Positions 1 through 64,000 of a stretch of DNA of 64,000 bases are shown piece after piece. Location of the stretch: NCBI GenBank assembly GCA_030603695.1, contig JAUVXF010000001.1:236638-300637 (forward strand), read 5' to 3'. Source of the DNA: Natronohydrobacter sp. (lineage in GTDB: Bacteria; Pseudomonadota; Alphaproteobacteria; Rhodobacterales; Rhodobacteraceae). The first letter of the stretch is position 1; each line of letters opens with the position of its first letter. The position numbers were made by a program, and so were the translations under genes. The notes beneath the pieces are model-generated. The model had not been told where the DNA came from. It saw nothing but the letters and a program-made list of their open reading frames with translations, and did not search any database.

Positions 1-972
1 ATCTGGGCGCGGCGGATGATGTGGGACGGCTGGTATGGGCTGGGGCCGGATGACCGCATGTTGCATGCAGGCGCGTTCAACTGGACATATACACTGGGCA
101 CCGGGCTGATGGATCCTTGGGCCATAGGGGCCACAGCGCTTATTCCCGAACCGGGCGCGCCTTTGGCGTTGATGCTGAAGCGCTTTGATGCCACCATCTT
201 TGCCGCTGTGCCGGGGGTATATCGGCAAATGCTGAAAGACGGGCGCAAGCTGGATTTGCCGCGCCTGCGCCACGGCCTGTCTGCGGGCGAAAAACTGCCA
301 GATGCCACCCGCGCGGCATGGCACGCCGCCACCGGGCGCGAGATATACGAGGCGCTGGGGATGTCGGAATGTTCCACCTATGTATCGGCCAGCCCGGCGC
401 GGCCTGCGCCCCCCGGTGCGGCTGGCTATCCGCAAGAGGGGCGGTTGCTGGCGGTGCTGGATGAGGCGGGACAGCCCGTTTTGCGCGGTGCCGAAGGGAT
501 GCTGGCCATTCACCGCTCTGATCCGGGCCTGATGCTGGGCTATCTGGACGGGGGCGCGCCTGTGCTGCCGTTGCAGGGCGATTGGTTCCTGACAGGCGAC
601 CGTGCGCAAATGGCCCAAGATGGCACGCTGTTCTATGTGGGGCGCAATGATGACATGATGAATGCGGGCGGTTTCCGTGTTTCGCCGCTGGAGGTGGAGC
701 GCGCGCTTTTGGAACATCCCGCCATTCAGGATGTGGCCTGCACCGAAGTTACCGTGCGCGAGGGGGTCAGCGTGATTGCCGCGTTTTATACGGCACCCAG
801 CCCCCTGCCAGAGGCAGAGTTGACAGATTACGCCGCCGCGCGGCTGGCGCGCTACAAACAGCCGCGCCTGTATTGCCATATGGACAGCCTGCCGCGCGGG
901 GCCAATGGCAAATTGTCACGCCGTGCCTTGCGCGCAGCTTATGAGGAAAGGGCCACCCATGATCCGGCTTGA
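1..972 (+). CDS. AMP-dependent acyl/benzoate-CoA ligase family protein, 5'-truncated by window edge
   Basis: Frame open from base 1 (IWARRMMWDGWYGLGP...); contains LTGDRAQMAQDGTLFYVGRNDDMMNAGGFRVSPLEVE and C-terminal PRGANGKLSRRALR, typical of the AMP-binding ligase C-terminus. Confidence 0.85.
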   Translation: MWARRMMWDGWYGLGPDDRMLHAGAFNWTYTLGTGLMDPWAIGATALIPEPGAPLALMLKRFDATIFAAVPGVYRQMLKDGRKLDLPRLRHGLSAGEKLPDATRAAWHAATGREIYEALGMSECSTYVSASPARPAPPGAAGYPQEGRLLAVLDEAGQPVLRGAEGMLAIHRSDPGLMLGYLDGGAPVLPLQGDWFLTGDRAQMAQDGTLFYVGRNDDMMNAGGFRVSPLEVERALLEHPAIQDVACTEVTVREGVSVIAAFYTAPSPLPEAELTDYAAARLARYKQPRLYCHMDSLPRGANGKLSRRALRAAYEERATHDPA

Positions 973-1594
973 AATCTGGTCAGACCCGATCTGCCCGTGG
1001 TGCTTTATTGGCAAGGCGCGGCTGGATCGCGCGCTGGAAAGCCGGCCCGACCACCCGTTTGAAATTCAGTGGCTGCCCTTTCAGCTAAACCCCGACATGC
1101 CGCGCGAGGGGATGGCGCGGGCGGACTATATGGCGCTGAAATTTGGCGATGATGCTGGTATTCTGGCCGCCTATGGCCCTGTTGTGCAGGCTGCCGAGGA
1201 AACCGGGCTGGATCTGAACCTGCCCGCAATCGCGCGCACCCCCAACACGCTGGATGCACACCGCCTGATTCATTGGGCGGGGCTGGAGGGGCGGCAAAGC
1301 GTGATGGTCAACCGCCTGTTCCGCGCCTATTTTCAGGAAGGGCGCGATATTGGCGCGCAAGATACCTTGGTGGATTTGGCCACAGATGCGGGGTTTGATC
1401 GTGCGGTTGTCGCGCGGCTGCTGGCCTCTGATGCCGATTGTGATCTGATCCGAGATGCCGACCGCGCCGCCCGTGCGCGCGGTATTCGCGGCGTGCCGTT
1501 TTTCATTCTGGACAATAGCCATGCGATTTCGGGCGCGCAGCCTGCCGCGCTGTGGCGCGGGGTGATTGATGAAATCACAGGGCAGGCGGGGTAA
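959..1594 (+). CDS. DsbA/FrnE-family 2-hydroxychromene-2-carboxylate isomerase-like oxidoreductase
   Basis: MIRLEIWSDPICPWCFIGKARLDRAL (CPWC thioredoxin-like motif), GIRGVPFFILDNSHAISGAQP; overlaps upstream ligase stop. Confidence 0.85.
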   Translation: MIRLEIWSDPICPWCFIGKARLDRALESRPDHPFEIQWLPFQLNPDMPREGMARADYMALKFGDDAGILAAYGPVVQAAEETGLDLNLPAIARTPNTLDAHRLIHWAGLEGRQSVMVNRLFRAYFQEGRDIGAQDTLVDLATDAGFDRAVVARLLASDADCDLIRDADRAARARGIRGVPFFILDNSHAISGAQPAALWRGVIDEITGQAG

Positions 1595-2817
1595 TGCGCG
1601 CCCTTACCCCCACGCGGCCCCTGCGCTTTGGCGAATTTGTGGCGCTGATGGCGCTGCTGACAGCGACTGTCGCCTTTTCCATAGATGCCATGTTGCCTGC
1701 CCTGCCCACAATCGGGCAAGAACTGTCCCCCGACAGCCCCGCGCGCGGGCAATTGGTGATTACCACATTCGTGCTGGGGCTGGGGCTGGGGACGCTGATT
1801 TGTGGCCCGGTTTCAGATGCTTATGGGCGCAAATCTGTGCTGCTGGCGGGGATTTTGCTATATGTGGCGGGGGCCGTGCTGGCCATGCGCGCGGGCACGA
1901 TTGAAACCTTGCTGGCCGCGCGGTTTTTGCAAGGGCTGGGGGCTTCGGCGCCGCGCGTGGTGGCCACGGCCATGGTGCGTGATTTGTATTCGGGCCGCGC
2001 GATGGCGCGCGTCACATCCATTATCATGACGCTGTTTGTGCTTGTGCCTGCGGTTGCCCCGTCGGTGGGTGCGGGGATTATCTGGCTGTCTGATTGGCGG
2101 ATGATCTTTCTGGCCTTTATGGGGTTCGGGCTGGTGGCTGGCCTGTGGCTGATGCTGCGCCAGCCCGAAAGCCTTGCCCCGGAAAACCGCCGCACGCTTA
2201 GTGCGCGCATGATCTGGGCGGCCTTGGTAGAGATTGTGAAAAACCCCGCTGTCATGGTCTATGTCGTGGCGCTGACATTCGCTTTCGCGCCGCTTTTTGC
2301 GTGGTTGTCAAACCTGCCGATGATCTTTGATGATGTCTATGATCGCGCCGCGACATTTCCGTTCTGGTTTGCCGCCACGGCGCTGGTGGCAGGCACGGCC
2401 TCTGTGGCCAATGCAAAACTGGTCATGCGCCTTGGCATGCGCCGGATTGCGACATGGGCTTTTGCATGGCAGGCGGGGATTTCGGTGGTGTTTCTGGGCC
2501 TGATTGTGCTGGGCCTGCCTGCGCCCTGGGATTTTGCGCTGTTCTTTGTTTTCATGTGCAGTGCGTTTTTCTCTATCGGCCTGACATTCGGCAATCTGAA
2601 CGCGCTGGCGCTGCAACCTTTGGGGCATATGGCGGGTATTGGCTCTTCTGTGGTGATGTCGTTGCCCACCATCGGATCGGCGCTGATAGCCGTGCCGATT
2701 TCGCTGGCCTATGACGGCACACCGCGCCCGCTGATTATCGGGATGATCCTGTGTGCATCTGCGGCGCTGGCGCTGATGCTGCTGGCGCGGCGTATTGTCA
2801 GGGATGATGGCGCGTGA
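1594..2817 (+). CDS. MFS multidrug transporter, Bcr/CflA type
   Basis: 12-TM-like hydrophobic pattern, FSIDAMLPALPTIGQEL and GPVSDAYGRKSVLLAG (MFS motif A). Confidence 0.85.
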   Translation: MRALTPTRPLRFGEFVALMALLTATVAFSIDAMLPALPTIGQELSPDSPARGQLVITTFVLGLGLGTLICGPVSDAYGRKSVLLAGILLYVAGAVLAMRAGTIETLLAARFLQGLGASAPRVVATAMVRDLYSGRAMARVTSIIMTLFVLVPAVAPSVGAGIIWLSDWRMIFLAFMGFGLVAGLWLMLRQPESLAPENRRTLSARMIWAALVEIVKNPAVMVYVVALTFAFAPLFAWLSNLPMIFDDVYDRAATFPFWFAATALVAGTASVANAKLVMRLGMRRIATWAFAWQAGISVVFLGLIVLGLPAPWDFALFFVFMCSAFFSIGLTFGNLNALALQPLGHMAGIGSSVVMSLPTIGSALIAVPISLAYDGTPRPLIIGMILCASAALALMLLARRIVRDDGA

Positions 2818-2880
2818 TTTACTGCCCTTCGCGGCATTGCGCCCTATAGTCTGCACTGGGTTACCTTAAAGGGGTTTGGA

Positions 2881-3735
2881 ATGGAACTTGTCCTTGCGCT
2901 TGTGGTCTTGCTGGTGCTGGTGGTGCTTCTTGGCCTGAAGATCGTGCCGCAATCCGAGAATTTTGTGGTCACGCGGCTGGGGGCTTATCACCGCACGCTG
3001 GATGCGGGGGTAAGTGTGATCATTCCCTTTCTGGACAGGGTGCATTCCAAGGTTCCCGTCAATGATCAGGTGCTCAACGATATCGAATTGGAAGTGGTTT
3101 CGGCCGATAACGTGGTGTACGGCGCGCAACTTCTGGTGGTGTATCGGATAGAAAACCCCGAAGCGGCGGTTTTTCGCGTCAATTCCATCAATGCGCTGGT
3201 GATCGGGCTGGTGCAATCGCTGGTGCGTTCCGAATTGGGCAAGGTAGAGTTGGACGCGGTGCAATCGGATCGCGGTTCGCTGAATGTGGCGCTGCTGGAA
3301 GCGCTGGAGGATGCGGGCAAAACCTATGGCATTCGCATTTCCCGTTCCGAGATTACCGATGTGCGGCTGAATGAAACCACGCAAAAGGCCATGGCCGAAG
3401 TGCTGGCCGCAGAGCGCGAGCGCCGCGCCGCGATTACCCGCGCCGAAGGGCAGCGCCGCGCCACCGAACTGGCCGCCGATGGCGAGCTATACGAGGCACA
3501 GCGCCGCGCCGATGCCATTCGCGCCATTGCGCAGGCCAATGCAGAGGCCAATCAGATGATTTCTGCCTCTCTGGGCGGAGAGAATGCGCGCGAGGCGCTG
3601 ACATTCCAGACCGCGCGCATGCAGGTAGAGGCGCTGGAAGGGCTGGCGAAATCCCCCAATGCCAAGCTGATCATGCTGCCCGGCGGGCCATCCAATGCCT
3701 TCCGCGAAGCGGCGGCGATTTTGAAAGAGTTGTAA
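2881..3735 (+). CDS. SPFH/stomatin-like (QmcA-type) membrane protein
   Basis: IVPQSENFVVTRLGAYHRTLDAGVSVIIPFLDRV...; coiled AERERRAAITRAEGQRRA region. Confidence 0.9.
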   Translation: MELVLALVVLLVLVVLLGLKIVPQSENFVVTRLGAYHRTLDAGVSVIIPFLDRVHSKVPVNDQVLNDIELEVVSADNVVYGAQLLVVYRIENPEAAVFRVNSINALVIGLVQSLVRSELGKVELDAVQSDRGSLNVALLEALEDAGKTYGIRISRSEITDVRLNETTQKAMAEVLAAERERRAAITRAEGQRRATELAADGELYEAQRRADAIRAIAQANAEANQMISASLGGENAREALTFQTARMQVEALEGLAKSPNAKLIMLPGGPSNAFREAAAILKEL

Positions 3736-3738
3736 GGG

Positions 3739-4068
3739 ATGGATGGGTTCGCCGCTTGGGTAATCTGGGGGCTGATCGCGGCCGTGCTGCTGGCCGTGGA
3801 AATGGTGACTGTGGCCTATGTGGCGCTGGGCTTTGCCATTGGTGCGGGGGCAGTGGCGCTGGTGGTTTATTTTGCGCCGGGGCTGCATGTGTTTGTGCAG
3901 GCGCTGATCTGGGCGGGGATGGGGCTGGCCGTATGGCTGGCGCTGTCGCGCCGCAACACGGCCCGCCACAAGGCCCGGCCCGATATCAATGATTTCGATT
4001 CGCTGGATTCCCTGCCGCCAGAAGACCGCGCACGTCGCGCGGCGTTGCGCAAAGGGCAAGAGAAGTAA
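3739..4068 (+). CDS. NfeD family protein
   Basis: Small TM protein directly downstream of the SPFH gene; classic SPFH-NfeD pair. Confidence 0.8.
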   Translation: MDGFAAWVIWGLIAAVLLAVEMVTVAYVALGFAIGAGAVALVVYFAPGLHVFVQALIWAGMGLAVWLALSRRNTARHKARPDINDFDSLDSLPPEDRARRAALRKGQEK

Positions 4069-4111
4069 GCCGCGCCCCCTGAACAAGGCCCAAGACGCGG
4101 CAAAAGCCCGG

Positions 4112-5152
4112 TCAGGCGTTATACAGCCCTTCATAAATCGGCATCAGGGTTTCGGTATCGAATAGCGAGGATACCGATGTGCCTTTCCATGTGTTCAGAA
4201 TGCCTTGGGCAAACATGGGCGCAGTGGGCACGATGCGGATATTCGGCGCGGCCTGCACGGCCTCTGTCGGCGCGATGGAATCGGTAATCACCAGCGATTT
4301 CATCACCGAATTTGTAATCCGTTCCACCGCCGGGCCGGACATGACGCCATGGGTGATATAGCTGTGCACCTCTGTTGCGCCCGCTTCAACCAGCACTTCG
4401 GCGGCTTTGCACAGGGTTCCGGCGGTATCGCAAATATCATCCACGATGATACAGATTTTGCCTGTCACTTCGCCGATCACTGTCATTTCCGCAATCTCGC
4501 CGGGTTTTTCGCGGCGTTTGTCCACGATCGCCAGCGCGCAGCCCACGCGCTTTGCCAGTTCGCGCGCGCGCGCAACCCCGCCCACATCGGGCGAGACGAT
4601 GACAACATCTTGCAGCCGCCCCTTGAAATGGTGCTTCACATCCAGCGCGAAAACAGGCGCGGCATATAGGTTATCCACGGGGATATCGAAAAACCCCTGA
4701 ATTTGTGCGGCATGCAGATCGAGTGTCAGAATCCGCTCAATTCCGGCCTGCGAGATCATATTAGCCACCAGTTTCGCGGAAATCGGGGTGCGTGCCTTGG
4801 TACGCCGATCCTGCCGCGCATAGCCGAAATAGGGAATCACTGCCGTAATTCGCGCGGCGGAAGAGCGTTTCAGCGCATCTGCGATGATCAGCAATTCCAT
4901 CAGATGATCATTTGCGGGCTTTGAGGTGGATTGGATGATGAACATATCCTCCCCCCGCACATTCTCATACACTTCTACAAACACTTCGCCGTCATTGAAG
5001 CGCTCTACCCGCGCGTCAACCAGCGAAACAGACATCCCCCGATGCAGCGACATGCGCCGCGCGATGGCCTTGGCCAAGGGAATATTGGCATTGCCGGAAA
5101 TAAGTTTGGGTTCCGCGCGGTCAAACATCGGGGCATCCTTTGGGATTCGCAT
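4112..5152 (-). CDS. prs: Ribose-phosphate pyrophosphokinase
   Basis: [72 protein letters not shown]. Confidence 0.95.
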
Positions 5153-5218
5153 TGGTTGACACCGCTTATCACCCCGCTAACGTCTTGCAAACCTACAGCT
5201 TGCCCCTTGGAGTGCGCA

Positions 5219-5815
5219 ATGACCCATATTGATTACTATCTTAGCCCCGTCTCGCCCTGGACGCATATGGCGGGCGCGCGGCCTGATGCGATTGCCCGCG
5301 CGGCAGGGGCAAGCCTGCGCTATAAACCGCTGGATCCTGCGGCGCTGTTTCCGCGCACGGGCGGTTTGCTTCTGCCCCAACGGCATGAAAGCCGCCAAGC
5401 CTACCGCATGCAGGAACTTGCGCGCTGGGCCAAGCGTCTGGATATGCCCATCAACGTGAAACCCGCGTTTTTCCCCACCAATCCCGCGCCTGCCTCTTAT
5501 GCGATTATCGCGGCGCAAGAAGCGGGGGGCGGGGATATGTGCGCGCTTGTCACCAGCATTACCCGCGCCTGCTGGGAAGAAGAGCGCAACATTGCCGAGG
5601 ATGACGTGATCCGCGATTGCCTGTCGCGCGCGGGGTTTGATCCCAATCTGGCCTTTAGCGGCATGTTGCAGGGCGCAGAGATTTACGCGCGCAATCTGGA
5701 AGATGCCCTTGCCGCGGGTGTATTCGGCGTGCCGTTTTTCACAGTGGGAGAGGCGAAATTCTGGGGCCAGGACAGGCTGGATTTTCTGGCAGAGCATCTG
5801 GGCGTTAGCATCTGA
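5219..5815 (+). CDS. 2-hydroxychromene-2-carboxylate isomerase family (DsbA-like)
   Basis: MTHIDYYLSPVSPWTHMAGARPDAIARAAGA...GVPFFTVGEAKFWGQDRLDFL; ATG at 5219 inside the longer ORF. Confidence 0.85.
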   Translation: MTHIDYYLSPVSPWTHMAGARPDAIARAAGASLRYKPLDPAALFPRTGGLLLPQRHESRQAYRMQELARWAKRLDMPINVKPAFFPTNPAPASYAIIAAQEAGGGDMCALVTSITRACWEEERNIAEDDVIRDCLSRAGFDPNLAFSGMLQGAEIYARNLEDALAAGVFGVPFFTVGEAKFWGQDRLDFLAEHLGVSI

Positions 5816-5817
5816 CA

Positions 5818-5857
5818 TGAAAAAGCCCTGCATCTACAGGATGCAGGGCTTTTTTCA
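5818..5857. terminator. Rho-independent terminator
   Basis: AAAAAGCCCTGCATctacaggATGCAGGGCTTTTTT: long perfect stem with flanking A/T tracts, so likely bidirectional. Confidence 0.9.
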
Positions 5858-5874
5858 GGTGCAGGATGCGGTGC

Positions 5875-6207
5875 TTATGCTGCTTCGGCCTCTGCCGCGG
5901 CAGCGGCATGGCGGCGTTCGCTTTCTTCGCGTGACAACGCCACAGAGGTGCGCACGCCTTTTGAAACGAAATCCATCAGCCCAGCGACAACACGCTCATT
6001 CGGGTCGATCCCTGCGCAGCTAAGCACTTCGCGGCCATCGCGCGAGCGTGCCCAGCGGGCAATCTGCTCTGGCCCATTGCCGTATTTCTTGTCATCAGCA
6101 ATCGCGTCATCCAGCGCAGCCAGCACCACTGCGGCAAACAGCTTGCGGGCGCGGGCGCCTTGCTCATGCGTGAAAGCTGTTCCATCTGCTGCGTCAAACA
6201 TTTCCAA
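5875..6207 (-). CDS. DUF6280-like small conserved protein
   Basis: 110 aa ORF MEMFDAADGTAFTHEQGARARKLFAAVVLAALDDAI..., convergent with previous gene across a strong terminator. Confidence 0.65.
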   Translation of the reverse strand: MEMFDAADGTAFTHEQGARARKLFAAVVLAALDDAIADDKKYGNGPEQIARWARSRDGREVLSCAGIDPNERVVAGLMDFVSKGVRTSVALSREESERRHAAAAAEAEAA

Positions 6208-6421
6208 GTCCTTTTATTCTTGCTCTTGCATTCGCCGGTCGGGCCTGCATACGCCCTTTGCCGGTTGATTCGCTACACCACCAACGCATAACACCTATGC
6301 GCACAGTGCATATCGCCCATTTTTTGCGCAAAACACGGCTGTGCAACCTGTTCTTGCGCCCTTCCGATCACCGCGATATAGGAAGGCGCGCAAAAACATC
6401 AAGATTTCAGCAAGGTTTCTC

Positions 6422-6985
6422 ATGCCCAAGATCAACGGTAACGAAATTCGTCCCGGCAATGTGCTGGAACATGATGGCGGGCTTTGGGCCGCAGTCAAGG
6501 TAAGCCATGTCAAGCCCGGCAAGGGCGGGGCATTCGCACAGGTGGAAATGAAAAACCTGCGCGACGGGCGCAAGCTGAACGAGCGCTTCCGCTCTGAGGA
6601 CAAGGTAGAGCGCGTGCGGCTGGAGCAGAAAGACCAGCAATTCCTGTATGAAACCGATGGCCGTCTGGTTGTCATGGACATGCAGACATATGAACAGGTT
6701 GAACTGGACGCAGAAATTCTGGGTGATCGCCGCCCCTTCCTGCAAGACGGGATGACGGTAACGGTGGAATATTACGGCGAAGAGGCCCTGAATATCAGCC
6801 TGCCGCAAAAAGTGGTGTGCAAGGTTGTCGAGACAGAGCCAGTTGTCAAAGGCCAGACTGCCGCCAACAGCTACAAGCCTGCTGTGCTGGACAATGGCGT
6901 GCGCGTTCTGGTGCCGCCCTTTGTCGGGCCAGATGAAGATATCGTGGTAAATACCGAAACATTCGAGTATTCCGAGCGCGCCTGA
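6422..6985 (+). CDS. efp: Elongation factor P
   Basis: [46 protein letters not shown]... Confidence 0.97.
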
Positions 6986-7060
6986 TAAATCGGGCAACTC
7001 ACGCGATTGTTGTTGCCCCGCCAGCGCTTGCTGGCTTATCCACGGTCTCGGAAATGACTG

Positions 7061-8281
7061 ATGGAGACGCAGATGTGCCGCGTTCTTGCCGCCCTTGCCC
7101 TAGCCCTTGCGCCTCAGATCGCGGGGGCGCAAGCGGATGCGGTGCGGCTGGTCTGGGATCGGGCAGCGGCCAGCCAAGCTGAAACCGTTCTTGTGTTGCG
7201 CGATGTGGAAGGGGCGGCGCTGATGACCTTGCGCAACCCCGTTGCCACCGGGGCGCAAGCGGATTCTTTCACATTGCCGCCAATCCCCCGCGCCGCAACA
7301 GATGTGCAAGCCGGGCTGATAGAGGCCGGGCGCGTGGTGCTGCAAAGCCCGCTGCTGCCATTGGCCGACCGGGCTGTGGCCGGGTTTGAACTGGGATTGC
7401 GCGCCAGTCTGGCTGTTGGTTTTCAGGATCTCTGGGCCTGTGATGACGGGCAAGAGGTGCAGGTCACCCACCGCAGCGATGGAATATATCTGCGCCACCC
7501 CGCCGCCGAGGCCGCTTTGGCGCGCCAAGATGATGGTGGCTATCTGTCGCAAACCGGCCTTGCCTTTCGCAGAGAGGGCAACAGCGCCGCGCTGGCGCTG
7601 CCGGATATGGCCCCGATCACCTGCCAGCCTGCCCTGTTCCGCCCGGTTTTGCCCCTGACGGCAGAGGCCCAAGATGCCAGTTGGGCCGTGGCACTCACCC
7701 CCGAAGAGGCGCTGATTACCCTGCCGGGGCTGGCCGCAGAGGCGCTTGCAACCTCTGGCCTGATTGTTACAGCGCGGCGCGATGGCGAAATCGCCCTGCG
7801 CGGTGGCCCCTTGCAGATTGCCTTTGCGCAGGCGCATTGCCGGATAGACGGGCGGGATTTGCTGCATCCGCTGGCGGTAAGGCTGGTGTTGCAAGGTATC
7901 ACGCGGGCGGAGGGGTGTGCGGGCGCGCCCCTGTCGCTGCTGGAGGGCAAAAGCTGGAAAGTGAGCAGCATTTTCGGCCTGCCCCTGATCGCGGTTGAGG
8001 GGAAATCGCCGGAAATCACCTTGCAGATCGCAGAAGGCCAGATATCCGGGCGCGGCACATGCAACCGCTATCTGGGCACAGCGCGCACCGATGCCGGGCA
8101 GCTGCGCTTTGCAGATTTGGGCACAACCCGGATTGCCTGCCCGCAAAGCCTGCAAAATCTGGAATTGCGCTATCTGGATGCGCTGGAGGTGGCCACCGGT
8201 TTTGATATCAGCCGCAATGGCATGCTGATCTTGCGTGCAGGCCCTATTCCGGTTCTGACAGCGCAGAGGCGCGCGCCCTAA
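7061..8281 (+). CDS. META-domain (HslJ-like) secreted protein
   Basis: Signal peptide-like N-terminus; C-terminal GRGTCNRYLGTARTDAGQLRFADLGTTRIACP matches the META-domain pattern. Confidence 0.75.
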   Translation: METQMCRVLAALALALAPQIAGAQADAVRLVWDRAAASQAETVLVLRDVEGAALMTLRNPVATGAQADSFTLPPIPRAATDVQAGLIEAGRVVLQSPLLPLADRAVAGFELGLRASLAVGFQDLWACDDGQEVQVTHRSDGIYLRHPAAEAALARQDDGGYLSQTGLAFRREGNSAALALPDMAPITCQPALFRPVLPLTAEAQDASWAVALTPEEALITLPGLAAEALATSGLIVTARRDGEIALRGGPLQIAFAQAHCRIDGRDLLHPLAVRLVLQGITRAEGCAGAPLSLLEGKSWKVSSIFGLPLIAVEGKSPEITLQIAEGQISGRGTCNRYLGTARTDAGQLRFADLGTTRIACPQSLQNLELRYLDALEVATGFDISRNGMLILRAGPIPVLTAQRRAP

Positions 8282-8353
8282 GCCTGCGCAGTTTTGCGCC
8301 TTTCGGGTTGCGCAAGATACATGTTTTCGCGTAAGCCCCTGTCAACTCGCATG

Positions 8354-8468
8354 GACCCGGTGCAATTCCGGGTGGCTCTTTCGGCCGCCTATCCGCCGAA
8401 TAACCTGAATAAACACCATGAAACCCGGCGCGCTGCCTGTCAGCCATAGCCGGTCAGGGACATTTTAC
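8354..8468 (+). promoter_or_regulatory. Candidate structured 5' leader upstream of SulP transporter
   Basis: ACCCGG(8355-8360)/CCGGGT(8368-8373) and GGTGGC(8371-8376)/GCCGCC(8384-8389) stems share bases 8371-8373, so they are mutually exclusive; ~185 nt intergenic region. Confidence 0.4.
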
Positions 8469-9959
8469 ATGATTTCACTAAATGCGTATCGCGCGCAGTG
8501 GTTTGCCAATCCGCGCGGTGATCTGATTTCGGGGCTGGTTGTTGCACTTGCGCTTATTCCCGAAGCGATTGCCTTTTCCCTTATCGCGGGGGTTGATCCC
8601 AAAGTGGGGCTATATGCCAGCTTTTCCATTGCGGTTCTGATTGCGTTTACGGGTGGCAGGCCGGGGATGATATCGGCGGCCACTGCCGCCACGGCTGTGC
8701 TGATGGTGACGCTGGTGCGCGATTACGGGCTGGAATATCTGCTTGCCGCCACAGTGCTGGCGGGGCTGTTGCAGATCGGGGCGGGGCTGCTGAAGCTGGG
8801 CTTTGTGATGCGCTATGTCTCTAAATCCGTGATGACGGGGTTTGTGAATGCGCTGGCCATCCTGATCTTTCTGGCGCAGCTGCCCGAACTCGATCCGCGC
8901 GAGGTGCCATTTATCACGTATGTTCTGGTGGCTGTGGGTTTGGGGATCATCTATGGCCTGCCCTTGCTGACAAAGGCCATCCCCTCGCCCTTGGTGACAA
9001 TCGTGGTGCTGACGATTGTTGTGATCGCGCTGGGGCTGGATGTGCGCACCGTGGGCGATATGGGCGAATTGCCCGATACTTTGCCCGTATTCCTGATCCC
9101 GAACATCCCGCTTACCTTTGAAACGCTGATGATCATTCTGCCCTATTCGATGGCGATTGCTGTGGTTGGCCTGCTGGAAAGCCTGATGACCCAGAATATC
9201 GTGGATGATCTGACCGACACGCGCTCTGACCGCAATCAGGAATGTATCGGACAGGGGATTTCCAACACCGCCACAGGCTTTATTGGTGGCATGGCGGGCT
9301 GTGCGATGATCGGGCAAAGCATTATCAACATCAAATCCGGCGGGCGGGGGCGGTTGTCGTGCTTTGCGGCGGGCGTGTATCTGCTGTTCCTGATTCTGGT
9401 GCTGGGTGATCTTGTCAAACAAATTCCCATGGCGGCGCTGGTGGCTGTTATGATCATGGTATCTATCGGCACATTTTCGTGGTCATCCATCACGGCGCTG
9501 AAAACGCATCCGCGTTCCAGTTCCATCGTGATGATCGCAACTGTGGTGACAGTGGTTTACACCCATAACCTTGCCATCGGCGTGCTAGTGGGGGTGCTGC
9601 TGTCTGGCATTTTCTTTGCCGGCAAGATTGCGCAGCTATTCACCATGCGCAGCGAGATTTCCAAAGATGGGCGCACCCGCACCTATACTGTGGAAGGCCA
9701 GCTATTCTATGGCTCGGTAGAGGATTTCATGGCTGCGTTCGATTTCCGCGAAACGCTGGACAAGGTGATCATAGATATCAGCCGCGCGCATATCTGGGAT
9801 ATCTCTGCGGTGCAGGCGCTGGATATGGCCATCCTGAAATTCCGCCGCGATGGCGCCGAGGTGGATGTGATTGGCATGAATGCCGCCTCTGAAACCATCG
9901 TTGACAAGCTGGCCATCCATGACAAGCCGGGCGCGATGGACAAACTGCTGTCGCATTGA
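8469..9959 (+). CDS. SulP family inorganic anion transporter with STAS domain
   Basis: [36 protein letters not shown]-terminal STAS-like segment [29 protein letters not shown]. Confidence 0.92.
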
Positions 9960-9973
9960 AGGGGGGCAAGACC

Positions 9974-10837
9974 ATGACAGAACACCCGCAAAAGATTGTG
10001 GCCCTTGTGGATGGCTCCATCTATTCCGCCAGTCTGTGCGAGCATGCGGCGTGGGTGTCGCAGCGCACCGATGCGCCGGTGGAAGTGATGCATGTGCTTG
10101 GCCGCCGCGATGCACCCGACAGGGCAGATTTTTCCGGCACGATTGCGCTGGGCGCGCGCTCTGCCCTGCTGGAAGAATTGGCCACGCTGGATGCCGCGCG
10201 CGCCAAGCTTGTCAGCCAGCGGGGCCGCGCCATTTTGGAAGATGCCCGCGCCATTCTGGACAAGGCTGGCGTGACAGAGATTAGCACCCGCCTGCGCCAA
10301 GGTGATATTGTAGAGGCGATTTCCGAGATAGAAGCAGATGCGCGCCTTATCATGATCGGCAAGCGCGGAGAGGCTGCGGATTTCGCCAAGGGCCATCTGG
10401 GTTCTAATCTGGAACGGATTATCCGCGCCAGCCGCAAGCCGGTTTTCGTGGCCGCGCGCGCGTTCAAGCCTATTTCGCGGGTGCTGGTGGCCTATGATGG
10501 CGGTGTGTCTGCCATGAAAGCGGTGGATCACATCGCGCGCAGCCCGCTATTTGCGGGGTTGGCTGTGCATGTGGCCACAGTGGGCAGCGCCACGCCAGAG
10601 GTGAAAAAGGGGCTGGAAAATGCCCAAGCGCTTTTGCAGGGTGCGGGGCTGGAGGTGGAAACCTCTATCCTGCCCGGCCAGCCCGAAACCGCCCTGAGCA
10701 AGCTGATAGAGGACGCGCAAATAGATCTGCTGGTGATGGGCGCTTATGGGCATTCGCGCATTCGCAGCCTGATTATCGGCTCTACTACCACGGCCATGAT
10801 CCAATCTTGCAAGGTTCCTGTGGTGCTGATGCGCTAG
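9974..10837 (+). CDS. Universal stress protein (two UspA repeats)
   Basis: IVALVDGSIYSASLCEHAAW...LIMIGKRGEAADFAKGHLGSNLERIIRAS...LLVMGAYGHSRIRSLIIGSTT. Confidence 0.9.
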   Translation: MTEHPQKIVALVDGSIYSASLCEHAAWVSQRTDAPVEVMHVLGRRDAPDRADFSGTIALGARSALLEELATLDAARAKLVSQRGRAILEDARAILDKAGVTEISTRLRQGDIVEAISEIEADARLIMIGKRGEAADFAKGHLGSNLERIIRASRKPVFVAARAFKPISRVLVAYDGGVSAMKAVDHIARSPLFAGLAVHVATVGSATPEVKKGLENAQALLQGAGLEVETSILPGQPETALSKLIEDAQIDLLVMGAYGHSRIRSLIIGSTTTAMIQSCKVPVVLMR

Positions 10838-10885
10838 GGCGCTGCGCGTAGGATAAGGGCGCCAAGGGTTTTGAAGGAGCGCCAA

Positions 10886-11051
10886 GCGCGCAATCAAGGG
10901 CTTTAGCCCGCCGCGCATCGCCGGGCCGCCGCCCGGCACGGCGATTTGGCTGCAACCTGCGCATAGCTTCAGTTTCGTTCGGACTTTGCCGCCATAAAGC
11001 GCTTAGCCTCAACGCCAGATCGCCGCACCGCGGCCCAGCGCTGCGCGGCTT
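10886..11051 (+). repeat. MITE-like intergenic repeat, copy A
   Basis: 10911-11051 matches 11170-11310 with 2 mismatches over 141 bp (counted by eye). Confidence 0.9.
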
Positions 11052-11145
11052 GTCTTTCTGCTCCGTCATTGGCGAAGGGCTGGATATCATGTGCAGGGTG
11101 GCGGGCGGATTTGTGGGGTGGCGCATCGCTTGGCCCCCTCACCAG

Positions 11146-11310
11146 GCGCGGGGTCAAGGCCGAAGGCCGCCGCGCATCGCCGGGCCGCCCCCCGGCACGG
11201 CGATTTGGCTGCACCCTGCGCATAGCTTCAGTTTCGTTCGGACTTTGCCGCCATAAAGCGCTTAGCCTCAACGCCAGATCGCCGCACCGCGGCCCAGCGC
11301 TGCGCGGCTT
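11146..11310 (+). repeat. MITE-like intergenic repeat, copy B
   Basis: Direct repeat of copy A at 259 bp offset. Confidence 0.9.
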
Positions 11311-11350
11311 TGCGAATCTCCCCGCACCCCAAGGTGCGGGGCAAGCGCCG

Positions 11351-11821
11351 TTAGAATACGGGTTGCGTGCCGGTTTCTTTCACCGCTTCCATCACCACAT
11401 GCGTAGAGGTGGAGGTGATATGCGGCAGGCCAGAGATATGTTCGGCCAGCACCCGACGGTAAGAGGCTATATCGCGGCTGCGCACCTTCAGCAGGTAATC
11501 AAACGACCCCGCAATCAGGTGGCATTCCTCTATTTCCGGCACATTGCGCACAGCGGCATTGAACGCACGCAAGGCCATTTCCCGCGTATCGGATAATTTG
11601 ATCTCGACAAAGGCGATATGAGATGCGTCTATCTGGGTGGGATCAATCAGCGCGCGATAGCCGATAATCACGCCTTCCGCTTCCAGCCGCCGCAACCGGG
11701 CCTGTGTGGGCGATTTTGTCAGCCCGATTCGGTTGGCCAGTTCGGTAACACTCACGCGGCCATCTATGGCCAACTGGCGCAAGATTGCGTGATCGAAACT
11801 ATCCATGTGGAACTGGGCCAT
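11351..11821 (-). CDS. Lrp/AsnC family transcriptional regulator, divergent from putA (PutR-like)
   Basis: MDSFDHAILRQLAIDGRVSVTELANRIGLTKSPTQARLRRLEAEGVI; divergent from putA. Confidence 0.9.
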   Translation of the reverse strand: MAQFHMDSFDHAILRQLAIDGRVSVTELANRIGLTKSPTQARLRRLEAEGVIIGYRALIDPTQIDASHIAFVEIKLSDTREMALRAFNAAVRNVPEIEECHLIAGSFDYLLKVRSRDIASYRRVLAEHISGLPHITSTSTHVVMEAVKETGTQPVF

Positions 11822-11860
11822 TTTCCTGCCTTTATTAAGTTGGCTAGTCATATTGGCTGT

Positions 11861-11901
11861 TATTTTAGCAAAATAAGGCAGAATGCAACTGCAATTTCTG
11901 C
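11861..11901. promoter_or_regulatory. Candidate Lrp/PutR operator in the lrp-putA divergent region
   Basis: TATTTTagcAAAATA (11861-11875) and GCAGAA-12 nt-TTCTGC (11878-11901). Confidence 0.45.
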
Positions 11902-11935
11902 GATTATCGGCGTATCTTCCTGTAGGGGTTTGCAT

Positions 11936-14900
11936 ATGTCACACGCGCCGTTTCCACCCGTTCCCACCAGCATCACCCATCACAGTTTGCGCGATGAGGG
12001 GGCATGTGTGGATTGGGCCATAGATCACGCCGCGTTGTCCGATATGGCGCGCGCCCAGATCACCGCACAGGCCGCGCAGCTGGTGCAAGATATCCGCAAA
12101 AGCGATTCGCCTGGGCTGATGGAAGTGTTTCTGGCCGAATATGGCCTGTCCACCGAAGAGGGGATTGCGCTGATGTGTCTGGCCGAAGCGCTGTTGCGCG
12201 TGCCCGATGCCGCCACGATGGATGAATTGATCGAAGACAAGATCGCGCCCTCGGATTGGGGGCGGCATTTGGGCAAATCCTCGTCCAGCCTTGTCAATGC
12301 CTCTACCTGGGCCTTGCTGCTGACAGGGCGGGTGCTGGATGAACGCGGCGCAAGTGCGGCGCATCTGCTGCGGGGCGCCATCAAGCGGCTGGGAGAGCCT
12401 GTTATCCGCACCGCCATAGGCCGCGCCATGAAAGAGATGGGCCGCCAATTCGTGCTGGGAGAGACGATTGACAAAGCCATGACCCGCGCCGCCACGCTGG
12501 AAGCGCGTGGCTATAGCTATTCCTACGATATGCTGGGCGAAGCCGCGCGCACCATGGCCGATGCAGACCGCTATCATACGGCCTATGGGCGGGCCATTCG
12601 CGCCATCGGCGCGCGGGCCAGTGGCAATGACATTCGCAGCAATCCGGGTATTTCGGTCAAACTCTCGGCGCTGCACCCGCGCTATGAACTGGCCAAGCGC
12701 GACCGCGTGATGCGCGAGCTTGTGCCGCGCCTGCGCCAATTGGCGCGGCTGGCCTGCGGGCTGGGGCTGGGCTTTAACATCGATGCCGAAGAGGCCGACC
12801 GCCTTGCCCTGTCGTTAGAGGTGATTGGTGCGGTGCTGGCCGATCCTGCGCTGGAAGGCTGGGACGGGTTTGGCGTGGTGGTGCAAGCCTACGGGCCGCG
12901 CGCGGGTGATGTGATAGACTGGCTGGCCACGACCGCCACAGCGCTGGATCGCAAGCTGATGGTGCGGCTGGTGAAAGGGGCCTATTGGGATACCGAAATA
13001 AAGCGCGCGCAGGTGCTGGGGCTGAAGGGCTTTCCCGTGCTGACGCAAAAAGCCGCGACCGATGCAAATTACATAGCCAATGCGCGGAAATTGCTGGCCG
13101 CGCGTGCCCGGATATATCCGCAATTTGCCACCCATAACGCCCATACTGTAGCCGCCATCCTGCATCTGGCCGAAGAAATGGGCGCAGGCGCGCTGGAATA
13201 TGAATTCCAGCGCCTGCATGGCATGGGCGAGAAATTGCACGATCTGGTGCTTGCTGCCAATGGCACGCGCTGCCGGATTTATGCCCCTGTGGGCGCGCAT
13301 AAGGATTTGCTGGCCTATCTGGTGCGGCGGCTGTTGGAGAATGGGGCCAATTCATCCTTTGTGAACCAGATTGTAGATGCCGCCGTGCCGCCGGAACAGG
13401 TGGCCGCCTGCCCCTTTGGCGTGCTGGAGGGCATGGCGCGGGGGCGCAACCCGAAACTGGCCACAGGGCCGGAACTGTTTGGCCCGGCGCGGCGCAATGC
13501 GCGCGGCTGGGATCTGGCCTGCGCGCATGATCTGGACGAAATCGCCACCGCCCGCGCGCCCTTTGCCCGCGCCACCTTTACCGCCGGGCCGTTGCTGGCC
13601 AGCGCGCCACAGGGCGGGGCCGCGTATCAGGCCCATAACCCCGCCAACCCGCAAGATGGTTTGGGCCGGGTTGTGACGGCCTCTGGCGCAGATATCGCGG
13701 CGGCCCTGGGTGCTGCAACCCCGTGGCAGGCCACGGCGCAGGCCCGCGCCGAAGCCTTGTTGCGCGCCGCTGATCTGTATGAGCAGAATTTCGGGCAATT
13801 CTTTGCCCTTTTGGCGCGCGAGGCGGGCAAAACCCAGGCCGATGCCGTGGGAGAATTGCGCGAGGCTGTGGATTTCCTGCGCTACTATGCCGGGCAGGCG
13901 CACAGCCTGCGCACGCCCGCGCGCGGCATATTCACCTGTATCAGCCCTTGGAATTTTCCGCTGGCGATTTTCACAGGCCAGATTGCGGGGGCCTTGGCTG
14001 CGGGCAATGGCGTGCTGGCCAAACCGGCCGAACAAACCCCGATGATCGCCCATCTTGCCACGCAGCTTTTGCATGAAGCGGGCGTGCCGCGTGCGGTGTT
14101 GCAGCTTTTGCCGGGGCCGGGGCCAGAGGTGGGGGCGGCGCTGACATCGGATAGCCGGGTGGCGGGCGTGGCCTTTACCGGCTCTACTGCTACGGCGCTG
14201 CGCATCCGGCGCAACATGGCGCAGCATCTGGCCCCCGGCGCGCCGCTGATTGCCGAAACGGGGGGCTTGAATGCGATGGTGGTGGATAGCACCGCCCTGC
14301 CCGAACAGGCGGTGCGCGATGTGCTGGCCTCTGCGTTCCAATCGGCGGGGCAGCGCTGTTCGGCGCTGCGCTGTCTTTATGTGCAAGAAGATATCGCGGC
14401 AGATTTTCAGCAGATGCTGTTTGGCGCAATGGATGAATTGGCCTTGGGTGATCCGTGGCATTTGCACACTGATATTGGCCCGGTCATAGATACAACCGCG
14501 CGCGACCAGATTGCCGCGTATGTGGCGGCGGCGCGGGCCGAAGGGCGCGTGCTGCATGAACTGCCCATACCGGAGGGCGGCACATTCATTGCCCCTGTCG
14601 TGATTGCCGTGCCCGGAATCGCGGCGCTGGAGCGCGAGGTTTTTGGCCCTGTGCTGCATCTGGCCACCTACCGCGCCGCCGATCTGGACAAGGTATTGGC
14701 GGCGGTGAATGCCACGGGCTACGGGCTGACATTTGGCTTGCATACCCGGATTGATACCCGCGTGCAGCATGTGTTCGAGAGGGTGGAAGCGGGGAATTTC
14801 TATGTCAACCGTAACCAGATTGGCGCGGTTGTGGGCAGCCAGCCTTTTGGCGGCGAAGGGCTGTCCGGCACTGGCCCCAAAGCGGGTGGGCCGCAGTATC

Positions 14901-15319
14901 TGGCGCGGTTTACCCTGCCGGATGGGGCGGCGGGGCCGTTGCCCGCCGTTCAGGATATGCCGGGGCCAACGGGCGAATCGAACCGCCTGCACCGCAGCGC
15001 CCGCTCGCCGCTGTTGTGCCTTGGGCCGGGGGCAGAGCAGGCACAGGCGCAGGCGCGCGCTGTGCGCGCCCTGGGCGGTGTGGCGCTGGTGGCAGAGGAT
15101 TTGCCCGCGCGGCTGGAGGGGATTGGCGGGGTGCTGTTCTGGGGCGAAGAGGGCGCGGCACGCGCCCTTGTCCAGCGCCTTGCCGCCCATGATGGCCCGA
15201 TCCTGCCCCTGATCACCGGGCAGCCCGATGCGGCTCATGTGATGCTGGAGCGTCATCTTTGCGTGGATACCACGGCATCTGGCGGCAATGCGCAACTATT
15301 GGCGGCGATGGGGGCATAA
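11936..15319 (+). CDS. putA: Bifunctional proline dehydrogenase / L-glutamate gamma-semialdehyde dehydrogenase
   Basis: PRODH region (VRLVKGAYWDTEIKRAQ) followed by ALDH domain (AETGGLNAMVVDSTALPEQ, SAFQSAGQRCSALR). Confidence 0.96.
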   Translation: MSHAPFPPVPTSITHHSLRDEGACVDWAIDHAALSDMARAQITAQAAQLVQDIRKSDSPGLMEVFLAEYGLSTEEGIALMCLAEALLRVPDAATMDELIEDKIAPSDWGRHLGKSSSSLVNASTWALLLTGRVLDERGASAAHLLRGAIKRLGEPVIRTAIGRAMKEMGRQFVLGETIDKAMTRAATLEARGYSYSYDMLGEAARTMADADRYHTAYGRAIRAIGARASGNDIRSNPGISVKLSALHPRYELAKRDRVMRELVPRLRQLARLACGLGLGFNIDAEEADRLALSLEVIGAVLADPALEGWDGFGVVVQAYGPRAGDVIDWLATTATALDRKLMVRLVKGAYWDTEIKRAQVLGLKGFPVLTQKAATDANYIANARKLLAARARIYPQFATHNAHTVAAILHLAEEMGAGALEYEFQRLHGMGEKLHDLVLAANGTRCRIYAPVGAHKDLLAYLVRRLLENGANSSFVNQIVDAAVPPEQVAACPFGVLEGMARGRNPKLATGPELFGPARRNARGWDLACAHDLDEIATARAPFARATFTAGPLLASAPQGGAAYQAHNPANPQDGLGRVVTASGADIAAALGAATPWQATAQARAEALLRAADLYEQNFGQFFALLAREAGKTQADAVGELREAVDFLRYYAGQAHSLRTPARGIFTCISPWNFPLAIFTGQIAGALAAGNGVLAKPAEQTPMIAHLATQLLHEAGVPRAVLQLLPGPGPEVGAALTSDSRVAGVAFTGSTATALRIRRNMAQHLAPGAPLIAETGGLNAMVVDSTALPEQAVRDVLASAFQSAGQRCSALRCLYVQEDIAADFQQMLFGAMDELALGDPWHLHTDIGPVIDTTARDQIAAYVAAARAEGRVLHELPIPEGGTFIAPVVIAVPGIAALEREVFGPVLHLATYRAADLDKVLAAVNATGYGLTFGLHTRIDTRVQHVFERVEAGNFYVNRNQIGAVVGSQPFGGEGLSGTGPKAGGPQYLARFTLPDGAAGPLPAVQDMPGPTGESNRLHRSARSPLLCLGPGAEQAQAQARAVRALGGVALVAEDLPARLEGIGGVLFWGEEGAARALVQRLAAHDGPILPLITGQPDAAHVMLERHLCVDTTASGGNAQLLAAMGA

Positions 15320-15481
15320 GCACAAAAGCGGGAACAGGTTTGGGCATAGCGATGCGCCGCGCACAGGGTGGATTAGGTCGCGTGGGCGCGACTGAACACA
15401 ACACGCGCTGATTTTCTGTGTTTTGCGCAATAAACAAAAGGGCAGGTTTGAGCGGTTAGGGGATATTCGGGGAGTGCGCTG

Positions 15482-15650
15482 AGCCGCGCATTGCTGGGCC
15501 GCGGTGCGGCGATCCACCCTTGAGGCTATGTCACTTTATGGCGGCCAAATCCGCGCGAAACTCAGGCTATGCGCTGGTTGCAGCCAAATCGCCGTGCCGG
15601 GGGGCGGCCCGGCGATGCGCGGCGGGCTTCGCCCTTGATTCCGCGCAGGG
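15482..15650 (-). repeat. MITE-like intergenic repeat, copy C (inverted)
   Basis: Reverse complement matches copies A/B at both termini and most of the core. Confidence 0.85.
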
Positions 15651-15737
15651 CAATCAGCTCTGACCGTCCCCACCCCCCTGCATTACTGCCCTTCAGGCCA
15701 GACCCTTCGCGCAGGTGGCAGCCATGCGCCGCCCCGC

Positions 15738-16868
15738 CTATTCGGCGGCCTGCCCTTGGGCGGCTTCTGCCTCTATCTGCGCGGCGCGGCGTTCCACCTG
15801 TTCCACGATATGTTCCACCATATCGGCATTGCTTAGCTTGTGGCTTTGTTTGCCTGCCAGATAGACCATCCCGCTCCCCGCCCCGCCGCCGGTAAAGCCG
15901 ATATCTGTCATCAGCGCCTCTCCCGGCCCATTCACAACACAGCCGATGATCGAGAGGCTCATGGGGGTTTTGATATGGGCCAGACGTTCTTCCAGCAAGG
16001 CCACGGTTTTGATCACATCAAAGCCCTGCCGCGCGCAAGAGGGGCAAGAGATGATATTCACCCCCCGATGGCGCAGGCCAAGGGATTTCAAAATCTCATA
16101 GCCGATTTTCACCTCTTCCACCGGATCGGCCGATAGTGACACGCGGATTGTATCGCCAATCCCCATCCAAAGCAGATTGCCAAGGCCAATGGCGGATTTC
16201 ACAGTGCCTGAAATCATGCCCCCGGCCTCTGTAATGCCCAGATGGATGGGGGCATCCGTGGCCTCTGCCAGCCCCATATAGGCGGCAGAGGCAAGAAACA
16301 CGTCAGAGGCTTTCACGCTGATCTTGAATTCGTGGAAATCATTATCCTGCAAGATGCGGATATGATCGAGGCCGGATTCGATCATGGCATCGGGGCAAGG
16401 CTCTCCGTATTTCTCCAGCAAATGCCGCTCCAACGATCCCGCATTCACCCCGATACGGATAGAACAACCATGATCGCGCGCGGCTTTGATTACCTCGCGC
16501 ACGCGGGCGGCATCGCCAATATTGCCGGGGTTGATGCGCAGGCAGGCGGCGCCAGCCTCTGCGGCCTCTATCGCGCGTTTGTAGTGGAAATGAATATCGG
16601 CCACGATGGGCACAGGGCTTTCCCGCACCACCTCGCGCAGGGCGCGGCTGGCATCTGTATCGGGAACCGAGACGCGCACAATATCCGCGCCCGCCTCTGC
16701 GCAGGCCAGAACCTGACGGATGGTTGCAGGCGCATCGCCGCTATCGGTGTTGGTCATGGTCTGCACCGAGATTGGCGCATCGCCCCCGACAGGCACTTTG
16801 CCCACCATGATCTGTCGCGATTTGCGCCGGGTGATGTTGCGCCATGGGCGGATATGGTTGTGATCCAT
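15738..16868 (-). CDS. ispG: 4-hydroxy-3-methylbut-2-enyl diphosphate synthase (flavodoxin)
   Basis: [65 protein letters not shown]. Confidence 0.96.
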
Positions 16869-17001
16869 GCGTGACAGGCCCTTTCCTTATATTCCCAAGT
16901 TTACGCCATCGCCGGGGGTGCAGCAATGGGCGCGGCAGGCCCTTGCGCAGATTTCAGGGCAGCGCGCAGCCTTGGCGGCCCAGTGCCGGGGGGCGCAGAA
17001 T

Positions 17002-17030
17002 AAAAAACGCGCCACCTTTGGGGTGGCGCG
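17002..17030 (-). terminator. Rho-independent terminator for the minus-strand RodZ-like gene
   Basis: CGCGCCACC-tttgg-GGTGGCGCG, preceded by AAAAAA on + (T tract on -). Confidence 0.85.
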
Positions 17031-17056
17031 GCGTGGGATTGGGTGTTTTGCCCTGT

Positions 17057-18277
17057 TTATTCGGTCATTTCCGCCACTGCGATAAAATCGCGCAGGGCCT
17101 GATCGTCATTCAGATTGGCCAGTTCAAACCGCTCTGCCACGGCATCTGCCGACAGGGCAATCTGATCCACCACCTGCGCGCCGGGCGCTGTGGGGCCAAA
17201 GGGCTGGCCATTGACCAGCAGATAGACAGACCCGGAATTGCCCGCGCGCAATGTGGCGGGCGCTTCGGTTTGGGGCACGGTATAGCGTTCACCTGCATTC
17301 AAAATCTGTTCAAACAGCACGGTCCCATCTGGCCCGCGCACGCGAATCCAGCTTGGGCGCACGGCCAGAACTTCCACCAAGGGGGGGCCATCTTCGGTTA
17401 CGCGAATTCCATCACCCAGAAAGGGGCCGCCCTCTGCCTCGGCCAGCGCCATTTCAATGGCAGAGCGAATGCCCGTGTCATCCGGCGCTTCGGCGCGCGG
17501 GTTGATGGCAGCAATCGGCCCGTCACGCGAAACGACAATGGGCGTTTCCAGCGCTTCGGCGCGATAATCACGCACCACGCCTTGCGCATTGGCGCTAAAG
17601 CCTGCGCCTTGGCCCCCAATCCGCAAGCCCGGATCTTCCACCGTTGCCATGCGCGGCGCTGCCCCGGCGATAACGGGATCAAGCTCTGCCATCACAGTGG
17701 GCGGTTGATCGGCGGGCGCAAGATTCACGCGCTGCACCTCTTGCAGCACCATCCAGCCGCCATAGCCCAGCCCCACCACCAGCGCCACCATCACCGCGAC
17801 AGAACCAAGCGCCACGGGATCAAGACGCCGCCAGAAGGGATCTGGATCATCTGCCAACCGGGTGCGTGACAGCAACCCTTCGGAAAAATCGCGGCTGGTA
17901 TTCAGATTGGCAGGCGTCTTTGGCAGGGTGCTGCTGCTGGTGCGCTGAAAATCTGTTGAAACGGCAAAACCCGTTTCCGCACAAAACTTTGCAAAAGACC
18001 AATCAGGATCCATGCCCAGATAGCGCGCATAGGATCGCACATATCCGGCAACAAAACTTGCAGCCTCGAATGCTGAAAGATCACCTGATTCGATTGCCGC
18101 GATATAGGTTGCCCGAATATGCAATTCTCTTTGCACATCCAGCAGGGACTTGCCCAAAGTCGCCCGCTCTCCGCGCATCAGATCACCCAGCCGGACTTCG
18201 AAATCATCGAAGCCTACCGCTGTGCTGTGCGATGCTTGTGGTTTATCTGCTCTGGCCTTGCCGCCAAACCATTTCAT
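17057..18277 (-). CDS. RodZ-like helix-turn-helix protein with DUF4115-type C-terminus
   Basis: DLMRGERATLGKSLLDVQRELHIRATYIAAIESGDLSAFEAASFVAGYVRSYARYLG; single TM; C-terminal RPSWIRVRGPDGTVLFEQILNAGERYTVP. Confidence 0.85.
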   Translation of the reverse strand: MKWFGGKARADKPQASHSTAVGFDDFEVRLGDLMRGERATLGKSLLDVQRELHIRATYIAAIESGDLSAFEAASFVAGYVRSYARYLGMDPDWSFAKFCAETGFAVSTDFQRTSSSTLPKTPANLNTSRDFSEGLLSRTRLADDPDPFWRRLDPVALGSVAVMVALVVGLGYGGWMVLQEVQRVNLAPADQPPTVMAELDPVIAGAAPRMATVEDPGLRIGGQGAGFSANAQGVVRDYRAEALETPIVVSRDGPIAAINPRAEAPDDTGIRSAIEMALAEAEGGPFLGDGIRVTEDGPPLVEVLAVRPSWIRVRGPDGTVLFEQILNAGERYTVPQTEAPATLRAGNSGSVYLLVNGQPFGPTAPGAQVVDQIALSADAVAERFELANLNDDQALRDFIAVAEMTE

Positions 18278-18403
18278 TGCCCGCCCCTTAGCCCGAAAAA
18301 CATAGCCCGAAAATCTTAATACCCGCCCGCAGTTTTTACATCTGCGTTACTGACACGAAAGACCATAACGGATTTCGCGGCGATTTGAAGGCTTAATAGT
18401 CTG

Positions 18404-19627
18404 TTAGGCAGAGATTTCGGCACGATTCAGCGCACAATGCGCCCAAAGCCCATCCATTGCGCGCACGACATCATCCATCATGCGCGGATCATGCACGGGC
18501 GAGGGGGTAAAGCGCAGCCGCTCTGTTCCGCGTGGCACTGTGGGGAAGTTGATGGGCTGCACATAAATCCCGTAACGGGCCAGCAACATGTCAGAAATCG
18601 CCTTGCAATGCACGGGATCCCCCACATGGACAGGCACGATATGGCTGCCGTGATCTATAATCGGCAGGCCCAGCCCGCGCAGGCGCATTTTCAGGATGCG
18701 CGCGTTTTCCTGCTGTTTATCGCGCAAATATTGCGCGGTTTTCAGAAACTCTACCGAAGCCACGGCGCCTGCCGCCACGGCAGGGGGGATAGAGGTGGTG
18801 AAAATAAACCCCGGCGCATAAGACCGCACAGCATCGCACATCTTGGCCGAAGCCGCGATATAGCCGCCCATCACGCCATAAGCTTTGGCCAGCGTGCCAT
18901 TGATGATGTCAATCCGGTGCATCAGCCCGTCACGTTCGGCCACGCCTGCGCCGCGGGGGCCATACATGCCCACGGCATGCACTTCATCAATATATGTCAG
19001 CGCGCCAAATTCATCGGCCAGGTCGCAGATTTCCCGGATTGGGCCAAAATCTCCATCCATCGAATAGATGGATTCGAAGGCAATCAGCTTTGGCGCGGCA
19101 GGATCATCCGCCGCCAGCAATTCGCGCAGATGCGCCACATCATTATGGCGGAAAATACGCTTTGCCCCGCCATTGCGCCGCACGCCTTCAATCATAGAGG
19201 CGTGATTCAGGGCATCGGAATAGATAATCAGCCCCGGAAACAGTTTTGGCAGGGTCGAGAGCGTGGCATCATTGGCGATATAAGCAGAGGTAAAGACAAG
19301 CGCCGCTTCTTTCTGGTGCAGATCGGCCAGAGAGGCTTCGAGGCGCTTGTGATACACGGTTGTTCCCGAAATATTGCGCGTGCCGCCTGATCCCGCGCCA
19401 GTTGCTTCCAGCGCTTCGCGCATGGCCTCCAGCACGACGGGCTGTTGCCCCATGCCAAGGTAATCATTGCCGCACCACACAACGATATCTTGTTGCGTGC
19501 CATCTGGCTTTGTCCAGACGGCTTTGGGGAAATGCCCCTTGCGCCGTTCGATATCAATGAAAGTGCGGTAACGGCCTTCTTCATGCAGCCGGTTCAACGC
19601 GGTATCTAGCGCAGCAATATAGTCCAA
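18404..19627 (-). CDS. hemA: 5-aminolevulinate synthase
   Basis: [64 protein letters not shown]. Confidence 0.97.
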
Positions 19628-19742
19628 AACCCTCTCCCTCGCAGTGATGCTGGGTATAACGATGCTTTTACTGACGATCTGGACAATTGCAACGCCTCAC
19701 GCCCATTCTTCCAGAAGCTAAAGCCCGGTCTCTCTTGCGGCC

Positions 19743-19756
19743 TTGACCTATGTCAA
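19743..19756. promoter_or_regulatory. FNR/FnrL-type binding site upstream of hemA
   Basis: TTGACctatGTCAA perfect dyad ~115-130 bp upstream of the hemA start. Confidence 0.6.
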
Positions 19757-19909
19757 ACCTGCGGGAAAAACAAATCTTTCCCGCGTGGCGCTTCGTCGCA
19801 TCATTTTTCCGGGAGGAACGGGCGTCGGTGCCGGTGCGCGCACCGGCACCCGATTGCGCTGCACCTGCGCCTTCTTTTGCGCCGCTGGCGGGGCAACCCC
19901 CAAGCGCGC

Positions 19910-20311
19910 CTAGCGCGGGGCGACGTCCAGCACCAGCACACAATCCGCACCGCCACTGCGCGCGGCATTGCAGGCGTCCAGCGCGGCGGTGCTGGCGGCC
20001 TCTGCGCTATCCAGCCCGGATAATGCGCTGGCGGATGCAACGGGCATTCCGGCACGCACAAAGCCTTCATCCGGGGCCACGGCCAGCGCGGCAAAGCCCG
20101 CATCTGTGACAAACAGCGCCAAGGCGTCTGGGTTCTGGCCAACCAGCCGCAGGGTCATCATTTCTTCTTCTGTCAGAAACCCATGCGCGAATACCCGCAC
20201 TTCCACCCCATCCATCTGAAAGGTTTCCACTTCTGCCGCCTGAACCCCTAACGCCCCTGCAAGGGCCATTCCCAACACCGCCGCAAAGCCCAGTTTCCGC
20301 ATTCCTGCCAC
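19910..20311 (-). CDS. Conserved hypothetical exported protein next to hemA
   Basis: Signal peptide MRKLGFAAVLGMALAGALGVQAAEVE; 133 aa; same strand as hemA. Confidence 0.65.
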   Translation of the reverse strand: MAGMRKLGFAAVLGMALAGALGVQAAEVETFQMDGVEVRVFAHGFLTEEEMMTLRLVGQNPDALALFVTDAGFAALAVAPDEGFVRAGMPVASASALSGLDSAEAASTAALDACNAARSGGADCVLVLDVAPR

Positions 20312-20420
20312 TCCTCAGAATCACATGTTTTCTGCGCTGCATTATAGCGGGGCCTTGGGGGCTGGACAGCCCCCCGCGCTCTGATAGGGTCGCGCCCAGA
20401 CGAATTATCGGAGTTATCCC

Positions 20421-21806
20421 ATGACATTGCCCCTTCCCCCCGTGCTGTCCCGGATTGATCAGGATTTGCCGCAGGCGCTGGAGCGCTTGTCGGATTTGCT
20501 GCGCATTCCGTCCATTTCCACCGATCCCGCACACAAGGCAGATGTGGAACGCGCGGCCGATTGGCTGGTGGCGGAACTGGCCAGCCTTGGCTTTGATGCC
20601 CGCAAGGATGCAACCCCCGGCCACCCGATGGTGGTGGCCCATGGCGGCGCAGAGGATGGCCCGCATCTGCTGTTTTACGGCCATTACGATGTCCAGCCCG
20701 TAGACCCGCTGGAACTATGGGATACCCCGCCCTTCGAGCCGCGCCTGGAAGATACCCCCAAAGGCCGCGTCATCCGCGCGCGCGGGGCCTCTGATGACAA
20801 GGGCCAGCTTATGACGTTTATAGAGGCCTGCCGCGCATGGCTGGCCGTGCATGGGCGCTTGCCTGTGAAACTGACATTCTGTCTGGAAGGGGAAGAAGAA
20901 AGCGGCTCGCCTTCGCTTGTGCCGTATTTGCAGGCCAATCGGGACGCGCTGAAAGCTGATATCGCGCTTATCTGCGATACGGGCCTGTTTGATGCCCAGA
21001 CACCGGGCATAACCACCATGCTGCGCGGCCTGCTGGGCGAGGAAATCATCATCCACGGCCCTGCGCGCGATCTGCATTCGGGCAGCTTTGGCGGCGCGGC
21101 CATGAACCCCGCGCGCGTGCTGGCGCGCATTCTGGCGGGGCTGCATGATGATCAGGGGCGCATTACCCTGCCGGGCTTTTATGATGGCGTGCCCGAAATT
21201 TCTGACGAATTGCGCGCGCAATGGGATGGTTTGGGCTTTGATGCCAGCGCCTTTCTGGGCGGCGTGGGCCTGAGCATCCCGGCAGGCGAACAAGGGCGCA
21301 GCGCGCTGGAAATGATCTGGGCGCGCCCCACATGCGAAATCAATGGCATGGTTTCGGGCTATACCGGCGCGGGGTTCAAAACCGTGCTGCCCGCGCGGGC
21401 CAGTGCCAAGGTCAGTTTCCGGCTGGTGGGGGCGCAAGACCCCCATAAAATCCGCGCCGCATTTCGCGACTATGTGCGCGCCCATATCCCCGCAGATTGC
21501 CGGGTGGAATTTCTGGAACACGGGGCTTCGCCCGCCTCTGTGATGGAAACCAGCCATCCCGCTTTTGAAGCCGCGCGCACAGCCCTTAGCGATGAATGGC
21601 CCAAACCTGCGGCTTTTGTGGGCGCGGGTGGGTCTATTCCGATTGCGGGTTATTTCAAAACCATTCTGGGCATGGATTCCATGCTGATCGGCTTTGCCAA
21701 GGATGATGACCAGATCCATTCGCCCAATGAGAAATATGATCTGGACAGTTTCCACCGGGGTATCCGGTCTTGGGCGCGGGTGATTGGCGCTGTTGCCAAA
21801 ACATGA
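20421..21806 (+). CDS. M20 family metallopeptidase (dipeptidase)
   Basis: HLLFYGHYDVQPVDPLELWDTPPFEP; RGASDDKGQLMTFIEA; CLEGEEESGSPSL. Confidence 0.93.
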   Translation: MTLPLPPVLSRIDQDLPQALERLSDLLRIPSISTDPAHKADVERAADWLVAELASLGFDARKDATPGHPMVVAHGGAEDGPHLLFYGHYDVQPVDPLELWDTPPFEPRLEDTPKGRVIRARGASDDKGQLMTFIEACRAWLAVHGRLPVKLTFCLEGEEESGSPSLVPYLQANRDALKADIALICDTGLFDAQTPGITTMLRGLLGEEIIIHGPARDLHSGSFGGAAMNPARVLARILAGLHDDQGRITLPGFYDGVPEISDELRAQWDGLGFDASAFLGGVGLSIPAGEQGRSALEMIWARPTCEINGMVSGYTGAGFKTVLPARASAKVSFRLVGAQDPHKIRAAFRDYVRAHIPADCRVEFLEHGASPASVMETSHPAFEAARTALSDEWPKPAAFVGAGGSIPIAGYFKTILGMDSMLIGFAKDDDQIHSPNEKYDLDSFHRGIRSWARVIGAVAKT

Positions 21807-23026
21807 CGGGCGCGCCTGATTTGGGCCAGGAAACGCTTGGCCCTCAAACCCTTGGCCTGCCCGTAATCACACAAAACCCGCTGGAGGCGGGTTTTGTGCA
21901 AAACCCCTACCCGGCCTATGACCAGATGCGCGCGGCAGGCCCGCTTGTCTATTGGCGCGATTATGGCTTGGCCTGCGCTGTCAGCTATGCGGCGGCCAAT
22001 GCCATTCTGCGTGATCGCCGCTTTGGCCGCGTGCCCCTTGCCCCGCCGCAGACAGCGCCCCATCTGGCCCCGTTCTACGCGATAGAGGGGCATTCCATGC
22101 TGGAACTGGAACCCCCGCGCCATACCCGCCTGCGCAATCTGGTGCTGCGCGCCTTCACCTCGCGCCGCATTGCCGCGCTGGGGCCAGAGATTGCGGCGCT
22201 TTGTGACAGGCTGCTGGATGATCTGCCAGCGGGCGAATTTGATCTGATCGCCCACTATGCCCAACCCGTGCCTGTCACCATCATCGCGCGGCTTTTGGGC
22301 GTGCCAGAGGCTGTGGCGCCCGATCTGTTGCGCTGGTCGCGCGCCATGGTCGGCATGTATCAGGCAGGCCGCAGCCGCGCCGATGAAGATGCCGCTGTGG
22401 CCGCCTCGGTGGAATTCGTGGATTTCCTGCGCGGCTATATCGCACAGCGCCGCACCGCGCCCCGCGATGATCTGATCACCCATCTGATCGCGGCGGAAGA
22501 AGATGGCGCGCGGCTTTCGACCGATGAAATGATCTCCACCTGTATCCTGCTTCTCAATGCCGGGCATGAAGCGACAGTGCACAGCATCGGCAATGCCGTA
22601 AAAACCCTTCTGGAAACGGGGCATTACGCCCAAAGCCCTATCACAGAGGCGCTGGTGGAAGAATGCCTGCGCCATGATCCGCCGCTGCATCTGTTCACAC
22701 GCTGGGCCTATGAGGATATCGATGTCATGGGCCGGATCATCCCCAAAGGCACCCAGATTGCCTGCCTGCTGGGCGCGGCCAATCGCTGCCCGCAGCACTG
22801 GGACAGGCCAGAGCATTTTCTTCCCACCCGCAGCGCCAAAGCCAATCTGGCCTTTGGCGCGGGGCTGCATTTCTGCTTGGGCGCGCCTCTTGCGCGGCTG
22901 GAAATCCATCACGCGCTTTCCACACTTGCCCGCCGCCAGCCCCGCTTGCGGCTGGCCGCCCCCCCGCGCTACGCCGATATCTACCATTTTCACGGGCTGG
23001 AGGCGCTTGCGCTTTTCGCGAAATAA
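21803..23026 (+). CDS. Cytochrome P450
   Basis: LLLNAGHEATVHSIGNAV (I-helix variant), FGAGLHFCLGAPLARLEI heme-binding motif; ATGA overlap with upstream stop. Confidence 0.92.
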   Translation: MTGAPDLGQETLGPQTLGLPVITQNPLEAGFVQNPYPAYDQMRAAGPLVYWRDYGLACAVSYAAANAILRDRRFGRVPLAPPQTAPHLAPFYAIEGHSMLELEPPRHTRLRNLVLRAFTSRRIAALGPEIAALCDRLLDDLPAGEFDLIAHYAQPVPVTIIARLLGVPEAVAPDLLRWSRAMVGMYQAGRSRADEDAAVAASVEFVDFLRGYIAQRRTAPRDDLITHLIAAEEDGARLSTDEMISTCILLLNAGHEATVHSIGNAVKTLLETGHYAQSPITEALVEECLRHDPPLHLFTRWAYEDIDVMGRIIPKGTQIACLLGAANRCPQHWDRPEHFLPTRSAKANLAFGAGLHFCLGAPLARLEIHHALSTLARRQPRLRLAAPPRYADIYHFHGLEALALFAK

Positions 23027-23120
23027 GCCCTTTCCCTTGCGTCTTGGGCAGATATGTTTCACATCAGGCGGGGCAACGGCCCTGTGGGGCAGGATATAGG
23101 TCAGGCAGGACAAGACAGAC

Positions 23121-24092
23121 ATGACGGCATTCGAAAAACCTACCGAGGAAATTTCTGTCCGCGATGTGTTCGGCATCGATTCAGATATGAAGGTGAAGGG
23201 CTTTGCCCAGGCCACAGACCGCGTGCCCGCCATAGACCCAACCTACAAGTTTGATCCCGATACCACCTTGGCCATCCTTGCAGGTTTTGCCTATAACCGC
23301 CGCGTGATGATCCAGGGCTATCACGGCACAGGCAAATCCACCCATATCGAACAAGTGGCCGCGCGGCTGAACTGGCCCTCGGTGCGGGTCAATCTGGATA
23401 GCCATATCTCGCGCATCGATATGATCGGCAAAGACGCCATCAAACTGCGCGACGGGGCGCAGGTGACAGAGTTTCAGGAAGGCATCCTGCCCTGGGCCTT
23501 GCGCAACCCCGTGGCGATTGTCTTTGACGAATATGATGCAGGCCGCCCCGATGTGATGTTCGTCATCCAGCGCGTGCTGGAACATGATGGCAAACTCACC
23601 TTGCTGGATCAGAACGAAATCATCACGCCGCACCCCTCTTTCCGCCTGTTTGCCACGGCCAATACGGTGGGCCTGGGCGATACAACCGGGCTGTATCACG
23701 GGGTGCAGCAGATCAATCAGGCGCAGATGGATCGCTGGTCGCTGGTGGCCACGCTCAACTATCTCAGCCATGATGCCGAAGCGGCCATCGTTCTGGCCAA
23801 GAACCCGGCCTATAACACGGCCAAGGGGCGGCAGGAAATCAGCCAGATGGTGACGGTGGCCGATCTTACGCGCACCGCTTTCATGAATGGCGATCTCTCC
23901 ACCGTCATGAGCCCGCGCACTGTGATCAACTGGGCCGAGAATGCGCGCATTTTCCGCTCTATCGGCTATGCGTTCCGCCTCTCCTTTCTCAATAAATGTG
24001 ACGAGCTGGAGCGCCAGACAGTCGCGGAATTCTACCAGCGCTGCTTTGACGAGGAATTGCCGGAATCCGCTGTCTCCATGTCGCTGGGATAA
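23121..24092 (+). CDS. cobS: Cobaltochelatase subunit CobS
   Basis: [33 protein letters not shown]+ [38 protein letters not shown]. Confidence 0.93.
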
Positions 24093-24204
24093 GAACCACG
24101 TTGGCAGGGATGATGCGCGCCGTTCCCGCTTTCATCTTGGAAAAAATATCCCCGCCGGAGGCGCAGGCCAGCCTTCCGGCGCAAGGGCTTGAAGGGGGGT
24201 GCGC

Positions 24205-25650
24205 ATGCGGGCGGTGATGCTTCAGGGCGCAGGCTCGAATGTGGGCAAATCGCTGCTTGTGGCCGGTCTGTGCCGGGTGGCGCGCCGGCGCGGGCTGTCT
24301 GTTGCGCCTTTCAAGCCGCAAAACATGTCCAACAATGCCGCTGTAACTGCGGATGGCGGAGAGATCGGGCGCGCGCAGGCCTTGCAGGCGCTTGCTGCCG
24401 GTCTGGCGCCGGTGACGGATATGAATCCGGTGCTGCTGAAGCCCGAATCGGACACCGGTTCACAGGTGATCGTGCAGGGCAAGCGGCTGACCACGGTTCG
24501 CGCGCGCGCCTATAGCGCGCTCAAGCCGCAATTGCTGGCGGCAGTGCTGGACAGTTTCGCGCGCCTGAAATCCGCGCATGATCTGGTGATCGTGGAAGGG
24601 GCGGGCAGCCCCGCAGAGGTGAATTTGCGCGCAGGCGATATTGCCAATATGGGCTTTGCCTGTGCCGCCGATGTGCCGGTGGTCTTGGTGGGCGATATAG
24701 ATCGCGGCGGGGTGATTGCGCAGATCGTGGGCACACAGGCCGTGCTTGATCCCGCCGATAATGCGATGATTGCGGGTTTTGTGATCAACAAGTTTCGCGG
24801 CGATCCCACCCTGTTCGACGATGGCTATGCCATGATCTCCAACCGCACGGGCTGGCGCGGTTTCGGGGTGGTGCCATGGTTTGCCGATGCCCATAAACTG
24901 CCCGCCGAAGATGCGCTTGATCTGCCCAAAGCGGCGCGCGGCGGCGGGGTGGTGGTGGCCGCGCTGGCCTTTTCGCGCATTGCCAATTTCGATGATCTTG
25001 ATCCCTTGGCGGCAGAGCCGTGGGTGGATCTGGTCATGGTGCAGCCCGGCCAGCCCATCCCGGCCGAGGCGCGGCTTGTCATCCTGCCCGGCAGCAAATC
25101 CACGCGCGGCGATCTGGCCTTTTTGCGCGCGCAGGGCTGGGATATCGATCTGGCCGCCCATCATCGGCGCGGCGGGCATATCTTGGGCATTTGTGGCGGC
25201 TATCAGATGCTGGGGCGCGTTATTTCCGATCCTGAAGGGCTGGAAGGCCCGGCAGGCGAGGCCACGGGCTTGGGCTATCTGGATATTGTCACCACCATGC
25301 AGGGCGACAAGCGGCTGGAGCAGGTTCAGGCGCGCCATGTGGCTTCTGGCTGTAGGTTTTCGGGCTATGAAATCCATATCGGGCGCAGCACTGGCCCCGA
25401 TTGCGCGCGCCCTTTCGCGCAGGTGGCGGGGCAGGATGAAGGGGCGATGTCGCCTTGCGGGCGGGTAACAGGGTCTTACCTGCATGGCATGTTCAGTGAC
25501 GATGGCTTTCGCGCGGCCTATCTGGCAGGGTTGGGGATTGCGCCCTCTGCGCTGCGCTATGGCGCGGGCGTAGAGGCCGCGTTGCAGGCGCTGGCAGATC
25601 ATCTGGAAACCCATATGGACTGTGACGCGATCTTTGCGCTGGCCCGCTAG
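24205..25650 (+). CDS. cobQ: Cobyric acid synthase
   Basis: [63 protein letters not shown]. Confidence 0.95.
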
Positions 25651-25700
25651 GGTTGGTCATTGCGCGACGCTTCCGCTTCGGGGGGAGGGGGTATTTGCAA

Positions 25701-25869
25701 AGCCGCGCAGCGTCGGGTCGCGGTGCGGCGATTTTACCTTTAGGCTATGTCACTTTATGGCGGCCAAATCCGCGCGAAACTCAGGCTAAGCGCAGGATGC
25801 AGCCAAATCGCCGTGCCGGGGGGCGGCCCGGCGATGCGCGGCGGCCTTCGGCCTTGATTCCGCGCAGGG
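25701..25869 (-). repeat. MITE-like intergenic repeat, copy D (inverted)
   Basis: Closely matches copy C; reverse complement of A/B. Confidence 0.85.
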
Positions 25870-26017
25870 TGCGCTACCCCAAATGCCCCCAAATGCCGCA
25901 AATCGGCCCCGTGGGTTGTCTTGTGAAAGGCACAGATCGTCAAACAGCCCCCCTTTGATCCATCGCAAAGCGGGGTCTGGCGCATTCGGTCATGCTGGGT
26001 GCAAGTCTGTATCTGGA

Positions 26018-26102
26018 ACGAAAAGGGCGATGGCGCAGGGAGGAGGACGCACCATCGCCCAAATTTAAAAGGCTTTCGGGAGGAGTGCCTTTCAAGTTCG
26101 TA
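26018..26102 (-). ncRNA. CcsR/'cuckoo'-like sRNA candidate (two hairpins with CUCCUCCC loops)
   Basis: Minus strand: GGGCGAUGGUGCG-UCCUCCUCCC-UGCGCCAUCGCCC then UUUU; preceded by AAAGGC-ACUCCUCCCGAAA-GCCUUU. Confidence 0.7.
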
Positions 26103-26108
26103 AGTTAA

Positions 26109-26137
26109 ATCTAGTCCCGATGGCGGGCCAAGACAAG
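26109..26137 (-). promoter_or_regulatory. Candidate RpoH-type promoter for the sRNA
   Basis: Minus strand CTTGTC-N17-CTAGAT, ~7 nt before the first hairpin region. Confidence 0.5.
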
Positions 26138-26224
26138 CAGCTTCGCTGCATTGCGGCATCCCACCGCAGTTACTGCTTAAAATTTGGGCATATGTCCCGG
26201 AGATTGGCGAATATCAGGTATTGT

Positions 26225-26240
26225 ATTCATATTTATGAAT
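26225..26240. promoter_or_regulatory. Palindromic operator upstream of the RND efflux operon
   Basis: ATTCATAttTATGAAT, 38 bp before the adaptor ATG. Confidence 0.5.
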
Positions 26241-26277
26241 GTGTATATCGCTTGTAACGCCAGATAGGAGATGCACC

Positions 26278-27243
26278 ATGAAAACCCCACTTGCCACGGC
26301 TTTGGCCCTTGTCTGGCTTGCCGCGCCGCTTTGGGCGGAAACCCTCACCCTTGCCCCTCAGCCTGTCACGGATTGGAAAGCGGTTTTCGGGCAGGTGCAG
26401 GCGCAAACCCTGCTGCCCGCGCGTGCCCGGATTGGCGGGGTGCTGACAGAACTTGGCGTGGCCGAAGGGGATATGGTGGACGCAGGCCAGCCCTTGGCGC
26501 GCATCGAGGATGAAAAGCTTGATCTGCAACTGACAGCAATGGATGCCCAGATTACCGCGATCAGCGCACAACTAGACAATGCGCGCTCTGAATTGGCGCG
26601 GGGGCAAGAATTACTGGCGCGCGGCGTGACGACAGTGCAATTACTGGACGGGCTGCGCACGCAAGCCGATGTGCTGGAAGGCCAGCTTGCCGCCATGCAG
26701 GCCGAACGCGCCGTGATTGCGCAACAGGCCAGCGAAGGTGTGGTTCTCGCCCCCATTGGCGGGCGCGTGCTGACAGTGCCACTGGCCGCAGGCGCAGTTG
26801 TCATGCCGGGAGAGGCCGTTGCAACCCTTGGCGGCGGCGGATTTTTCCTGCGGCTGGCCATCCCTGAACGCCATGCCAGCGCCCTGCGCGAGGGCGATGA
26901 GATTGCCATTGCCACAGCCATTGCAGAATTTCCGGGCACGCTGGCGAAGGTATATCCGCAAATTGAAAATGGCCGCGTGATTGCCGATGTGGCCGTGGAT
27001 GCGCTGGATGATGCCTTTGTGAATGCCCGCGTGTTGGTGCGCTTGCCTGTTGGGCAACGCATGGCGCTTCTGGTGCCAGAGGGCGCAGTCACCACGCGGT
27101 CGGGCTTGGATTTTGTCACGGTAGAGGGGGCTTTTGCAGGCCCGCGCGCTGTTGTTCCGGGGGCGCGCCATCAGACAGACGCGGGCGTGATGGTGGAAAT
27201 CCTGTCCGGCCTTGCGGCGGGTGATACGGTGGTGCTGCCATGA
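26278..27243 (+). CDS. Efflux RND transporter periplasmic adaptor subunit
   Basis: Signal peptide, RIGGVLTELGVAEGDMVDAGQPLARIEDEKLDLQL biotinyl-lipoyl-like hairpin. Confidence 0.9.
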   Translation: MKTPLATALALVWLAAPLWAETLTLAPQPVTDWKAVFGQVQAQTLLPARARIGGVLTELGVAEGDMVDAGQPLARIEDEKLDLQLTAMDAQITAISAQLDNARSELARGQELLARGVTTVQLLDGLRTQADVLEGQLAAMQAERAVIAQQASEGVVLAPIGGRVLTVPLAAGAVVMPGEAVATLGGGGFFLRLAIPERHASALREGDEIAIATAIAEFPGTLAKVYPQIENGRVIADVAVDALDDAFVNARVLVRLPVGQRMALLVPEGAVTTRSGLDFVTVEGAFAGPRAVVPGARHQTDAGVMVEILSGLAAGDTVVLP

Positions 27244-30200
27244 GCGGGGAAAACACATCTCTGGGCATTGCGGGCGGTCTGACCAAAGGGTTCATCCGCT
27301 CGCCCCTTACCCCGCTGATCATGCTGGCGGCCCTTGCGATGGGGCTGATCGCGCTGATGGTTGTCCCGCGCGAGGAAGAGCCGCAAATCTCTGTGCCGAT
27401 GGTCAATATCCTGATGCAGGCGCCGGGCTTGCGTGCAGATGATGCCGTGCGGCTGGTCTCTGAACCGGTAGAGATGATCATTCAGGCCATTGATGGTGTG
27501 GAACATGTCTATTCCCAAACCCATGATGATCGCGCCATGGTGACAGCCCGCTTTGAAGTGGGCACCTCCTCTGATGCCGCGATTCTGCGCGTGCATGAGA
27601 AATTGCGCGCGAATATGGATCGCATTCCCGTTGGCATTCCAGAGCCGCTGATCATCGGGCGCGGCATTGATGATGTGGCCATCGTTACCCTGACACTGAC
27701 AGCCGAACCGGGCAGCGAGATTACGGCAAATGACCTGACACGCCTTGGCCGCGAAATGCGCGCCGATCTGGCGCGCGTGCAGGATGTGGGCCTGTCCTAT
27801 ATCGTGGGCGAGGCGCAAGAGGCGATCCGCATTGCCCCAGATCCGGAACGGCTGGCGCTATATGGCGTGACCTTGCAACACCTGACGGGCAAAGTGGCCG
27901 CAGCCAACCGCACCCTGAATGCCGGGCTGGTGCGCGACGCAGGAGAGCAGATAGAGCTTGTTGCGGGCCAAAGCCTGACAGCGCCCGCCGAAATTGCGGG
28001 CTTGCTGCTGACCACGCGCGACAATCGGCCCGTTTATCTGGGCGATGTGGCGCAGGTGGAATTTGTGCCGGATATGTCTGATCGCATTGTGGCCCATATT
28101 GCCCGCGCCGAGGATGGCAGCCTTACCCGCGAACCCGCTGTCACGCTGGCCTTTTCCAAGCGCGCGGGCGCGAATGCCGTGGTTGTGGCAGAGGCCCTGT
28201 TGGCGCGGGCAGAGACGCTGCAAGCCCAGCTTCTGCCCGAAGGCGTGGCGGTGGAAATTACCCGCAATTACGGCGAATCCGCGCAGGAAAAGGCCAATAC
28301 GCTGCTGGTAAAGCTGTTTCTTGCCACGCTTTCCATCATTGCCCTGACATTGATGGCGATTGGCTGGCGCGAAAGTATTGTGGTGGCGATTGTGATTCCG
28401 GTTACAATTTTGCTGACCCTCTTTGCCGCATGGATCATGGGCTATACGCTCAACCGCGTCAGTCTGTTTGCGCTGATTTTCTCTATCGGGATATTGGTGG
28501 ATGATGCGATCGTGGTGATCGAGAATATCGCGCGCCACTGGGGCATGAAGGGCGATAAAGACCGCGTTACCCGCGCGATAGAGGCCGTGGCCGAAGTGGG
28601 CAACCCCACGATTGTCGCAACCCTGACAGTGGTGGCCGCACTTTTGCCCATGCTGTTCGTCTCTGGCCTGATGGGGCCATATATGAGCCCCATCCCCGCT
28701 GTGGCCTCTGCCGCGATGATCATTTCCTTCTTTATCGCGGTGATGGTCACGCCGTGGCTGATGATCAAGATTACCGGCACGGCGCCCCTGCATGCCCATG
28801 ACGGGGCCGATGGCGGGGCGTTGGGGCGGCTGTTTCGCGCCGTGGCGCGGCCCATTCTGGCCAGTAAGGGCCGCAGTCTGGCATTTTTGCTGGTGACGGC
28901 AGTTTTGTCCTTCAGCTCTCTGGGGTTGCTCTATACCCAGCATGTCACTGTCAAACTTCTGCCCTTTGACAACAAGACAGAGCTTATGGTGGTGATAGAC
29001 CTGCCCGAAGGCGCGGCAGTGGAAAGCACGGATGCGGTGGCGCACTCTGTGGCGCGTGTGGCGATGGGCCTGCCAGAGGTGGTTTCGGCCCAAACCTATG
29101 CCGGCACGGCCGCGCCCTTCAATTTCAACGGGCTGGTGCGGCATTACTTTTTGCGCGCCGATCCCAATATGGGGGATGTGCAAATCCTGCTGAGTGGCGA
29201 GGGGCGCGAAAGCCATGATGTGGCGCTGGAGCTGCGCGCGCGGCTGGCAGAACTGGATTTGCCCGAAGGCACAAGACTGAAAACTGTCGAACCCCCGCCC
29301 GGCCCGCCTGTTATGGCCACGCTGCTGGCAGAGGTATATGGCCCCACAGGCGAGATCCGCCGCGAAACGGCGCAGAAACTGCGCGCGGTGTTCGAGGAGG
29401 TGGATTTCATTGTCGATGTCGATGACAGTTTTGGCAGCCCCCCGCGCCGCTTGCGTGCGCTCATCTCGCCCGATGATCTGGAATTTTTCGGGGTGCAGGA
29501 ACAGGATGTGCTGGACACAATCGCCGGGCTGAACCGCGATACTGTGGTGGGTTATTCCCATCGCGGGGACGAACGCGCGCCCATGCCGCTGGTGCTGGGC
29601 CGAGACCGGGCCGACAAGGTGCTGGATGAGCGGTTTCTTTCCACCCCCATCCCGGCCAATGTGCTGCCCGGCGCGCGCGGGGTGGTGGAATTGGGCGATG
29701 TGCTGCGCATAAGCGAAGAACAGGCATCCTGGCCCGTATTCCGCCGCAATGGCCGCCCCTTGGAAATGGTGATGGCAGAGCTTGCGGGCCGGTTTGAAGC
29801 GCCCCTTTACGGGATTGTCGAAGTGGGCCGCGCGCTGGATGCGATGGATTGGGAAGAGGGCATGAAACCCGAAATCCTGCTGAACGGGCAGCCGCTGGAT
29901 GACAGCCGCCCCACCATTTTGTGGGATGGCGAATGGGAGGTGACATGGGTAACATTCCGCGACATGGGCGCGGCCTTTGGCGTGGCGCTGTTGGGAATAT
30001 ATGTGCTGGTGGTGGCGCAATTCGGGTCATTCCGCTTGCCGCTGGTGGTGCTAACCCCTGTGCCGCTGACATTTCTGGGCATCATGTTTGGCCATTGGCT
30101 ATGGGCCGCGCCGTTTTCCGCCACATCCATGATCGGCTTTATCGCGCTGGCTGGGATTATCGTGCGCAAGTCCATCCTGCTGGTGGATTTCATCCGCCAT

Positions 30201-30425
30201 GCCGATACAACCGGCAAAACCCCGGTGGATATCTTGCTGGAGGCCGGGGCAATCCGCTTCAAGCCCATCCTGCTGACAGCGCTTGCGGCCATGTTCGGGG
30301 CGGTGGTGATCTTGTTTGACCCTATCTTTCAGGGGCTGGCGCTGTCGCTGCTGTTTGGCCTGTTCAGTTCTACCCTGCTGACAGTGCTGGTGATCCCGGC
30401 CATCTACCGCGTGTTCAAGACATAA
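27240..30425 (+). CDS. Efflux RND transporter permease subunit (AcrB family)
   Basis: 1061 aa; SIGILVDDAIVVIENIARH; IGFIALAGIIVRKSILLVDFI. Confidence 0.95.
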   Translation: MSGENTSLGIAGGLTKGFIRSPLTPLIMLAALAMGLIALMVVPREEEPQISVPMVNILMQAPGLRADDAVRLVSEPVEMIIQAIDGVEHVYSQTHDDRAMVTARFEVGTSSDAAILRVHEKLRANMDRIPVGIPEPLIIGRGIDDVAIVTLTLTAEPGSEITANDLTRLGREMRADLARVQDVGLSYIVGEAQEAIRIAPDPERLALYGVTLQHLTGKVAAANRTLNAGLVRDAGEQIELVAGQSLTAPAEIAGLLLTTRDNRPVYLGDVAQVEFVPDMSDRIVAHIARAEDGSLTREPAVTLAFSKRAGANAVVVAEALLARAETLQAQLLPEGVAVEITRNYGESAQEKANTLLVKLFLATLSIIALTLMAIGWRESIVVAIVIPVTILLTLFAAWIMGYTLNRVSLFALIFSIGILVDDAIVVIENIARHWGMKGDKDRVTRAIEAVAEVGNPTIVATLTVVAALLPMLFVSGLMGPYMSPIPAVASAAMIISFFIAVMVTPWLMIKITGTAPLHAHDGADGGALGRLFRAVARPILASKGRSLAFLLVTAVLSFSSLGLLYTQHVTVKLLPFDNKTELMVVIDLPEGAAVESTDAVAHSVARVAMGLPEVVSAQTYAGTAAPFNFNGLVRHYFLRADPNMGDVQILLSGEGRESHDVALELRARLAELDLPEGTRLKTVEPPPGPPVMATLLAEVYGPTGEIRRETAQKLRAVFEEVDFIVDVDDSFGSPPRRLRALISPDDLEFFGVQEQDVLDTIAGLNRDTVVGYSHRGDERAPMPLVLGRDRADKVLDERFLSTPIPANVLPGARGVVELGDVLRISEEQASWPVFRRNGRPLEMVMAELAGRFEAPLYGIVEVGRALDAMDWEEGMKPEILLNGQPLDDSRPTILWDGEWEVTWVTFRDMGAAFGVALLGIYVLVVAQFGSFRLPLVVLTPVPLTFLGIMFGHWLWAAPFSATSMIGFIALAGIIVRKSILLVDFIRHADTTGKTPVDILLEAGAIRFKPILLTALAAMFGAVVILFDPIFQGLALSLLFGLFSSTLLTVLVIPAIYRVFKT

Positions 30426-30431
30426 GGAAAG

Positions 30432-30458
30432 GGCGGGGCCTGTTGCCAAGGCCCCGCC
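30432..30458. terminator. Bidirectional hairpin between convergent genes
   Basis: GGCGGGGCC-tgttgccaa-GGCCCCGCC, 9-bp perfect stem. Confidence 0.7.
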
Positions 30459-30475
30459 ACCGGCATGCCCGTGTG

Positions 30476-32308
30476 TCAATACAGGGAGAACTGGATGTCT
30501 ACGTTGCAATCTGCCCCGGATTCGCGCAGCACCCAGATGTGATGCTGCCCTGTTCCCGCAACGCCCAATCGCAGGCGGGCATTTCCGTTCAGAAGGCTTA
30601 GATCGCGGTTATAGTGCCATTGCCCGAAAGCATCCCGAATTAACAAGGCTGAATTGCAGCTTTGGCCGGAATTGCCATCATCTGTTTGGATTTGCAGCCG
30701 CGAACTTGTTCCTGTGCGTCCCTGATCCACCCAGTTCAACACTGCTGTTGGCGCTTCATGCCCGAACCCCGCCTGAGTGCTGCTGAAGCCGTCACAGGTT
30801 CTGATATCTCTGGTTCCGCGTGCGCGCACCTGAAACCGCACACTCGAAAACCGCAGGCTATTTTGCAGCATGGTGTAGGCTGGCGCCGAAGATAGAATTT
30901 TCGGGCAGGCATTGTGCAGCGGGAATTCGGTTAAGGGGTCGCGGCCCAAAAAGGTGGCTGGGTCTGGCCTTGGGGTGTGAAATTGGTGCGGTTGCGTTAG
31001 CCGTTCGCCGATGATCGTGAAGTTTCGAATGCCAAAGGCTTCGTTCGAGATAGGTTCATCCAAATTGGCGGCAAAGCCGATGGTCATGTCGCTGGCCGGG
31101 CTAAGCACGTTGATATGCACCCGCCATACCTGCAATTCCATTCCATTATGCTCTGGCGCGCTGTTGGTGCGAAAAATCTCATACATATGGGTATGAAACT
31201 GGCCCTCTGACCGAAACGCCATTGTGTTGCGGTTTGTCTGGTAAAGCGCACTGGCAAACACAAAAAAGCTATCCAGCGAAATGGATTCGCCATTAATCTG
31301 GATCATCAGGACTTCGCCTTCCGGGCGTGCCCATTGTGATCTGTACCCATCCCAAGAGCCGATCACCAGCAAGTCAAATCCTATCTGCATGGATTGCAGG
31401 GCATGGGGGGATCGCGATCTGAAGGTGACAGGATTGTTCCGCGTCTCGCCACCGTAAGGGCCAAGAAAGCTGCCATTTCCGGTATTGGTAATGCGCCCGT
31501 TTGTCCAACCTGTCAGATCACCATTGCTGAAATCTGTATTAATCACATTAACATAAGGTGAGTCCGGCACAGGGGCAGGCGGCTCTTCTGGTTCTGTCGG
31601 GGCTTCTGGTTCGCCGACAGGTGGCACGGTTTCGAGCGGCGATTCAGGAAAGACATTATTGTCCAGTTCAAACCGGATGAAGGGTGAGAAACGGGGCCGC
31701 GTCACAGCCAGCGGCGTAAGCCGGACATTGTCCAGATAGGGCAGGCCCATCAAGCTTTTGAGCGGGCTGTTCCACAGCGCGAAGGTTTCCACCAGAATCA
31801 GCGCCTCTCCGGGCAGGATGGTGGGAATGCGGCGTTGCAGTTGTTCAATCGGGGCCTGATTTTCGGCGCTGCCAAAGCCTGTGCCGCCTTCTGCTGTGCC
31901 ACTGGTGCCCGAAATGGTGATAAGGGGCGCCAGGCCGCGCGTGCCATATGACCAGACGATCTGCGGCTCTCCGGTTTCTGCGTTCAGCATGACAGAGGAA
32001 ATCCGCAAGCGCGTTTCACGGCTGCGGGTGGTCAGGAAATCGAAGACATCATTCATGCCTTCCAGATAGGCCACGGTTATTTCATTGGTGTTGCGTGAAA
32101 TCAGATCGGCCACATGCAGCGCCGCCGTCTCGCCCTCCATCTTGGCGCGAAAGGCGTCTTGAAAGATTGTCATCCCCAGATAGGCCCAAATCAGAAGCGG
32201 AAGCGCAAAGACCAATTCCAGGCTGAGTGATGCGCGCATGTCGCGCAGATAGCTGCGCATTGCGCGCAAAAGGCATGTGGAATGTTGCGCAAAGCCCATC
32301 ATGTTCAC
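30476..32308 (-). CDS. TadE-like pilus/pseudopilin protein with a large C-terminal domain
   Basis: N-terminal MRASLSLELVFALPLLIWAYLGMTIFQDAFRAK (TadE-like TM); Pro/Glu-rich linker; ~380 aa C-terminal region NTDFSNGDLTGWTNGRITN... Confidence 0.75.
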   Translation of the reverse strand: MNMMGFAQHSTCLLRAMRSYLRDMRASLSLELVFALPLLIWAYLGMTIFQDAFRAKMEGETAALHVADLISRNTNEITVAYLEGMNDVFDFLTTRSRETRLRISSVMLNAETGEPQIVWSYGTRGLAPLITISGTSGTAEGGTGFGSAENQAPIEQLQRRIPTILPGEALILVETFALWNSPLKSLMGLPYLDNVRLTPLAVTRPRFSPFIRFELDNNVFPESPLETVPPVGEPEAPTEPEEPPAPVPDSPYVNVINTDFSNGDLTGWTNGRITNTGNGSFLGPYGGETRNNPVTFRSRSPHALQSMQIGFDLLVIGSWDGYRSQWARPEGEVLMIQINGESISLDSFFVFASALYQTNRNTMAFRSEGQFHTHMYEIFRTNSAPEHNGMELQVWRVHINVLSPASDMTIGFAANLDEPISNEAFGIRNFTIIGERLTQPHQFHTPRPDPATFLGRDPLTEFPLHNACPKILSSAPAYTMLQNSLRFSSVRFQVRARGTRDIRTCDGFSSTQAGFGHEAPTAVLNWVDQGRTGTSSRLQIQTDDGNSGQSCNSALLIRDAFGQWHYNRDLSLLNGNARLRLGVAGTGQHHIWVLRESGADCNVDIQFSLY

Positions 32309-32880
32309 CTTGGTTCATTCACAAAGACGCTGGAAACGTTCAGGATGTAATTTCCCGTCGGGTTTACGGGTAAGGCCAGTGCCGTTCCCGTCCAGCGGAT
32401 GAAGGGTTCCACCGTCACACAGACGCGCACCATCATGAGTTCTTGTGCCATGCCGCCCGCGCCGGGGTTGAAGGTCAGGGCCGGGGTGATCTCATTCTCA
32501 TCTCTGACACAGTTTGAACGCCGCTCCAGCCCGCTGAAACTTGTGGTATCTACCGGGCGCATTTCCACTGTGATATTGCCAAGGCAATTGCCCAGCATCG
32601 CGGCGCGTTCGCAAATCAGCGCTGACATGCGGTCATTCTGATTGACGCGGCCAAGGCGCACGTCGCGCACTGTCTGCTCTACCGCGCGGTGCAAAAAGAC
32701 ATGGCGCAACTGCGTGATCCCGGCATCTACACTAAGCAGGAAGATAGAGAGCAGGAATGGCACGATGATGACGAATTCCACTGTGGAAGAGCCGTCTGTC
32801 GCGCGCCAGAACCGCGCGCCATATGGTGAGGCGCGCCAGAACCGCGCACCCCGTTTCTGGCATGCCGCCCCCCTGATCAT
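32305..32880 (-). CDS. TadE family pilus assembly protein
   Basis: DGSSTVEFVIIVPFLLSIFLLSVDAGITQLRHVFLHRAVEQTVRDVR; overlaps neighbours on both sides (ATGA). Confidence 0.8.
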   Translation of the reverse strand: MIRGAACQKRGARFWRASPYGARFWRATDGSSTVEFVIIVPFLLSIFLLSVDAGITQLRHVFLHRAVEQTVRDVRLGRVNQNDRMSALICERAAMLGNCLGNITVEMRPVDTTSFSGLERRSNCVRDENEITPALTFNPGAGGMAQELMMVRVCVTVEPFIRWTGTALALPVNPTGNYILNVSSVFVNEPR

Positions 32881-34166
32881 TGTGTCAACCTGAGCGCTTG
32901 TGATTGCATATGTGTTGCAATCTGGCGAAAGGCATTCACCAACTCTCTCCCCGAACTGTTGAAGAAGTAAGACGGCGCAGAGGCGCAAGCTTGCATAAGG
33001 GCGACACCTTCGGGCGGCGCCTCGAACGCGACTGAATAGATCGTTATATTCTGTGCTTTCAGGGCATTGCAGCTTGCGATTGTATCGGCATCCTGAATCT
33101 CCAGCGTGGGTTTTCTGTTCGCCTGCGGTTCATGGTCGCCATGACAACAATTGCGGCCATCTGTCATAAGAATCATGGCGCGGTATTTTGAGGGCGCGTT
33201 CCAATCCAGCGGCCGCTGGGCAAAGACGGGAGACACTTCATTCGCGTTTATCAGGTGTTCGATTATGGGGCGAATTGTCGGATCAAAGAACAAACCCCCG
33301 ACACGCACGCCAAGATCGATAGAGGTGGTTCCGAAAGGTGCAAGTGCATCGGTAATGGCCAAAGCCCGATTCAGATCATTGATGTAGGGCCGCACGGGGG
33401 CGTGATCCAGCGGATACACGCAATTGCGCCGGAACATTGGTGCATTGATACTGTCTGTCACCGTTCCCCAGTCGCGGAAATCCACGCAATAGGCATTCGT
33501 CAGATTACCAGATGGCGGATTATCCAGATTGTTGAACAGGCTTAGTGTGCCTGCTGGCATGACAACCTCTGTGCTGTAGGGCACAAATGTTATGGCAACG
33601 CGGCCATCGGTGTTACCTTCAAGCATGTTGGTCACAAAATCGCGCGTGGCGGCGCGCAAGTTGATGATCCGCGATTGGGGATCGCCCATAGAGCCGGACA
33701 AATCCAGCACCATCACGATCTCAAAGTTGATTTGCGCCAAAGCCTCGCTTGCGCCGGCAGAGACCTGCATGGGCAAAGAGTCGATCCCGCTCAAGCGCAT
33801 GAAGATTGTGCGAATGTTTGTTTCTGGCCTGACGATCACTTCGCGCGCGCCACCAACAGTCCTGACGGTGATCGCGCCGTCCCTGTCCAGCAGGTGTTCC
33901 AGCCCCTCTGCGGCGAAGTAAGAGCGCACAATCGCTTCCGGGCTGGGGTTGGCGGGGTTGTCACGCATCATGGCAGCGGCCAGAGCCGCGCGATCGGCCA
34001 CGCCCTGTAGGCGCGCGCGCTCGCTTTCATAGCGCATCATATCCACGGCCAGACCTGCCACCATCAGCATGGCCACAAACATAAAGACGGCCAGAACAGT
34101 AACACTTCCCTGTTCGCTGCGCATGGTGTTGCGCGAAAACAAGACCCGTCGTGCACAGATGCGCAT
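32877..34166 (-). CDS. TadG-like protein with N-terminal TM and VWA domain
   Basis: SEQGSVTVLAVFMFVAMLMVAGLAVDMMRYE; VMVLDLSGSMGDPQSRI (MIDAS-type DxSxS); MTDGRNCCHGD. Confidence 0.85.
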   Translation of the reverse strand: MRICARRVLFSRNTMRSEQGSVTVLAVFMFVAMLMVAGLAVDMMRYESERARLQGVADRAALAAAMMRDNPANPSPEAIVRSYFAAEGLEHLLDRDGAITVRTVGGAREVIVRPETNIRTIFMRLSGIDSLPMQVSAGASEALAQINFEIVMVLDLSGSMGDPQSRIINLRAATRDFVTNMLEGNTDGRVAITFVPYSTEVVMPAGTLSLFNNLDNPPSGNLTNAYCVDFRDWGTVTDSINAPMFRRNCVYPLDHAPVRPYINDLNRALAITDALAPFGTTSIDLGVRVGGLFFDPTIRPIIEHLINANEVSPVFAQRPLDWNAPSKYRAMILMTDGRNCCHGDHEPQANRKPTLEIQDADTIASCNALKAQNITIYSVAFEAPPEGVALMQACASAPSYFFNSSGRELVNAFRQIATHMQSQALRLTQ

Positions 34167-34475
34167 GTAAATAACCTTGTCGCCGCAAAGGGTATGCGAA
34201 AAATGTTTCAATCAACTAACTGCACCGATGCGTTGCCGCATCGGATTGCCGCAGGTTTCCATCAACAAGGTTACTATGAGGTATATGTGGCTGATTTGAG
34301 GCAGCTTGCCCGCCAATTATGTCGATTTCGTGGAAATCTGGCGCGGGCCTTGGCGACTGTTCCAGCGCGGGGTGTTATGCGGCTGAGGTAACGGCAATTG
34401 GTGCGCATGCGGAAACAGACCGCCACCCCGCGCGCCGTGGTTTTGCCGCAAAGCCCGGCACCAGCACGGGGGCGG

Positions 34476-35324
34476 CTATTCGCCCGCGCGGGGCAGGCGG
34501 GGCAGGGCATAGGGCACGCGCGCGCGGTATGCGGCAAAGCGCGGCCCATAGCGTGCGGCAAAGCGGCGTTCTTTCAGGCGCGGGGCCAGCAGGCAATAGG
34601 CGGTGTAGCAGGTGGCAAGAAGCAATTGGTCGGGTGTCCAGACAGGCACTGTCCATAATGTCAGGGCAAAGGCTACATAGATGGGCTGGCGGATAAGCCG
34701 GAACAGGCCGCGCGTGGGCATATCGGGAAAGCGCGGCGCAATCCGCGCCATGACCGACATCCAGCCCAAAGCACCCGATTGCACTTCGGCCCCGGCATCA
34801 AAACTGGCTTTCAGCAGCACCAGCCATGCGCCCGCATAGGCCATGCAGGTCACGGCCAGCGCCCAGCCTTCGGCCCGCCACCAGACAATGCCTGACGGTG
34901 TCCAAAGTGAAAAAAGCGCCAGCAATTGCGCAGAGGCGATGAGCGCATAAGTGGTGGTTGCCAGCGCCGCCCCATGCGGGCCGGGCACAAGCCGCGCCAG
35001 CACCCGGCCCCCGCGCGCTGTCAGAAACAGCGAATGCGCCAGCGGGAATTGCACAATAAGCGCCAGATTGGCAGCCCAGGCCCAGGGTTGCGGCACGCGG
35101 CCAAAGCTTTCGCTGAGGCCAAAGAACATGGCCATAATCATGGCCAGCACCGCCGCGGCAAAAACCAGATGCGTGGCCACCCCCAGCGACAGGGCCAGCG
35201 CAATGCGCCCTGCCCCTGCGGGCGGGCGCATTGCCGCGCGGATCAGGCGCAACAGCCCGGCAAAACGCGGATCATCCCCGGCCTGCGCCAGATAGTGTGA
35301 CAGTGATGGGCGTGGCACAGGCAA
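34476..35324 (-). CDS. NnrU/isoprenylcysteine-methyltransferase-like membrane protein
   Basis: Multi-TM; GLFRLIRQPIYVAFALTLWTVP; ERRFAARYGPRFAAYRARVP. Confidence 0.75.
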   Translation of the reverse strand: MPVPRPSLSHYLAQAGDDPRFAGLLRLIRAAMRPPAGAGRIALALSLGVATHLVFAAAVLAMIMAMFFGLSESFGRVPQPWAWAANLALIVQFPLAHSLFLTARGGRVLARLVPGPHGAALATTTYALIASAQLLALFSLWTPSGIVWWRAEGWALAVTCMAYAGAWLVLLKASFDAGAEVQSGALGWMSVMARIAPRFPDMPTRGLFRLIRQPIYVAFALTLWTVPVWTPDQLLLATCYTAYCLLAPRLKERRFAARYGPRFAAYRARVPYALPRLPRAGE

Positions 35325-35397
35325 ACCCCTTGCAAACCTGCGCCAGACCTATGCCCCCTTGCGCGCGCGTCAAATGCGACAATGCGCGCGGCACCTG

Positions 35398-37884
35398 TCA
35401 GCCATCCTTGCGGATGGTGGTGTTTTTCGGGTCATAGGGGCTGTCACATGTCACAACCGCATCCCAAAGCTGGTCGAGCATCCGCACTTTCAGCCGCGTC
35501 CCCTCTGCCGCCAGATCGGGGCGCAGATAGCCCATGCCGATGGATTTGCCAAAGGCCACGGAATAGCCCCCCGATGTCAGCCGCCCCACTTTGGTATCGC
35601 CCAGATACAGCGCCTCGCGCCCCCAGGGATCGGCATCTTCCGGCCCGTCTATCAGCAGGGTGCAGCATTTGGCGCGAAGGCCTGTCGCGGCCATCGCCGC
35701 CTTGCCGTGGAACGCTTTGGACATATCCACAAAGCGGGGCAAATCCGCTTCCAGCGGGGTGGCATCGCGGCCCAATTCATTGCCAAAGGCGCGGTAGGAT
35801 TTTTCCTGCCGCAACCAGTTTTGCGCGCGTGCGCCCACCAGTTTCAGCCCGATATCTTCGCCAGCGGCCATAAGCTGATCAAAGAGGTAATTTTGCATCT
35901 CTATCGGGTGGTGCAATTCCCAGCCCAATTCGCCGGTATAGGCCACACGCGCCGCCCGCACCGGGCACATGCCCAATTCAATGTTGCGCAGCGACAGCCA
36001 TGGAAAGCGCGCATTGGACAGCACGGTTTCGGGTGCGGCATCTTTCACCAGCCGCCCCAGAAGATCGCGCGATTTCGGGCCTGCAACTGCAAAAACACCC
36101 CATTGCGTGGTCACATCATGAATATCGATCCAGCCGAATTCGGCCATCTTGTCCTCGGCGGCTTTGCGCAGGTAATCGCCGTCATATTCTGTCCATGCGC
36201 CTGCTGAAATCAGGTAATATTCCTGCTCTGCCAGCCGCATGATGGTGTATTCGCTGCGCACTGTGCCGGTGGCGGTTAGCGCATATGTCAGGTTTAACCG
36301 GCCCTGCGCGGGCAGTTTGTTGCAGGTGAACCAATCCAGAAACGCAGTGGCGCCGGGGCCGCGCACAAGGTGCTTGGTAAAGGCCGTGGCATCTATCAGG
36401 CCCACGCCCTCGCGGATGGCGCGCGCCTCTTGCACGGCATGAGGCCACCAGCCGCCGCGCCGGAAACTGCGCGCGGCGTGATCGTCAAAGCCTTGGGGGG
36501 CGTAGTAATTGGGCCGCTCCCATCCATTCACCTGCCCGAATTGCGCGCCACGCGCTTTCACGCGGTCATAACAGGGCGCGGTGCGCAGGGGGCGGCAGGC
36601 TTCGCGTTCCTCGTCGGGGTGGTGCAGGATAAAGACATGCTCATAACATTCTTCATTCTTGCGCGCGGCATATTCGGTGGTCATCCAGCGGCCATAGCGC
36701 TTGGGGTCTAGGGCGGCCATGTCAATCTCGGCCTCTCCCGCGACCATCATTTGCGCAAGGTAATGGCCCGTGCCCCCGGCGGCGGTAATGCCAAAGCTGA
36801 ACCCTTCGGCCAGCCACATATTGCGCAGGCCCGGTGCAGGGCCAACCAGCGGGTTGCCATCGGGGGTATAGCAGATCGGGCCGTTGTAATCATCTTTCAG
36901 ACCCACTGTTTCCGAACTGGGAATACGGTGGATCATGGACATATATTCTTCCTCAATGCGCTCCAGATCCAGCGGGAAGAGATCCGCGCGGAAGCTTTGG
37001 GGCACATCATAGAGGAAACGGGCGGGCGCATTGCGCTCATACGGCCCCAGAATCCAGCCGCCGCGTTCTTCGCGGACATACCATTTGGCATCGGCATCGC
37101 GCAAAACAGGGTGTTCGGGCTGGGTTTTGCGATACTCTACCAGCGCGGGGTCTGGTTCTGTGACGATATACTGATGCTCTACGGGAATTGCAGGGATTTT
37201 GAGGCCCAATAGCCGTGCGGTGCGCTGGGCATGGTTGCCTGTGGCGGTGACAACATGCTCTGCCACAATCTCGAAACGATCCTCCGAGGGGACAAGATTA
37301 CCGCCCTTTTCGTCCATCCGGGTGCAAGACACGATCCATTCCGCGCCTGTCCAGCGATAGCCATCCACCTGCACCCGGCGCAGGATTTCCGCGCCATGCC
37401 GGCGCGCGCCCTTGGCCATGGCCTGTGTCACATCGGCGGGGTTTATATAGCCATCGGTGGGGTGATACAGCGCGCCAACCAGATCTTCGGTGCGCACCAA
37501 GGGCCAGCGGTCTTTGATCTGGGCAGGCGAGAGCCATTCGTAGGGGATGCCCACGGCCTCTGCCGTGGTGGCATAGAGCCTATATTCATCCATGCGCGCC
37601 TGAGTTTGCGCCATGCGCAGATTGCCCACCACCGAAAACCCAGCATTCAGGCCGGTTTCCGCTTCCAGCGTCTTGTAAAATTTCACGCTGTAATCATGGA
37701 TATGGCTGGTGGCGTAGCCCATGTTGAACAAGGGCAGCAGGCCAGCGGCATGCCATGTGGAACCCGATGTCAGTTCATCGCGTTCCAGAAGCATGGTATC
37801 CCATCCGGCTTTGGCCAGATGATAGGCCACAGAGGCGCCCACGGCCCCGCCGCCCACAACCAGCGCTTTGACATGAGTTTTCAT
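35398..37884 (-). CDS. FAD-dependent oxidoreductase, dimethylglycine/sarcosine dehydrogenase-like with GcvT C-terminal domain
   Basis: MKTHVKALVVGGGAVGASVAYHLAKAGWDTMLLERDELTSGSTWHAAGLLP; C-terminal LGWELHHPIEMQNYLFDQLMAAGEDIGLKLVGARAQNWLRQEKSYRAFG. Confidence 0.92.
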   Translation of the reverse strand: MKTHVKALVVGGGAVGASVAYHLAKAGWDTMLLERDELTSGSTWHAAGLLPLFNMGYATSHIHDYSVKFYKTLEAETGLNAGFSVVGNLRMAQTQARMDEYRLYATTAEAVGIPYEWLSPAQIKDRWPLVRTEDLVGALYHPTDGYINPADVTQAMAKGARRHGAEILRRVQVDGYRWTGAEWIVSCTRMDEKGGNLVPSEDRFEIVAEHVVTATGNHAQRTARLLGLKIPAIPVEHQYIVTEPDPALVEYRKTQPEHPVLRDADAKWYVREERGGWILGPYERNAPARFLYDVPQSFRADLFPLDLERIEEEYMSMIHRIPSSETVGLKDDYNGPICYTPDGNPLVGPAPGLRNMWLAEGFSFGITAAGGTGHYLAQMMVAGEAEIDMAALDPKRYGRWMTTEYAARKNEECYEHVFILHHPDEEREACRPLRTAPCYDRVKARGAQFGQVNGWERPNYYAPQGFDDHAARSFRRGGWWPHAVQEARAIREGVGLIDATAFTKHLVRGPGATAFLDWFTCNKLPAQGRLNLTYALTATGTVRSEYTIMRLAEQEYYLISAGAWTEYDGDYLRKAAEDKMAEFGWIDIHDVTTQWGVFAVAGPKSRDLLGRLVKDAAPETVLSNARFPWLSLRNIELGMCPVRAARVAYTGELGWELHHPIEMQNYLFDQLMAAGEDIGLKLVGARAQNWLRQEKSYRAFGNELGRDATPLEADLPRFVDMSKAFHGKAAMAATGLRAKCCTLLIDGPEDADPWGREALYLGDTKVGRLTSGGYSVAFGKSIGMGYLRPDLAAEGTRLKVRMLDQLWDAVVTCDSPYDPKNTTIRKDG

Positions 37885-37993
37885 CGGCACGACTCCGGCA
37901 CAAGGGTTTTGCGCCCAGATTGCAAATTCTGCGCGGTGATGGACAAGCCTGCACGACATGCGACAGCAGAAAAACGACAAAGCGTTGCGCCTG

Positions 37994-38078
37994 CCCCCTT
38001 GCGCCTCCCGGCGTGCCCGCCCACCCCCCCTCGCGGCGCGCTGCGCGCGCCGCTTGCCCGCCGGGAGGCGCAAGGGGG
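37994..38078. terminator. Large perfect inverted repeat in an intergenic gap
   Basis: CCCCCTTGCGCCTCCCGGCG (37994-38013) / CGCCGGGAGGCGCAAGGGGG (38059-38078), 20-bp arms, with an internal GC-rich hairpin. Confidence 0.65.
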
Positions 38079-38082
38079 CGTG

Positions 38083-40470
38083 TTACCGTTCCAGCGCGAA
38101 GACCCGCAACAAAGCCTGTGGCCCCTGCCGCCACAGCCGCAGCGCGGGCAGGGCAGCCGCGGCAAGCACCGCCAGCATGGCCCACAGCCCCAGCCGCGCC
38201 CAATCTGCCGGAAAAGCCTGCAAGGGCAGCCGCCAGCCAAAAGCCTGCACATTGATCACCGCCAGCAGCACTTGCGCCAGTGCCAGCCCCACAGGCAGCG
38301 CCAGCACCATGACCAGCGCCCCCAGCACCAATGCGCGCGCCAGTTCCAGCCCTGCCAGTTGGCGCGGTGTCAGCCCCAAGGCCCAAAGCGGCGCAAGCTG
38401 CACCAGCCGCATGCCCGCCAGCGTGCTGAGCGCTGCAAAAAGGGCCAGCGCGGCCACGGCCAGCGTGAGGATATTCAGCGCGCCTGTAATCAGAAACGTG
38501 CGCTCGAATATCGCCAGTGACAGCGCCTTGGCCTGTGCCTGATCGGTGATTTGGCCAAGGGGAAGGCCAAATTCATCTTGCAGCGCGTCAATCAGCGCGG
38601 GCGCATCTGCCGTGCGGATGGCGAATTGGCGGATGGGTGTTTCTGGATAGGCGCGGGCGAATATCTCTTGCCCCAGCACCGCTTGGGCCAACGGGTTGCC
38701 ATAATCGGGATAGGCGCCAAGCACAGGCAGCGCCCCCAGCCCCGGCACATCCAGCCATGAGGCGCCCGGTTGCAGCCCGGCGCGGCGGTAGAGCTGTTCG
38801 TTCACCAGCACCCCGTCGCCTGCGGCCAGCCGGTTCCAGACATCGGGCACAGGCGCGATCAGGGGCCAGTTGTCGCGGAAGGTGGCATGGTCTTTCATCG
38901 CGTAAATCTGGGCGGGCTGGCCTGCAAGCGTGGCATCCACGCGCTGCATGGGCAGGACGGCTTGGGCGCGCGGGGTCAGAAACTCTTGCAGGGCCAGCGC
39001 CTCTGATTGGCTGCGCGGCAGGACATTCACCTCTGCCACCAGCCGCAAATCCAGCCATGTGATGAAGGTGGCGCGAAAGCTGGCCACCATCGTGCCCACC
39101 CCGATATTGGCGGAAAGTGCGAGCATCAGCGCCATCATGGCCAATGACAGGCGTGGCAGGCTCTGGCGGCTATCGGCCCAGAACCACTGCGCCACTGGCC
39201 CGCGCGCCAGCCGCTCTGACATGCGCAGCGCCAGTGACAGCAGCATTGGCACGGCCAGCGCAGCGGCCAGCAAGACACAGGCCAATAGCCCGAACCCCGC
39301 CACCAGCCCAGACCCCATGGCCCATAGCCCCACCGCCCCGGCGGCAAAGCCCAAGCCTGCCAGCCCTTGCCCGCGCAGCGCGGCTTGCGAGGCCAGCGCC
39401 CAGGCACGGGGCTGGGCCGGGGCAAGGGCCGGCATATGCCACAGCCGCCACAGCGCCTGCCCGCCCGCAAGCGCGGTGCCTGCCAGTGTCATCCCCATGC
39501 CCGCCAGCGCCCATAGGGGATCAAACTGCAACGCACCGGGCACAGGTGCGCCATAAAGCCCGCGCAGGGTAAGGGCCACATCGGGCAGCAGGGCAGCGGC
39601 CAGCGCATAGCCCAAGCCCAAGCCCAGTGCCCCCGCAAACAGGGCAAAGACCGCCATCTCTGCTGCAAGGCAGGCTGTCAGATGGCGCAGGGGCAGGCCA
39701 AGGGCGCGCAGGGTGCGAAACATGGCGCGGCGCTGCTCGAATGCCAGCCCGACTGCGGAATGGACAATGAACAGCCCCACGGCAAAGGCCAGAAGGCCAA
39801 AGGCGGTAAGGTTGAGGTGGAAACTGTCGGTCAGCCCTGCCAGATCGGCCCCCTCTCCGGGGGCAACCAGCCGCAGATTGGGGGCCAGCGCCACCAGCGG
39901 CGGGGCCGTTGGGGGCAGTGGGCCAGACAGGGCCAGCCGGGTGATCTGCCCGTCTGCCTGCAACAGGGCCTGCACTGTGGCAATATCGGCCAGCACCACG
40001 CCCACAGGCACGGCTTGCGCGGGGCGCAGGGACATGTCTGCCGCGCCGATGTCTTGTAGTGTCTGAGGATGGGCATAGCCAAGCCCGCCAAAAAACCCGC
40101 CCAGATCGGAGGCGGCCAAGGCGGGGCCAGCGGCGGCGGGGGCGGAAAACGGATCTATCCCCAGCAGGGTGACGCGCGCTGCCCCAATCTGCGCGCGCCC
40201 TTCCAGCACTGGCGAGACGGGCCAGCCCGCCCGGCGCAGCGCCACGAATTGCGCGGGCGCAATCTGGCCGCTTGGGTGTTCCAGATGCGCTGTGCCGCCA
40301 TCTGCAAGCAGCCCCTCTGCCGTGGCATAGGCCGCGCGCGCTTCGGCATTCAGCGCCTGCACCCCAGACCAAAGCGCGGTGGCCAGTGCAAGCCCTGTCA
40401 GCAACATGACCAGTTGCAAGGGGCTGCGCAGCCAATGCGACAGCAGCGCCGCAAGGGTGGTGCGGATCAT
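38083..40470 (-). CDS. ABC transporter permease (FtsX/LolC-like, duplicated)
   Basis: 795 aa, two FtsX-like TM clusters (FSIGLFIVHSAVGLAFEQRRAMFRTLRALGLPL-type segment). Confidence 0.88.
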   Translation of the reverse strand: MIRTTLAALLSHWLRSPLQLVMLLTGLALATALWSGVQALNAEARAAYATAEGLLADGGTAHLEHPSGQIAPAQFVALRRAGWPVSPVLEGRAQIGAARVTLLGIDPFSAPAAAGPALAASDLGGFFGGLGYAHPQTLQDIGAADMSLRPAQAVPVGVVLADIATVQALLQADGQITRLALSGPLPPTAPPLVALAPNLRLVAPGEGADLAGLTDSFHLNLTAFGLLAFAVGLFIVHSAVGLAFEQRRAMFRTLRALGLPLRHLTACLAAEMAVFALFAGALGLGLGYALAAALLPDVALTLRGLYGAPVPGALQFDPLWALAGMGMTLAGTALAGGQALWRLWHMPALAPAQPRAWALASQAALRGQGLAGLGFAAGAVGLWAMGSGLVAGFGLLACVLLAAALAVPMLLSLALRMSERLARGPVAQWFWADSRQSLPRLSLAMMALMLALSANIGVGTMVASFRATFITWLDLRLVAEVNVLPRSQSEALALQEFLTPRAQAVLPMQRVDATLAGQPAQIYAMKDHATFRDNWPLIAPVPDVWNRLAAGDGVLVNEQLYRRAGLQPGASWLDVPGLGALPVLGAYPDYGNPLAQAVLGQEIFARAYPETPIRQFAIRTADAPALIDALQDEFGLPLGQITDQAQAKALSLAIFERTFLITGALNILTLAVAALALFAALSTLAGMRLVQLAPLWALGLTPRQLAGLELARALVLGALVMVLALPVGLALAQVLLAVINVQAFGWRLPLQAFPADWARLGLWAMLAVLAAAALPALRLWRQGPQALLRVFALER

Positions 40471-41147
40471 GGCGCGCCATCCAGAGCGCTGGCCAGAACG
40501 CCCGCGCGCAGATGCGCGCGCCCATCGCAGCGCGCAGCCAAGCGGGGTGAATGGGTGACAAGCAAAAGGGCCACGCCCTCGGCACGCGTCAGGCCCAGCA
40601 TCAGATCCAGAACGCGCTCGCCCGTGGCTTCGTCCAGATTGCCGGTTGGTTCATCGGCCAGCACCAGTGCAGGGCGCGCGGCCAGACAGCGGCCGATGGC
40701 CACGCGCTGTTGCTGGCCGCCCGATAGCTGTTCGGGATAGCGCTGCAATAGCCCCTCCAGCCCAAGGGCTGCCGCCAAATCACGGATATGGGCACGATCC
40801 TCGCGCCCTGAAAGCCGCGCCTGAAAGGCCAGATTTGCCGCCACATTCAGCGACGGGATAAGGTTGAACTGCTGGAATACCAGCCCCACATGGCCCCGGC
40901 GCAGGGCCGCGCGCCCGGCCTCTCCCAAGGCCCCGATCTCTTGCCCCGCCACCAGAACGCGCCCTTGATCGGCCTGTTCCAACCCGGCGGCAATATGCAA
41001 CAGGGTGGATTTGCCGCTGCCGCTTTCGCCTGTCAGGGCCAGCGATTGCCCGGCCTCCAGCCGCAAGGACAGATCGCGCAACACCTGCACGCGCCCTTCT
41101 GCGCTGTCAAAGCTTTTGCTGACATGTTCCAGTTCCAAAGCGCTCAT
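40467..41147 (-). CDS. ABC transporter ATP-binding protein (LolD-like)
   Basis: Walker A GESGSGKSTLLHIAAGLE; signature LSGGQQQRVAIGRCLAARPALVLADEPTGNLDE. Confidence 0.95.
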   Translation of the reverse strand: MSALELEHVSKSFDSAEGRVQVLRDLSLRLEAGQSLALTGESGSGKSTLLHIAAGLEQADQGRVLVAGQEIGALGEAGRAALRRGHVGLVFQQFNLIPSLNVAANLAFQARLSGREDRAHIRDLAAALGLEGLLQRYPEQLSGGQQQRVAIGRCLAARPALVLADEPTGNLDEATGERVLDLMLGLTRAEGVALLLVTHSPRLAARCDGRAHLRAGVLASALDGAP

Positions 41148-41356
41148 GGCGGCTCCTGTAAGGGCAAGGCCCGGTTTGGCAACAATAGGATGCACAGGCG
41201 CGCTGTCCAGCCATGGCCTTGCCTTTGCCATATGGGGCCAGTGCATAACGGCGCTGGCATGCCGTCTGGCGCAGGGGGCGCCATGGGCGCATGCGGGTGC
41301 TTTGTGCCGTATCCACGTTCGCCTAGGGCGGGTTTGCGCGGGTTGGAAAGATAGCC

Positions 41357-41519
41357 CCGCGCGGAACCAAGGCCGCAGCCCGCCGCCCCTCAAAGGCCAG
41401 CCCCCGGCATGGCGATTGGCTGCAACCTGCGCTTAGCTTCAGGTTCGTTCGGACTTGGCCAGCATAAACCGCTTAGCCCTGCTGCCCGATCGCCGCATCG
41501 CGGCCCGATGCTGCGCGGA
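41357..41519 (+). repeat. MITE-like intergenic repeat, copy E (diverged)
   Basis: GGCTGCAACCTGCGCtTAGCTTCAGgTTCGTTCGGACTTgGCCaGCATAAAcCGCTTAGCC...GATCGCCGCAtCGCGGCCC matches A/B core and right terminus. Confidence 0.75.
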
Positions 41520-41726
41520 GTGATGACCATCCTCGCCCCCCAGAGCGGCCCATCATGGCGGAAGTTTCTGTCTGGTGCAGCACATTAGGGCTGCCTGATC
41601 CCGCGCACAGCGCCTTCCCGTGGGGCGGCGGAGCGCGGCATGGGCTTGGTCAGCCCGTGCCACGATATCCGCCCAGAGTGCCGGGTTTCAGGCCCTGCCC
41701 ATAGCCAAAGCGCTGGCGGCGCGCTG

Positions 41727-43253
41727 CTAAACCACGTCGCCCGCATCCAGCCGCGCCAGAAAATCTGCGGCTTCTGCCAGCACGGTTTCGCGGCGGGTGG
41801 CATCCATTTTGTCAAAGGTGCGATACATCTGGGCCATGCGCGGATTGCCTGCAAAGCGGTCGCGGTGGCGGATCAGGAAATGCCAATACAGCAGGTTGAA
41901 GGGGCAGGCCCGCGCGCCTGTCTTGTCTTTCACCTTGTAATGGCAGCCGCCGCAATAATCCGACATCCTGTCAATATAGGCACCAGAACTGACATAGGGC
42001 TTTGACCCAACAACCCCGCCATCTGCAAATTGTGACATGCCAACAGTATTGGGCGCTTCCACCCATTCAAACGCATCGGCATAAACGGCCAGATACCATT
42101 CATGCACTGCCGTTGGGTTTACCCCGGCCAGCAGCGCGAAATTGCCTGTCACCATCAGGCGCTGGATATGATGGGCATAGGCCAGATCGCGGGTTTGGCC
42201 TATCGCATGTGACAGGCAATTCATGCGCGTGGGCGCGCCCCAGTAAAACCCCGGCAAGGGGCGGTCATGGCCCAGCGCGTTGCGCTGCGGATAGTCCGGC
42301 CCTTCCAGAAAATACACACCGCGCACGAATTCGCGCCAGCCGATGATCTGGCGAATAAACCCTTCCACCGAATTCAGCGGCGCATGGCCCGCGTGATAGG
42401 CGGCTTCGGCGCGCTGGCACACTTCCAGCGGGCCAAGCAGGCCCGTATTCAGATATAGCCCGATAACGGCGTGATAAAGATACGGATCATCCGCCAGCAT
42501 GGCATCTTGGTAGGCCCCGAAATCGGGCAGCGCATGGGTGATGAAGTGATCCAGCACCCGCAGCGCACCAGCGCGATCTGTGGCAAACTGGAAAGGGCGC
42601 AGCTGGCCGAAATTCTGGCCAAAGCGGGCCTCTACCAGCGCCAGCACCTCTTCCAGCACGGGGTCGGGGGGCAGGGCTGGGGGGGCTACGCGGAACAGAT
42701 CGGTTTTCGCGGGTTTGCGGTTGTCATGGTCAAAATTCCACTGCCCGCCCAAGGGCGCGTCACCCGCCATCAAAAGCCCGGTCTTGCGGCGCATCTCGCG
42801 GTAGAAATACTCCATCCGCAGCGCCTTGCGCCCTTCGGCCCAAGCGGCAAATTCGGGGGCAGCGCACAGAAAACGATCATCTGGCAGCAGTGTCACTGCC
42901 AAGGGCAGCCCTTCCAGCGCTGCAATCAGCCGCCATTCGCCGGGCTGGGTGGCCAGCACAGTGCCTGCGCCAAATTCTGCCGCGCGGCGCAGCACTTCGC
43001 CGGGGAGTGATCCGGCATTCTCTGGATCATCCAGCCGCGTATAGGCTACGCGCCAGCCTTGCGCCTGCAAATGGGCGGCAAATTTGCGCATGGCGGCAAA
43101 GATGAACGCGATCTTTTTGGGGTGATGGGGGACATATGTGGCCTCTGCCCCCACTTCGGCCATCACCACCACATCGCGGGCCTTGTCGGCCTGCCGCAGC
43201 GCATGCAGCCCCTCTGAAAGCTGGTCGCCCAAGACCAGAACCAGATTTACCAT
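41727..43253 (-). CDS. Cryptochrome/photolyase family protein, FeS-BCP/(6-4) type
   Basis: MVNLVLVLGDQLSEGLHALRQADKARDVVVMAEV; YCGGCHYKVKDKTGARACPFNLLYWHFLIRH (Cys cluster). Confidence 0.9.
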   Translation of the reverse strand: MVNLVLVLGDQLSEGLHALRQADKARDVVVMAEVGAEATYVPHHPKKIAFIFAAMRKFAAHLQAQGWRVAYTRLDDPENAGSLPGEVLRRAAEFGAGTVLATQPGEWRLIAALEGLPLAVTLLPDDRFLCAAPEFAAWAEGRKALRMEYFYREMRRKTGLLMAGDAPLGGQWNFDHDNRKPAKTDLFRVAPPALPPDPVLEEVLALVEARFGQNFGQLRPFQFATDRAGALRVLDHFITHALPDFGAYQDAMLADDPYLYHAVIGLYLNTGLLGPLEVCQRAEAAYHAGHAPLNSVEGFIRQIIGWREFVRGVYFLEGPDYPQRNALGHDRPLPGFYWGAPTRMNCLSHAIGQTRDLAYAHHIQRLMVTGNFALLAGVNPTAVHEWYLAVYADAFEWVEAPNTVGMSQFADGGVVGSKPYVSSGAYIDRMSDYCGGCHYKVKDKTGARACPFNLLYWHFLIRHRDRFAGNPRMAQMYRTFDKMDATRRETVLAEAADFLARLDAGDVV

Positions 43254-43912
43254 GGCACGGGTTTTCCCGCCCAATCAAAGAATTGCCCGCTTTGGGTTGG
43301 GTGCAGCCCGTCAATCACGCGCAGCAGGTGTTGCGCGGCCTCTTGCGGGGGGATGGCGGGGTGGCGGCCAAGGTATTTCTCGGTGAATGCGGTTGCCACA
43401 GTGCCCGGATGCAGGGCCACGCAAATGGCCTGCCGGTGGCTGCGCCCCAGTTCAATGGCCGTGCCGCGCACAATCTGGTTCAGCGCGGCTTTGGACGCGC
43501 GGTAGCTATGCCAGCCGCCGGTGCGGTTATCGCCAATAGACCCGACGCGCGCCGAAAACGCGGCCAGCACCGAAGGGGCATCACGCGGCAAAAGCCGCAG
43601 CGCGTGTTTCATGACCAGCGCAGGGCCAATGGTGTTGAGCGCGAATTGCGCGGCCATGCCCTCGGCGGTTAGCTGCTTGAGGGCCTTTTCGGGGGCATGG
43701 CCTGCAATTTCCAGCGCGCCTGTGGCAATCAGGATACGTTGGAAATGCCCCTCCAGCGCGCCCAGATGCTGGGTGACAGAGGCCTCATCTGTCACATCCA
43801 GCCCGTGATCGCGGCGTGACAGCCCTGTTACCTGCCAGCCCTGCGCCGCCAGCGCCTCGCACAGCGCGCCGCCAATCCCGCCAGAAGCGCCAATAACCAA
43901 TGCCCGTTTCAT
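43247..43912 (-). CDS. SDR family NAD(P)-dependent oxidoreductase
   Basis: MKRALVIGASGGIGGALCEALAAQGWQVTGLSRR; YRASKAALNQI. Confidence 0.92.
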   Translation of the reverse strand: MKRALVIGASGGIGGALCEALAAQGWQVTGLSRRDHGLDVTDEASVTQHLGALEGHFQRILIATGALEIAGHAPEKALKQLTAEGMAAQFALNTIGPALVMKHALRLLPRDAPSVLAAFSARVGSIGDNRTGGWHSYRASKAALNQIVRGTAIELGRSHRQAICVALHPGTVATAFTEKYLGRHPAIPPQEAAQHLLRVIDGLHPTQSGQFFDWAGKPVPW

Positions 43913-43960
43913 AAAACCCCCTGTTTGCCTTGCGCGCAGGTAGTGCGGGTGGGGGTGAAG

Positions 43961-44173
43961 TCACGCGCGGGTCAGGGCCTCTGCCCATCTGCGCGCGACT
44001 GGCCCCACCAGCACCGCCAAAGGCACGGCAACCACCCAGGCCACGGCCCAGGCATATAGCCACCGCCCTGCGAATCCGGCATCAAACCCTGTATTCACCA
44101 AAGTGATAAAGCCCGACATGATGACAGACATCAATGTTCCCATCACCAGCCCCGTCACGATCCGCAATTTCAT
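43961..44173 (-). CDS. DUF2798-like small membrane protein
   Basis: 70 aa, two TM, MKLRIVTGLVMGTLMSVIMSGFITLVNTGF. Confidence 0.7.
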   Translation of the reverse strand: MKLRIVTGLVMGTLMSVIMSGFITLVNTGFDAGFAGRWLYAWAVAWVVAVPLAVLVGPVARRWAEALTRA

Positions 44174-44186
44174 AGCCTGACCCTTT

Positions 44187-44232
44187 CTTGAAGTTACACA
44201 TAATCAATAATACGAATATGTGTAACTTCAAG
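44187..44232. promoter_or_regulatory. Perfect 16-bp-arm inverted repeat upstream of the DUF2798 gene
   Basis: CTTGAAGTTACACATA (44187-44202) / TATGTGTAACTTCAAG (44217-44232), 14-nt AT-rich spacer. Confidence 0.6.
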
Positions 44233-44250
44233 GGGCAGAGGCTGTGCGGT

Positions 44251-47232
44251 TTATCCCAGTGCCGTGCTACAGCGCCCACAGGTGCCGGGGTGCTTGTGGC
44301 TGCCCACATCGGGCGCGATTTTCCAGCAGCGCTCGCATTTCTCGCCCTCGGCGTGGGCGAAGATTACGCCCAAGCCGGGCAGTTCGGGCATATGGAATGC
44401 CTCTGCCGGGATGGGATCGGCTGTCAGCGTCAGGGCGGATGTGATGCAGATATCGGCAAAATCCACCGATTTCAGCGCCGTCATCATGGCCTCGTCGCGC
44501 AGATGCACTACAGGTGCGGCCTCTAGCGAGGCGCCGATCACCTTGTCGCGGCGCTGGATTTCCAAAGCGGCTGTCACCACGCGGCGCGCGGCGCGAATGC
44601 CTGCCCATTTCTGTGCCAGCGCCGGGTTCAGCCAATCTGCGGGCGTTTCGGGGAAATCCTGCAAATGCACGGAGGCGTCATCACCGGGGAAGCGCGAGAG
44701 CCACACATCTTCCATGGTAAAGACCAGCACAGGCGCAAGCCATGTTGTCAGCCGGTGGAACAGGATATCCAGCACTGTGCGCGCCGCGCGGCGGCGCAGG
44801 CTGTCGGGCGCATCGCAATACAGCGCATCCTTGCGGATATCGAAGTAAAAGGCCGAAAGATCGCCAGTGGCAAAGGCAAACAAATCGCGGAACACGCCTT
44901 GGAAATCATAGGCGGCATAGCCTTTGCGCACCTGCACATCCAATTCGGCCAGCCGGTGCAAGACCCATTGCTCCAGCTCTGGCATCTCGGTTGGGGCCAC
45001 GCGCTCTGCATCTGTAAACCCGTCCAGATTGCCCAGCATGAAACGCATGGTATTGCGCAAGCGGCGGTAGCTGTCGGCCACGCCTTTCAGAATTTCCTTA
45101 CCGATCCGCAAATCGGCCGTGTAATCGGATTGTGCCACCCACAGGCGCAGAATATCCGCGCCATATTCGTCAATCACCTCTTGCGGGGCCACGGTATTGC
45201 CCAGGGATTTGGACATTTTCATGCCCTTCTCATCCAGCGTGAACCCGTGTGTCAGCACCCCATGATAAGGGGCGCGGCCCTTGGTGGCGCAGGCTTGCAA
45301 CATGGAGGAATGGAACCAGCCGCGATGCTGGTCTGTCCCTTCCAGATAGAGATCTGCAATCCCGTCCGGGCTGCCATCTGCACGATCCCGCAGCACGAAA
45401 GCATGGGTAGAGCCGCTATCAAACCACACATCCAGAATATCAAACACCTGGCTATAGGCATCCGGGTCATGCAGCCCGTCCAGAATGCGGGCCTTGAAAC
45501 CCTCTGTGTACCAGACATCCGCGCCCTCTTCCTCGAACGCGGCCTTGATACGGGCATTCACCGCCGGATCACGCAGCAGGAAATCGGGATCATTCGGTTT
45601 CGCACCGTTTTTGGTAAAACATGTCAGCGGCACACCCCAGGCGCGCTGGCGTGACAGCACCCAATCGGGGCGCGCCTCTATCATCGAATAGAGGCGGTTG
45701 CGGCCGGTTTGCGGTGTCCATTTTACCAGCTTGTCAATGCTCTCCAGCGCGCGGGCGCGGATGGTGGCGCCATGCTGGCCCATGCCATCTTCCAGCGGCT
45801 TGTCAATCGCGGCAAACCATTGGGGGGTGTTGCGATAGATCAGCGGCGCTTTGGACCGCCAGCTATGGGGGTAGGAGTGGCGCAGCTTGCCCTTGGCAAA
45901 CAGCGCGCCCGCATAGGCCAGTTGCTTGATCACGGCCACATTCGCGCCGCCCTCTTTGCCATCGGGCTTGATAATCACCTCGCCCCCGAAGAGCGGCAGA
46001 TCGGCGCGGTAGCTGCCATCTTCCAGCACATTATATGTCATGGGCAAGCCATGTTTCAGGCCGATCTGATAGTCATCATCGCCGTGGCTGGGGGCCGTGT
46101 GCACAAAGCCTGTGCCGGCATCATCGGTCACATGATCGCCGGGCAGCATGGGGACATCGAAATCCCACTCGCCATTTGCGCCCTCCAGGCCCCGGAAGGG
46201 GTGGGCGAGGGTGAGCGCGGCGAGTTCCTCGGCATTGACGGTGCGCAGGCGGGTTGCCTGCACCTTGGCCGCGTTCAGGGCGCTTTCGGCCAAGGCATCG
46301 GCCAGAATGATTTTCGCGCCCAACTCTTCCTTCGCGCCGTCCAGAAGTTCGGATACTTCATAGAGGCCATAGGCGATGTCCGGGCCGAAACAGACCGCGC
46401 GGTTTTGCGGGATCGTCCAGGGGGTGGTTGTCCAGATGACAACCTTCACACCCTCAAAGCGGCGACGGATACTGTTTGCATCTTCCCGCAGTGCTTCGGT
46501 GCTTTCTTTACCGCCTCGTAGATAAACACCTCGATCCAGAACCCTTTCGATTGAGGCGTCCACGTCCACGTTGAACAGCACCCAGATCGTATGGCTGGTA
46601 TGCTCGTGATACTCCACCTCGGCCTCGGCCAGGGCGGTTTTTTCCACCGGCGACCACATCACGGGTTTTGACCCCTGATACAGCGCGCCGTTCATCAGGA
46701 GTTTCATGAACTCGTCTGCGATCACGGCCTCTGCGTGGTAATCCATTGTCAGATAGGGGTTATCCCATTTGCCGGTAATGCCAAGGCGCTTGAATTCCTC
46801 GCGCTGGACGGCGATCCAGCCTTCTGCGAAGCGGCGGCATTCCTGACGGAAATCCACAATGCCCACGGCGTCTTTGTCCAGCCCCTTGGCGCGGTATTGT
46901 TCTTCGATCTTCCATTCGATCGGCAGGCCGTGGCAATCCCAGCCCGGCACATAGCGCGCATCGCGCCCCAGCATTTGCTGGGAGCGGGTGATGAAATCTT
47001 TCAGCACCTTGTTGAGCGCATGGCCGATATGGAGATGGCCATTCGCATAGGGGGGGCCATCATGCAGGATGAAGGGCTTGCGCCCTGCCGCACTGGCGCG
47101 CAGGCGGTCATAGATGCCCAACCGTTCCCAACGGGCCAGCCATTCGGGTTCGCGCTGGGGCAGGCCCGCGCGCATGGGGAATTCGGTTTGGGGCAGGAAG
47201 AGGGTATCTTTGTAATCGGGTGTCTGGGTCAT
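44251..47232 (-). CDS. ileS: Isoleucyl-tRNA synthetase
   Basis: HDGPPYANGHLHIGHALNKVLKD (HIGH); KMSKSLGNTVAP (KMSKS); C-terminal CERCWK zinc site. Confidence 0.97.
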   Translation of the reverse strand: MTQTPDYKDTLFLPQTEFPMRAGLPQREPEWLARWERLGIYDRLRASAAGRKPFILHDGPPYANGHLHIGHALNKVLKDFITRSQQMLGRDARYVPGWDCHGLPIEWKIEEQYRAKGLDKDAVGIVDFRQECRRFAEGWIAVQREEFKRLGITGKWDNPYLTMDYHAEAVIADEFMKLLMNGALYQGSKPVMWSPVEKTALAEAEVEYHEHTSHTIWVLFNVDVDASIERVLDRGVYLRGGKESTEALREDANSIRRRFEGVKVVIWTTTPWTIPQNRAVCFGPDIAYGLYEVSELLDGAKEELGAKIILADALAESALNAAKVQATRLRTVNAEELAALTLAHPFRGLEGANGEWDFDVPMLPGDHVTDDAGTGFVHTAPSHGDDDYQIGLKHGLPMTYNVLEDGSYRADLPLFGGEVIIKPDGKEGGANVAVIKQLAYAGALFAKGKLRHSYPHSWRSKAPLIYRNTPQWFAAIDKPLEDGMGQHGATIRARALESIDKLVKWTPQTGRNRLYSMIEARPDWVLSRQRAWGVPLTCFTKNGAKPNDPDFLLRDPAVNARIKAAFEEEGADVWYTEGFKARILDGLHDPDAYSQVFDILDVWFDSGSTHAFVLRDRADGSPDGIADLYLEGTDQHRGWFHSSMLQACATKGRAPYHGVLTHGFTLDEKGMKMSKSLGNTVAPQEVIDEYGADILRLWVAQSDYTADLRIGKEILKGVADSYRRLRNTMRFMLGNLDGFTDAERVAPTEMPELEQWVLHRLAELDVQVRKGYAAYDFQGVFRDLFAFATGDLSAFYFDIRKDALYCDAPDSLRRRAARTVLDILFHRLTTWLAPVLVFTMEDVWLSRFPGDDASVHLQDFPETPADWLNPALAQKWAGIRAARRVVTAALEIQRRDKVIGASLEAAPVVHLRDEAMMTALKSVDFADICITSALTLTADPIPAEAFHMPELPGLGVIFAHAEGEKCERCWKIAPDVGSHKHPGTCGRCSTALG

Positions 47233-47408
47233 GGCCTGTGTCACTTTTGCGGAATTCTGGGCTTGCTGGCGCCAAAGCGGCCCCGGCACTCCGGGCGCAT
47301 CAGAGTGCCGGGACGCTAATTCGGTGAATGATCGCTATCTGACCCATGGGGCGCGTTATAGGCAGGCCAAGTGGCCGCGTCCAGAGGCAAGCGGGGCGCA
47401 GGGAGGAC

Positions 47409-47462
47409 GCGGGGGCTGCCGCCCCCGCACCCCCGCTTCAAGGGGGGCACGCCCCCCTTGAA
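47409..47462. terminator. Double GC-rich hairpin
   Basis: GCGGGGGC-tgcc-GCCCCCGC (47409-47428) and TTCAAGGGGGG-cacg-CCCCCCTTGAA (47437-47462). Confidence 0.7.
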
Positions 47463-47551
47463 AATCCCCGTGGATATTTGAGCCAAGATGAAAGGCTTGA
47501 GTTTTGCCATGCTTTGACGCAGGGAAGCGGGGAAACAGGGGAGGGTTTGCG

Positions 47552-47965
47552 ATGTTGATGCCGTTTCATTTTGCTTATCATGTGCATGATCTGGAGGCCG
47601 CGCGCGCGTTTTATGGCGGGGTGCTGGGCTGTGCCGAGGGGCGCAGCACCGAGACCTGGGTGGATTTTGATTTCTTCGGCCATCAGATAAGCCTGCATCT
47701 GGGTGCGCCGTTTGCCAATGCGCCCACAGGCAAGGTGGGTGATCATATGGTGCCTATGCCGCATTTCGGGCTGGTGCTGGATGTGGCGCGGTTTCAGGCT
47801 TTGGCAGCGCGGCTGGATGCGGCGGGGGTGGAATTTGTGATCCCGCCCAGCCTGCGCTTTGAGGGCCAGCCCGGCGCGCAATGGACGATGTTCTTTCGCG
47901 ACCCGTCGGGCAACCCGATTGAAGTGAAGGGATTTGTGGATCAGTCGCAGATTTTTGCGGCCTGA
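47552..47965 (+). CDS. VOC family (glyoxalase-like) protein
   Basis: MPFHFAYHVHDLEAARAFYGGVLGCAEGRS...MFFRDPSGNPIEVKGF. Confidence 0.9.
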   Translation: MLMPFHFAYHVHDLEAARAFYGGVLGCAEGRSTETWVDFDFFGHQISLHLGAPFANAPTGKVGDHMVPMPHFGLVLDVARFQALAARLDAAGVEFVIPPSLRFEGQPGAQWTMFFRDPSGNPIEVKGFVDQSQIFAA

Positions 47966-48285
47966 AGTTCCTGGGCGACCCAATCTGCCACCCCTGGCCC
48001 CATGGCGGTGATCGGCAAAGCGATTATCGTAGGAAGTGCATAGGGGTGGTGGTGGCGGATGCGTGTGCAGACGGCCTCGAAATTGGGGCGCGGGGTTTTC
48101 ATGCGCAGCAGGATTTCGGTTTCCGAATCGATCTGGCCTTGCCAGCAAAACAGGCTTTCCACTTTGGGCAAGAGGTTGGCGCAGGCGATGAGCCGCGCTT
48201 TCAGGCAAGCGCCTGCGATGGCGCGGGCGCTATCTTTGTCGGGGCAGGTAACTTCGACTTCCAGCAATTCCATTTCGGCCTCCAT
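47941..48285 (-). CDS. cutA: Divalent-cation tolerance protein CutA
   Basis: LLEVEVTCPDKDSARAIAGACLKARLIACANLLPKVESLFCWQGQIDSETEILLRMKT. Confidence 0.92.
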   Translation of the reverse strand: MEAEMELLEVEVTCPDKDSARAIAGACLKARLIACANLLPKVESLFCWQGQIDSETEILLRMKTPRPNFEAVCTRIRHHHPYALPTIIALPITAMGPGVADWVAQELQAAKICD

Positions 48286-48420
48286 CTTGGCCAGTTTTGC
48301 GATCCTATGCTGTGATTTTGCGCCCGGCAGCGGTGGCGGGCCATGATTTAGCGCAAATCATGCGATGGTCTTTGGCCCTTTATGCTGTGGCGGGATGGGG
48401 ATGCGTGGCCTGGCCCTTGG

Positions 48421-50085
48421 TCAGATAGGGGCCGTATCGCCCTGGTGTCCGGCATGGGCGCGCGGAGGCACCAGCCTGCGCGTGCGGGGCAGGGTGATAT
48501 CGGGATGTGCAAGCAATTCGGTTTGCGCAAGCATGCGGCGCGGTGTGGTTTCGTCCTTCTCGAATGACAGCATGGTGTTGCCCCCTGCCAGACGTGTGGC
48601 GCGCAGGCGAAGCCGTTCGCCAGAGTGCAGGCGCACTGTGCCTGTCAGATCCTGTTGCGGGGCGGTGCCTTCGCTGTCGCGCAGGCGCAGGGTGAAGAAT
48701 TCGGCCAGCCGCGCCCAAAAGGCTGTCGGCCCGCAAGCTTCTGCCCAGTGTTCCAGCGCGGCAGCAAGCCCGCGATCTGTCAGATCTGTGCAAGGGTCGG
48801 TTTGCCACATGCAGCGGTAGGGCGCATTGGCCAGCAATGTCTGGCCGTTCAGGCCGAATACAACCACTGCCTGTGACAGCTTGTCCAGCGCGTTATGCGC
48901 GGTTTCTATTTCGGCGCGGAAGCTGCGGGTGAGCGTGGTTTCGGTGGTGATATCCTGCATGAACAGGGCAAAAGCCCCGTCAGGCTGCGGCTGGCCTGTG
49001 ACATGAAAGGTCTTGCCGCAATCCAGCCCCCATTCTTCGCAATAGGCACCGTTTTGGGCTGCTTTTTCCATATCCAGAATTTCGCGCCGCCAAGAATTGA
49101 AATCTTTGGGTTCGGGCAGCATGCGCGCTTCGCGCAGCGCATAGAGCATTTGTTCGAAACTGGGGCGCGCGGCCAGAAATAGCGGCTCCAGCCCCGTCAT
49201 ATCCACCAGCGCAGGGTTGAAAACAACCAGCCTGCGTTCGGCATCGAACAGCGCCAGACCGATGGGCAGAGAGGCGAATGTCTTTGTCAGCCGTTGCAGG
49301 GTTTCGCGGCGGGCGGTTTCGGATTGCACCGCGGTATCTATGGGGGTGGCGAAATGGGTTACGCCCCCGTCAGAGGCTATGCTGCTAAGGGAAAACCAAT
49401 GCGTTTTGCCGTCATTCTCCAAGGCGCGCCGTGCGGTGCCAGAACTGGCCGGGGCTGGGCCGAACAGATCGGGAAGTGGCCAGGACAGGGGCATATCCGG
49501 GCTTTGGCGCCGTTGCAGGGCAGTGACATAGGCGGCATTGGCCCAGATAATGCGCCCAGCCTCATCTTGTTGCCAGACAAGGCTGGGTATGTCGCGCAGC
49601 ACATGGCGCAGGCGCAGCACTTCTTGTTGCAGGGCATCATAGCTTAGCCGATCCACTGCCAGAAGCGCCCCTTCTTCGGACAGATCGCACAGCCGCAGAT
49701 GCAGCAGCCCATTGCGATAACTGGCAGTCAATTCCAGTTGGGCAGAATTTTCGGCCAGAAGAGACAGTTCCTGTATCTGAGGCAGCGTTGCAAGGTGATG
49801 TTCGATCAGGGGAAAGCGTGGAATCAGGTAATCCATCAGCCGGGGGAAGGGCGGGGCATCGCGCCCCTGTTTGCCGGGCAGAGAGGACAGCAACGCAGCC
49901 CCCCTTTCAGAGCAGTCCACAAGCGTTTCGCCGCGAAAGATGAAGGCGGCCACCTGCGTATCGGCAAGGAGGGATTGGCTGTCCGCCCTGCGGTGCCGCA
50001 GCCCATGCAACATGGCCAAAATGGCCAGCAGCACTGTTGCGGCGGTGAAAACGGTGACAAATCCGAAAAGAACAGCCTGTGCCAT
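48421..50085 (-). CDS. PAS-domain containing signalling protein without recognisable kinase domain
   Basis: N-terminal TM; PAS-like segments (IPSLVWQQDEAGRIIWANAAYVTAL; LPIGLALFDAERRLVVFNPALVDMTGL); no H-box or N/G boxes seen. Confidence 0.75.
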   Translation of the reverse strand: MAQAVLFGFVTVFTAATVLLAILAMLHGLRHRRADSQSLLADTQVAAFIFRGETLVDCSERGAALLSSLPGKQGRDAPPFPRLMDYLIPRFPLIEHHLATLPQIQELSLLAENSAQLELTASYRNGLLHLRLCDLSEEGALLAVDRLSYDALQQEVLRLRHVLRDIPSLVWQQDEAGRIIWANAAYVTALQRRQSPDMPLSWPLPDLFGPAPASSGTARRALENDGKTHWFSLSSIASDGGVTHFATPIDTAVQSETARRETLQRLTKTFASLPIGLALFDAERRLVVFNPALVDMTGLEPLFLAARPSFEQMLYALREARMLPEPKDFNSWRREILDMEKAAQNGAYCEEWGLDCGKTFHVTGQPQPDGAFALFMQDITTETTLTRSFRAEIETAHNALDKLSQAVVVFGLNGQTLLANAPYRCMWQTDPCTDLTDRGLAAALEHWAEACGPTAFWARLAEFFTLRLRDSEGTAPQQDLTGTVRLHSGERLRLRATRLAGGNTMLSFEKDETTPRRMLAQTELLAHPDITLPRTRRLVPPRAHAGHQGDTAPI

Positions 50086-50202
50086 GCCGATACTCCGATT
50101 CGCGCCCCGGTTGGCCCAGGGATCGCAGAAACAGCATCGGCAATATTCCTTAATCTTATCTTAAAGCAGGCAAATTTGTGGTTAATTGCTGGTTTGCGCA
50201 GC

Positions 50203-52299
50203 TTAGGACGGGGTGTTGAGGTCTTTCAACAACCGCCCGTGGCGGCGCACTTCGGCCAGCACATCGCCAAAGGTGACAAGCCCGCGGGATTTGAGCATTG
50301 GCATAAGCTTGAGAAACGCATCTGCCGTGGCCACAGTATCGCCAATTGCGGTATGGCGGGCCTCTTCGGGGATGGTAATGCCCAGACGCGCGGTCAGGGC
50401 ATCTAGCGAATGCTGTTCCAACTGCCCATACACCACCGCAGAGAGAAGCACTGTATCCAGCACCGGGTGATCGAAACTTGCGCCAATCGCGCTTTCATGG
50501 CGGCGCAGGAATTCCATGTCAAAGGGGGCGTTATGGGCCACCAGCACGGCCCCGCGCGCGAAATCGTGGAAGCGCTTGCCAGCCTCTGCCATGGTGGGGG
50601 CGCCTTTGACCATATCCTCGGTAATCCCATGCACCTCGGTAGAGCTTTGGGGGATCGGGCGCTTGGGATCAACCAGCGTATCAAACACCTCGCGCTGGAC
50701 GCGGCGGCCATTGACAAGGCGCACGGCGGCAATTTGCACAATCTCGTCGCTGGACGGGGTCAGGCCCGTGGTTTCGGTATCGAAAACCACATATGTCAGG
50801 TCTTCCAGCCGGCTTTCCAGCACTTCGGCGTTCCGCTCTTTCGAGAGCAACTCGAAATCATAGACGACTTCGCGCTCTATCGGGGCGGGGCGGCGGGTGG
50901 CGCGGCGGGCATTGGGGATGGGCAGGCGCACAGAAGCCCAACCATCGGGCCGCGCCTCTGTCCAGGCCTCTGTCGCATGGGCGTTCAGCACGGCGCGCGG
51001 GGTAAGATCGGGCAGATCGGCGCTGATTGGCTCTGTCAGCCAAATATCAAACGCGCCCACCGCCAGCGCCTCGCCCTGCCATAACATATCGAACACCGCG
51101 CCGGGGCCATCTTCCTCGGCCAATTCCAGACGAAAGCCAGAGGCATGGCCGGTTTTCGCCAGTTTCTCGCCCAGCCAGCGGAAGAATAGCGCCAGTTCAA
51201 ACCCGTCACATGTCAGCATCAGATCGGGGCCATGGGTGTCTATTTGCAGCCCTAGCGCGCTGAATTGCGCGCTTATGCCATCCAGCAGATCGCGGGCGCG
51301 GATCTGGCCAAGGGGCAGCCAATCGCCGCGCCCTTCATCATAGCGCTTGCCCAGATCGGTGATAGCGGCAGAGAGCACGCGCACTTCGGCCATCAGCGCG
51401 GCTGTCAGATCGGGGGCTTGGGCTGTTCCGGCATCTTCGGACAGCACACCAATCACAGTTTGCAGATTGGCGGCAGGGCGGCGCACGCGGTCGAACACCT
51501 CGGCCAGCAGGGCCTCGCGCGCGGCATGGGTGGCCAGATCGGCGGTCACATCGCGCAATGTCAGCACAAAGCCGGGGCGGCGGGTGTTGTCGGTGCGGCG
51601 CAAGACGCGCATACGCCCGGCCAGCAAGCGCCCGGTGCTGGTGGTGGCGCAGATCAGATCGGTGGCGGCCTCTGGGTCATTCAGTTTGCTCAGCCTGTCA
51701 TAGGCATGGGTGACAGGGCCTTCGCGCAGGTAATCCAGCAAGTTGCGATCAAGGCCCGGCGCGCCGCCTGCTTCCAGAATTGTCACAGCCTGCCCATTGT
51801 AAAACACAAGCTGATAATCGGCTGTGCATAGCAGCACAGCCACTGGCACATCGGCCAAAAGCTTTTCCAGCCGCGCCTTTTCGGCAGACAGGCGCGAGGT
51901 TTCGCGCGCCACGGATTCCGCCAGCGCAGAGCGCGTTTGCGCAAGCGAGCGCGTGATGGCCGCTGCGGCAGGTGCCAGATCGCCCAGATAGCGCGCGCGG
52001 TCTTTTTCGGCGCCAATATCCTCATTCACATCGGCCAGCGCGCGGGTGCGGATGGCATTGGCCAGCGCATCTATGGCGCGGGCGACATGGGTATCGAACA
52101 GATACCAGATGCCAGTTACAAGAAACACAATTAGAAAGCCTGCCAGAATTCCGGCTTGCAGCAAGGGGGCCATCAGATCAGGGGCCGCGTTGCGCGACAG
52201 CACAACCCAGCCGCCCACAGCCAATGCCGCCAGCGCGCCTGCGGCCAGCAGCGCGAAGAACAGCAAAACCCGAATGCGCAGGCTTAGACGGTCAAGCAT
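50203..52299 (-). CDS. Membrane PAS/degenerate histidine-kinase module fused to DEDDh 3'-5' exonuclease
   Basis: Two N-terminal TMs, PAS-like region, C-terminal YVVFDTETTGL / VAHNAPFDMEFL / RHTAIGDTVATADAF exonuclease motifs. Confidence 0.85.
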   Translation of the reverse strand: MLDRLSLRIRVLLFFALLAAGALAALAVGGWVVLSRNAAPDLMAPLLQAGILAGFLIVFLVTGIWYLFDTHVARAIDALANAIRTRALADVNEDIGAEKDRARYLGDLAPAAAAITRSLAQTRSALAESVARETSRLSAEKARLEKLLADVPVAVLLCTADYQLVFYNGQAVTILEAGGAPGLDRNLLDYLREGPVTHAYDRLSKLNDPEAATDLICATTSTGRLLAGRMRVLRRTDNTRRPGFVLTLRDVTADLATHAAREALLAEVFDRVRRPAANLQTVIGVLSEDAGTAQAPDLTAALMAEVRVLSAAITDLGKRYDEGRGDWLPLGQIRARDLLDGISAQFSALGLQIDTHGPDLMLTCDGFELALFFRWLGEKLAKTGHASGFRLELAEEDGPGAVFDMLWQGEALAVGAFDIWLTEPISADLPDLTPRAVLNAHATEAWTEARPDGWASVRLPIPNARRATRRPAPIEREVVYDFELLSKERNAEVLESRLEDLTYVVFDTETTGLTPSSDEIVQIAAVRLVNGRRVQREVFDTLVDPKRPIPQSSTEVHGITEDMVKGAPTMAEAGKRFHDFARGAVLVAHNAPFDMEFLRRHESAIGASFDHPVLDTVLLSAVVYGQLEQHSLDALTARLGITIPEEARHTAIGDTVATADAFLKLMPMLKSRGLVTFGDVLAEVRRHGRLLKDLNTPS

Positions 52300-52714
52300 T
52301 CGCACTGCCTGTCGCTGGCAATGCTGCGCGCGGAAGCGACAGGATTTCGCGCACCTGTTCGCGCAGTTCTTTCAGCTCGAACGGCTTGGAGATGAACCCA
52401 TCCGCCCCCATTGCCAGCCCTTTGCGCCGCTCCATCGCAGAGCCGCGCGCGGTCATCATCAAAATCCGCACATCGGCGCATTCAGGATCGGCGCGCACGC
52501 TTTGGCAGATTTCATAGCCCGATACTTCGGGCAGCATGACATCCAGCAACACCAGATCGGGCTTGCGGGTGCGGATCATCTCTACCGCGCCTGCACCGGT
52601 GGCAAGGCGGCTTTGGTTATAGCCTTCACGCGTCAGCAGGTAGTTAAGGGCAATGGCGATATTGTCCTCATCCTCGACGACGAGAATCTCAACCCTCTTG
52701 GCGTTCTCCTCCAT
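52292..52714 (-). CDS. Single-domain response regulator (REC)
   Basis: ILVVEDEDNIAIALNYLLTREGY...PDLVLLDVMLPEVSGYE...DGFISKPFELKEL; strong RBS AAGGAGG. Confidence 0.92.
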   Translation of the reverse strand: MEENAKRVEILVVEDEDNIAIALNYLLTREGYNQSRLATGAGAVEMIRTRKPDLVLLDVMLPEVSGYEICQSVRADPECADVRILMMTARGSAMERRKGLAMGADGFISKPFELKELREQVREILSLPRAALPATGSANA

Positions 52715-53237
52715 GTGCTCCTCCTTCACATGCAATTCTTAAAAACGGATCATTGGGGTCAAGCTGGTACCATTCCGCAGTCTGCGGAATGCCATCCTCA
52801 TCCAGCCTTGTGCCCTCTGTCAGATCCGCGCGCCGGGCGGTGGCGCAATCGAACATGGATTGAAAGCCCATCGTAATCGCCCAGCGTTCCTGCAAGATAA
52901 CCCCGGTCAGAATGAGATCGGGGTTGCGGCTATTGTGTTGGCGAATGCGGTTATCCACCGCGATAATCCGGTTTGTCAGGGGCACAGCGAATGTCCATGG
53001 CCGCATCCACGACACATGCGCATTCTTGCTGACAACGATTACATTCTCGGGCAAGCCGCCCTCAAAGCGCTCTGCCCAAGAATATTCCAGATAGACAACC
53101 ATAGATACCATGCCTGCGGCAACACCCACAGGCGTCAGCCATTCGGGCAGCATGCGCCTGCTGAGGCGCCGCAGGATCAGGGCCGTGCCGCCACCGCCAA
53201 ATCCCGCCACGATAACTGCCAGAAATTCCATCAACAT
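52689..53237 (-). CDS. Conserved hypothetical membrane-anchored protein of the acetate locus
   Basis: 182 aa; N-terminal TM segments; overlaps the REC gene start. Confidence 0.65.
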   Translation of the reverse strand: MLMEFLAVIVAGFGGGGTALILRRLSRRMLPEWLTPVGVAAGMVSMVVYLEYSWAERFEGGLPENVIVVSKNAHVSWMRPWTFAVPLTNRIIAVDNRIRQHNSRNPDLILTGVILQERWAITMGFQSMFDCATARRADLTEGTRLDEDGIPQTAEWYQLDPNDPFLRIACEGGAHGGERQEG

Positions 53238-53253
53238 CGAGACTCATATCCCT

Positions 53254-55080
53254 TTATGAAAGTGTGCCAGTCAGTTGCCCGACAGCGGATTGCATGGTGC
53301 GCACAACCACAAAGGCATCGCGCAGGTGGCTGCGTTCGAAATCTGACAAATCCGAGGGGGCAAGATAATTGTCGGGCTTGCGCCCCATCCGCACCAGATT
53401 GGCCTGATTTTCCAGCCGCAAATTGGCGATCAGGTCATAAGCCTCTATCAGATCGCGCGCGCCCGATACCGAAATCACGCCCTGCTCTTCCGCTGCCAGC
53501 AACCGCGCGCGGGTATTGGCCGCCGTGATCCGCCCCCGCAGTGCATAGACGCGCGCCAGATCGGTAACAGGCACAACGCCCGACAGCTTCATATCCACAT
53601 GGTTCTTATGCTCGCCCGACCGGATGGTGGCAAAGCTGCGCAGCAGGCCCAAAGGCGGCGTATGCTTGACAGAGTTGGAGATCATATGCGCCACGAAGAT
53701 CGAGTTTTTCGCGGCTGCGGCCAGAGTTTCTTCTTGCAGGCTGCGAAACAGTGCAACTTGGCCGCCGATGGGGCGCAGATCGAACATGACAGAGGCCAGC
53801 ATCTGCGCTTCGGGCGAGGGCGAGGTGATCCAGCCCTGAAAATACCGCCGCCACACTTTTGCAGGCTGGCACCAGCGCGGATTGGTGGCCATCATATCGC
53901 CGGGGCAGTAGAAATACCCTGCCGCATCCAACCCGTCAGACACAAACCGCGCCAGATCGGTATAATAAGGCATGTCATCGGGGGTGACGGCATCATCTAT
54001 GATGATGCAGTTATCCTGATCGGATACGCCGGTTTGTTCCTGGCGCCCTTGCGAACCGCAAGCGGCCCACAGATAGGGCACAGGCGGGGGGCCAAGCTTT
54101 TCTTCGGCCAGTTTCAACAACCGCCGGGTGACAGTATCGGCAATATCCGTAATCAGGCGCGTGACAACTTCATGTGCGTTATGCGCGCCCACCAGTTGCA
54201 CCAGCAGTTGCGGAATGCGCTCTGTAACATGGGCCAGCGCCTCGTACGTATCGGCCACGGCGGCATCGCGCACCAGTTGGGCCGAACTGATGGCCTGAAA
54301 GCGCGTCAGATCGGTTTGGGTGATCATGCCCAACAGCTTGCCATCGCGCACCACGGGCAAATGCCCGATGCGGTTTTCCAGCATCATGTGCAAAATGTCC
54401 GACCCCAGCGATTGCGGGCTAAGTGACAGGGGATCGGGCGTCATGATCTCTGCCACGGGGGTATCGGGGGCGCGGCCTTCGGCCAGCACCCGCCCCGACA
54501 GATCGCGCGTTGTGACAATGCCCACCAGCCGCTCGCCCTCTACCACTGGCACGCAGGAAAACCGATGCTCGCGCATCAGTTTTGCGGCCTCTTGTGCCGT
54601 GGTCTGGGGGGTAACGCTTTGGGGCTTGCGCGCCATCAGATCGGCCACTTTCAGCGTGGCCAGATCGTTTTGCCGCGCGGCCCTGCCGCTTTGGCCCCGG
54701 CTGAAAAACCGCTCGAATGCCGGGAAATTGGCTATCAGATGGCGCAATTCTTCACCCGGCAAGCACAGGATCACGGAATCGGATGTGGTTGTGGCTGTTG
54801 TCACCGCCAGCCCATCGCGCAACAAACCACGCTCGCCAAAGGAATTTCGCGGGCTAAGCATGGAGACCAGCGCGCCATGCGCGTCTGTCACCTCTATCGT
54901 GCCGGATTTGACCAGATAGACCCCGGTAATCGGATCGCCCACGGTATAAATTGCCGTGCCTGCGGGCACTTCGCTGCGGCTAAAGGAACGGGCGACACGC
55001 ACCAGCTCGTCAGGCGGCAGGGAATCATAGGGATGCACGTTTTGCAGGAATTCCAGAACTTTGGGCGAAATGTCAGTCAT
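53254..55080 (-). CDS. Cyclic-nucleotide-binding / CBS / DUF294 putative nucleotidyltransferase
   Basis: cNMP-like GTAIYTVGDPITGVYLVKSGTIEVTD; two CBS repeats; ACGSQGRQEQTGVSDQDNCII (NTase-like). Confidence 0.9.
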   Translation of the reverse strand: MTDISPKVLEFLQNVHPYDSLPPDELVRVARSFSRSEVPAGTAIYTVGDPITGVYLVKSGTIEVTDAHGALVSMLSPRNSFGERGLLRDGLAVTTATTTSDSVILCLPGEELRHLIANFPAFERFFSRGQSGRAARQNDLATLKVADLMARKPQSVTPQTTAQEAAKLMREHRFSCVPVVEGERLVGIVTTRDLSGRVLAEGRAPDTPVAEIMTPDPLSLSPQSLGSDILHMMLENRIGHLPVVRDGKLLGMITQTDLTRFQAISSAQLVRDAAVADTYEALAHVTERIPQLLVQLVGAHNAHEVVTRLITDIADTVTRRLLKLAEEKLGPPPVPYLWAACGSQGRQEQTGVSDQDNCIIIDDAVTPDDMPYYTDLARFVSDGLDAAGYFYCPGDMMATNPRWCQPAKVWRRYFQGWITSPSPEAQMLASVMFDLRPIGGQVALFRSLQEETLAAAAKNSIFVAHMISNSVKHTPPLGLLRSFATIRSGEHKNHVDMKLSGVVPVTDLARVYALRGRITAANTRARLLAAEEQGVISVSGARDLIEAYDLIANLRLENQANLVRMGRKPDNYLAPSDLSDFERSHLRDAFVVVRTMQSAVGQLTGTLS

Positions 55081-55165
55081 GATTTTCTATCCTGATCTCA
55101 CCGTCCCGGATTGGGCGGCCTGCCCCCATTTAGAATGGGGACAGGCCAAGTGTCTTTGCGCCAGA

Positions 55166-56932
55166 TCAGTGATCCACGGCCGCGCCTGCGCCTTTCGGCA
55201 CGCGGATGGATTCCACCAGTTCCTGAATCTCGGCCGGGGCTTCTTTGGTCATCGACAGCGTGATGTAAGCTGCAATGAAGTTCAGAACCGCACCCACAGA
55301 CCCGAAGGACAGCGGCGAGATACCAAACAGCCAGTTATCCGGCGTGTTGGGCAGCATGTTGGTGCCGGGGACGAAGAACCAGCCCAGATAGGTGAAGATG
55401 TAAAGGACGGTCGAAAGCAGACCAACCAGCATCCCCACAATCGCACCGGTAGAGTTCATCTTCTTGGAGAAGATGCCCATCATGATGGCCGGGAACAGCG
55501 AGGCTGCCGCCAGTCCAAAGGCCAGTGCCACCACCTGCGCGGCAAAGCCCGGAGGGTTGAGGCCCAGCCATGTTGCCAGCGCAATGGCAAAGGCCATGGA
55601 AATACGCGCCGCCAACAATTCCGATTTCTCGGAAATATTTGGCGCGATCATCTTCTTGAGCAAGTCATGCGAAACCGCCGAAGAGATGGCCAGCAGCAGA
55701 CCCGCCGCTGTGGAGAGCGCCGCAGCCAGACCACCTGCCGCGATCAGGCCGATAACCCAACCCGGAAGCTGTGCGATTTCGGGGTTGGCAAGAACGAGAA
55801 TGTCGTTGTTGAACAACACCATCTCATTGCCTGCCCAGCCTTCTTCGGCAGCGCGTGCGGGGGGACGTGCTTCGTTGTAATACTGGATCAGGCCATCGCC
55901 GTTCTTGTCTTCAAAGCGCAGCAGACCTGTGCGTTCCCAGTTCAGCATCCAGTCGGGCTTGGCATCGAATGCCAGAGGCTCGCCTTCAATGCCCTGTGGC
56001 CAGAGTGTGGTAATGATATTCAGACGCGCCATTGCACCAACAGCCGGGGCAACAGTGTAAAGCAGCGCGATGAACACCAGCGCCCAACCAGCCGAGGTGC
56101 GGGCATCTGCCACGCGCGGCACAGTGAAGAAGCGGATGATGACGTGGGGCAGACCGGCAGTACCCACCATCAGCGACATGGTGAACAGAACCATGTTGAA
56201 GGTTGAACCGTGGTTGCCTGTATAGTCATTGAAGCCCAGATCCATCAGCACCTGGTTCAGCGTGGTCAGCAGCGGCTGGCCAGTTTCAGTATGTGTGCTC
56301 CACAGGCCAAGCGGCGGCAGCGGGTTGCCTGTCAGCTGCAACGAGATGAAGACCGCCGGAATGGTGTAGGCGATGATCAGCACGACATATTGCGCCAGCT
56401 GCGTATAGGTAATGCCCTTCATGCCGCCAAGAACGGCATAGCAGAACACCACGCCCGATGCGATGAACAGGCCTGTTGTGCTATCCACTTCCAGAAAGCG
56501 CGAGAAGGCCACGGCAGCGCCTGTCATCTGCCCGATCACATAGGTGATCGAAATGATGAGCAGCGAAATCACGGCCACCAGACGCGCGGTCTGGCTATAG
56601 AAACGGTCGCCAATGAAATCTGGCACGGTGAAACGGCCAAATTTACGCAGATAAGGCGCCAGAAGCATGGCCAGCAGCACATAGCCGCCTGTCCAGCCCA
56701 TGAGGAAGGTAGAGTTGCCATAACCCACAGCCGCAATAAGGCCGGCCATAGAGATGAACGAGGCGGCCGACATCCAGTCAGCCGCAGTGGCCGCACCGTT
56801 GACAACCGGGTTAACGCCACGCGACGCCGCGTAGAAATCCGAGGTTGAGCCGGCGCGCGCCCAGATCGCAATCCCGATATAGAGCGCGAAAGAGCCACCG
56901 ACGAAGATGAGGTTCAAAATATACTGATCCAT
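55166..56932 (-). CDS. Sodium:solute symporter, VC_2705/ActP-like family
   Basis: MDQYILNLIFVGGSFALYIGIAIWARAGSTSDFYAASRGVNPVVNGAATAADWMSAASFISMAG. Confidence 0.93.
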   Translation of the reverse strand: MDQYILNLIFVGGSFALYIGIAIWARAGSTSDFYAASRGVNPVVNGAATAADWMSAASFISMAGLIAAVGYGNSTFLMGWTGGYVLLAMLLAPYLRKFGRFTVPDFIGDRFYSQTARLVAVISLLIISITYVIGQMTGAAVAFSRFLEVDSTTGLFIASGVVFCYAVLGGMKGITYTQLAQYVVLIIAYTIPAVFISLQLTGNPLPPLGLWSTHTETGQPLLTTLNQVLMDLGFNDYTGNHGSTFNMVLFTMSLMVGTAGLPHVIIRFFTVPRVADARTSAGWALVFIALLYTVAPAVGAMARLNIITTLWPQGIEGEPLAFDAKPDWMLNWERTGLLRFEDKNGDGLIQYYNEARPPARAAEEGWAGNEMVLFNNDILVLANPEIAQLPGWVIGLIAAGGLAAALSTAAGLLLAISSAVSHDLLKKMIAPNISEKSELLAARISMAFAIALATWLGLNPPGFAAQVVALAFGLAAASLFPAIMMGIFSKKMNSTGAIVGMLVGLLSTVLYIFTYLGWFFVPGTNMLPNTPDNWLFGISPLSFGSVGAVLNFIAAYITLSMTKEAPAEIQELVESIRVPKGAGAAVDH

Positions 56933-56945
56933 TAGTATGTCCCCC

Positions 56946-57200
56946 TCACTCTTCCACGCCAAACTCTTGGTCGAGTTTGTTCATGTATGAGCGATAGTAA
57001 AAGATCAGCACGATGAAGGTCAGGATCGAGCCTTGCTGCGCGAACCAGAACCCAAGATCAGTGCCCCCAATCGGAATACCCGCCAGAAGCGGGCGTAGAA
57101 CGATGCCGAACCCGAAGGACACCAGCGCCCAGATCACCATGCAAATGGTGATCACGCGCACATTGGCCTTCCAGTAGGCGTCTGTCGACTTGTCTGACAT
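56946..57200 (-). CDS. DUF4212 small subunit partner of the symporter
   Basis: MSDKSTDAYWKANVRVITICMVIWALVSFGFGIVLRPLLAGIPIGGTDLGFWFAQQGSI. Confidence 0.9.
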   Translation of the reverse strand: MSDKSTDAYWKANVRVITICMVIWALVSFGFGIVLRPLLAGIPIGGTDLGFWFAQQGSILTFIVLIFYYRSYMNKLDQEFGVEE

Positions 57201-57353
57201 GTGACGTCTCCCAGTTTCCTCCTGTGCCACCCCGGTGCGGGGCAGCTTCCTCTCCTTGCACTCTCGCAATGGCTGCGAGAGTGTTTGCAGGCGCGCCGCT
57301 CCTCGATACGCCTGAAACTTGACGCTTTGCAGCGCCACCGGTTGCCCGGATTT

Positions 57354-58022
57354 TTACGATGTCACCTCCATGACAATCGCTGCCAGATCGCCTGCGATGC
57401 GGTCGATCTCGCCCATGGCATCCACGCGCTTCAGCGCGCCTTTGCCATCGTAATAGGTGATCAATGGGGCGGTCTGGTCGTGATAGGCGCTTAGCCGCGC
57501 ACCAACCGTTTCCGCATTGTCATCTGCGCGGCGCTTGAAATCTGTGCTGCCGCATTTGTCACACACACCCGCAACGGCAGGCTGTTTGAAACTGTCGTGA
57601 TAGCCTTCGCCGCATTTGGCGCAGGTGTAGCGGCCAGACACGCGCTCTACCATTGCCGCGTCATCCACTTCCAGAGAGATGGCTGCGCCAATGCTCATGC
57701 CCTGAGCCGCCAGCAGATCATCCAGCGCCGCAGCCTGACCGGCTGTGCGCGGGAAACCGTCCAGAATGACGCCCTTTTTTGTATCGGGTTCGGCCATGCG
57801 GTCTTTCAGGATGGCCAGCACGATATCGTCACTGACCAGCCCGCCCGCTTCCATCACGGCCTTGGCCTGCAACCCGGCCTCTGTGCCCGCCGCGACAGCG
57901 GCGCGCAACAGATCGCCGGTGGATAGCTGCACCAGACCGAATTTTTCTTCCAGCATGCGGGCCTGTGTGCCCTTGCCTGCCCCCGGAGGGCCAAGCAGGA
58001 TTAGAACGGCTGCTTTTGTCAT
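57354..58022 (-). CDS. adk: Adenylate kinase (zinc-lid type)
   Basis: LLGPPGAGKGTQARMLEEKFGLVQLSTGDLLRAA; lid Cys4 YTCAKCGEGYHD...CDKCGS. Confidence 0.93.
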   Translation of the reverse strand: MTKAAVLILLGPPGAGKGTQARMLEEKFGLVQLSTGDLLRAAVAAGTEAGLQAKAVMEAGGLVSDDIVLAILKDRMAEPDTKKGVILDGFPRTAGQAAALDDLLAAQGMSIGAAISLEVDDAAMVERVSGRYTCAKCGEGYHDSFKQPAVAGVCDKCGSTDFKRRADDNAETVGARLSAYHDQTAPLITYYDGKGALKRVDAMGEIDRIAGDLAAIVMEVTS

Positions 58023-58039
58023 TGTCTCACTCATTTCTG

Positions 58040-59986
58040 TCAGGCCCGGTTCATGCGGTTTTCGATCAGATCATCGACAACCGAGGGGTCGGCCAATGTG
58101 GATGTATCCCCAAGGCTGCCATAGTCATTCTCGGCAATCTTGCGCAAGATGCGACGCATGATCTTGCCTGACCGTGTTTTCGGCAGGCCCGGTGCCCATT
58201 GGATAAGATCGGGGCTGGCAATCGGGCCAATTTCCGAGCGCACCCATTTCACCAGATCCTTGCGCAGATCATCGCTTGGCGCGACCCCGTTCATCAGGGT
58301 GACATAGGCATAAATGCCCTGGCCCTTGATATCATGCGGGTAGCCCACCACGGCGGCCTCTGCCACGGCCTCATGCGCGACAAGGGCGGATTCCACCTCT
58401 GCCGTGCCCATGCGGTGGCCAGAGACGTTGATCACATCATCCACGCGGCCCGTGATCCAGTAATAGCCATCCTCATCACGGCGGCAGCCATCGCCCGTGA
58501 AGTAATAGCCCTTATACTGGCTGAAATACGCTTCCTCAAAGCGGGCATGATCGCCCCAGAGGGTGCGCATCTGCCCCGGCCAGCTGTCTTTGATGCACAA
58601 CACGCCTTCGGCTTTGGTGGCGGTCTGCACTTCGGCAGTGGCAGGATCCAGCACTTCGGGGCGCACGCCAAAGAAGGGCTTGGTGGCCGAACCGGGCTTG
58701 TTGGGGATCGCGCCGGGCAGAGAGGTGATCATATGCCCGCCGGTTTCTGTCTGCCAGAATGTATCTACAATCGGGCAGCGGCCTTTGCCAACATGGGTGT
58801 TATACCAGTTCCACGCTTCAGGGTTGATCGGTTCGCCCACGGAACCCAGCAATTTCAGGCTGGAAAGATCATGCTTTTCCACCCATTCCGTGCCCTGACC
58901 CATGAGCGCGCGAATGGCGGTCGGGGCGGTGTAGAACTGGTTGACCTTGTGCTTGGCGCAGACTTCCCAGAAGCGGCCCGCATCAGGGTAGGTGGGCACG
59001 CCTTCAAACATCACAGTTGTCGCGCCATTGGCCAGCGGGCCATAAATGATGTAGCTGTGCCCTGTCACCCAACCCACATCGGCGGTGCACCAGAACACAT
59101 CGCCATCATGGTAATCGAACGTGTATTGCTGCGTCATGGACGCATAAACCAGATAGCCGCCCGATGTATGCACTACGCCCTTGGGCTTGCCGGTGGAACC
59201 AGAGGTGTACAGAATGAATAGCGGGTCTTCCGCGCCCACTTCGGTATAGGCGCAATAGGGCTTGGCGGCGGCCATTTCGGCCTTCACATCCACATCGCGG
59301 CCATCAACCCATGTGGTCTGATCGCCCGTATGTTTGACAACAAGGCATTTCACGCTGTCGCTGCAATGCTGCAACGCCTTGTCGGTGCTGGCTTTCAGCG
59401 CCGTGCGGCGGCCACCGCGCGGGGCGCTGTCGGCGGTGATAACGGCTTTCGCGCCGCTGCCATTGATCCTGTCTGCCAGCGCATCGGCCGAAAAGCCCGC
59501 GAAAACGATGGAATGAATCGCCCCGATCCGCGCGCAGGCCAGCATGGCATAGGCGGCCTCTGGGATCATGGGCAGATAGATGATAACGCGGTCGCCCTTT
59601 TCTATGCCCTGTGCCTTCAGCACATTGGCCATGCGGCAGGTCTGTTCCAGCAATTGCTTGTAGGTGATGTGCTGGGCGGGGGTTGTGGGTTCATCGGGTT
59701 CCCAGATGATCGCGGTCTGATCACCGCGTGAGACGATGTGACGGTCTATGCAATTGGCCGAAACATTCAGCGTGCCATCTTCAAACCATTTGATGCTGAC
59801 TTCACCCGGTTGAAATGTAGTGTTCTTCACCTTTGTGAACGGCTTGATCCAGTCAATGCGCTGGCCGTGCTCTGCCCAGAATGCTGCCGGGTTTTCCAGC
59901 GAAGCGGCATACATTGCCTCATACTTGGCGGCATCGACATGCGCATTCGCAATAAAGGCGGCTGAAGCCGGATAGATCTCGGACAT
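58040..59986 (-). CDS. acsA: Acetate--CoA ligase
   Basis: [77 protein letters not shown]. Confidence 0.96.
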
Positions 59987-60531
59987 GAATGCTCCTCCAG
60001 TAGCGGAAGTGGATATGCGCAGTGCATCCCCCTTCCTCTTGATTTTGGGCGCCATACAGATCTGGCGCCCCACTTCCCCGCAACCCTTATAGCGCAATCG
60101 TCAAGAAAAGTGTAACATTTTTTAATTCAAGGATTTTCTTGTAAATATCTTGACTATTTGGTGGTAAAGGCTGCAAAGTTCTTTGCGCTGCGGTGCAGAG
60201 GCCCTGATATTTAAGCAAGTTTTCGTGAACTGTTTTTGACCGGGGCGCTGTTGCCTGCCCGCGCGGCAGATTGCCCCGCAAAAGCTGAGAGCGCAAACAG
60301 TCGCGAAATATTCGAAAAGGCAATGGCCTGTTGCGCGACACAAACTGATTCGCGCCGCAATGGCTGCGGGGCGGGGTTCGCCCATGGCGCGCATATTTCC
60401 AGCCAGGTTCACGGCACCCATCCTGGCCAGATCGGGCGGGCATCGCGCGGCCTGCAAACGCAACTGGCCGCGCGAAACCGCGCGGCCAGAACCCAAGGCG
60501 CAGGGCGTTCCCGCGCCCGATTTTTCAGGGC

Positions 60532-62820
60532 CTAAAGCGGCCTGTCCACACGCACTGTCAGCACAGCCCGCCCGCGCGTGGCCTGTGGCCAGTTCAGCCG
60601 CACATTATTGCTGTTCACGCCCTCTTGCACAAAGACATGCGGCATCTCGTATCGGGCGGCATTGGCGGCATCGCGTGGCGCATTTTCTATCACAACCGAA
60701 GACACAGTGCGCGCCCAGCCACCAAAGGGCAGCTTGTCGCCTGAGGACACCATCCAGTTTGTCGCGGCTGTGTTCTGGTCATGAATGATCACAGTGGGGC
60801 TTTCGACCGGAAAATCTATGTTATTGTAGGTATTGTCGCGCCAGATCACATTTCGGAAGCGGCCAAAATTCAGGCTGGCAAAGGTGGTGTCCAGCTTGTC
60901 AACACGCTCTACCTGCCCGCTGGTTGCACGAAACACGTTGCCCGTAACGATCATACCTTGCACGAAATGCCCCGGCCCATAGGGTTTGATCACGATAAAG
61001 CTGTTCCATGGCGCCATGTTGATGGAATAGAAATGGTTGCCCGTCACTGTCAGGCCGCCAAAGGAAAATCCGGTGCTGTGCGCTGGATCTGCGTCATGTT
61101 CATTCGTCAGTTCCAAAAAGCAATTGTCAACGTAATTGCCGCTGAAAACTGTGCGCGTGTTCTTGTCTGTCAGGATCAGCCCGGCCTGACGCACGCCCTG
61201 AAACTGTTCGTCACCGGCAAAGAAATGGTTGCCCAGTATCAGGTGGCCAGAGCCATTCATCACGCCAAAATGCGCCCAGCGTACCACGCGGTTATTGCGG
61301 ATCTTGGCATCATTGGCGTTTACGTTAAAGCCAATGACTGTGCGATCTTGCGAATTCATGGGCTGTTCATTGCTGCGGAATTGACAATGATCAATCCACA
61401 CACCCTGACAGCCCAGCCCGATAGAGGTGATCCCCCGATCACGCGGGCGGTCGAAATCGCAATTCATGAAGCGCATGATCCGCCCGTCTTCGGGCATCAT
61501 GACCCCGGAACACCGGCCCCGGCAGCGAAATTCGACATTGTGCAATTCGAAATTGCGCAGCCCGGAGAAGCCTGAGAAATCCAGCATGTATTGATACCGC
61601 TGAAACGTGTAGCTTTGCGTGCCAGACCCGCCATGCAACGGCAGGCTAAGGGTCAGGCGCTCTGCGTCTATGCTGCGCGCGCGCACATAGACTTCGCGGC
61701 CCACGCCCACACCGCTGACACGCGCGCCCACTGGCACGCCTGCAACATTGGCGATGCCCGACAGCCGCAAGGGCTGGCCGGTGGTATAGGTGGCGGTGCG
61801 CGTGACTGTCACTGTGTCCCAAGCGGGGCTTTCCACGGCATCCAGCATGCCATTGGAAATGATCCGCCGGGTGACAGTGTTATCTATCCCCGCCAGCGCG
61901 CACACATCCACGGGCGCAGATAATGCCACACGCCGCCCCATCAGATCGAATATGACATGTTGGCTGGAATGGAACAGCGCCTGCACCCCTTTGCGAAAGC
62001 CTGTCTCGTCATTGCCGAAGGCTGCCGCGTAATCGGGGAAATTGAAATTCTGTTGCAAAATCAGAATGGCGCTTTCGGGCATGGACAGCGTGCCCCGAAA
62101 CACCACAGGGGATGTGATGGACAGATCAGAGCCGATGAAATACGTCCCCTCCGGCACGATCAGCTGTCGTGTGCCCGCTGCCGCCATGGCCGCCACAAAG
62201 GCTGCGCGATCATCGGTTGTTCCATTTCCCTGCGCGCCGAAATCGCGCACATCCACGGCGCCAAGCAATTCGCCGGTATAAAAGCTGGTGACATCTTCGA
62301 TTGTCAGATCGTCAATGCGCAGCAAGCCCCCGGTTGGCCCTGTCACATTCAGCCCGAAATGGGCAAATGCAACGCTTGTGGGCCAGGCCATATCCACACC
62401 TGCGCGCGTGCCTGTGCCAATTATGGCCGAAATTTCAACGATTTGCCCATATTGTGACAGCGCGGTAACAGGCCCGGTGTTGGCAATGCCTGTCACCTCT
62501 GCGCCTGCTGCCGTGCCGGCCCAAGCGGCTATGGCCACGCTGGGCAGCACGCCAGAGATGGCTTTTACCCGCGCCCGGACGCGCAGATAGGTTCCCGGCA
62601 GGATGGGCACTTCCCCCATCCAGCGCAGGCGGATTGTGGCCTGATTTTTCTGAATTTCCAGGCAGCCGCCGAAATCCGGGTCAGTGGGCACGAATGCGGC
62701 AAAAGCGGCGGTGGCATAGGTATTCGTCCCCGGCCGCCCGGTTGTCTGTGACCAGACATCCAGCCCGGCAGAAAAAGGCGGGGGCATCAGCGCCACCCCC
62801 TGAGTAACGGCAATATTCAT
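60532..62820 (-). CDS. Right-handed parallel beta-helix (pectate lyase/GH28-related) protein
   Basis: VDVRDFGAQGNGTTDDRAAFVAAMAAAG followed by NxFxx beta-helix-like repeats (GNHFFAGDEQFQG, GNYVDNCFLEL, GNHFYSINMAP). Confidence 0.8.
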   Translation of the reverse strand: MNIAVTQGVALMPPPFSAGLDVWSQTTGRPGTNTYATAAFAAFVPTDPDFGGCLEIQKNQATIRLRWMGEVPILPGTYLRVRARVKAISGVLPSVAIAAWAGTAAGAEVTGIANTGPVTALSQYGQIVEISAIIGTGTRAGVDMAWPTSVAFAHFGLNVTGPTGGLLRIDDLTIEDVTSFYTGELLGAVDVRDFGAQGNGTTDDRAAFVAAMAAAGTRQLIVPEGTYFIGSDLSITSPVVFRGTLSMPESAILILQQNFNFPDYAAAFGNDETGFRKGVQALFHSSQHVIFDLMGRRVALSAPVDVCALAGIDNTVTRRIISNGMLDAVESPAWDTVTVTRTATYTTGQPLRLSGIANVAGVPVGARVSGVGVGREVYVRARSIDAERLTLSLPLHGGSGTQSYTFQRYQYMLDFSGFSGLRNFELHNVEFRCRGRCSGVMMPEDGRIMRFMNCDFDRPRDRGITSIGLGCQGVWIDHCQFRSNEQPMNSQDRTVIGFNVNANDAKIRNNRVVRWAHFGVMNGSGHLILGNHFFAGDEQFQGVRQAGLILTDKNTRTVFSGNYVDNCFLELTNEHDADPAHSTGFSFGGLTVTGNHFYSINMAPWNSFIVIKPYGPGHFVQGMIVTGNVFRATSGQVERVDKLDTTFASLNFGRFRNVIWRDNTYNNIDFPVESPTVIIHDQNTAATNWMVSSGDKLPFGGWARTVSSVVIENAPRDAANAARYEMPHVFVQEGVNSNNVRLNWPQATRGRAVLTVRVDRPL

Positions 62821-63081
62821 AGCGGAAACCTCTTGTCATATTTGGCCAAGGCAGGCGGCTGGCGCGCGTGCTGGCCGGGGCGCAGATTGGCCAGCCGGAT
62901 AGGCCAAGATTATCCCGCGCGTGTTAAATGGCGCTAAGGTCAGCGCGCGTTGCAGCGCCTGCAAAACTGGGGAATACCGCAATAAAGCGCGCGCATGCTG
63001 CACCTGATGTGCAAAAGCGGTGCTGGCGAAAGCCTTCAGAATGCCCTAACCCAAGATAGGAAATATAACTGGGAAAGTGTG

Positions 63082-63687
63082 ATGTATGTCGAATTGATAG
63101 GCTGGCTTGCAGCGCTTCTGACCCTTATCGCCTATTCGATGAAAACGATGCTTTTGCTGCGTATCGCTGCGGTGGCTGCAAATCTGTGTTTCATCTCCTA
63201 TGGCAGTTTAAGCGGTGTCATGCCCATGCTGGCCCTGCATATCGTGCTTTTGCCGCTGAACAGCTTTCGGCTTGTTCAGATTTTGAAAACAACATCACAG
63301 GTGCGCGCCGCAAGTCCGGCGCAGGGCTTGCCTGCCGATCTTGTCAGTTTTCTAAAGCCAATATCCGTTGCGCCAGATGCTTTGCTTTTTCGGCGCGGTG
63401 ATCTGGCTGATAAAATATATTATCTGAAATCAGGCACTGTCTTGTTGGAAGAGATTGAAACGCATCTGAAAGCAGGTGAAATCTTTGGTGAAGTCGCGTT
63501 TTTCAGCGATAGCCGCAAACGCACCCTGACGGCCCGGTGCCTTGGGAAATGCGAGATTGCCACGATCAGTGAAGCAGAGTTTACCAGCCTCTATTACCAA
63601 AACCCGGAATTCGGATTTTTCATGTTACGCTTGCTGGCGCGGCGATTGGAACAGAACGCAGCACTGATTACCGAGGGCGCAAAGTGA
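63082..63687 (+). CDS. Small TM module (YgjV-like) fused to cyclic nucleotide-binding domain
   Basis: N-terminal IGWLAALLTLIAYSMKTMLLLRIAAVAANLCFISYG; C-terminal LLFRRGDLADKIYYLKSGTVLLEE...GEIFGEVAFFSD. Confidence 0.8.
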   Translation: MYVELIGWLAALLTLIAYSMKTMLLLRIAAVAANLCFISYGSLSGVMPMLALHIVLLPLNSFRLVQILKTTSQVRAASPAQGLPADLVSFLKPISVAPDALLFRRGDLADKIYYLKSGTVLLEEIETHLKAGEIFGEVAFFSDSRKRTLTARCLGKCEIATISEAEFTSLYYQNPEFGFFMLRLLARRLEQNAALITEGAK

Positions 63688-63878
63688 TCTGGCTGGGAAA
63701 TCTCATGCCGAAAGAGTTTTGCGATTGTGGGTATCTGGGTTTAAAATTGCCTTTGTCACCGTTGCGCAAGATGCGTATATTTTGCCCCTTGCCTCAGTCT
63801 TTCGCGCATCTTGGGCGATACTTTGAGAATTTAGCAAGAATAGCAATTAATTTTACACAAAAAATTGTATAATACTAG

Positions 63879-64000
63879 GGCCTGTGGACATTCGGGATTC
63901 CCAACTTGCCTGATTTCTGATTCAAGCTTCCAAAATGGAGGTTTGAATGAACGAAGAGCGGTTTGTGTTGACAGATGAGGTCTGGGTCCGCCTTGCGCCA
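63879..64000 (+). mobile_element. Left end of an IS5-family (possibly IS427-type) insertion sequence with partial transposase
   Basis: CTAG followed by GGCCTGTGGACATTCGGG..., then ATG at 63947 encoding MNEERFVLTDEVWVRLAP, similar to IS5 transposase N-termini; truncated by the window. Confidence 0.7.

Follow-up and report, generated by a model that had tools for sequence, protein, structure and literature searches.

A probable stand-alone relative of the CcsR/'cuckoo' small RNAs with its own predicted promoter in Natronohydrobacter sp.

Is the anti-Shine-Dalgarno seed of the CcsR/'cuckoo' stress RNAs bound to a DUF1127 operon, or can it also be carried by a gene of its own? This question is raised by a locus in a 64,000-nucleotide stretch of the Natronohydrobacter sp. 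genome (here called the window), in which an earlier note had described, on the minus strand, two hairpins with CUCCUCCC in their loops, a T tract and no DUF1127 reading frame. The hairpins and the T tract are present exactly to the base, and the second stem consists, as had been claimed, of 13 bp including two G-U pairs. Judged from its sequence, the element is very likely a real sRNA of about 84 nucleotides with its own promoter, and its loop architecture together with covarying copies in congeners identifies it as a new, stand-alone relative of the CcsR/'cuckoo' family; the earlier assignment was thus right in kind. The coordinates of the features are collected in Table 1.

Table 1. Features of the sRNA locus and its neighbours (window coordinates)
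Feature	Position	Strand	Basis
Predicted sRNA transcript, ~84 nt	26018..26101	-	fold z; homology block with closest relative ending at terminator; start placed from -10 box
Hairpin 1, 7 bp (extendable to 9), loop ACUCCUCCCGAAA	26067..26093	-	fold, covariation in relatives
Hairpin 2 / terminator stem, 13 bp with two G-U	26025..26060	-	fold, covariation in relatives
T tract of intrinsic terminator, 4 T only (short)	26021..26024	-	sequence
Predicted -10 box CTAGAT	26109..26114	-	position and alignment with stand-alone relatives; inference
Predicted -35 box CTTGTC, 17 nt from -10 box	26132..26137	-	alignment with stand-alone relatives; inference
TGC-rich near-palindrome GCCGCAATGCAGC, presumed operator, centred ~-50	26145..26157	-	shared with DUF1127-CcsR promoters
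Divergent neighbour, HlyD/RND membrane-fusion protein	26278..27243	+	Pfam PF13437/PF16576 on ORF 26239-27243; G153 homology covers start
Convergent downstream neighbour cobQ/cbiP	24199..25650	+	Pfam GATase_3/CbiA; linkage not conserved

Read on the minus strand, hairpin 1 has the sequence GAAAGGC-ACUCCUCCCGAAA-GCCUUUU (26093-26067) with the seed CUCCUCCC at 26078-26085 (-) within its loop, and hairpin 2 has the sequence GGGCGAUGGUGCG-UCCUCCUCCC-UGCGCCAUCGCCC (26060-26025) with the loop UCCUCCUCCC at 26038-26047 (-), followed by UUUU. That both loops contain the motif is true without reservation for hairpin 2, which carries the complete nine-base CCUCCUCCC, whereas the loop of hairpin 1 carries ACUCCUCCC, that is eight of the nine motif bases with the first C missing, and the same is seen in its only close orthologue (see below). 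In the predicted fold the second CUCCUCCC is exposed (unpaired probability at least 0.98 per base) and the first is partly closed, two of its eight bases tending to pair within the loop. The sRNA folds with a minimum free energy of -36.8 kcal/mol (z = -6.6), and none of 200 shuffled sequences was equally stable. CCTCCTCCC occurs once in the window compared to 0.44 times expected, a single-motif count that is by itself not significant. The hairpin pair, in contrast, is significant and lies beyond chance: hairpins with a CTCCTCCC loop and a stem of at least seven pairs were absent from 300 Markov-random windows of 64 kb, and the real window contains two of them, 40 nucleotides apart.

The genomic surroundings show how such an RNA might be transcribed. 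A DUF1127 reading frame is indeed absent upstream on the same strand, where the nearest gene is the divergently oriented HlyD-type adaptor gene of an RND pump, which is followed by an AcrB-type gene. Since this upstream gene is divergent, cobQ is convergent and no gene reads into the hairpins, the element constitutes its own transcription unit. An overlapping ORF of 134 amino acids (25755-26159, -) has no Pfam match and was taken as spurious. Judged from the positions of the -35 and -10 boxes, transcription would start at about 26101. A generic sigma-70 scan did not list a promoter for the sRNA, but the strict consensus used there need not suit an alphaproteobacterial promoter. In R. sphaeroides, RNAs of the CcsR type are expressed under stress through RpoHI/RpoHII. 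The -35 box of the window element contains the TTG of the published RpoHI/HII motif, while the -10 box lacks the TAT of this motif, which is present in the -10 box of the orthologue. It might also be possible that the hairpins serve a neighbouring gene merely as two terminators or as an attenuator and are not a trans-acting RNA, and hairpin 2 with its T tract is indeed shaped like an intrinsic terminator. However, with the upstream gene divergent no coding transcript enters the hairpins, cobQ lies on the opposite strand, promoter-like sequence directly precedes the hairpins, and a terminator has no need of identical loops on varying stems, which makes this reading very improbable.

Only one close orthologue of the window element is known, located in G153 (the MAG 'Roseinatronobacter sp. 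PBR18_bin58'), a member of the genus Roseinatronobacter like the host of the window. Both loci align in a single block of 388 nucleotides with 84% identity, which extends from exactly the terminator through the promoter into the adaptor gene; past the terminator no homology is left. The term 'stand-alone' used in the earlier note is thus well founded, with an own promoter region, a divergent upstream gene and a homology block that stops exactly at the terminator. Linkage to cobQ is not a conserved trait: an sRNA with the exact loops was found beside cobQ in none of the 29 relatives whose cobQ loci were compared. The window and G153 have identical motifs in both loops and also share promoter and operator, while the differences in the stems either turn G-U into Watson-Crick pairs or are located at the loop edge.

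The same genome also contains a canonical locus on another contig (C13; L009:1116-1415, -), in which an ORF of 70 amino acids with a DUF1127 domain (PF06568) is followed by three two-hairpin units. Double-loop matches were found in 35 of 37 congeners, mostly as three units in a row, and separate stand-alone copies are present in G153 (two), G121, G125 and G140. One double-loop match, in G045, was discarded, being located inside an apparent coding sequence. As the earlier note had required of a genuine family member, the loops are conserved in relatives: they are unchanged in the stand-alone copies of congeners, and the stems change in a compensatory manner. In an alignment of six stand-alone copies, 97% of the pair cells are standard and seven of 20 pairs have changed on both sides, with a covariation score that none of 500 shuffles reached and that was far lower in every slid control; relatedness may inflate the shuffle tests but is kept in the slid controls, and the structure was derived from the same six sequences and is therefore favoured over its slid versions.

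Genome G125 has additional, weaker stand-alone copies on the smaller contigs C5, C2 and C6 (L180-L182), in which the first hairpin is degenerate. The presence of copies on several contigs suggests a spread of the element between replicons.

Copies of this kind bear on a further explanation, namely that the locus goes back to a CcsR unit which left the DUF1127 operon by duplication, is now decayed or silent and serves no function by itself. The degenerate first hairpins on other replicons in G125 would fit this explanation, as would the first loop with eight of nine bases and the short T tract of the window copy, and in S. meliloti only one of six NfeR1 copies was reliably detected (PMC7143759). 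A decaying copy would, however, hardly keep both loops, promoter and operator in G153 while the 388-nucleotide block as a whole has diverged to 84% identity, nor would its stem changes be confined to G-U to Watson-Crick replacements and loop-edge positions. We therefore consider decay improbable, though less so than a mere terminator.

At the level of the family, the 231-nucleotide locus was searched as DNA in 120 genomes, of which only the own genome gave a significant full match. Named genomes were scanned for the operator plus both loops at the stand-alone spacing, so that loop conservation among the matches is given by construction and is not counted as evidence; the scan returned Roseovarius aestuarii, two Donghicola species, Mangrovicoccus, Marivita and Fluviibacterium as well as three Roseinatronobacter loci, a Rhodobacteraceae MAG and one MAG labelled Erythrobacter. 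In the stand-alone locus of Roseovarius aestuarii (L263, near 3583-3711, -) there are four loops, and the palindrome is present twice in head-to-head orientation.

How does the element relate to the described RNA families? With two adjacent hairpins that both present CUCCUCCC, it has the architecture by which 'cuckoo' RNAs are recognised, two (to four) adjacent hairpins with anti-Shine-Dalgarno loops. The mark of a CIN1 locus, a short same-strand DUF1127 ORF immediately upstream, is absent, and with two hairpins the element differs from alpha-r14/NfeR1 RNAs, which are defined by three CCUCCUCCC-loop hairpins and at least 58.8 bits. The expected resemblance to the Rfam models is borne out in rank only: ar14 (RF02344; 33.9 bits, gathering threshold 58.8) and CcsR1 (RF02791; 22.6 bits, gathering threshold 65.3) are the top two matches on this strand, but both remain below gathering. 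By score the element thus lies outside Rfam CcsR1 and ar14, and it lies outside any DUF1127 locus. The low CcsR1 score does not exclude kinship, since true CcsR paralogues of R. sphaeroides fail as well: in the R. sphaeroides genome used here (G052, which we take to be strain 2.4.1) CcsR1 scores 106 bits and its paralogues in the same operon reach 39-47 bits, below the gathering threshold of 65.3. Three stand-alone relatives within the genus obtain 44-57 bits with the CcsR1 model. In the same R. sphaeroides genome seven CcsR-like units follow the DUF1127 gene (C4:691697-692456), five of them nearly identical, whereas the literature has CcsR1-4.

CcsR1-4 of R. sphaeroides (RF02791, RSs0680a-d) are among the nearest described counterparts. 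They have about 80 nucleotides and likewise two adjacent CUCCUCCC-loop hairpins of similar length, RS0680a having been described as two stem loops with an anti-Shine-Dalgarno motif in each (PMC3927594), and they share pyruvate dehydrogenase as a target, which for the window sRNA is a prediction. They are, however, processed from a co-transcript with the DUF1127 gene (ccaF1), whereas the window sRNA is preceded by a promoter region of its own and comes without an ORF. The genetic organisation resembles that of NfeR1/alpha-r14 of rhizobia (RF02344), a stand-alone gene with the same seed, dispersed copies and a conserved upstream promoter element; NfeR1 blocks translation of transporter mRNAs and ntrB, and a translation block is likewise predicted for the window sRNA. 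NfeR1 differs in having three hairpins and about 120 nucleotides and belongs to a different bacterial order. AbcR1/AbcR2 of alphaproteobacteria also use anti-Shine-Dalgarno seeds and have a transporter-rich regulon, but their structure is different and the window element has no Rfam match to them. Finally, the element could be the orthologue of StsR, an 'orphan' sRNA of R. sphaeroides (PMC8625941) which depends on RpoHI/HII and has UpsM and rpoE as targets. StsR is a stress RNA of the same bacterial family and of similar length (72 nucleotides), and both stress and stationary phase induce it (PMC8307010). Orthology is nevertheless unsupported and hardly credible, since the R. sphaeroides genome contains no stand-alone double-CUCCUCCC match outside the CcsR locus: a model of the stand-alone sRNA recovered only the seven CcsR-locus units (E <=6e-6), and the next matches (E >=0.27) are fragments without the two-hairpin architecture. 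When R. sphaeroides was searched for terminator hairpins that combine CTCCTCC with T5, the single match proved unrelated.

A new feature emerging from the promoter sequences is a TGC-rich palindrome that is common to the window element and to the CcsR operons of nearly all congeners. In the window it is the only site of the GCCGCAATGCAGC type and is located just upstream of the -35 box. In the form GC[CT]GCA[AT]TGCAGC it is found about 72 nucleotides before the first loop in the stand-alone copies, and in nearly all congeners about 330 nucleotides before the first loop, upstream of the DUF1127 ORF. CcsR promoters of other genera contain a related TGCA-N6-GCAT / CTGC-N3-GCAG element; the first form corresponds to the LsrB box described for NfeR1 (PMC10746234), the second to the site at which PhaR is reported to act in R. 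sphaeroides (PMC12542648). Many CcsR promoters include this R. sphaeroides PhaR site, CTGCNNNGCAG, whereas its counterpart in the window copy, CCGC-AAT-GCAG, has one mismatch to it. The other operator-like sites of the own genome adjoin a gene for a urea-type ABC receptor, a gene for a small membrane protein and a coding sequence; since none of them is located beside a phasin gene, PhaR is not confirmed as regulator. The same TGC-rich palindrome is found at C14:17479-17492 (L127 ~1501-1514) between genes for an XRE-type regulator and a urea-type ABC receptor, names that were obtained from reading the sequence. That a single regulator, PhaR or an LsrB-like LysR-type protein, binds the palindrome and controls both the stand-alone copies and the DUF1127-CcsR operon in the Rhodobacteraceae is a tentative and, on balance, unlikely proposal. 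If true, the carbon-storage or redox state would be coupled through such a regulator to the repression, by anti-Shine-Dalgarno pairing, of pyruvate dehydrogenase and of carbon uptake. The shared operator points to a testable regulator for a group so far described as sigma-factor dependent.

Candidate targets were collected with genome-wide pattern searches. The genome contains 28 copies of CTCCTCCC on either strand, eight of them in sRNA genes. Sixteen of the 20 loop-complement copies outside sRNA genes are GGGAGGAG sequences 3-10 nucleotides before RTG (reversed-pattern control: three), a placement that is partly trivial since the loop complement on its own makes a good Shine-Dalgarno sequence. 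Fourteen of the GGGAGGAG sites start an open frame. The genes are pdhA and pdhB, encoding both E1 subunits of pyruvate dehydrogenase (NCBIfam equivalogs), those for five solute receptors (Peripla_BP_4, TctC, two Peripla_BP_6 and DctP), a LigM-type O-demethylase, a ribose-type permease, a CO-dehydrogenase-type FAD subunit, a carboxymuconolactone-decarboxylase-family protein and a pyridine-nucleotide-disulphide oxidoreductase, and two frames without useful assignment. The control set with the ribosome site AAGGAGAH contains many ribosomal proteins and few receptors. Hybrids with loop 2 have a mean energy of -20.7 kcal/mol compared to -12.1 kcal/mol in this control, a gap that follows from the motif and is thus not independent evidence. 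The informative part is the functional bias of the gene set, which rests on 14 genes; this compact predicted set of GGGAGGAG sites before start codons is new. Among the relatives examined, about half have GGGAGGAG upstream of pdhA and most have GGGAGG, as does R. sphaeroides. The pdhA/pdhB prediction agrees with the reported effect of CcsR1-4 on the pyruvate dehydrogenase complex of R. sphaeroides (PMC8307010); NfeR1 uses the same motif to repress translation (PMC10746234). The seed occurs six more times in the CcsR units of this genome; the targets are therefore not assignable to the window copy, since it shares its seed with CcsR.

The best explanation for the locus, to which we give a probability of roughly 80%, is an independently transcribed, trans-acting sRNA of the CcsR/'cuckoo' type that blocks ribosome sites with its CUCCUCCC loops. 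Transcription would start at the predicted promoter and be induced by a condition acting on the presumed operator. Either of the exposed loops could then pair with the GGGAGGAG Shine-Dalgarno sequences of target mRNAs and prevent ribosome binding, which would block translation of pyruvate dehydrogenase E1, of proteins for the uptake of carbon substrates and of one-carbon enzymes. As a result, less carbon would be taken up and less would enter the TCA cycle under whatever condition acts on the shared operator. The window copy would not add a new target set but a separately tunable dose of the seed of the three CcsR units.

In the Rhodobacteraceae, the CcsR-type seed thus appears not to be tied to the DUF1127 operon but to be encoded also in a gene by itself that shares the presumed operator, which would allow the dose of one anti-Shine-Dalgarno seed to be varied independently. 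For such a seed, a short and concrete list of predicted targets (pdhA, pdhB, solute receptors, LigM) has been obtained. Elsewhere in the window, at 8350-8405 (+), a sul1 RNA (RF03058) was detected with 73 bits, well above gathering.

Follow-up and report, generated by a model that had tools for sequence, protein, structure and literature searches.

The window analysed here is a 64,000-nucleotide stretch of DNA from Natronohydrobacter sp., whose minus strand carries genes in the transcription order acs, adk (recognized by reading the sequence), DUF4212, SSF symporter, CBS/DUF294, 182-aa protein, response regulator (RR) and exonuclease fusion (Table 1). The original prediction had mentioned an association of such exonucleases with acs, DUF294 and symporter loci, and this association was found in the window and in its relatives. 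The fusion gene ends with its stop at 50203 and gives a product of 700 aa when read from the GTG at 52305; a forward-strand reading of the same coordinates is broken by stops. The stop codon of the RR gene overlaps the ATG of the fusion gene (ATGCTTGA). The 182-aa protein, located between DUF294 and the RR/exonuclease pair, has no Pfam match above the cut-off and diverges fast (30-80% identity). Directly downstream of the exonuclease gene lies a 554-aa PAS protein without a kinase domain (48421-50085, minus strand), which was dropped as a component of the system, as it stands beside the gene only in close relatives.

Table 1. Genes of the cluster and predicted domains of the fusion protein, in window coordinates
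Feature	Coordinates	Strand	Remarks
Acetyl-CoA synthetase gene (acs), upstream neighbour of the cluster	58040..60097	minus	
Symporter small subunit (DUF4212, TIGR03647)	56946..57338	minus	
Sodium/solute symporter large subunit (VC_2705 family, TIGR03648)	55166..56962	minus	
cNMP-binding/CBS/DUF294 putative nucleotidyltransferase	53254..55080	minus	
182-aa protein, conserved in the Rhodobacteraceae operon	52689..53237	minus	
Single-domain RR, receiver only	52292..52735	minus	Response_reg E=5.2e-27
Pseudo-histidine-kinase/DEDDh exonuclease gene	50203..52305	minus	GTG at 52305; ATG at 52299 is the likelier start
Two TM helices, residues about 9-74	52084..52281	minus	AlphaFold2 helices 9-38 and 42-91; hydrophobic sequence
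PAS domain, residues about 144-255	51541..51876	minus	Weak PAS_4/PAS_8 matches in most members; modelled PAS fold
Pseudo-DHp hairpin, residues 256-330	51316..51540	minus	D272 at the phospho-His position, codon 51490-51492
Pseudo-CA (ATPase-like) domain, residues 331-475	50881..51315	minus	N-box, G1 Asp and ATP lid lost
DEDDh exonuclease domain, residues 504-675	50281..50796	minus	D509, E511, D596, H651, D656

The C-terminal part of the fusion protein matches RNase_T over residues 506-664 (Pfam, E=3.7e-38). The catalytic DEDDh signature, described as retained in the original prediction, is kept well beyond the window, with its five residues present in 120-121 of 121 diverse homologs. Judged by these residues, the exonuclease is apparently intact and would act in the 3'-5' direction. 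It is also the best-conserved part of the protein and is present in every form, including those without the pseudo-kinase. Besides kinases, Foldseek against the PDB returned DEDDh exonucleases of the PolC and epsilon types (PDB 2p1j, 9qpc, 1j53), which have the same exonuclease fold and catalytic residues. However, the exonuclease here is fused to a membrane pseudo-kinase instead of a polymerase, and it is not a replicative proofreader.

Structure prediction, proposed earlier as a check, was run by AlphaFold2 with 48 sequences, and the overall scores of the model (mean pLDDT 79, pTM 0.37) leave the relative placement of its domains uncertain. The model contains two TM helices, as had been predicted for the N-terminus, and a PAS fold, followed by a DHp-like two-helix hairpin (254-290 and 298-329) and a CA-like alpha/beta domain (about 330-468; pLDDT near 90), from which a linker of low confidence leads to the exonuclease. 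For the region first described as HAMP/PAS-like, the PAS part stands on a weak PAS_4 match (0.006 in Pfam) together with the modelled fold. No significant match to HAMP was found in the fusion protein, and HAMP was dropped from the layout.

The original prediction named an intact HisKA/HATPase as a result that would count against it; in Pfam, neither HisKA nor HATPase_c is matched at E<=1 by the window protein or by 47 orthologs. Using sequence alone, a profile of region 260-469 built from 11 diverse relatives matched DivL best among PDB entries (9.6e-10), followed by ZraS (7e-9) and ThkA (3.7e-7). The kinase matches of Foldseek against the PDB include a WalK model (7.4e-16), VicK (1.8e-12) and a ThkA-RR complex (8.8e-11), and sub-threshold HisKA matches lie at the expected place in 6 of 10 remote relatives. 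The PDB profile match, the AlphaFold2 model and Foldseek agree on a homologous DHp-CA fold, and a chance likeness of the middle region to histidine kinases was ruled out by the Foldseek and PDB profile matches.

The residue at the phospho-His position is Asp, as first noticed; among 81 close homologs this site is D in 77 and E in the other 4, while 58 diverse full-length homologs contain E (29), D (20), A (2), T (2) and G, S, M, Q or P (1 each), and no His. By these counts an acidic residue is favoured at the phosphosite, not essential. We also aligned 41 pseudo-kinase sequences to nine real cores of SLC5-type histidine kinases (SLC5-HKs), and the phospho-His column holds E in 24, D in 8 and H in none. 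In this alignment both N-box Asn are gone and the G1 Asp is replaced by Trp in 36 of 41 pseudo-kinases, which bears out the description of an ATPase-like region without clear N and G boxes. The pseudo-CA domain has neither ATP lid nor F-box, some G2 glycines remain in part of the family, and the H-box region is conserved though His-free. Given the PDB profile matches and the missing kinase motifs, the middle region is therefore a histidine-kinase descendant whose chemistry is lost; an intact or cryptic histidine kinase was ruled out by the lack of any HisKA/HATPase_c match and by the lost catalytic motifs. The predicted fusion of a pseudo-histidine-kinase to a DEDDh exonuclease is thus upheld, by RNase_T on one side and by DivL and Foldseek on the other. 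The Trp that replaces the G1-box Asp, W409 in the window protein (51079-51081), is near-invariant (62 of 67), which may reflect a conserved role of the pseudo-CA domain, either structural or involving a ligand.

The RR accompanies 80 of 80 close orthologs, and the phospho-Asp and Lys are kept in 193 of 193 homologous receivers. The RR and exonuclease genes overlap in 30 of 54 loci, and they overlap or lie <=20 nt apart in 45 of 54. By residues and gene spacing, the RR is intact and translationally coupled to the exonuclease gene.

To summarize the relationship between RR and hairpin, we used 121 loci, namely the window gene and 120 neighbourhoods fetched after genome searches. Two architectures occur in the same operon, a long one of ~700 aa with the pseudo-kinase and a short TM-PAS-exonuclease of ~470-500 aa. 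An RR is found directly upstream in 55 of 121 loci, and all of these (55 of 55) have a full pseudo-DHp hairpin (64-69 of 69 columns). Among the 66 loci without an upstream RR, 54 contain neither hairpin nor CA domain, 3 have a full hairpin, and in 9 intermediates the RR is gone and the hairpin is cut to 5-48 columns with the CA domain kept. These intermediates come from several lineages (L162-L164 with L235 and L241; L169; L170; L238 and L239). In real kinases the DHp hairpin is the part on which RRs dock, and the intermediates point to the hairpin, rather than the CA domain, as the RR-linked part. The losses of RR and hairpin are not one deletion, because the intervening TM and PAS coding sequence is retained. 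There are exceptions as well: L173 combines a full hairpin with an RR about 5 kb off on the other strand, accompanied by a histidine kinase; in L167 and L225 the hairpin is full but the fetched region contains no RR; and in L179 and L180 the hairpin is missing though RR and SLC5-HK are close by.

On a tree built on the shared parts of the protein, which counts changes without telling gain from loss, the RR has 9 changes and the hairpin 7. Six independent pairs could be drawn on well-supported branches, 4-5 of them concordant and 0 opposite (p 0.06-0.125, underpowered), so the co-change is suggestive at this sample size. Searching a second class for further independent losses brought few additional events, and the covariation signal between RR and hairpin (MI-APC, 154 pairs, Neff 68) is dominated by sequence ends and phylogeny. 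One sister group has the exonuclease next to DUF294 but neither pseudo-kinase nor RR, an arrangement which may be the older state.

Outside Rhodobacteraceae, the next downstream gene often encodes a CrbS-like SLC5 histidine kinase of ~900-950 aa. In these neighbours both HisKA (E 3e-19 to 1e-22) and HATPase_c (E 5e-26 to 5e-33) are intact; the N-terminal SSF symporter is matched by Pfam in 3 of 8 tested (E 7e-10 to 1e-3), and all eight align along their length. The pseudo-kinase matches the adjacent SLC5-HK core end to end. The window genome encodes its SLC5-HK counterpart at another site (42% identity across query residues 25-922), where an ScfR-type short-chain acyl-CoA regulator, a receiver-only RR and the SLC5-HK stand in a row (contig C12, L269:5898-10797). 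This second RR (L269:7279-7752) has Response_reg as its sole match, like the window RR. The RR/SLC5-HK pair was found in 20 of 20 Rhodobacteraceae loci examined, whether the exonuclease is long or short. As the SLC5-HK is placed elsewhere with an RR of its own, it is a candidate kinase for the window RR.

With the coupled RR, which had no place in the original prediction, and the SLC5-HK adjacent in other orders, sequence comparison suggests that the pseudo-kinase receives the signal of a two-component system. Pseudo-histidine-kinases are few and have mostly been studied through DivL. In Caulobacter, the non-His kinase region of DivL reads DivK~P, and alphaproteobacteria without DivK are frequently without the DHp-CA of DivL (PMC4211667). 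The fusion protein resembles DivL/DivK in its non-His DHp, homologous core, receiver-only partner, PAS domain and membrane anchor, and in that the DHp-CA is often lost without the RR. A His-free DHp under selection and a receiver-only partner beside the full hairpin (55 of 55), both DivL-type features, are found here. However, the phosphosite is Asp/Glu instead of the Tyr of DivL, one PAS is present instead of several, the operon is an acetate/symporter one, RR binding is inferred, and the output is an exonuclease while that of DivL is control of the kinase CckA. A DivL ortholog was ruled out by the single PAS and the exonuclease C-terminus. DivL is a direct precedent for an RR~P docking step, and by analogy docking may occur here too. 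We give slightly better than even chances to the reading that the protein is a membrane-anchored DEDDh exonuclease in which the former histidine-kinase core now serves as an RR receptor.

The protein might instead be a stand-alone one-component sensor, in which the TM/PAS part senses and the pseudo-kinase core relays a conformational change while the RR acts elsewhere. TM and PAS are kept in the short forms without pseudo-kinase and RR, so neither is needed for a membrane-bound, PAS-regulated exonuclease. We nevertheless consider such a sensor unlikely, since it does not explain why a directly upstream RR always comes with a complete hairpin (55 of 55), why nine members have the hairpin cut, the CA domain kept and the RR gone, or why the RR and exonuclease genes overlap. 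Of the membrane sensor with an exonuclease output that was first proposed, the fusion and the link to a metabolic locus stand; the stand-alone part is the less likely reading, in view of the coupled RR and of the SLC5-HK adjacent elsewhere.

The co-occurrence of RR and hairpin would also be expected if the pseudo-kinase were a sink, scaffold or dominant-negative inhibitor for the RR or the SLC5-HK, with the exonuclease as a separate fused function, and its end-to-end alignment with the adjacent SLC5-HK core makes hetero-association conceivable. Yet the exonuclease is the best-conserved domain and occurs in every form, thus the fused output seems to matter, and we hold this explanation to be somewhat less likely again than the sensor. 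We find it improbable that the RR-hairpin association arose neutrally, from neighbouring deletions or from shared ancestry: the RR and exonuclease genes are adjacent and many short forms are one clade, but the retained TM and PAS sequence separates the RR gene from the hairpin, so that one deletion would not remove both, and RR and hairpin are associated repeatedly, on several branches and also in another class (L238, L239).

For the repurposed receptor, the domain order, the dead kinase, the kept exonuclease residues, the intact receiver, the gene coupling and the receiver-hairpin association are read from the sequence, and from them we infer a chain of events together with its direction of regulation and substrate. 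An SLC5/STAC-type histidine kinase would sense a short-chain carboxylate and phosphorylate the receiver-only protein encoded directly upstream of the exonuclease. The exonuclease protein is presumably a dimer, and RR~P would then dock on its dead DHp hairpin, which neither takes nor gives phosphate because the His is absent. Docking would be relayed via the CA-like domain and linker, and the C-terminal exonuclease would be switched on or off at the membrane, where it may trim RNA or short oligonucleotides tied to acetate/pyruvate assimilation and possibly antagonise the DUF294 nucleotidyltransferase of the same operon. That a two-component system has the exonuclease as its output in this way, running from SLC5 kinase to receiver, dead kinase core and gated enzyme, with carbon control via RNA/oligonucleotide turnover, seems to us an even chance.

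Related genes in Pseudomonas lend support to the physiological setting. In Pseudomonas putida, the RNase_T exonuclease PP_0353 shares an operon with the CBS protein PP_0354, ErdR binds the PP_0354 promoter, and a PP_0353 mutant shows a delay on pyruvate that is absent on 20 mM acetate (PMC9927547). Moreover, PA3232-PA3235 are up about 16-fold on propionate (PMC9765439). As in the window, these loci link an RNase_T exonuclease to a CBS/DUF294-type protein and acetate-type symporter genes, under control of an SLC5-type kinase system, which is transcriptional there. PP_0353 differs in being regulated via the DNA-binding RR ErdR, and no pseudo-kinase or TM part is reported for it. Compared with the SLC5/STAC systems CrbS/CrbR (MxtR/ErdR) and RpuS/RpuR (PMC5715377, PMC9100948), the short-chain acid context is shared, and an SLC5-HK adjoins RR and exonuclease in many relatives. 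However, the RRs here are single receivers without the LuxR-type DNA-binding part of CrbR, and the kinases stop after HATPase_c, whereas CrbS has a C-terminal receiver.

The fusion family was found in Alphaproteobacteria and other Pseudomonadota, in acetate/pyruvate loci. A search of the open-access literature found no published description of a pseudokinase-exonuclease fusion or of the RR-hairpin association; the parts are of known kinds and the combination is new. Single-domain RRs are often without a known target. If the proposed mechanism is true, two-component signalling gains an exonuclease among its outputs, a second example of an RR receptor derived from a kinase core is provided, and a carbon-source signal acts directly on an exonuclease, not on transcription. 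A function would also be suggested for the exonuclease/DUF294 genes that Pseudomonas induces on short-chain acids.

Exonuclease fusions of other kinds were also observed. For example, L188 (6530-8638, minus) and L190 (7062-9314, plus) encode a DEDDh exonuclease, CBS and a DUF294/DUF294_C nucleotidyltransferase in a single polypeptide, which supports a joint function of the neighbouring window genes. In L183 (6274-7776, plus; also in L184, L096 and L097) an EamA-family transporter is fused to a DEDDh exonuclease and adjoins a divergent DUF294 gene, representing a further membrane-tethered exonuclease in a like context.
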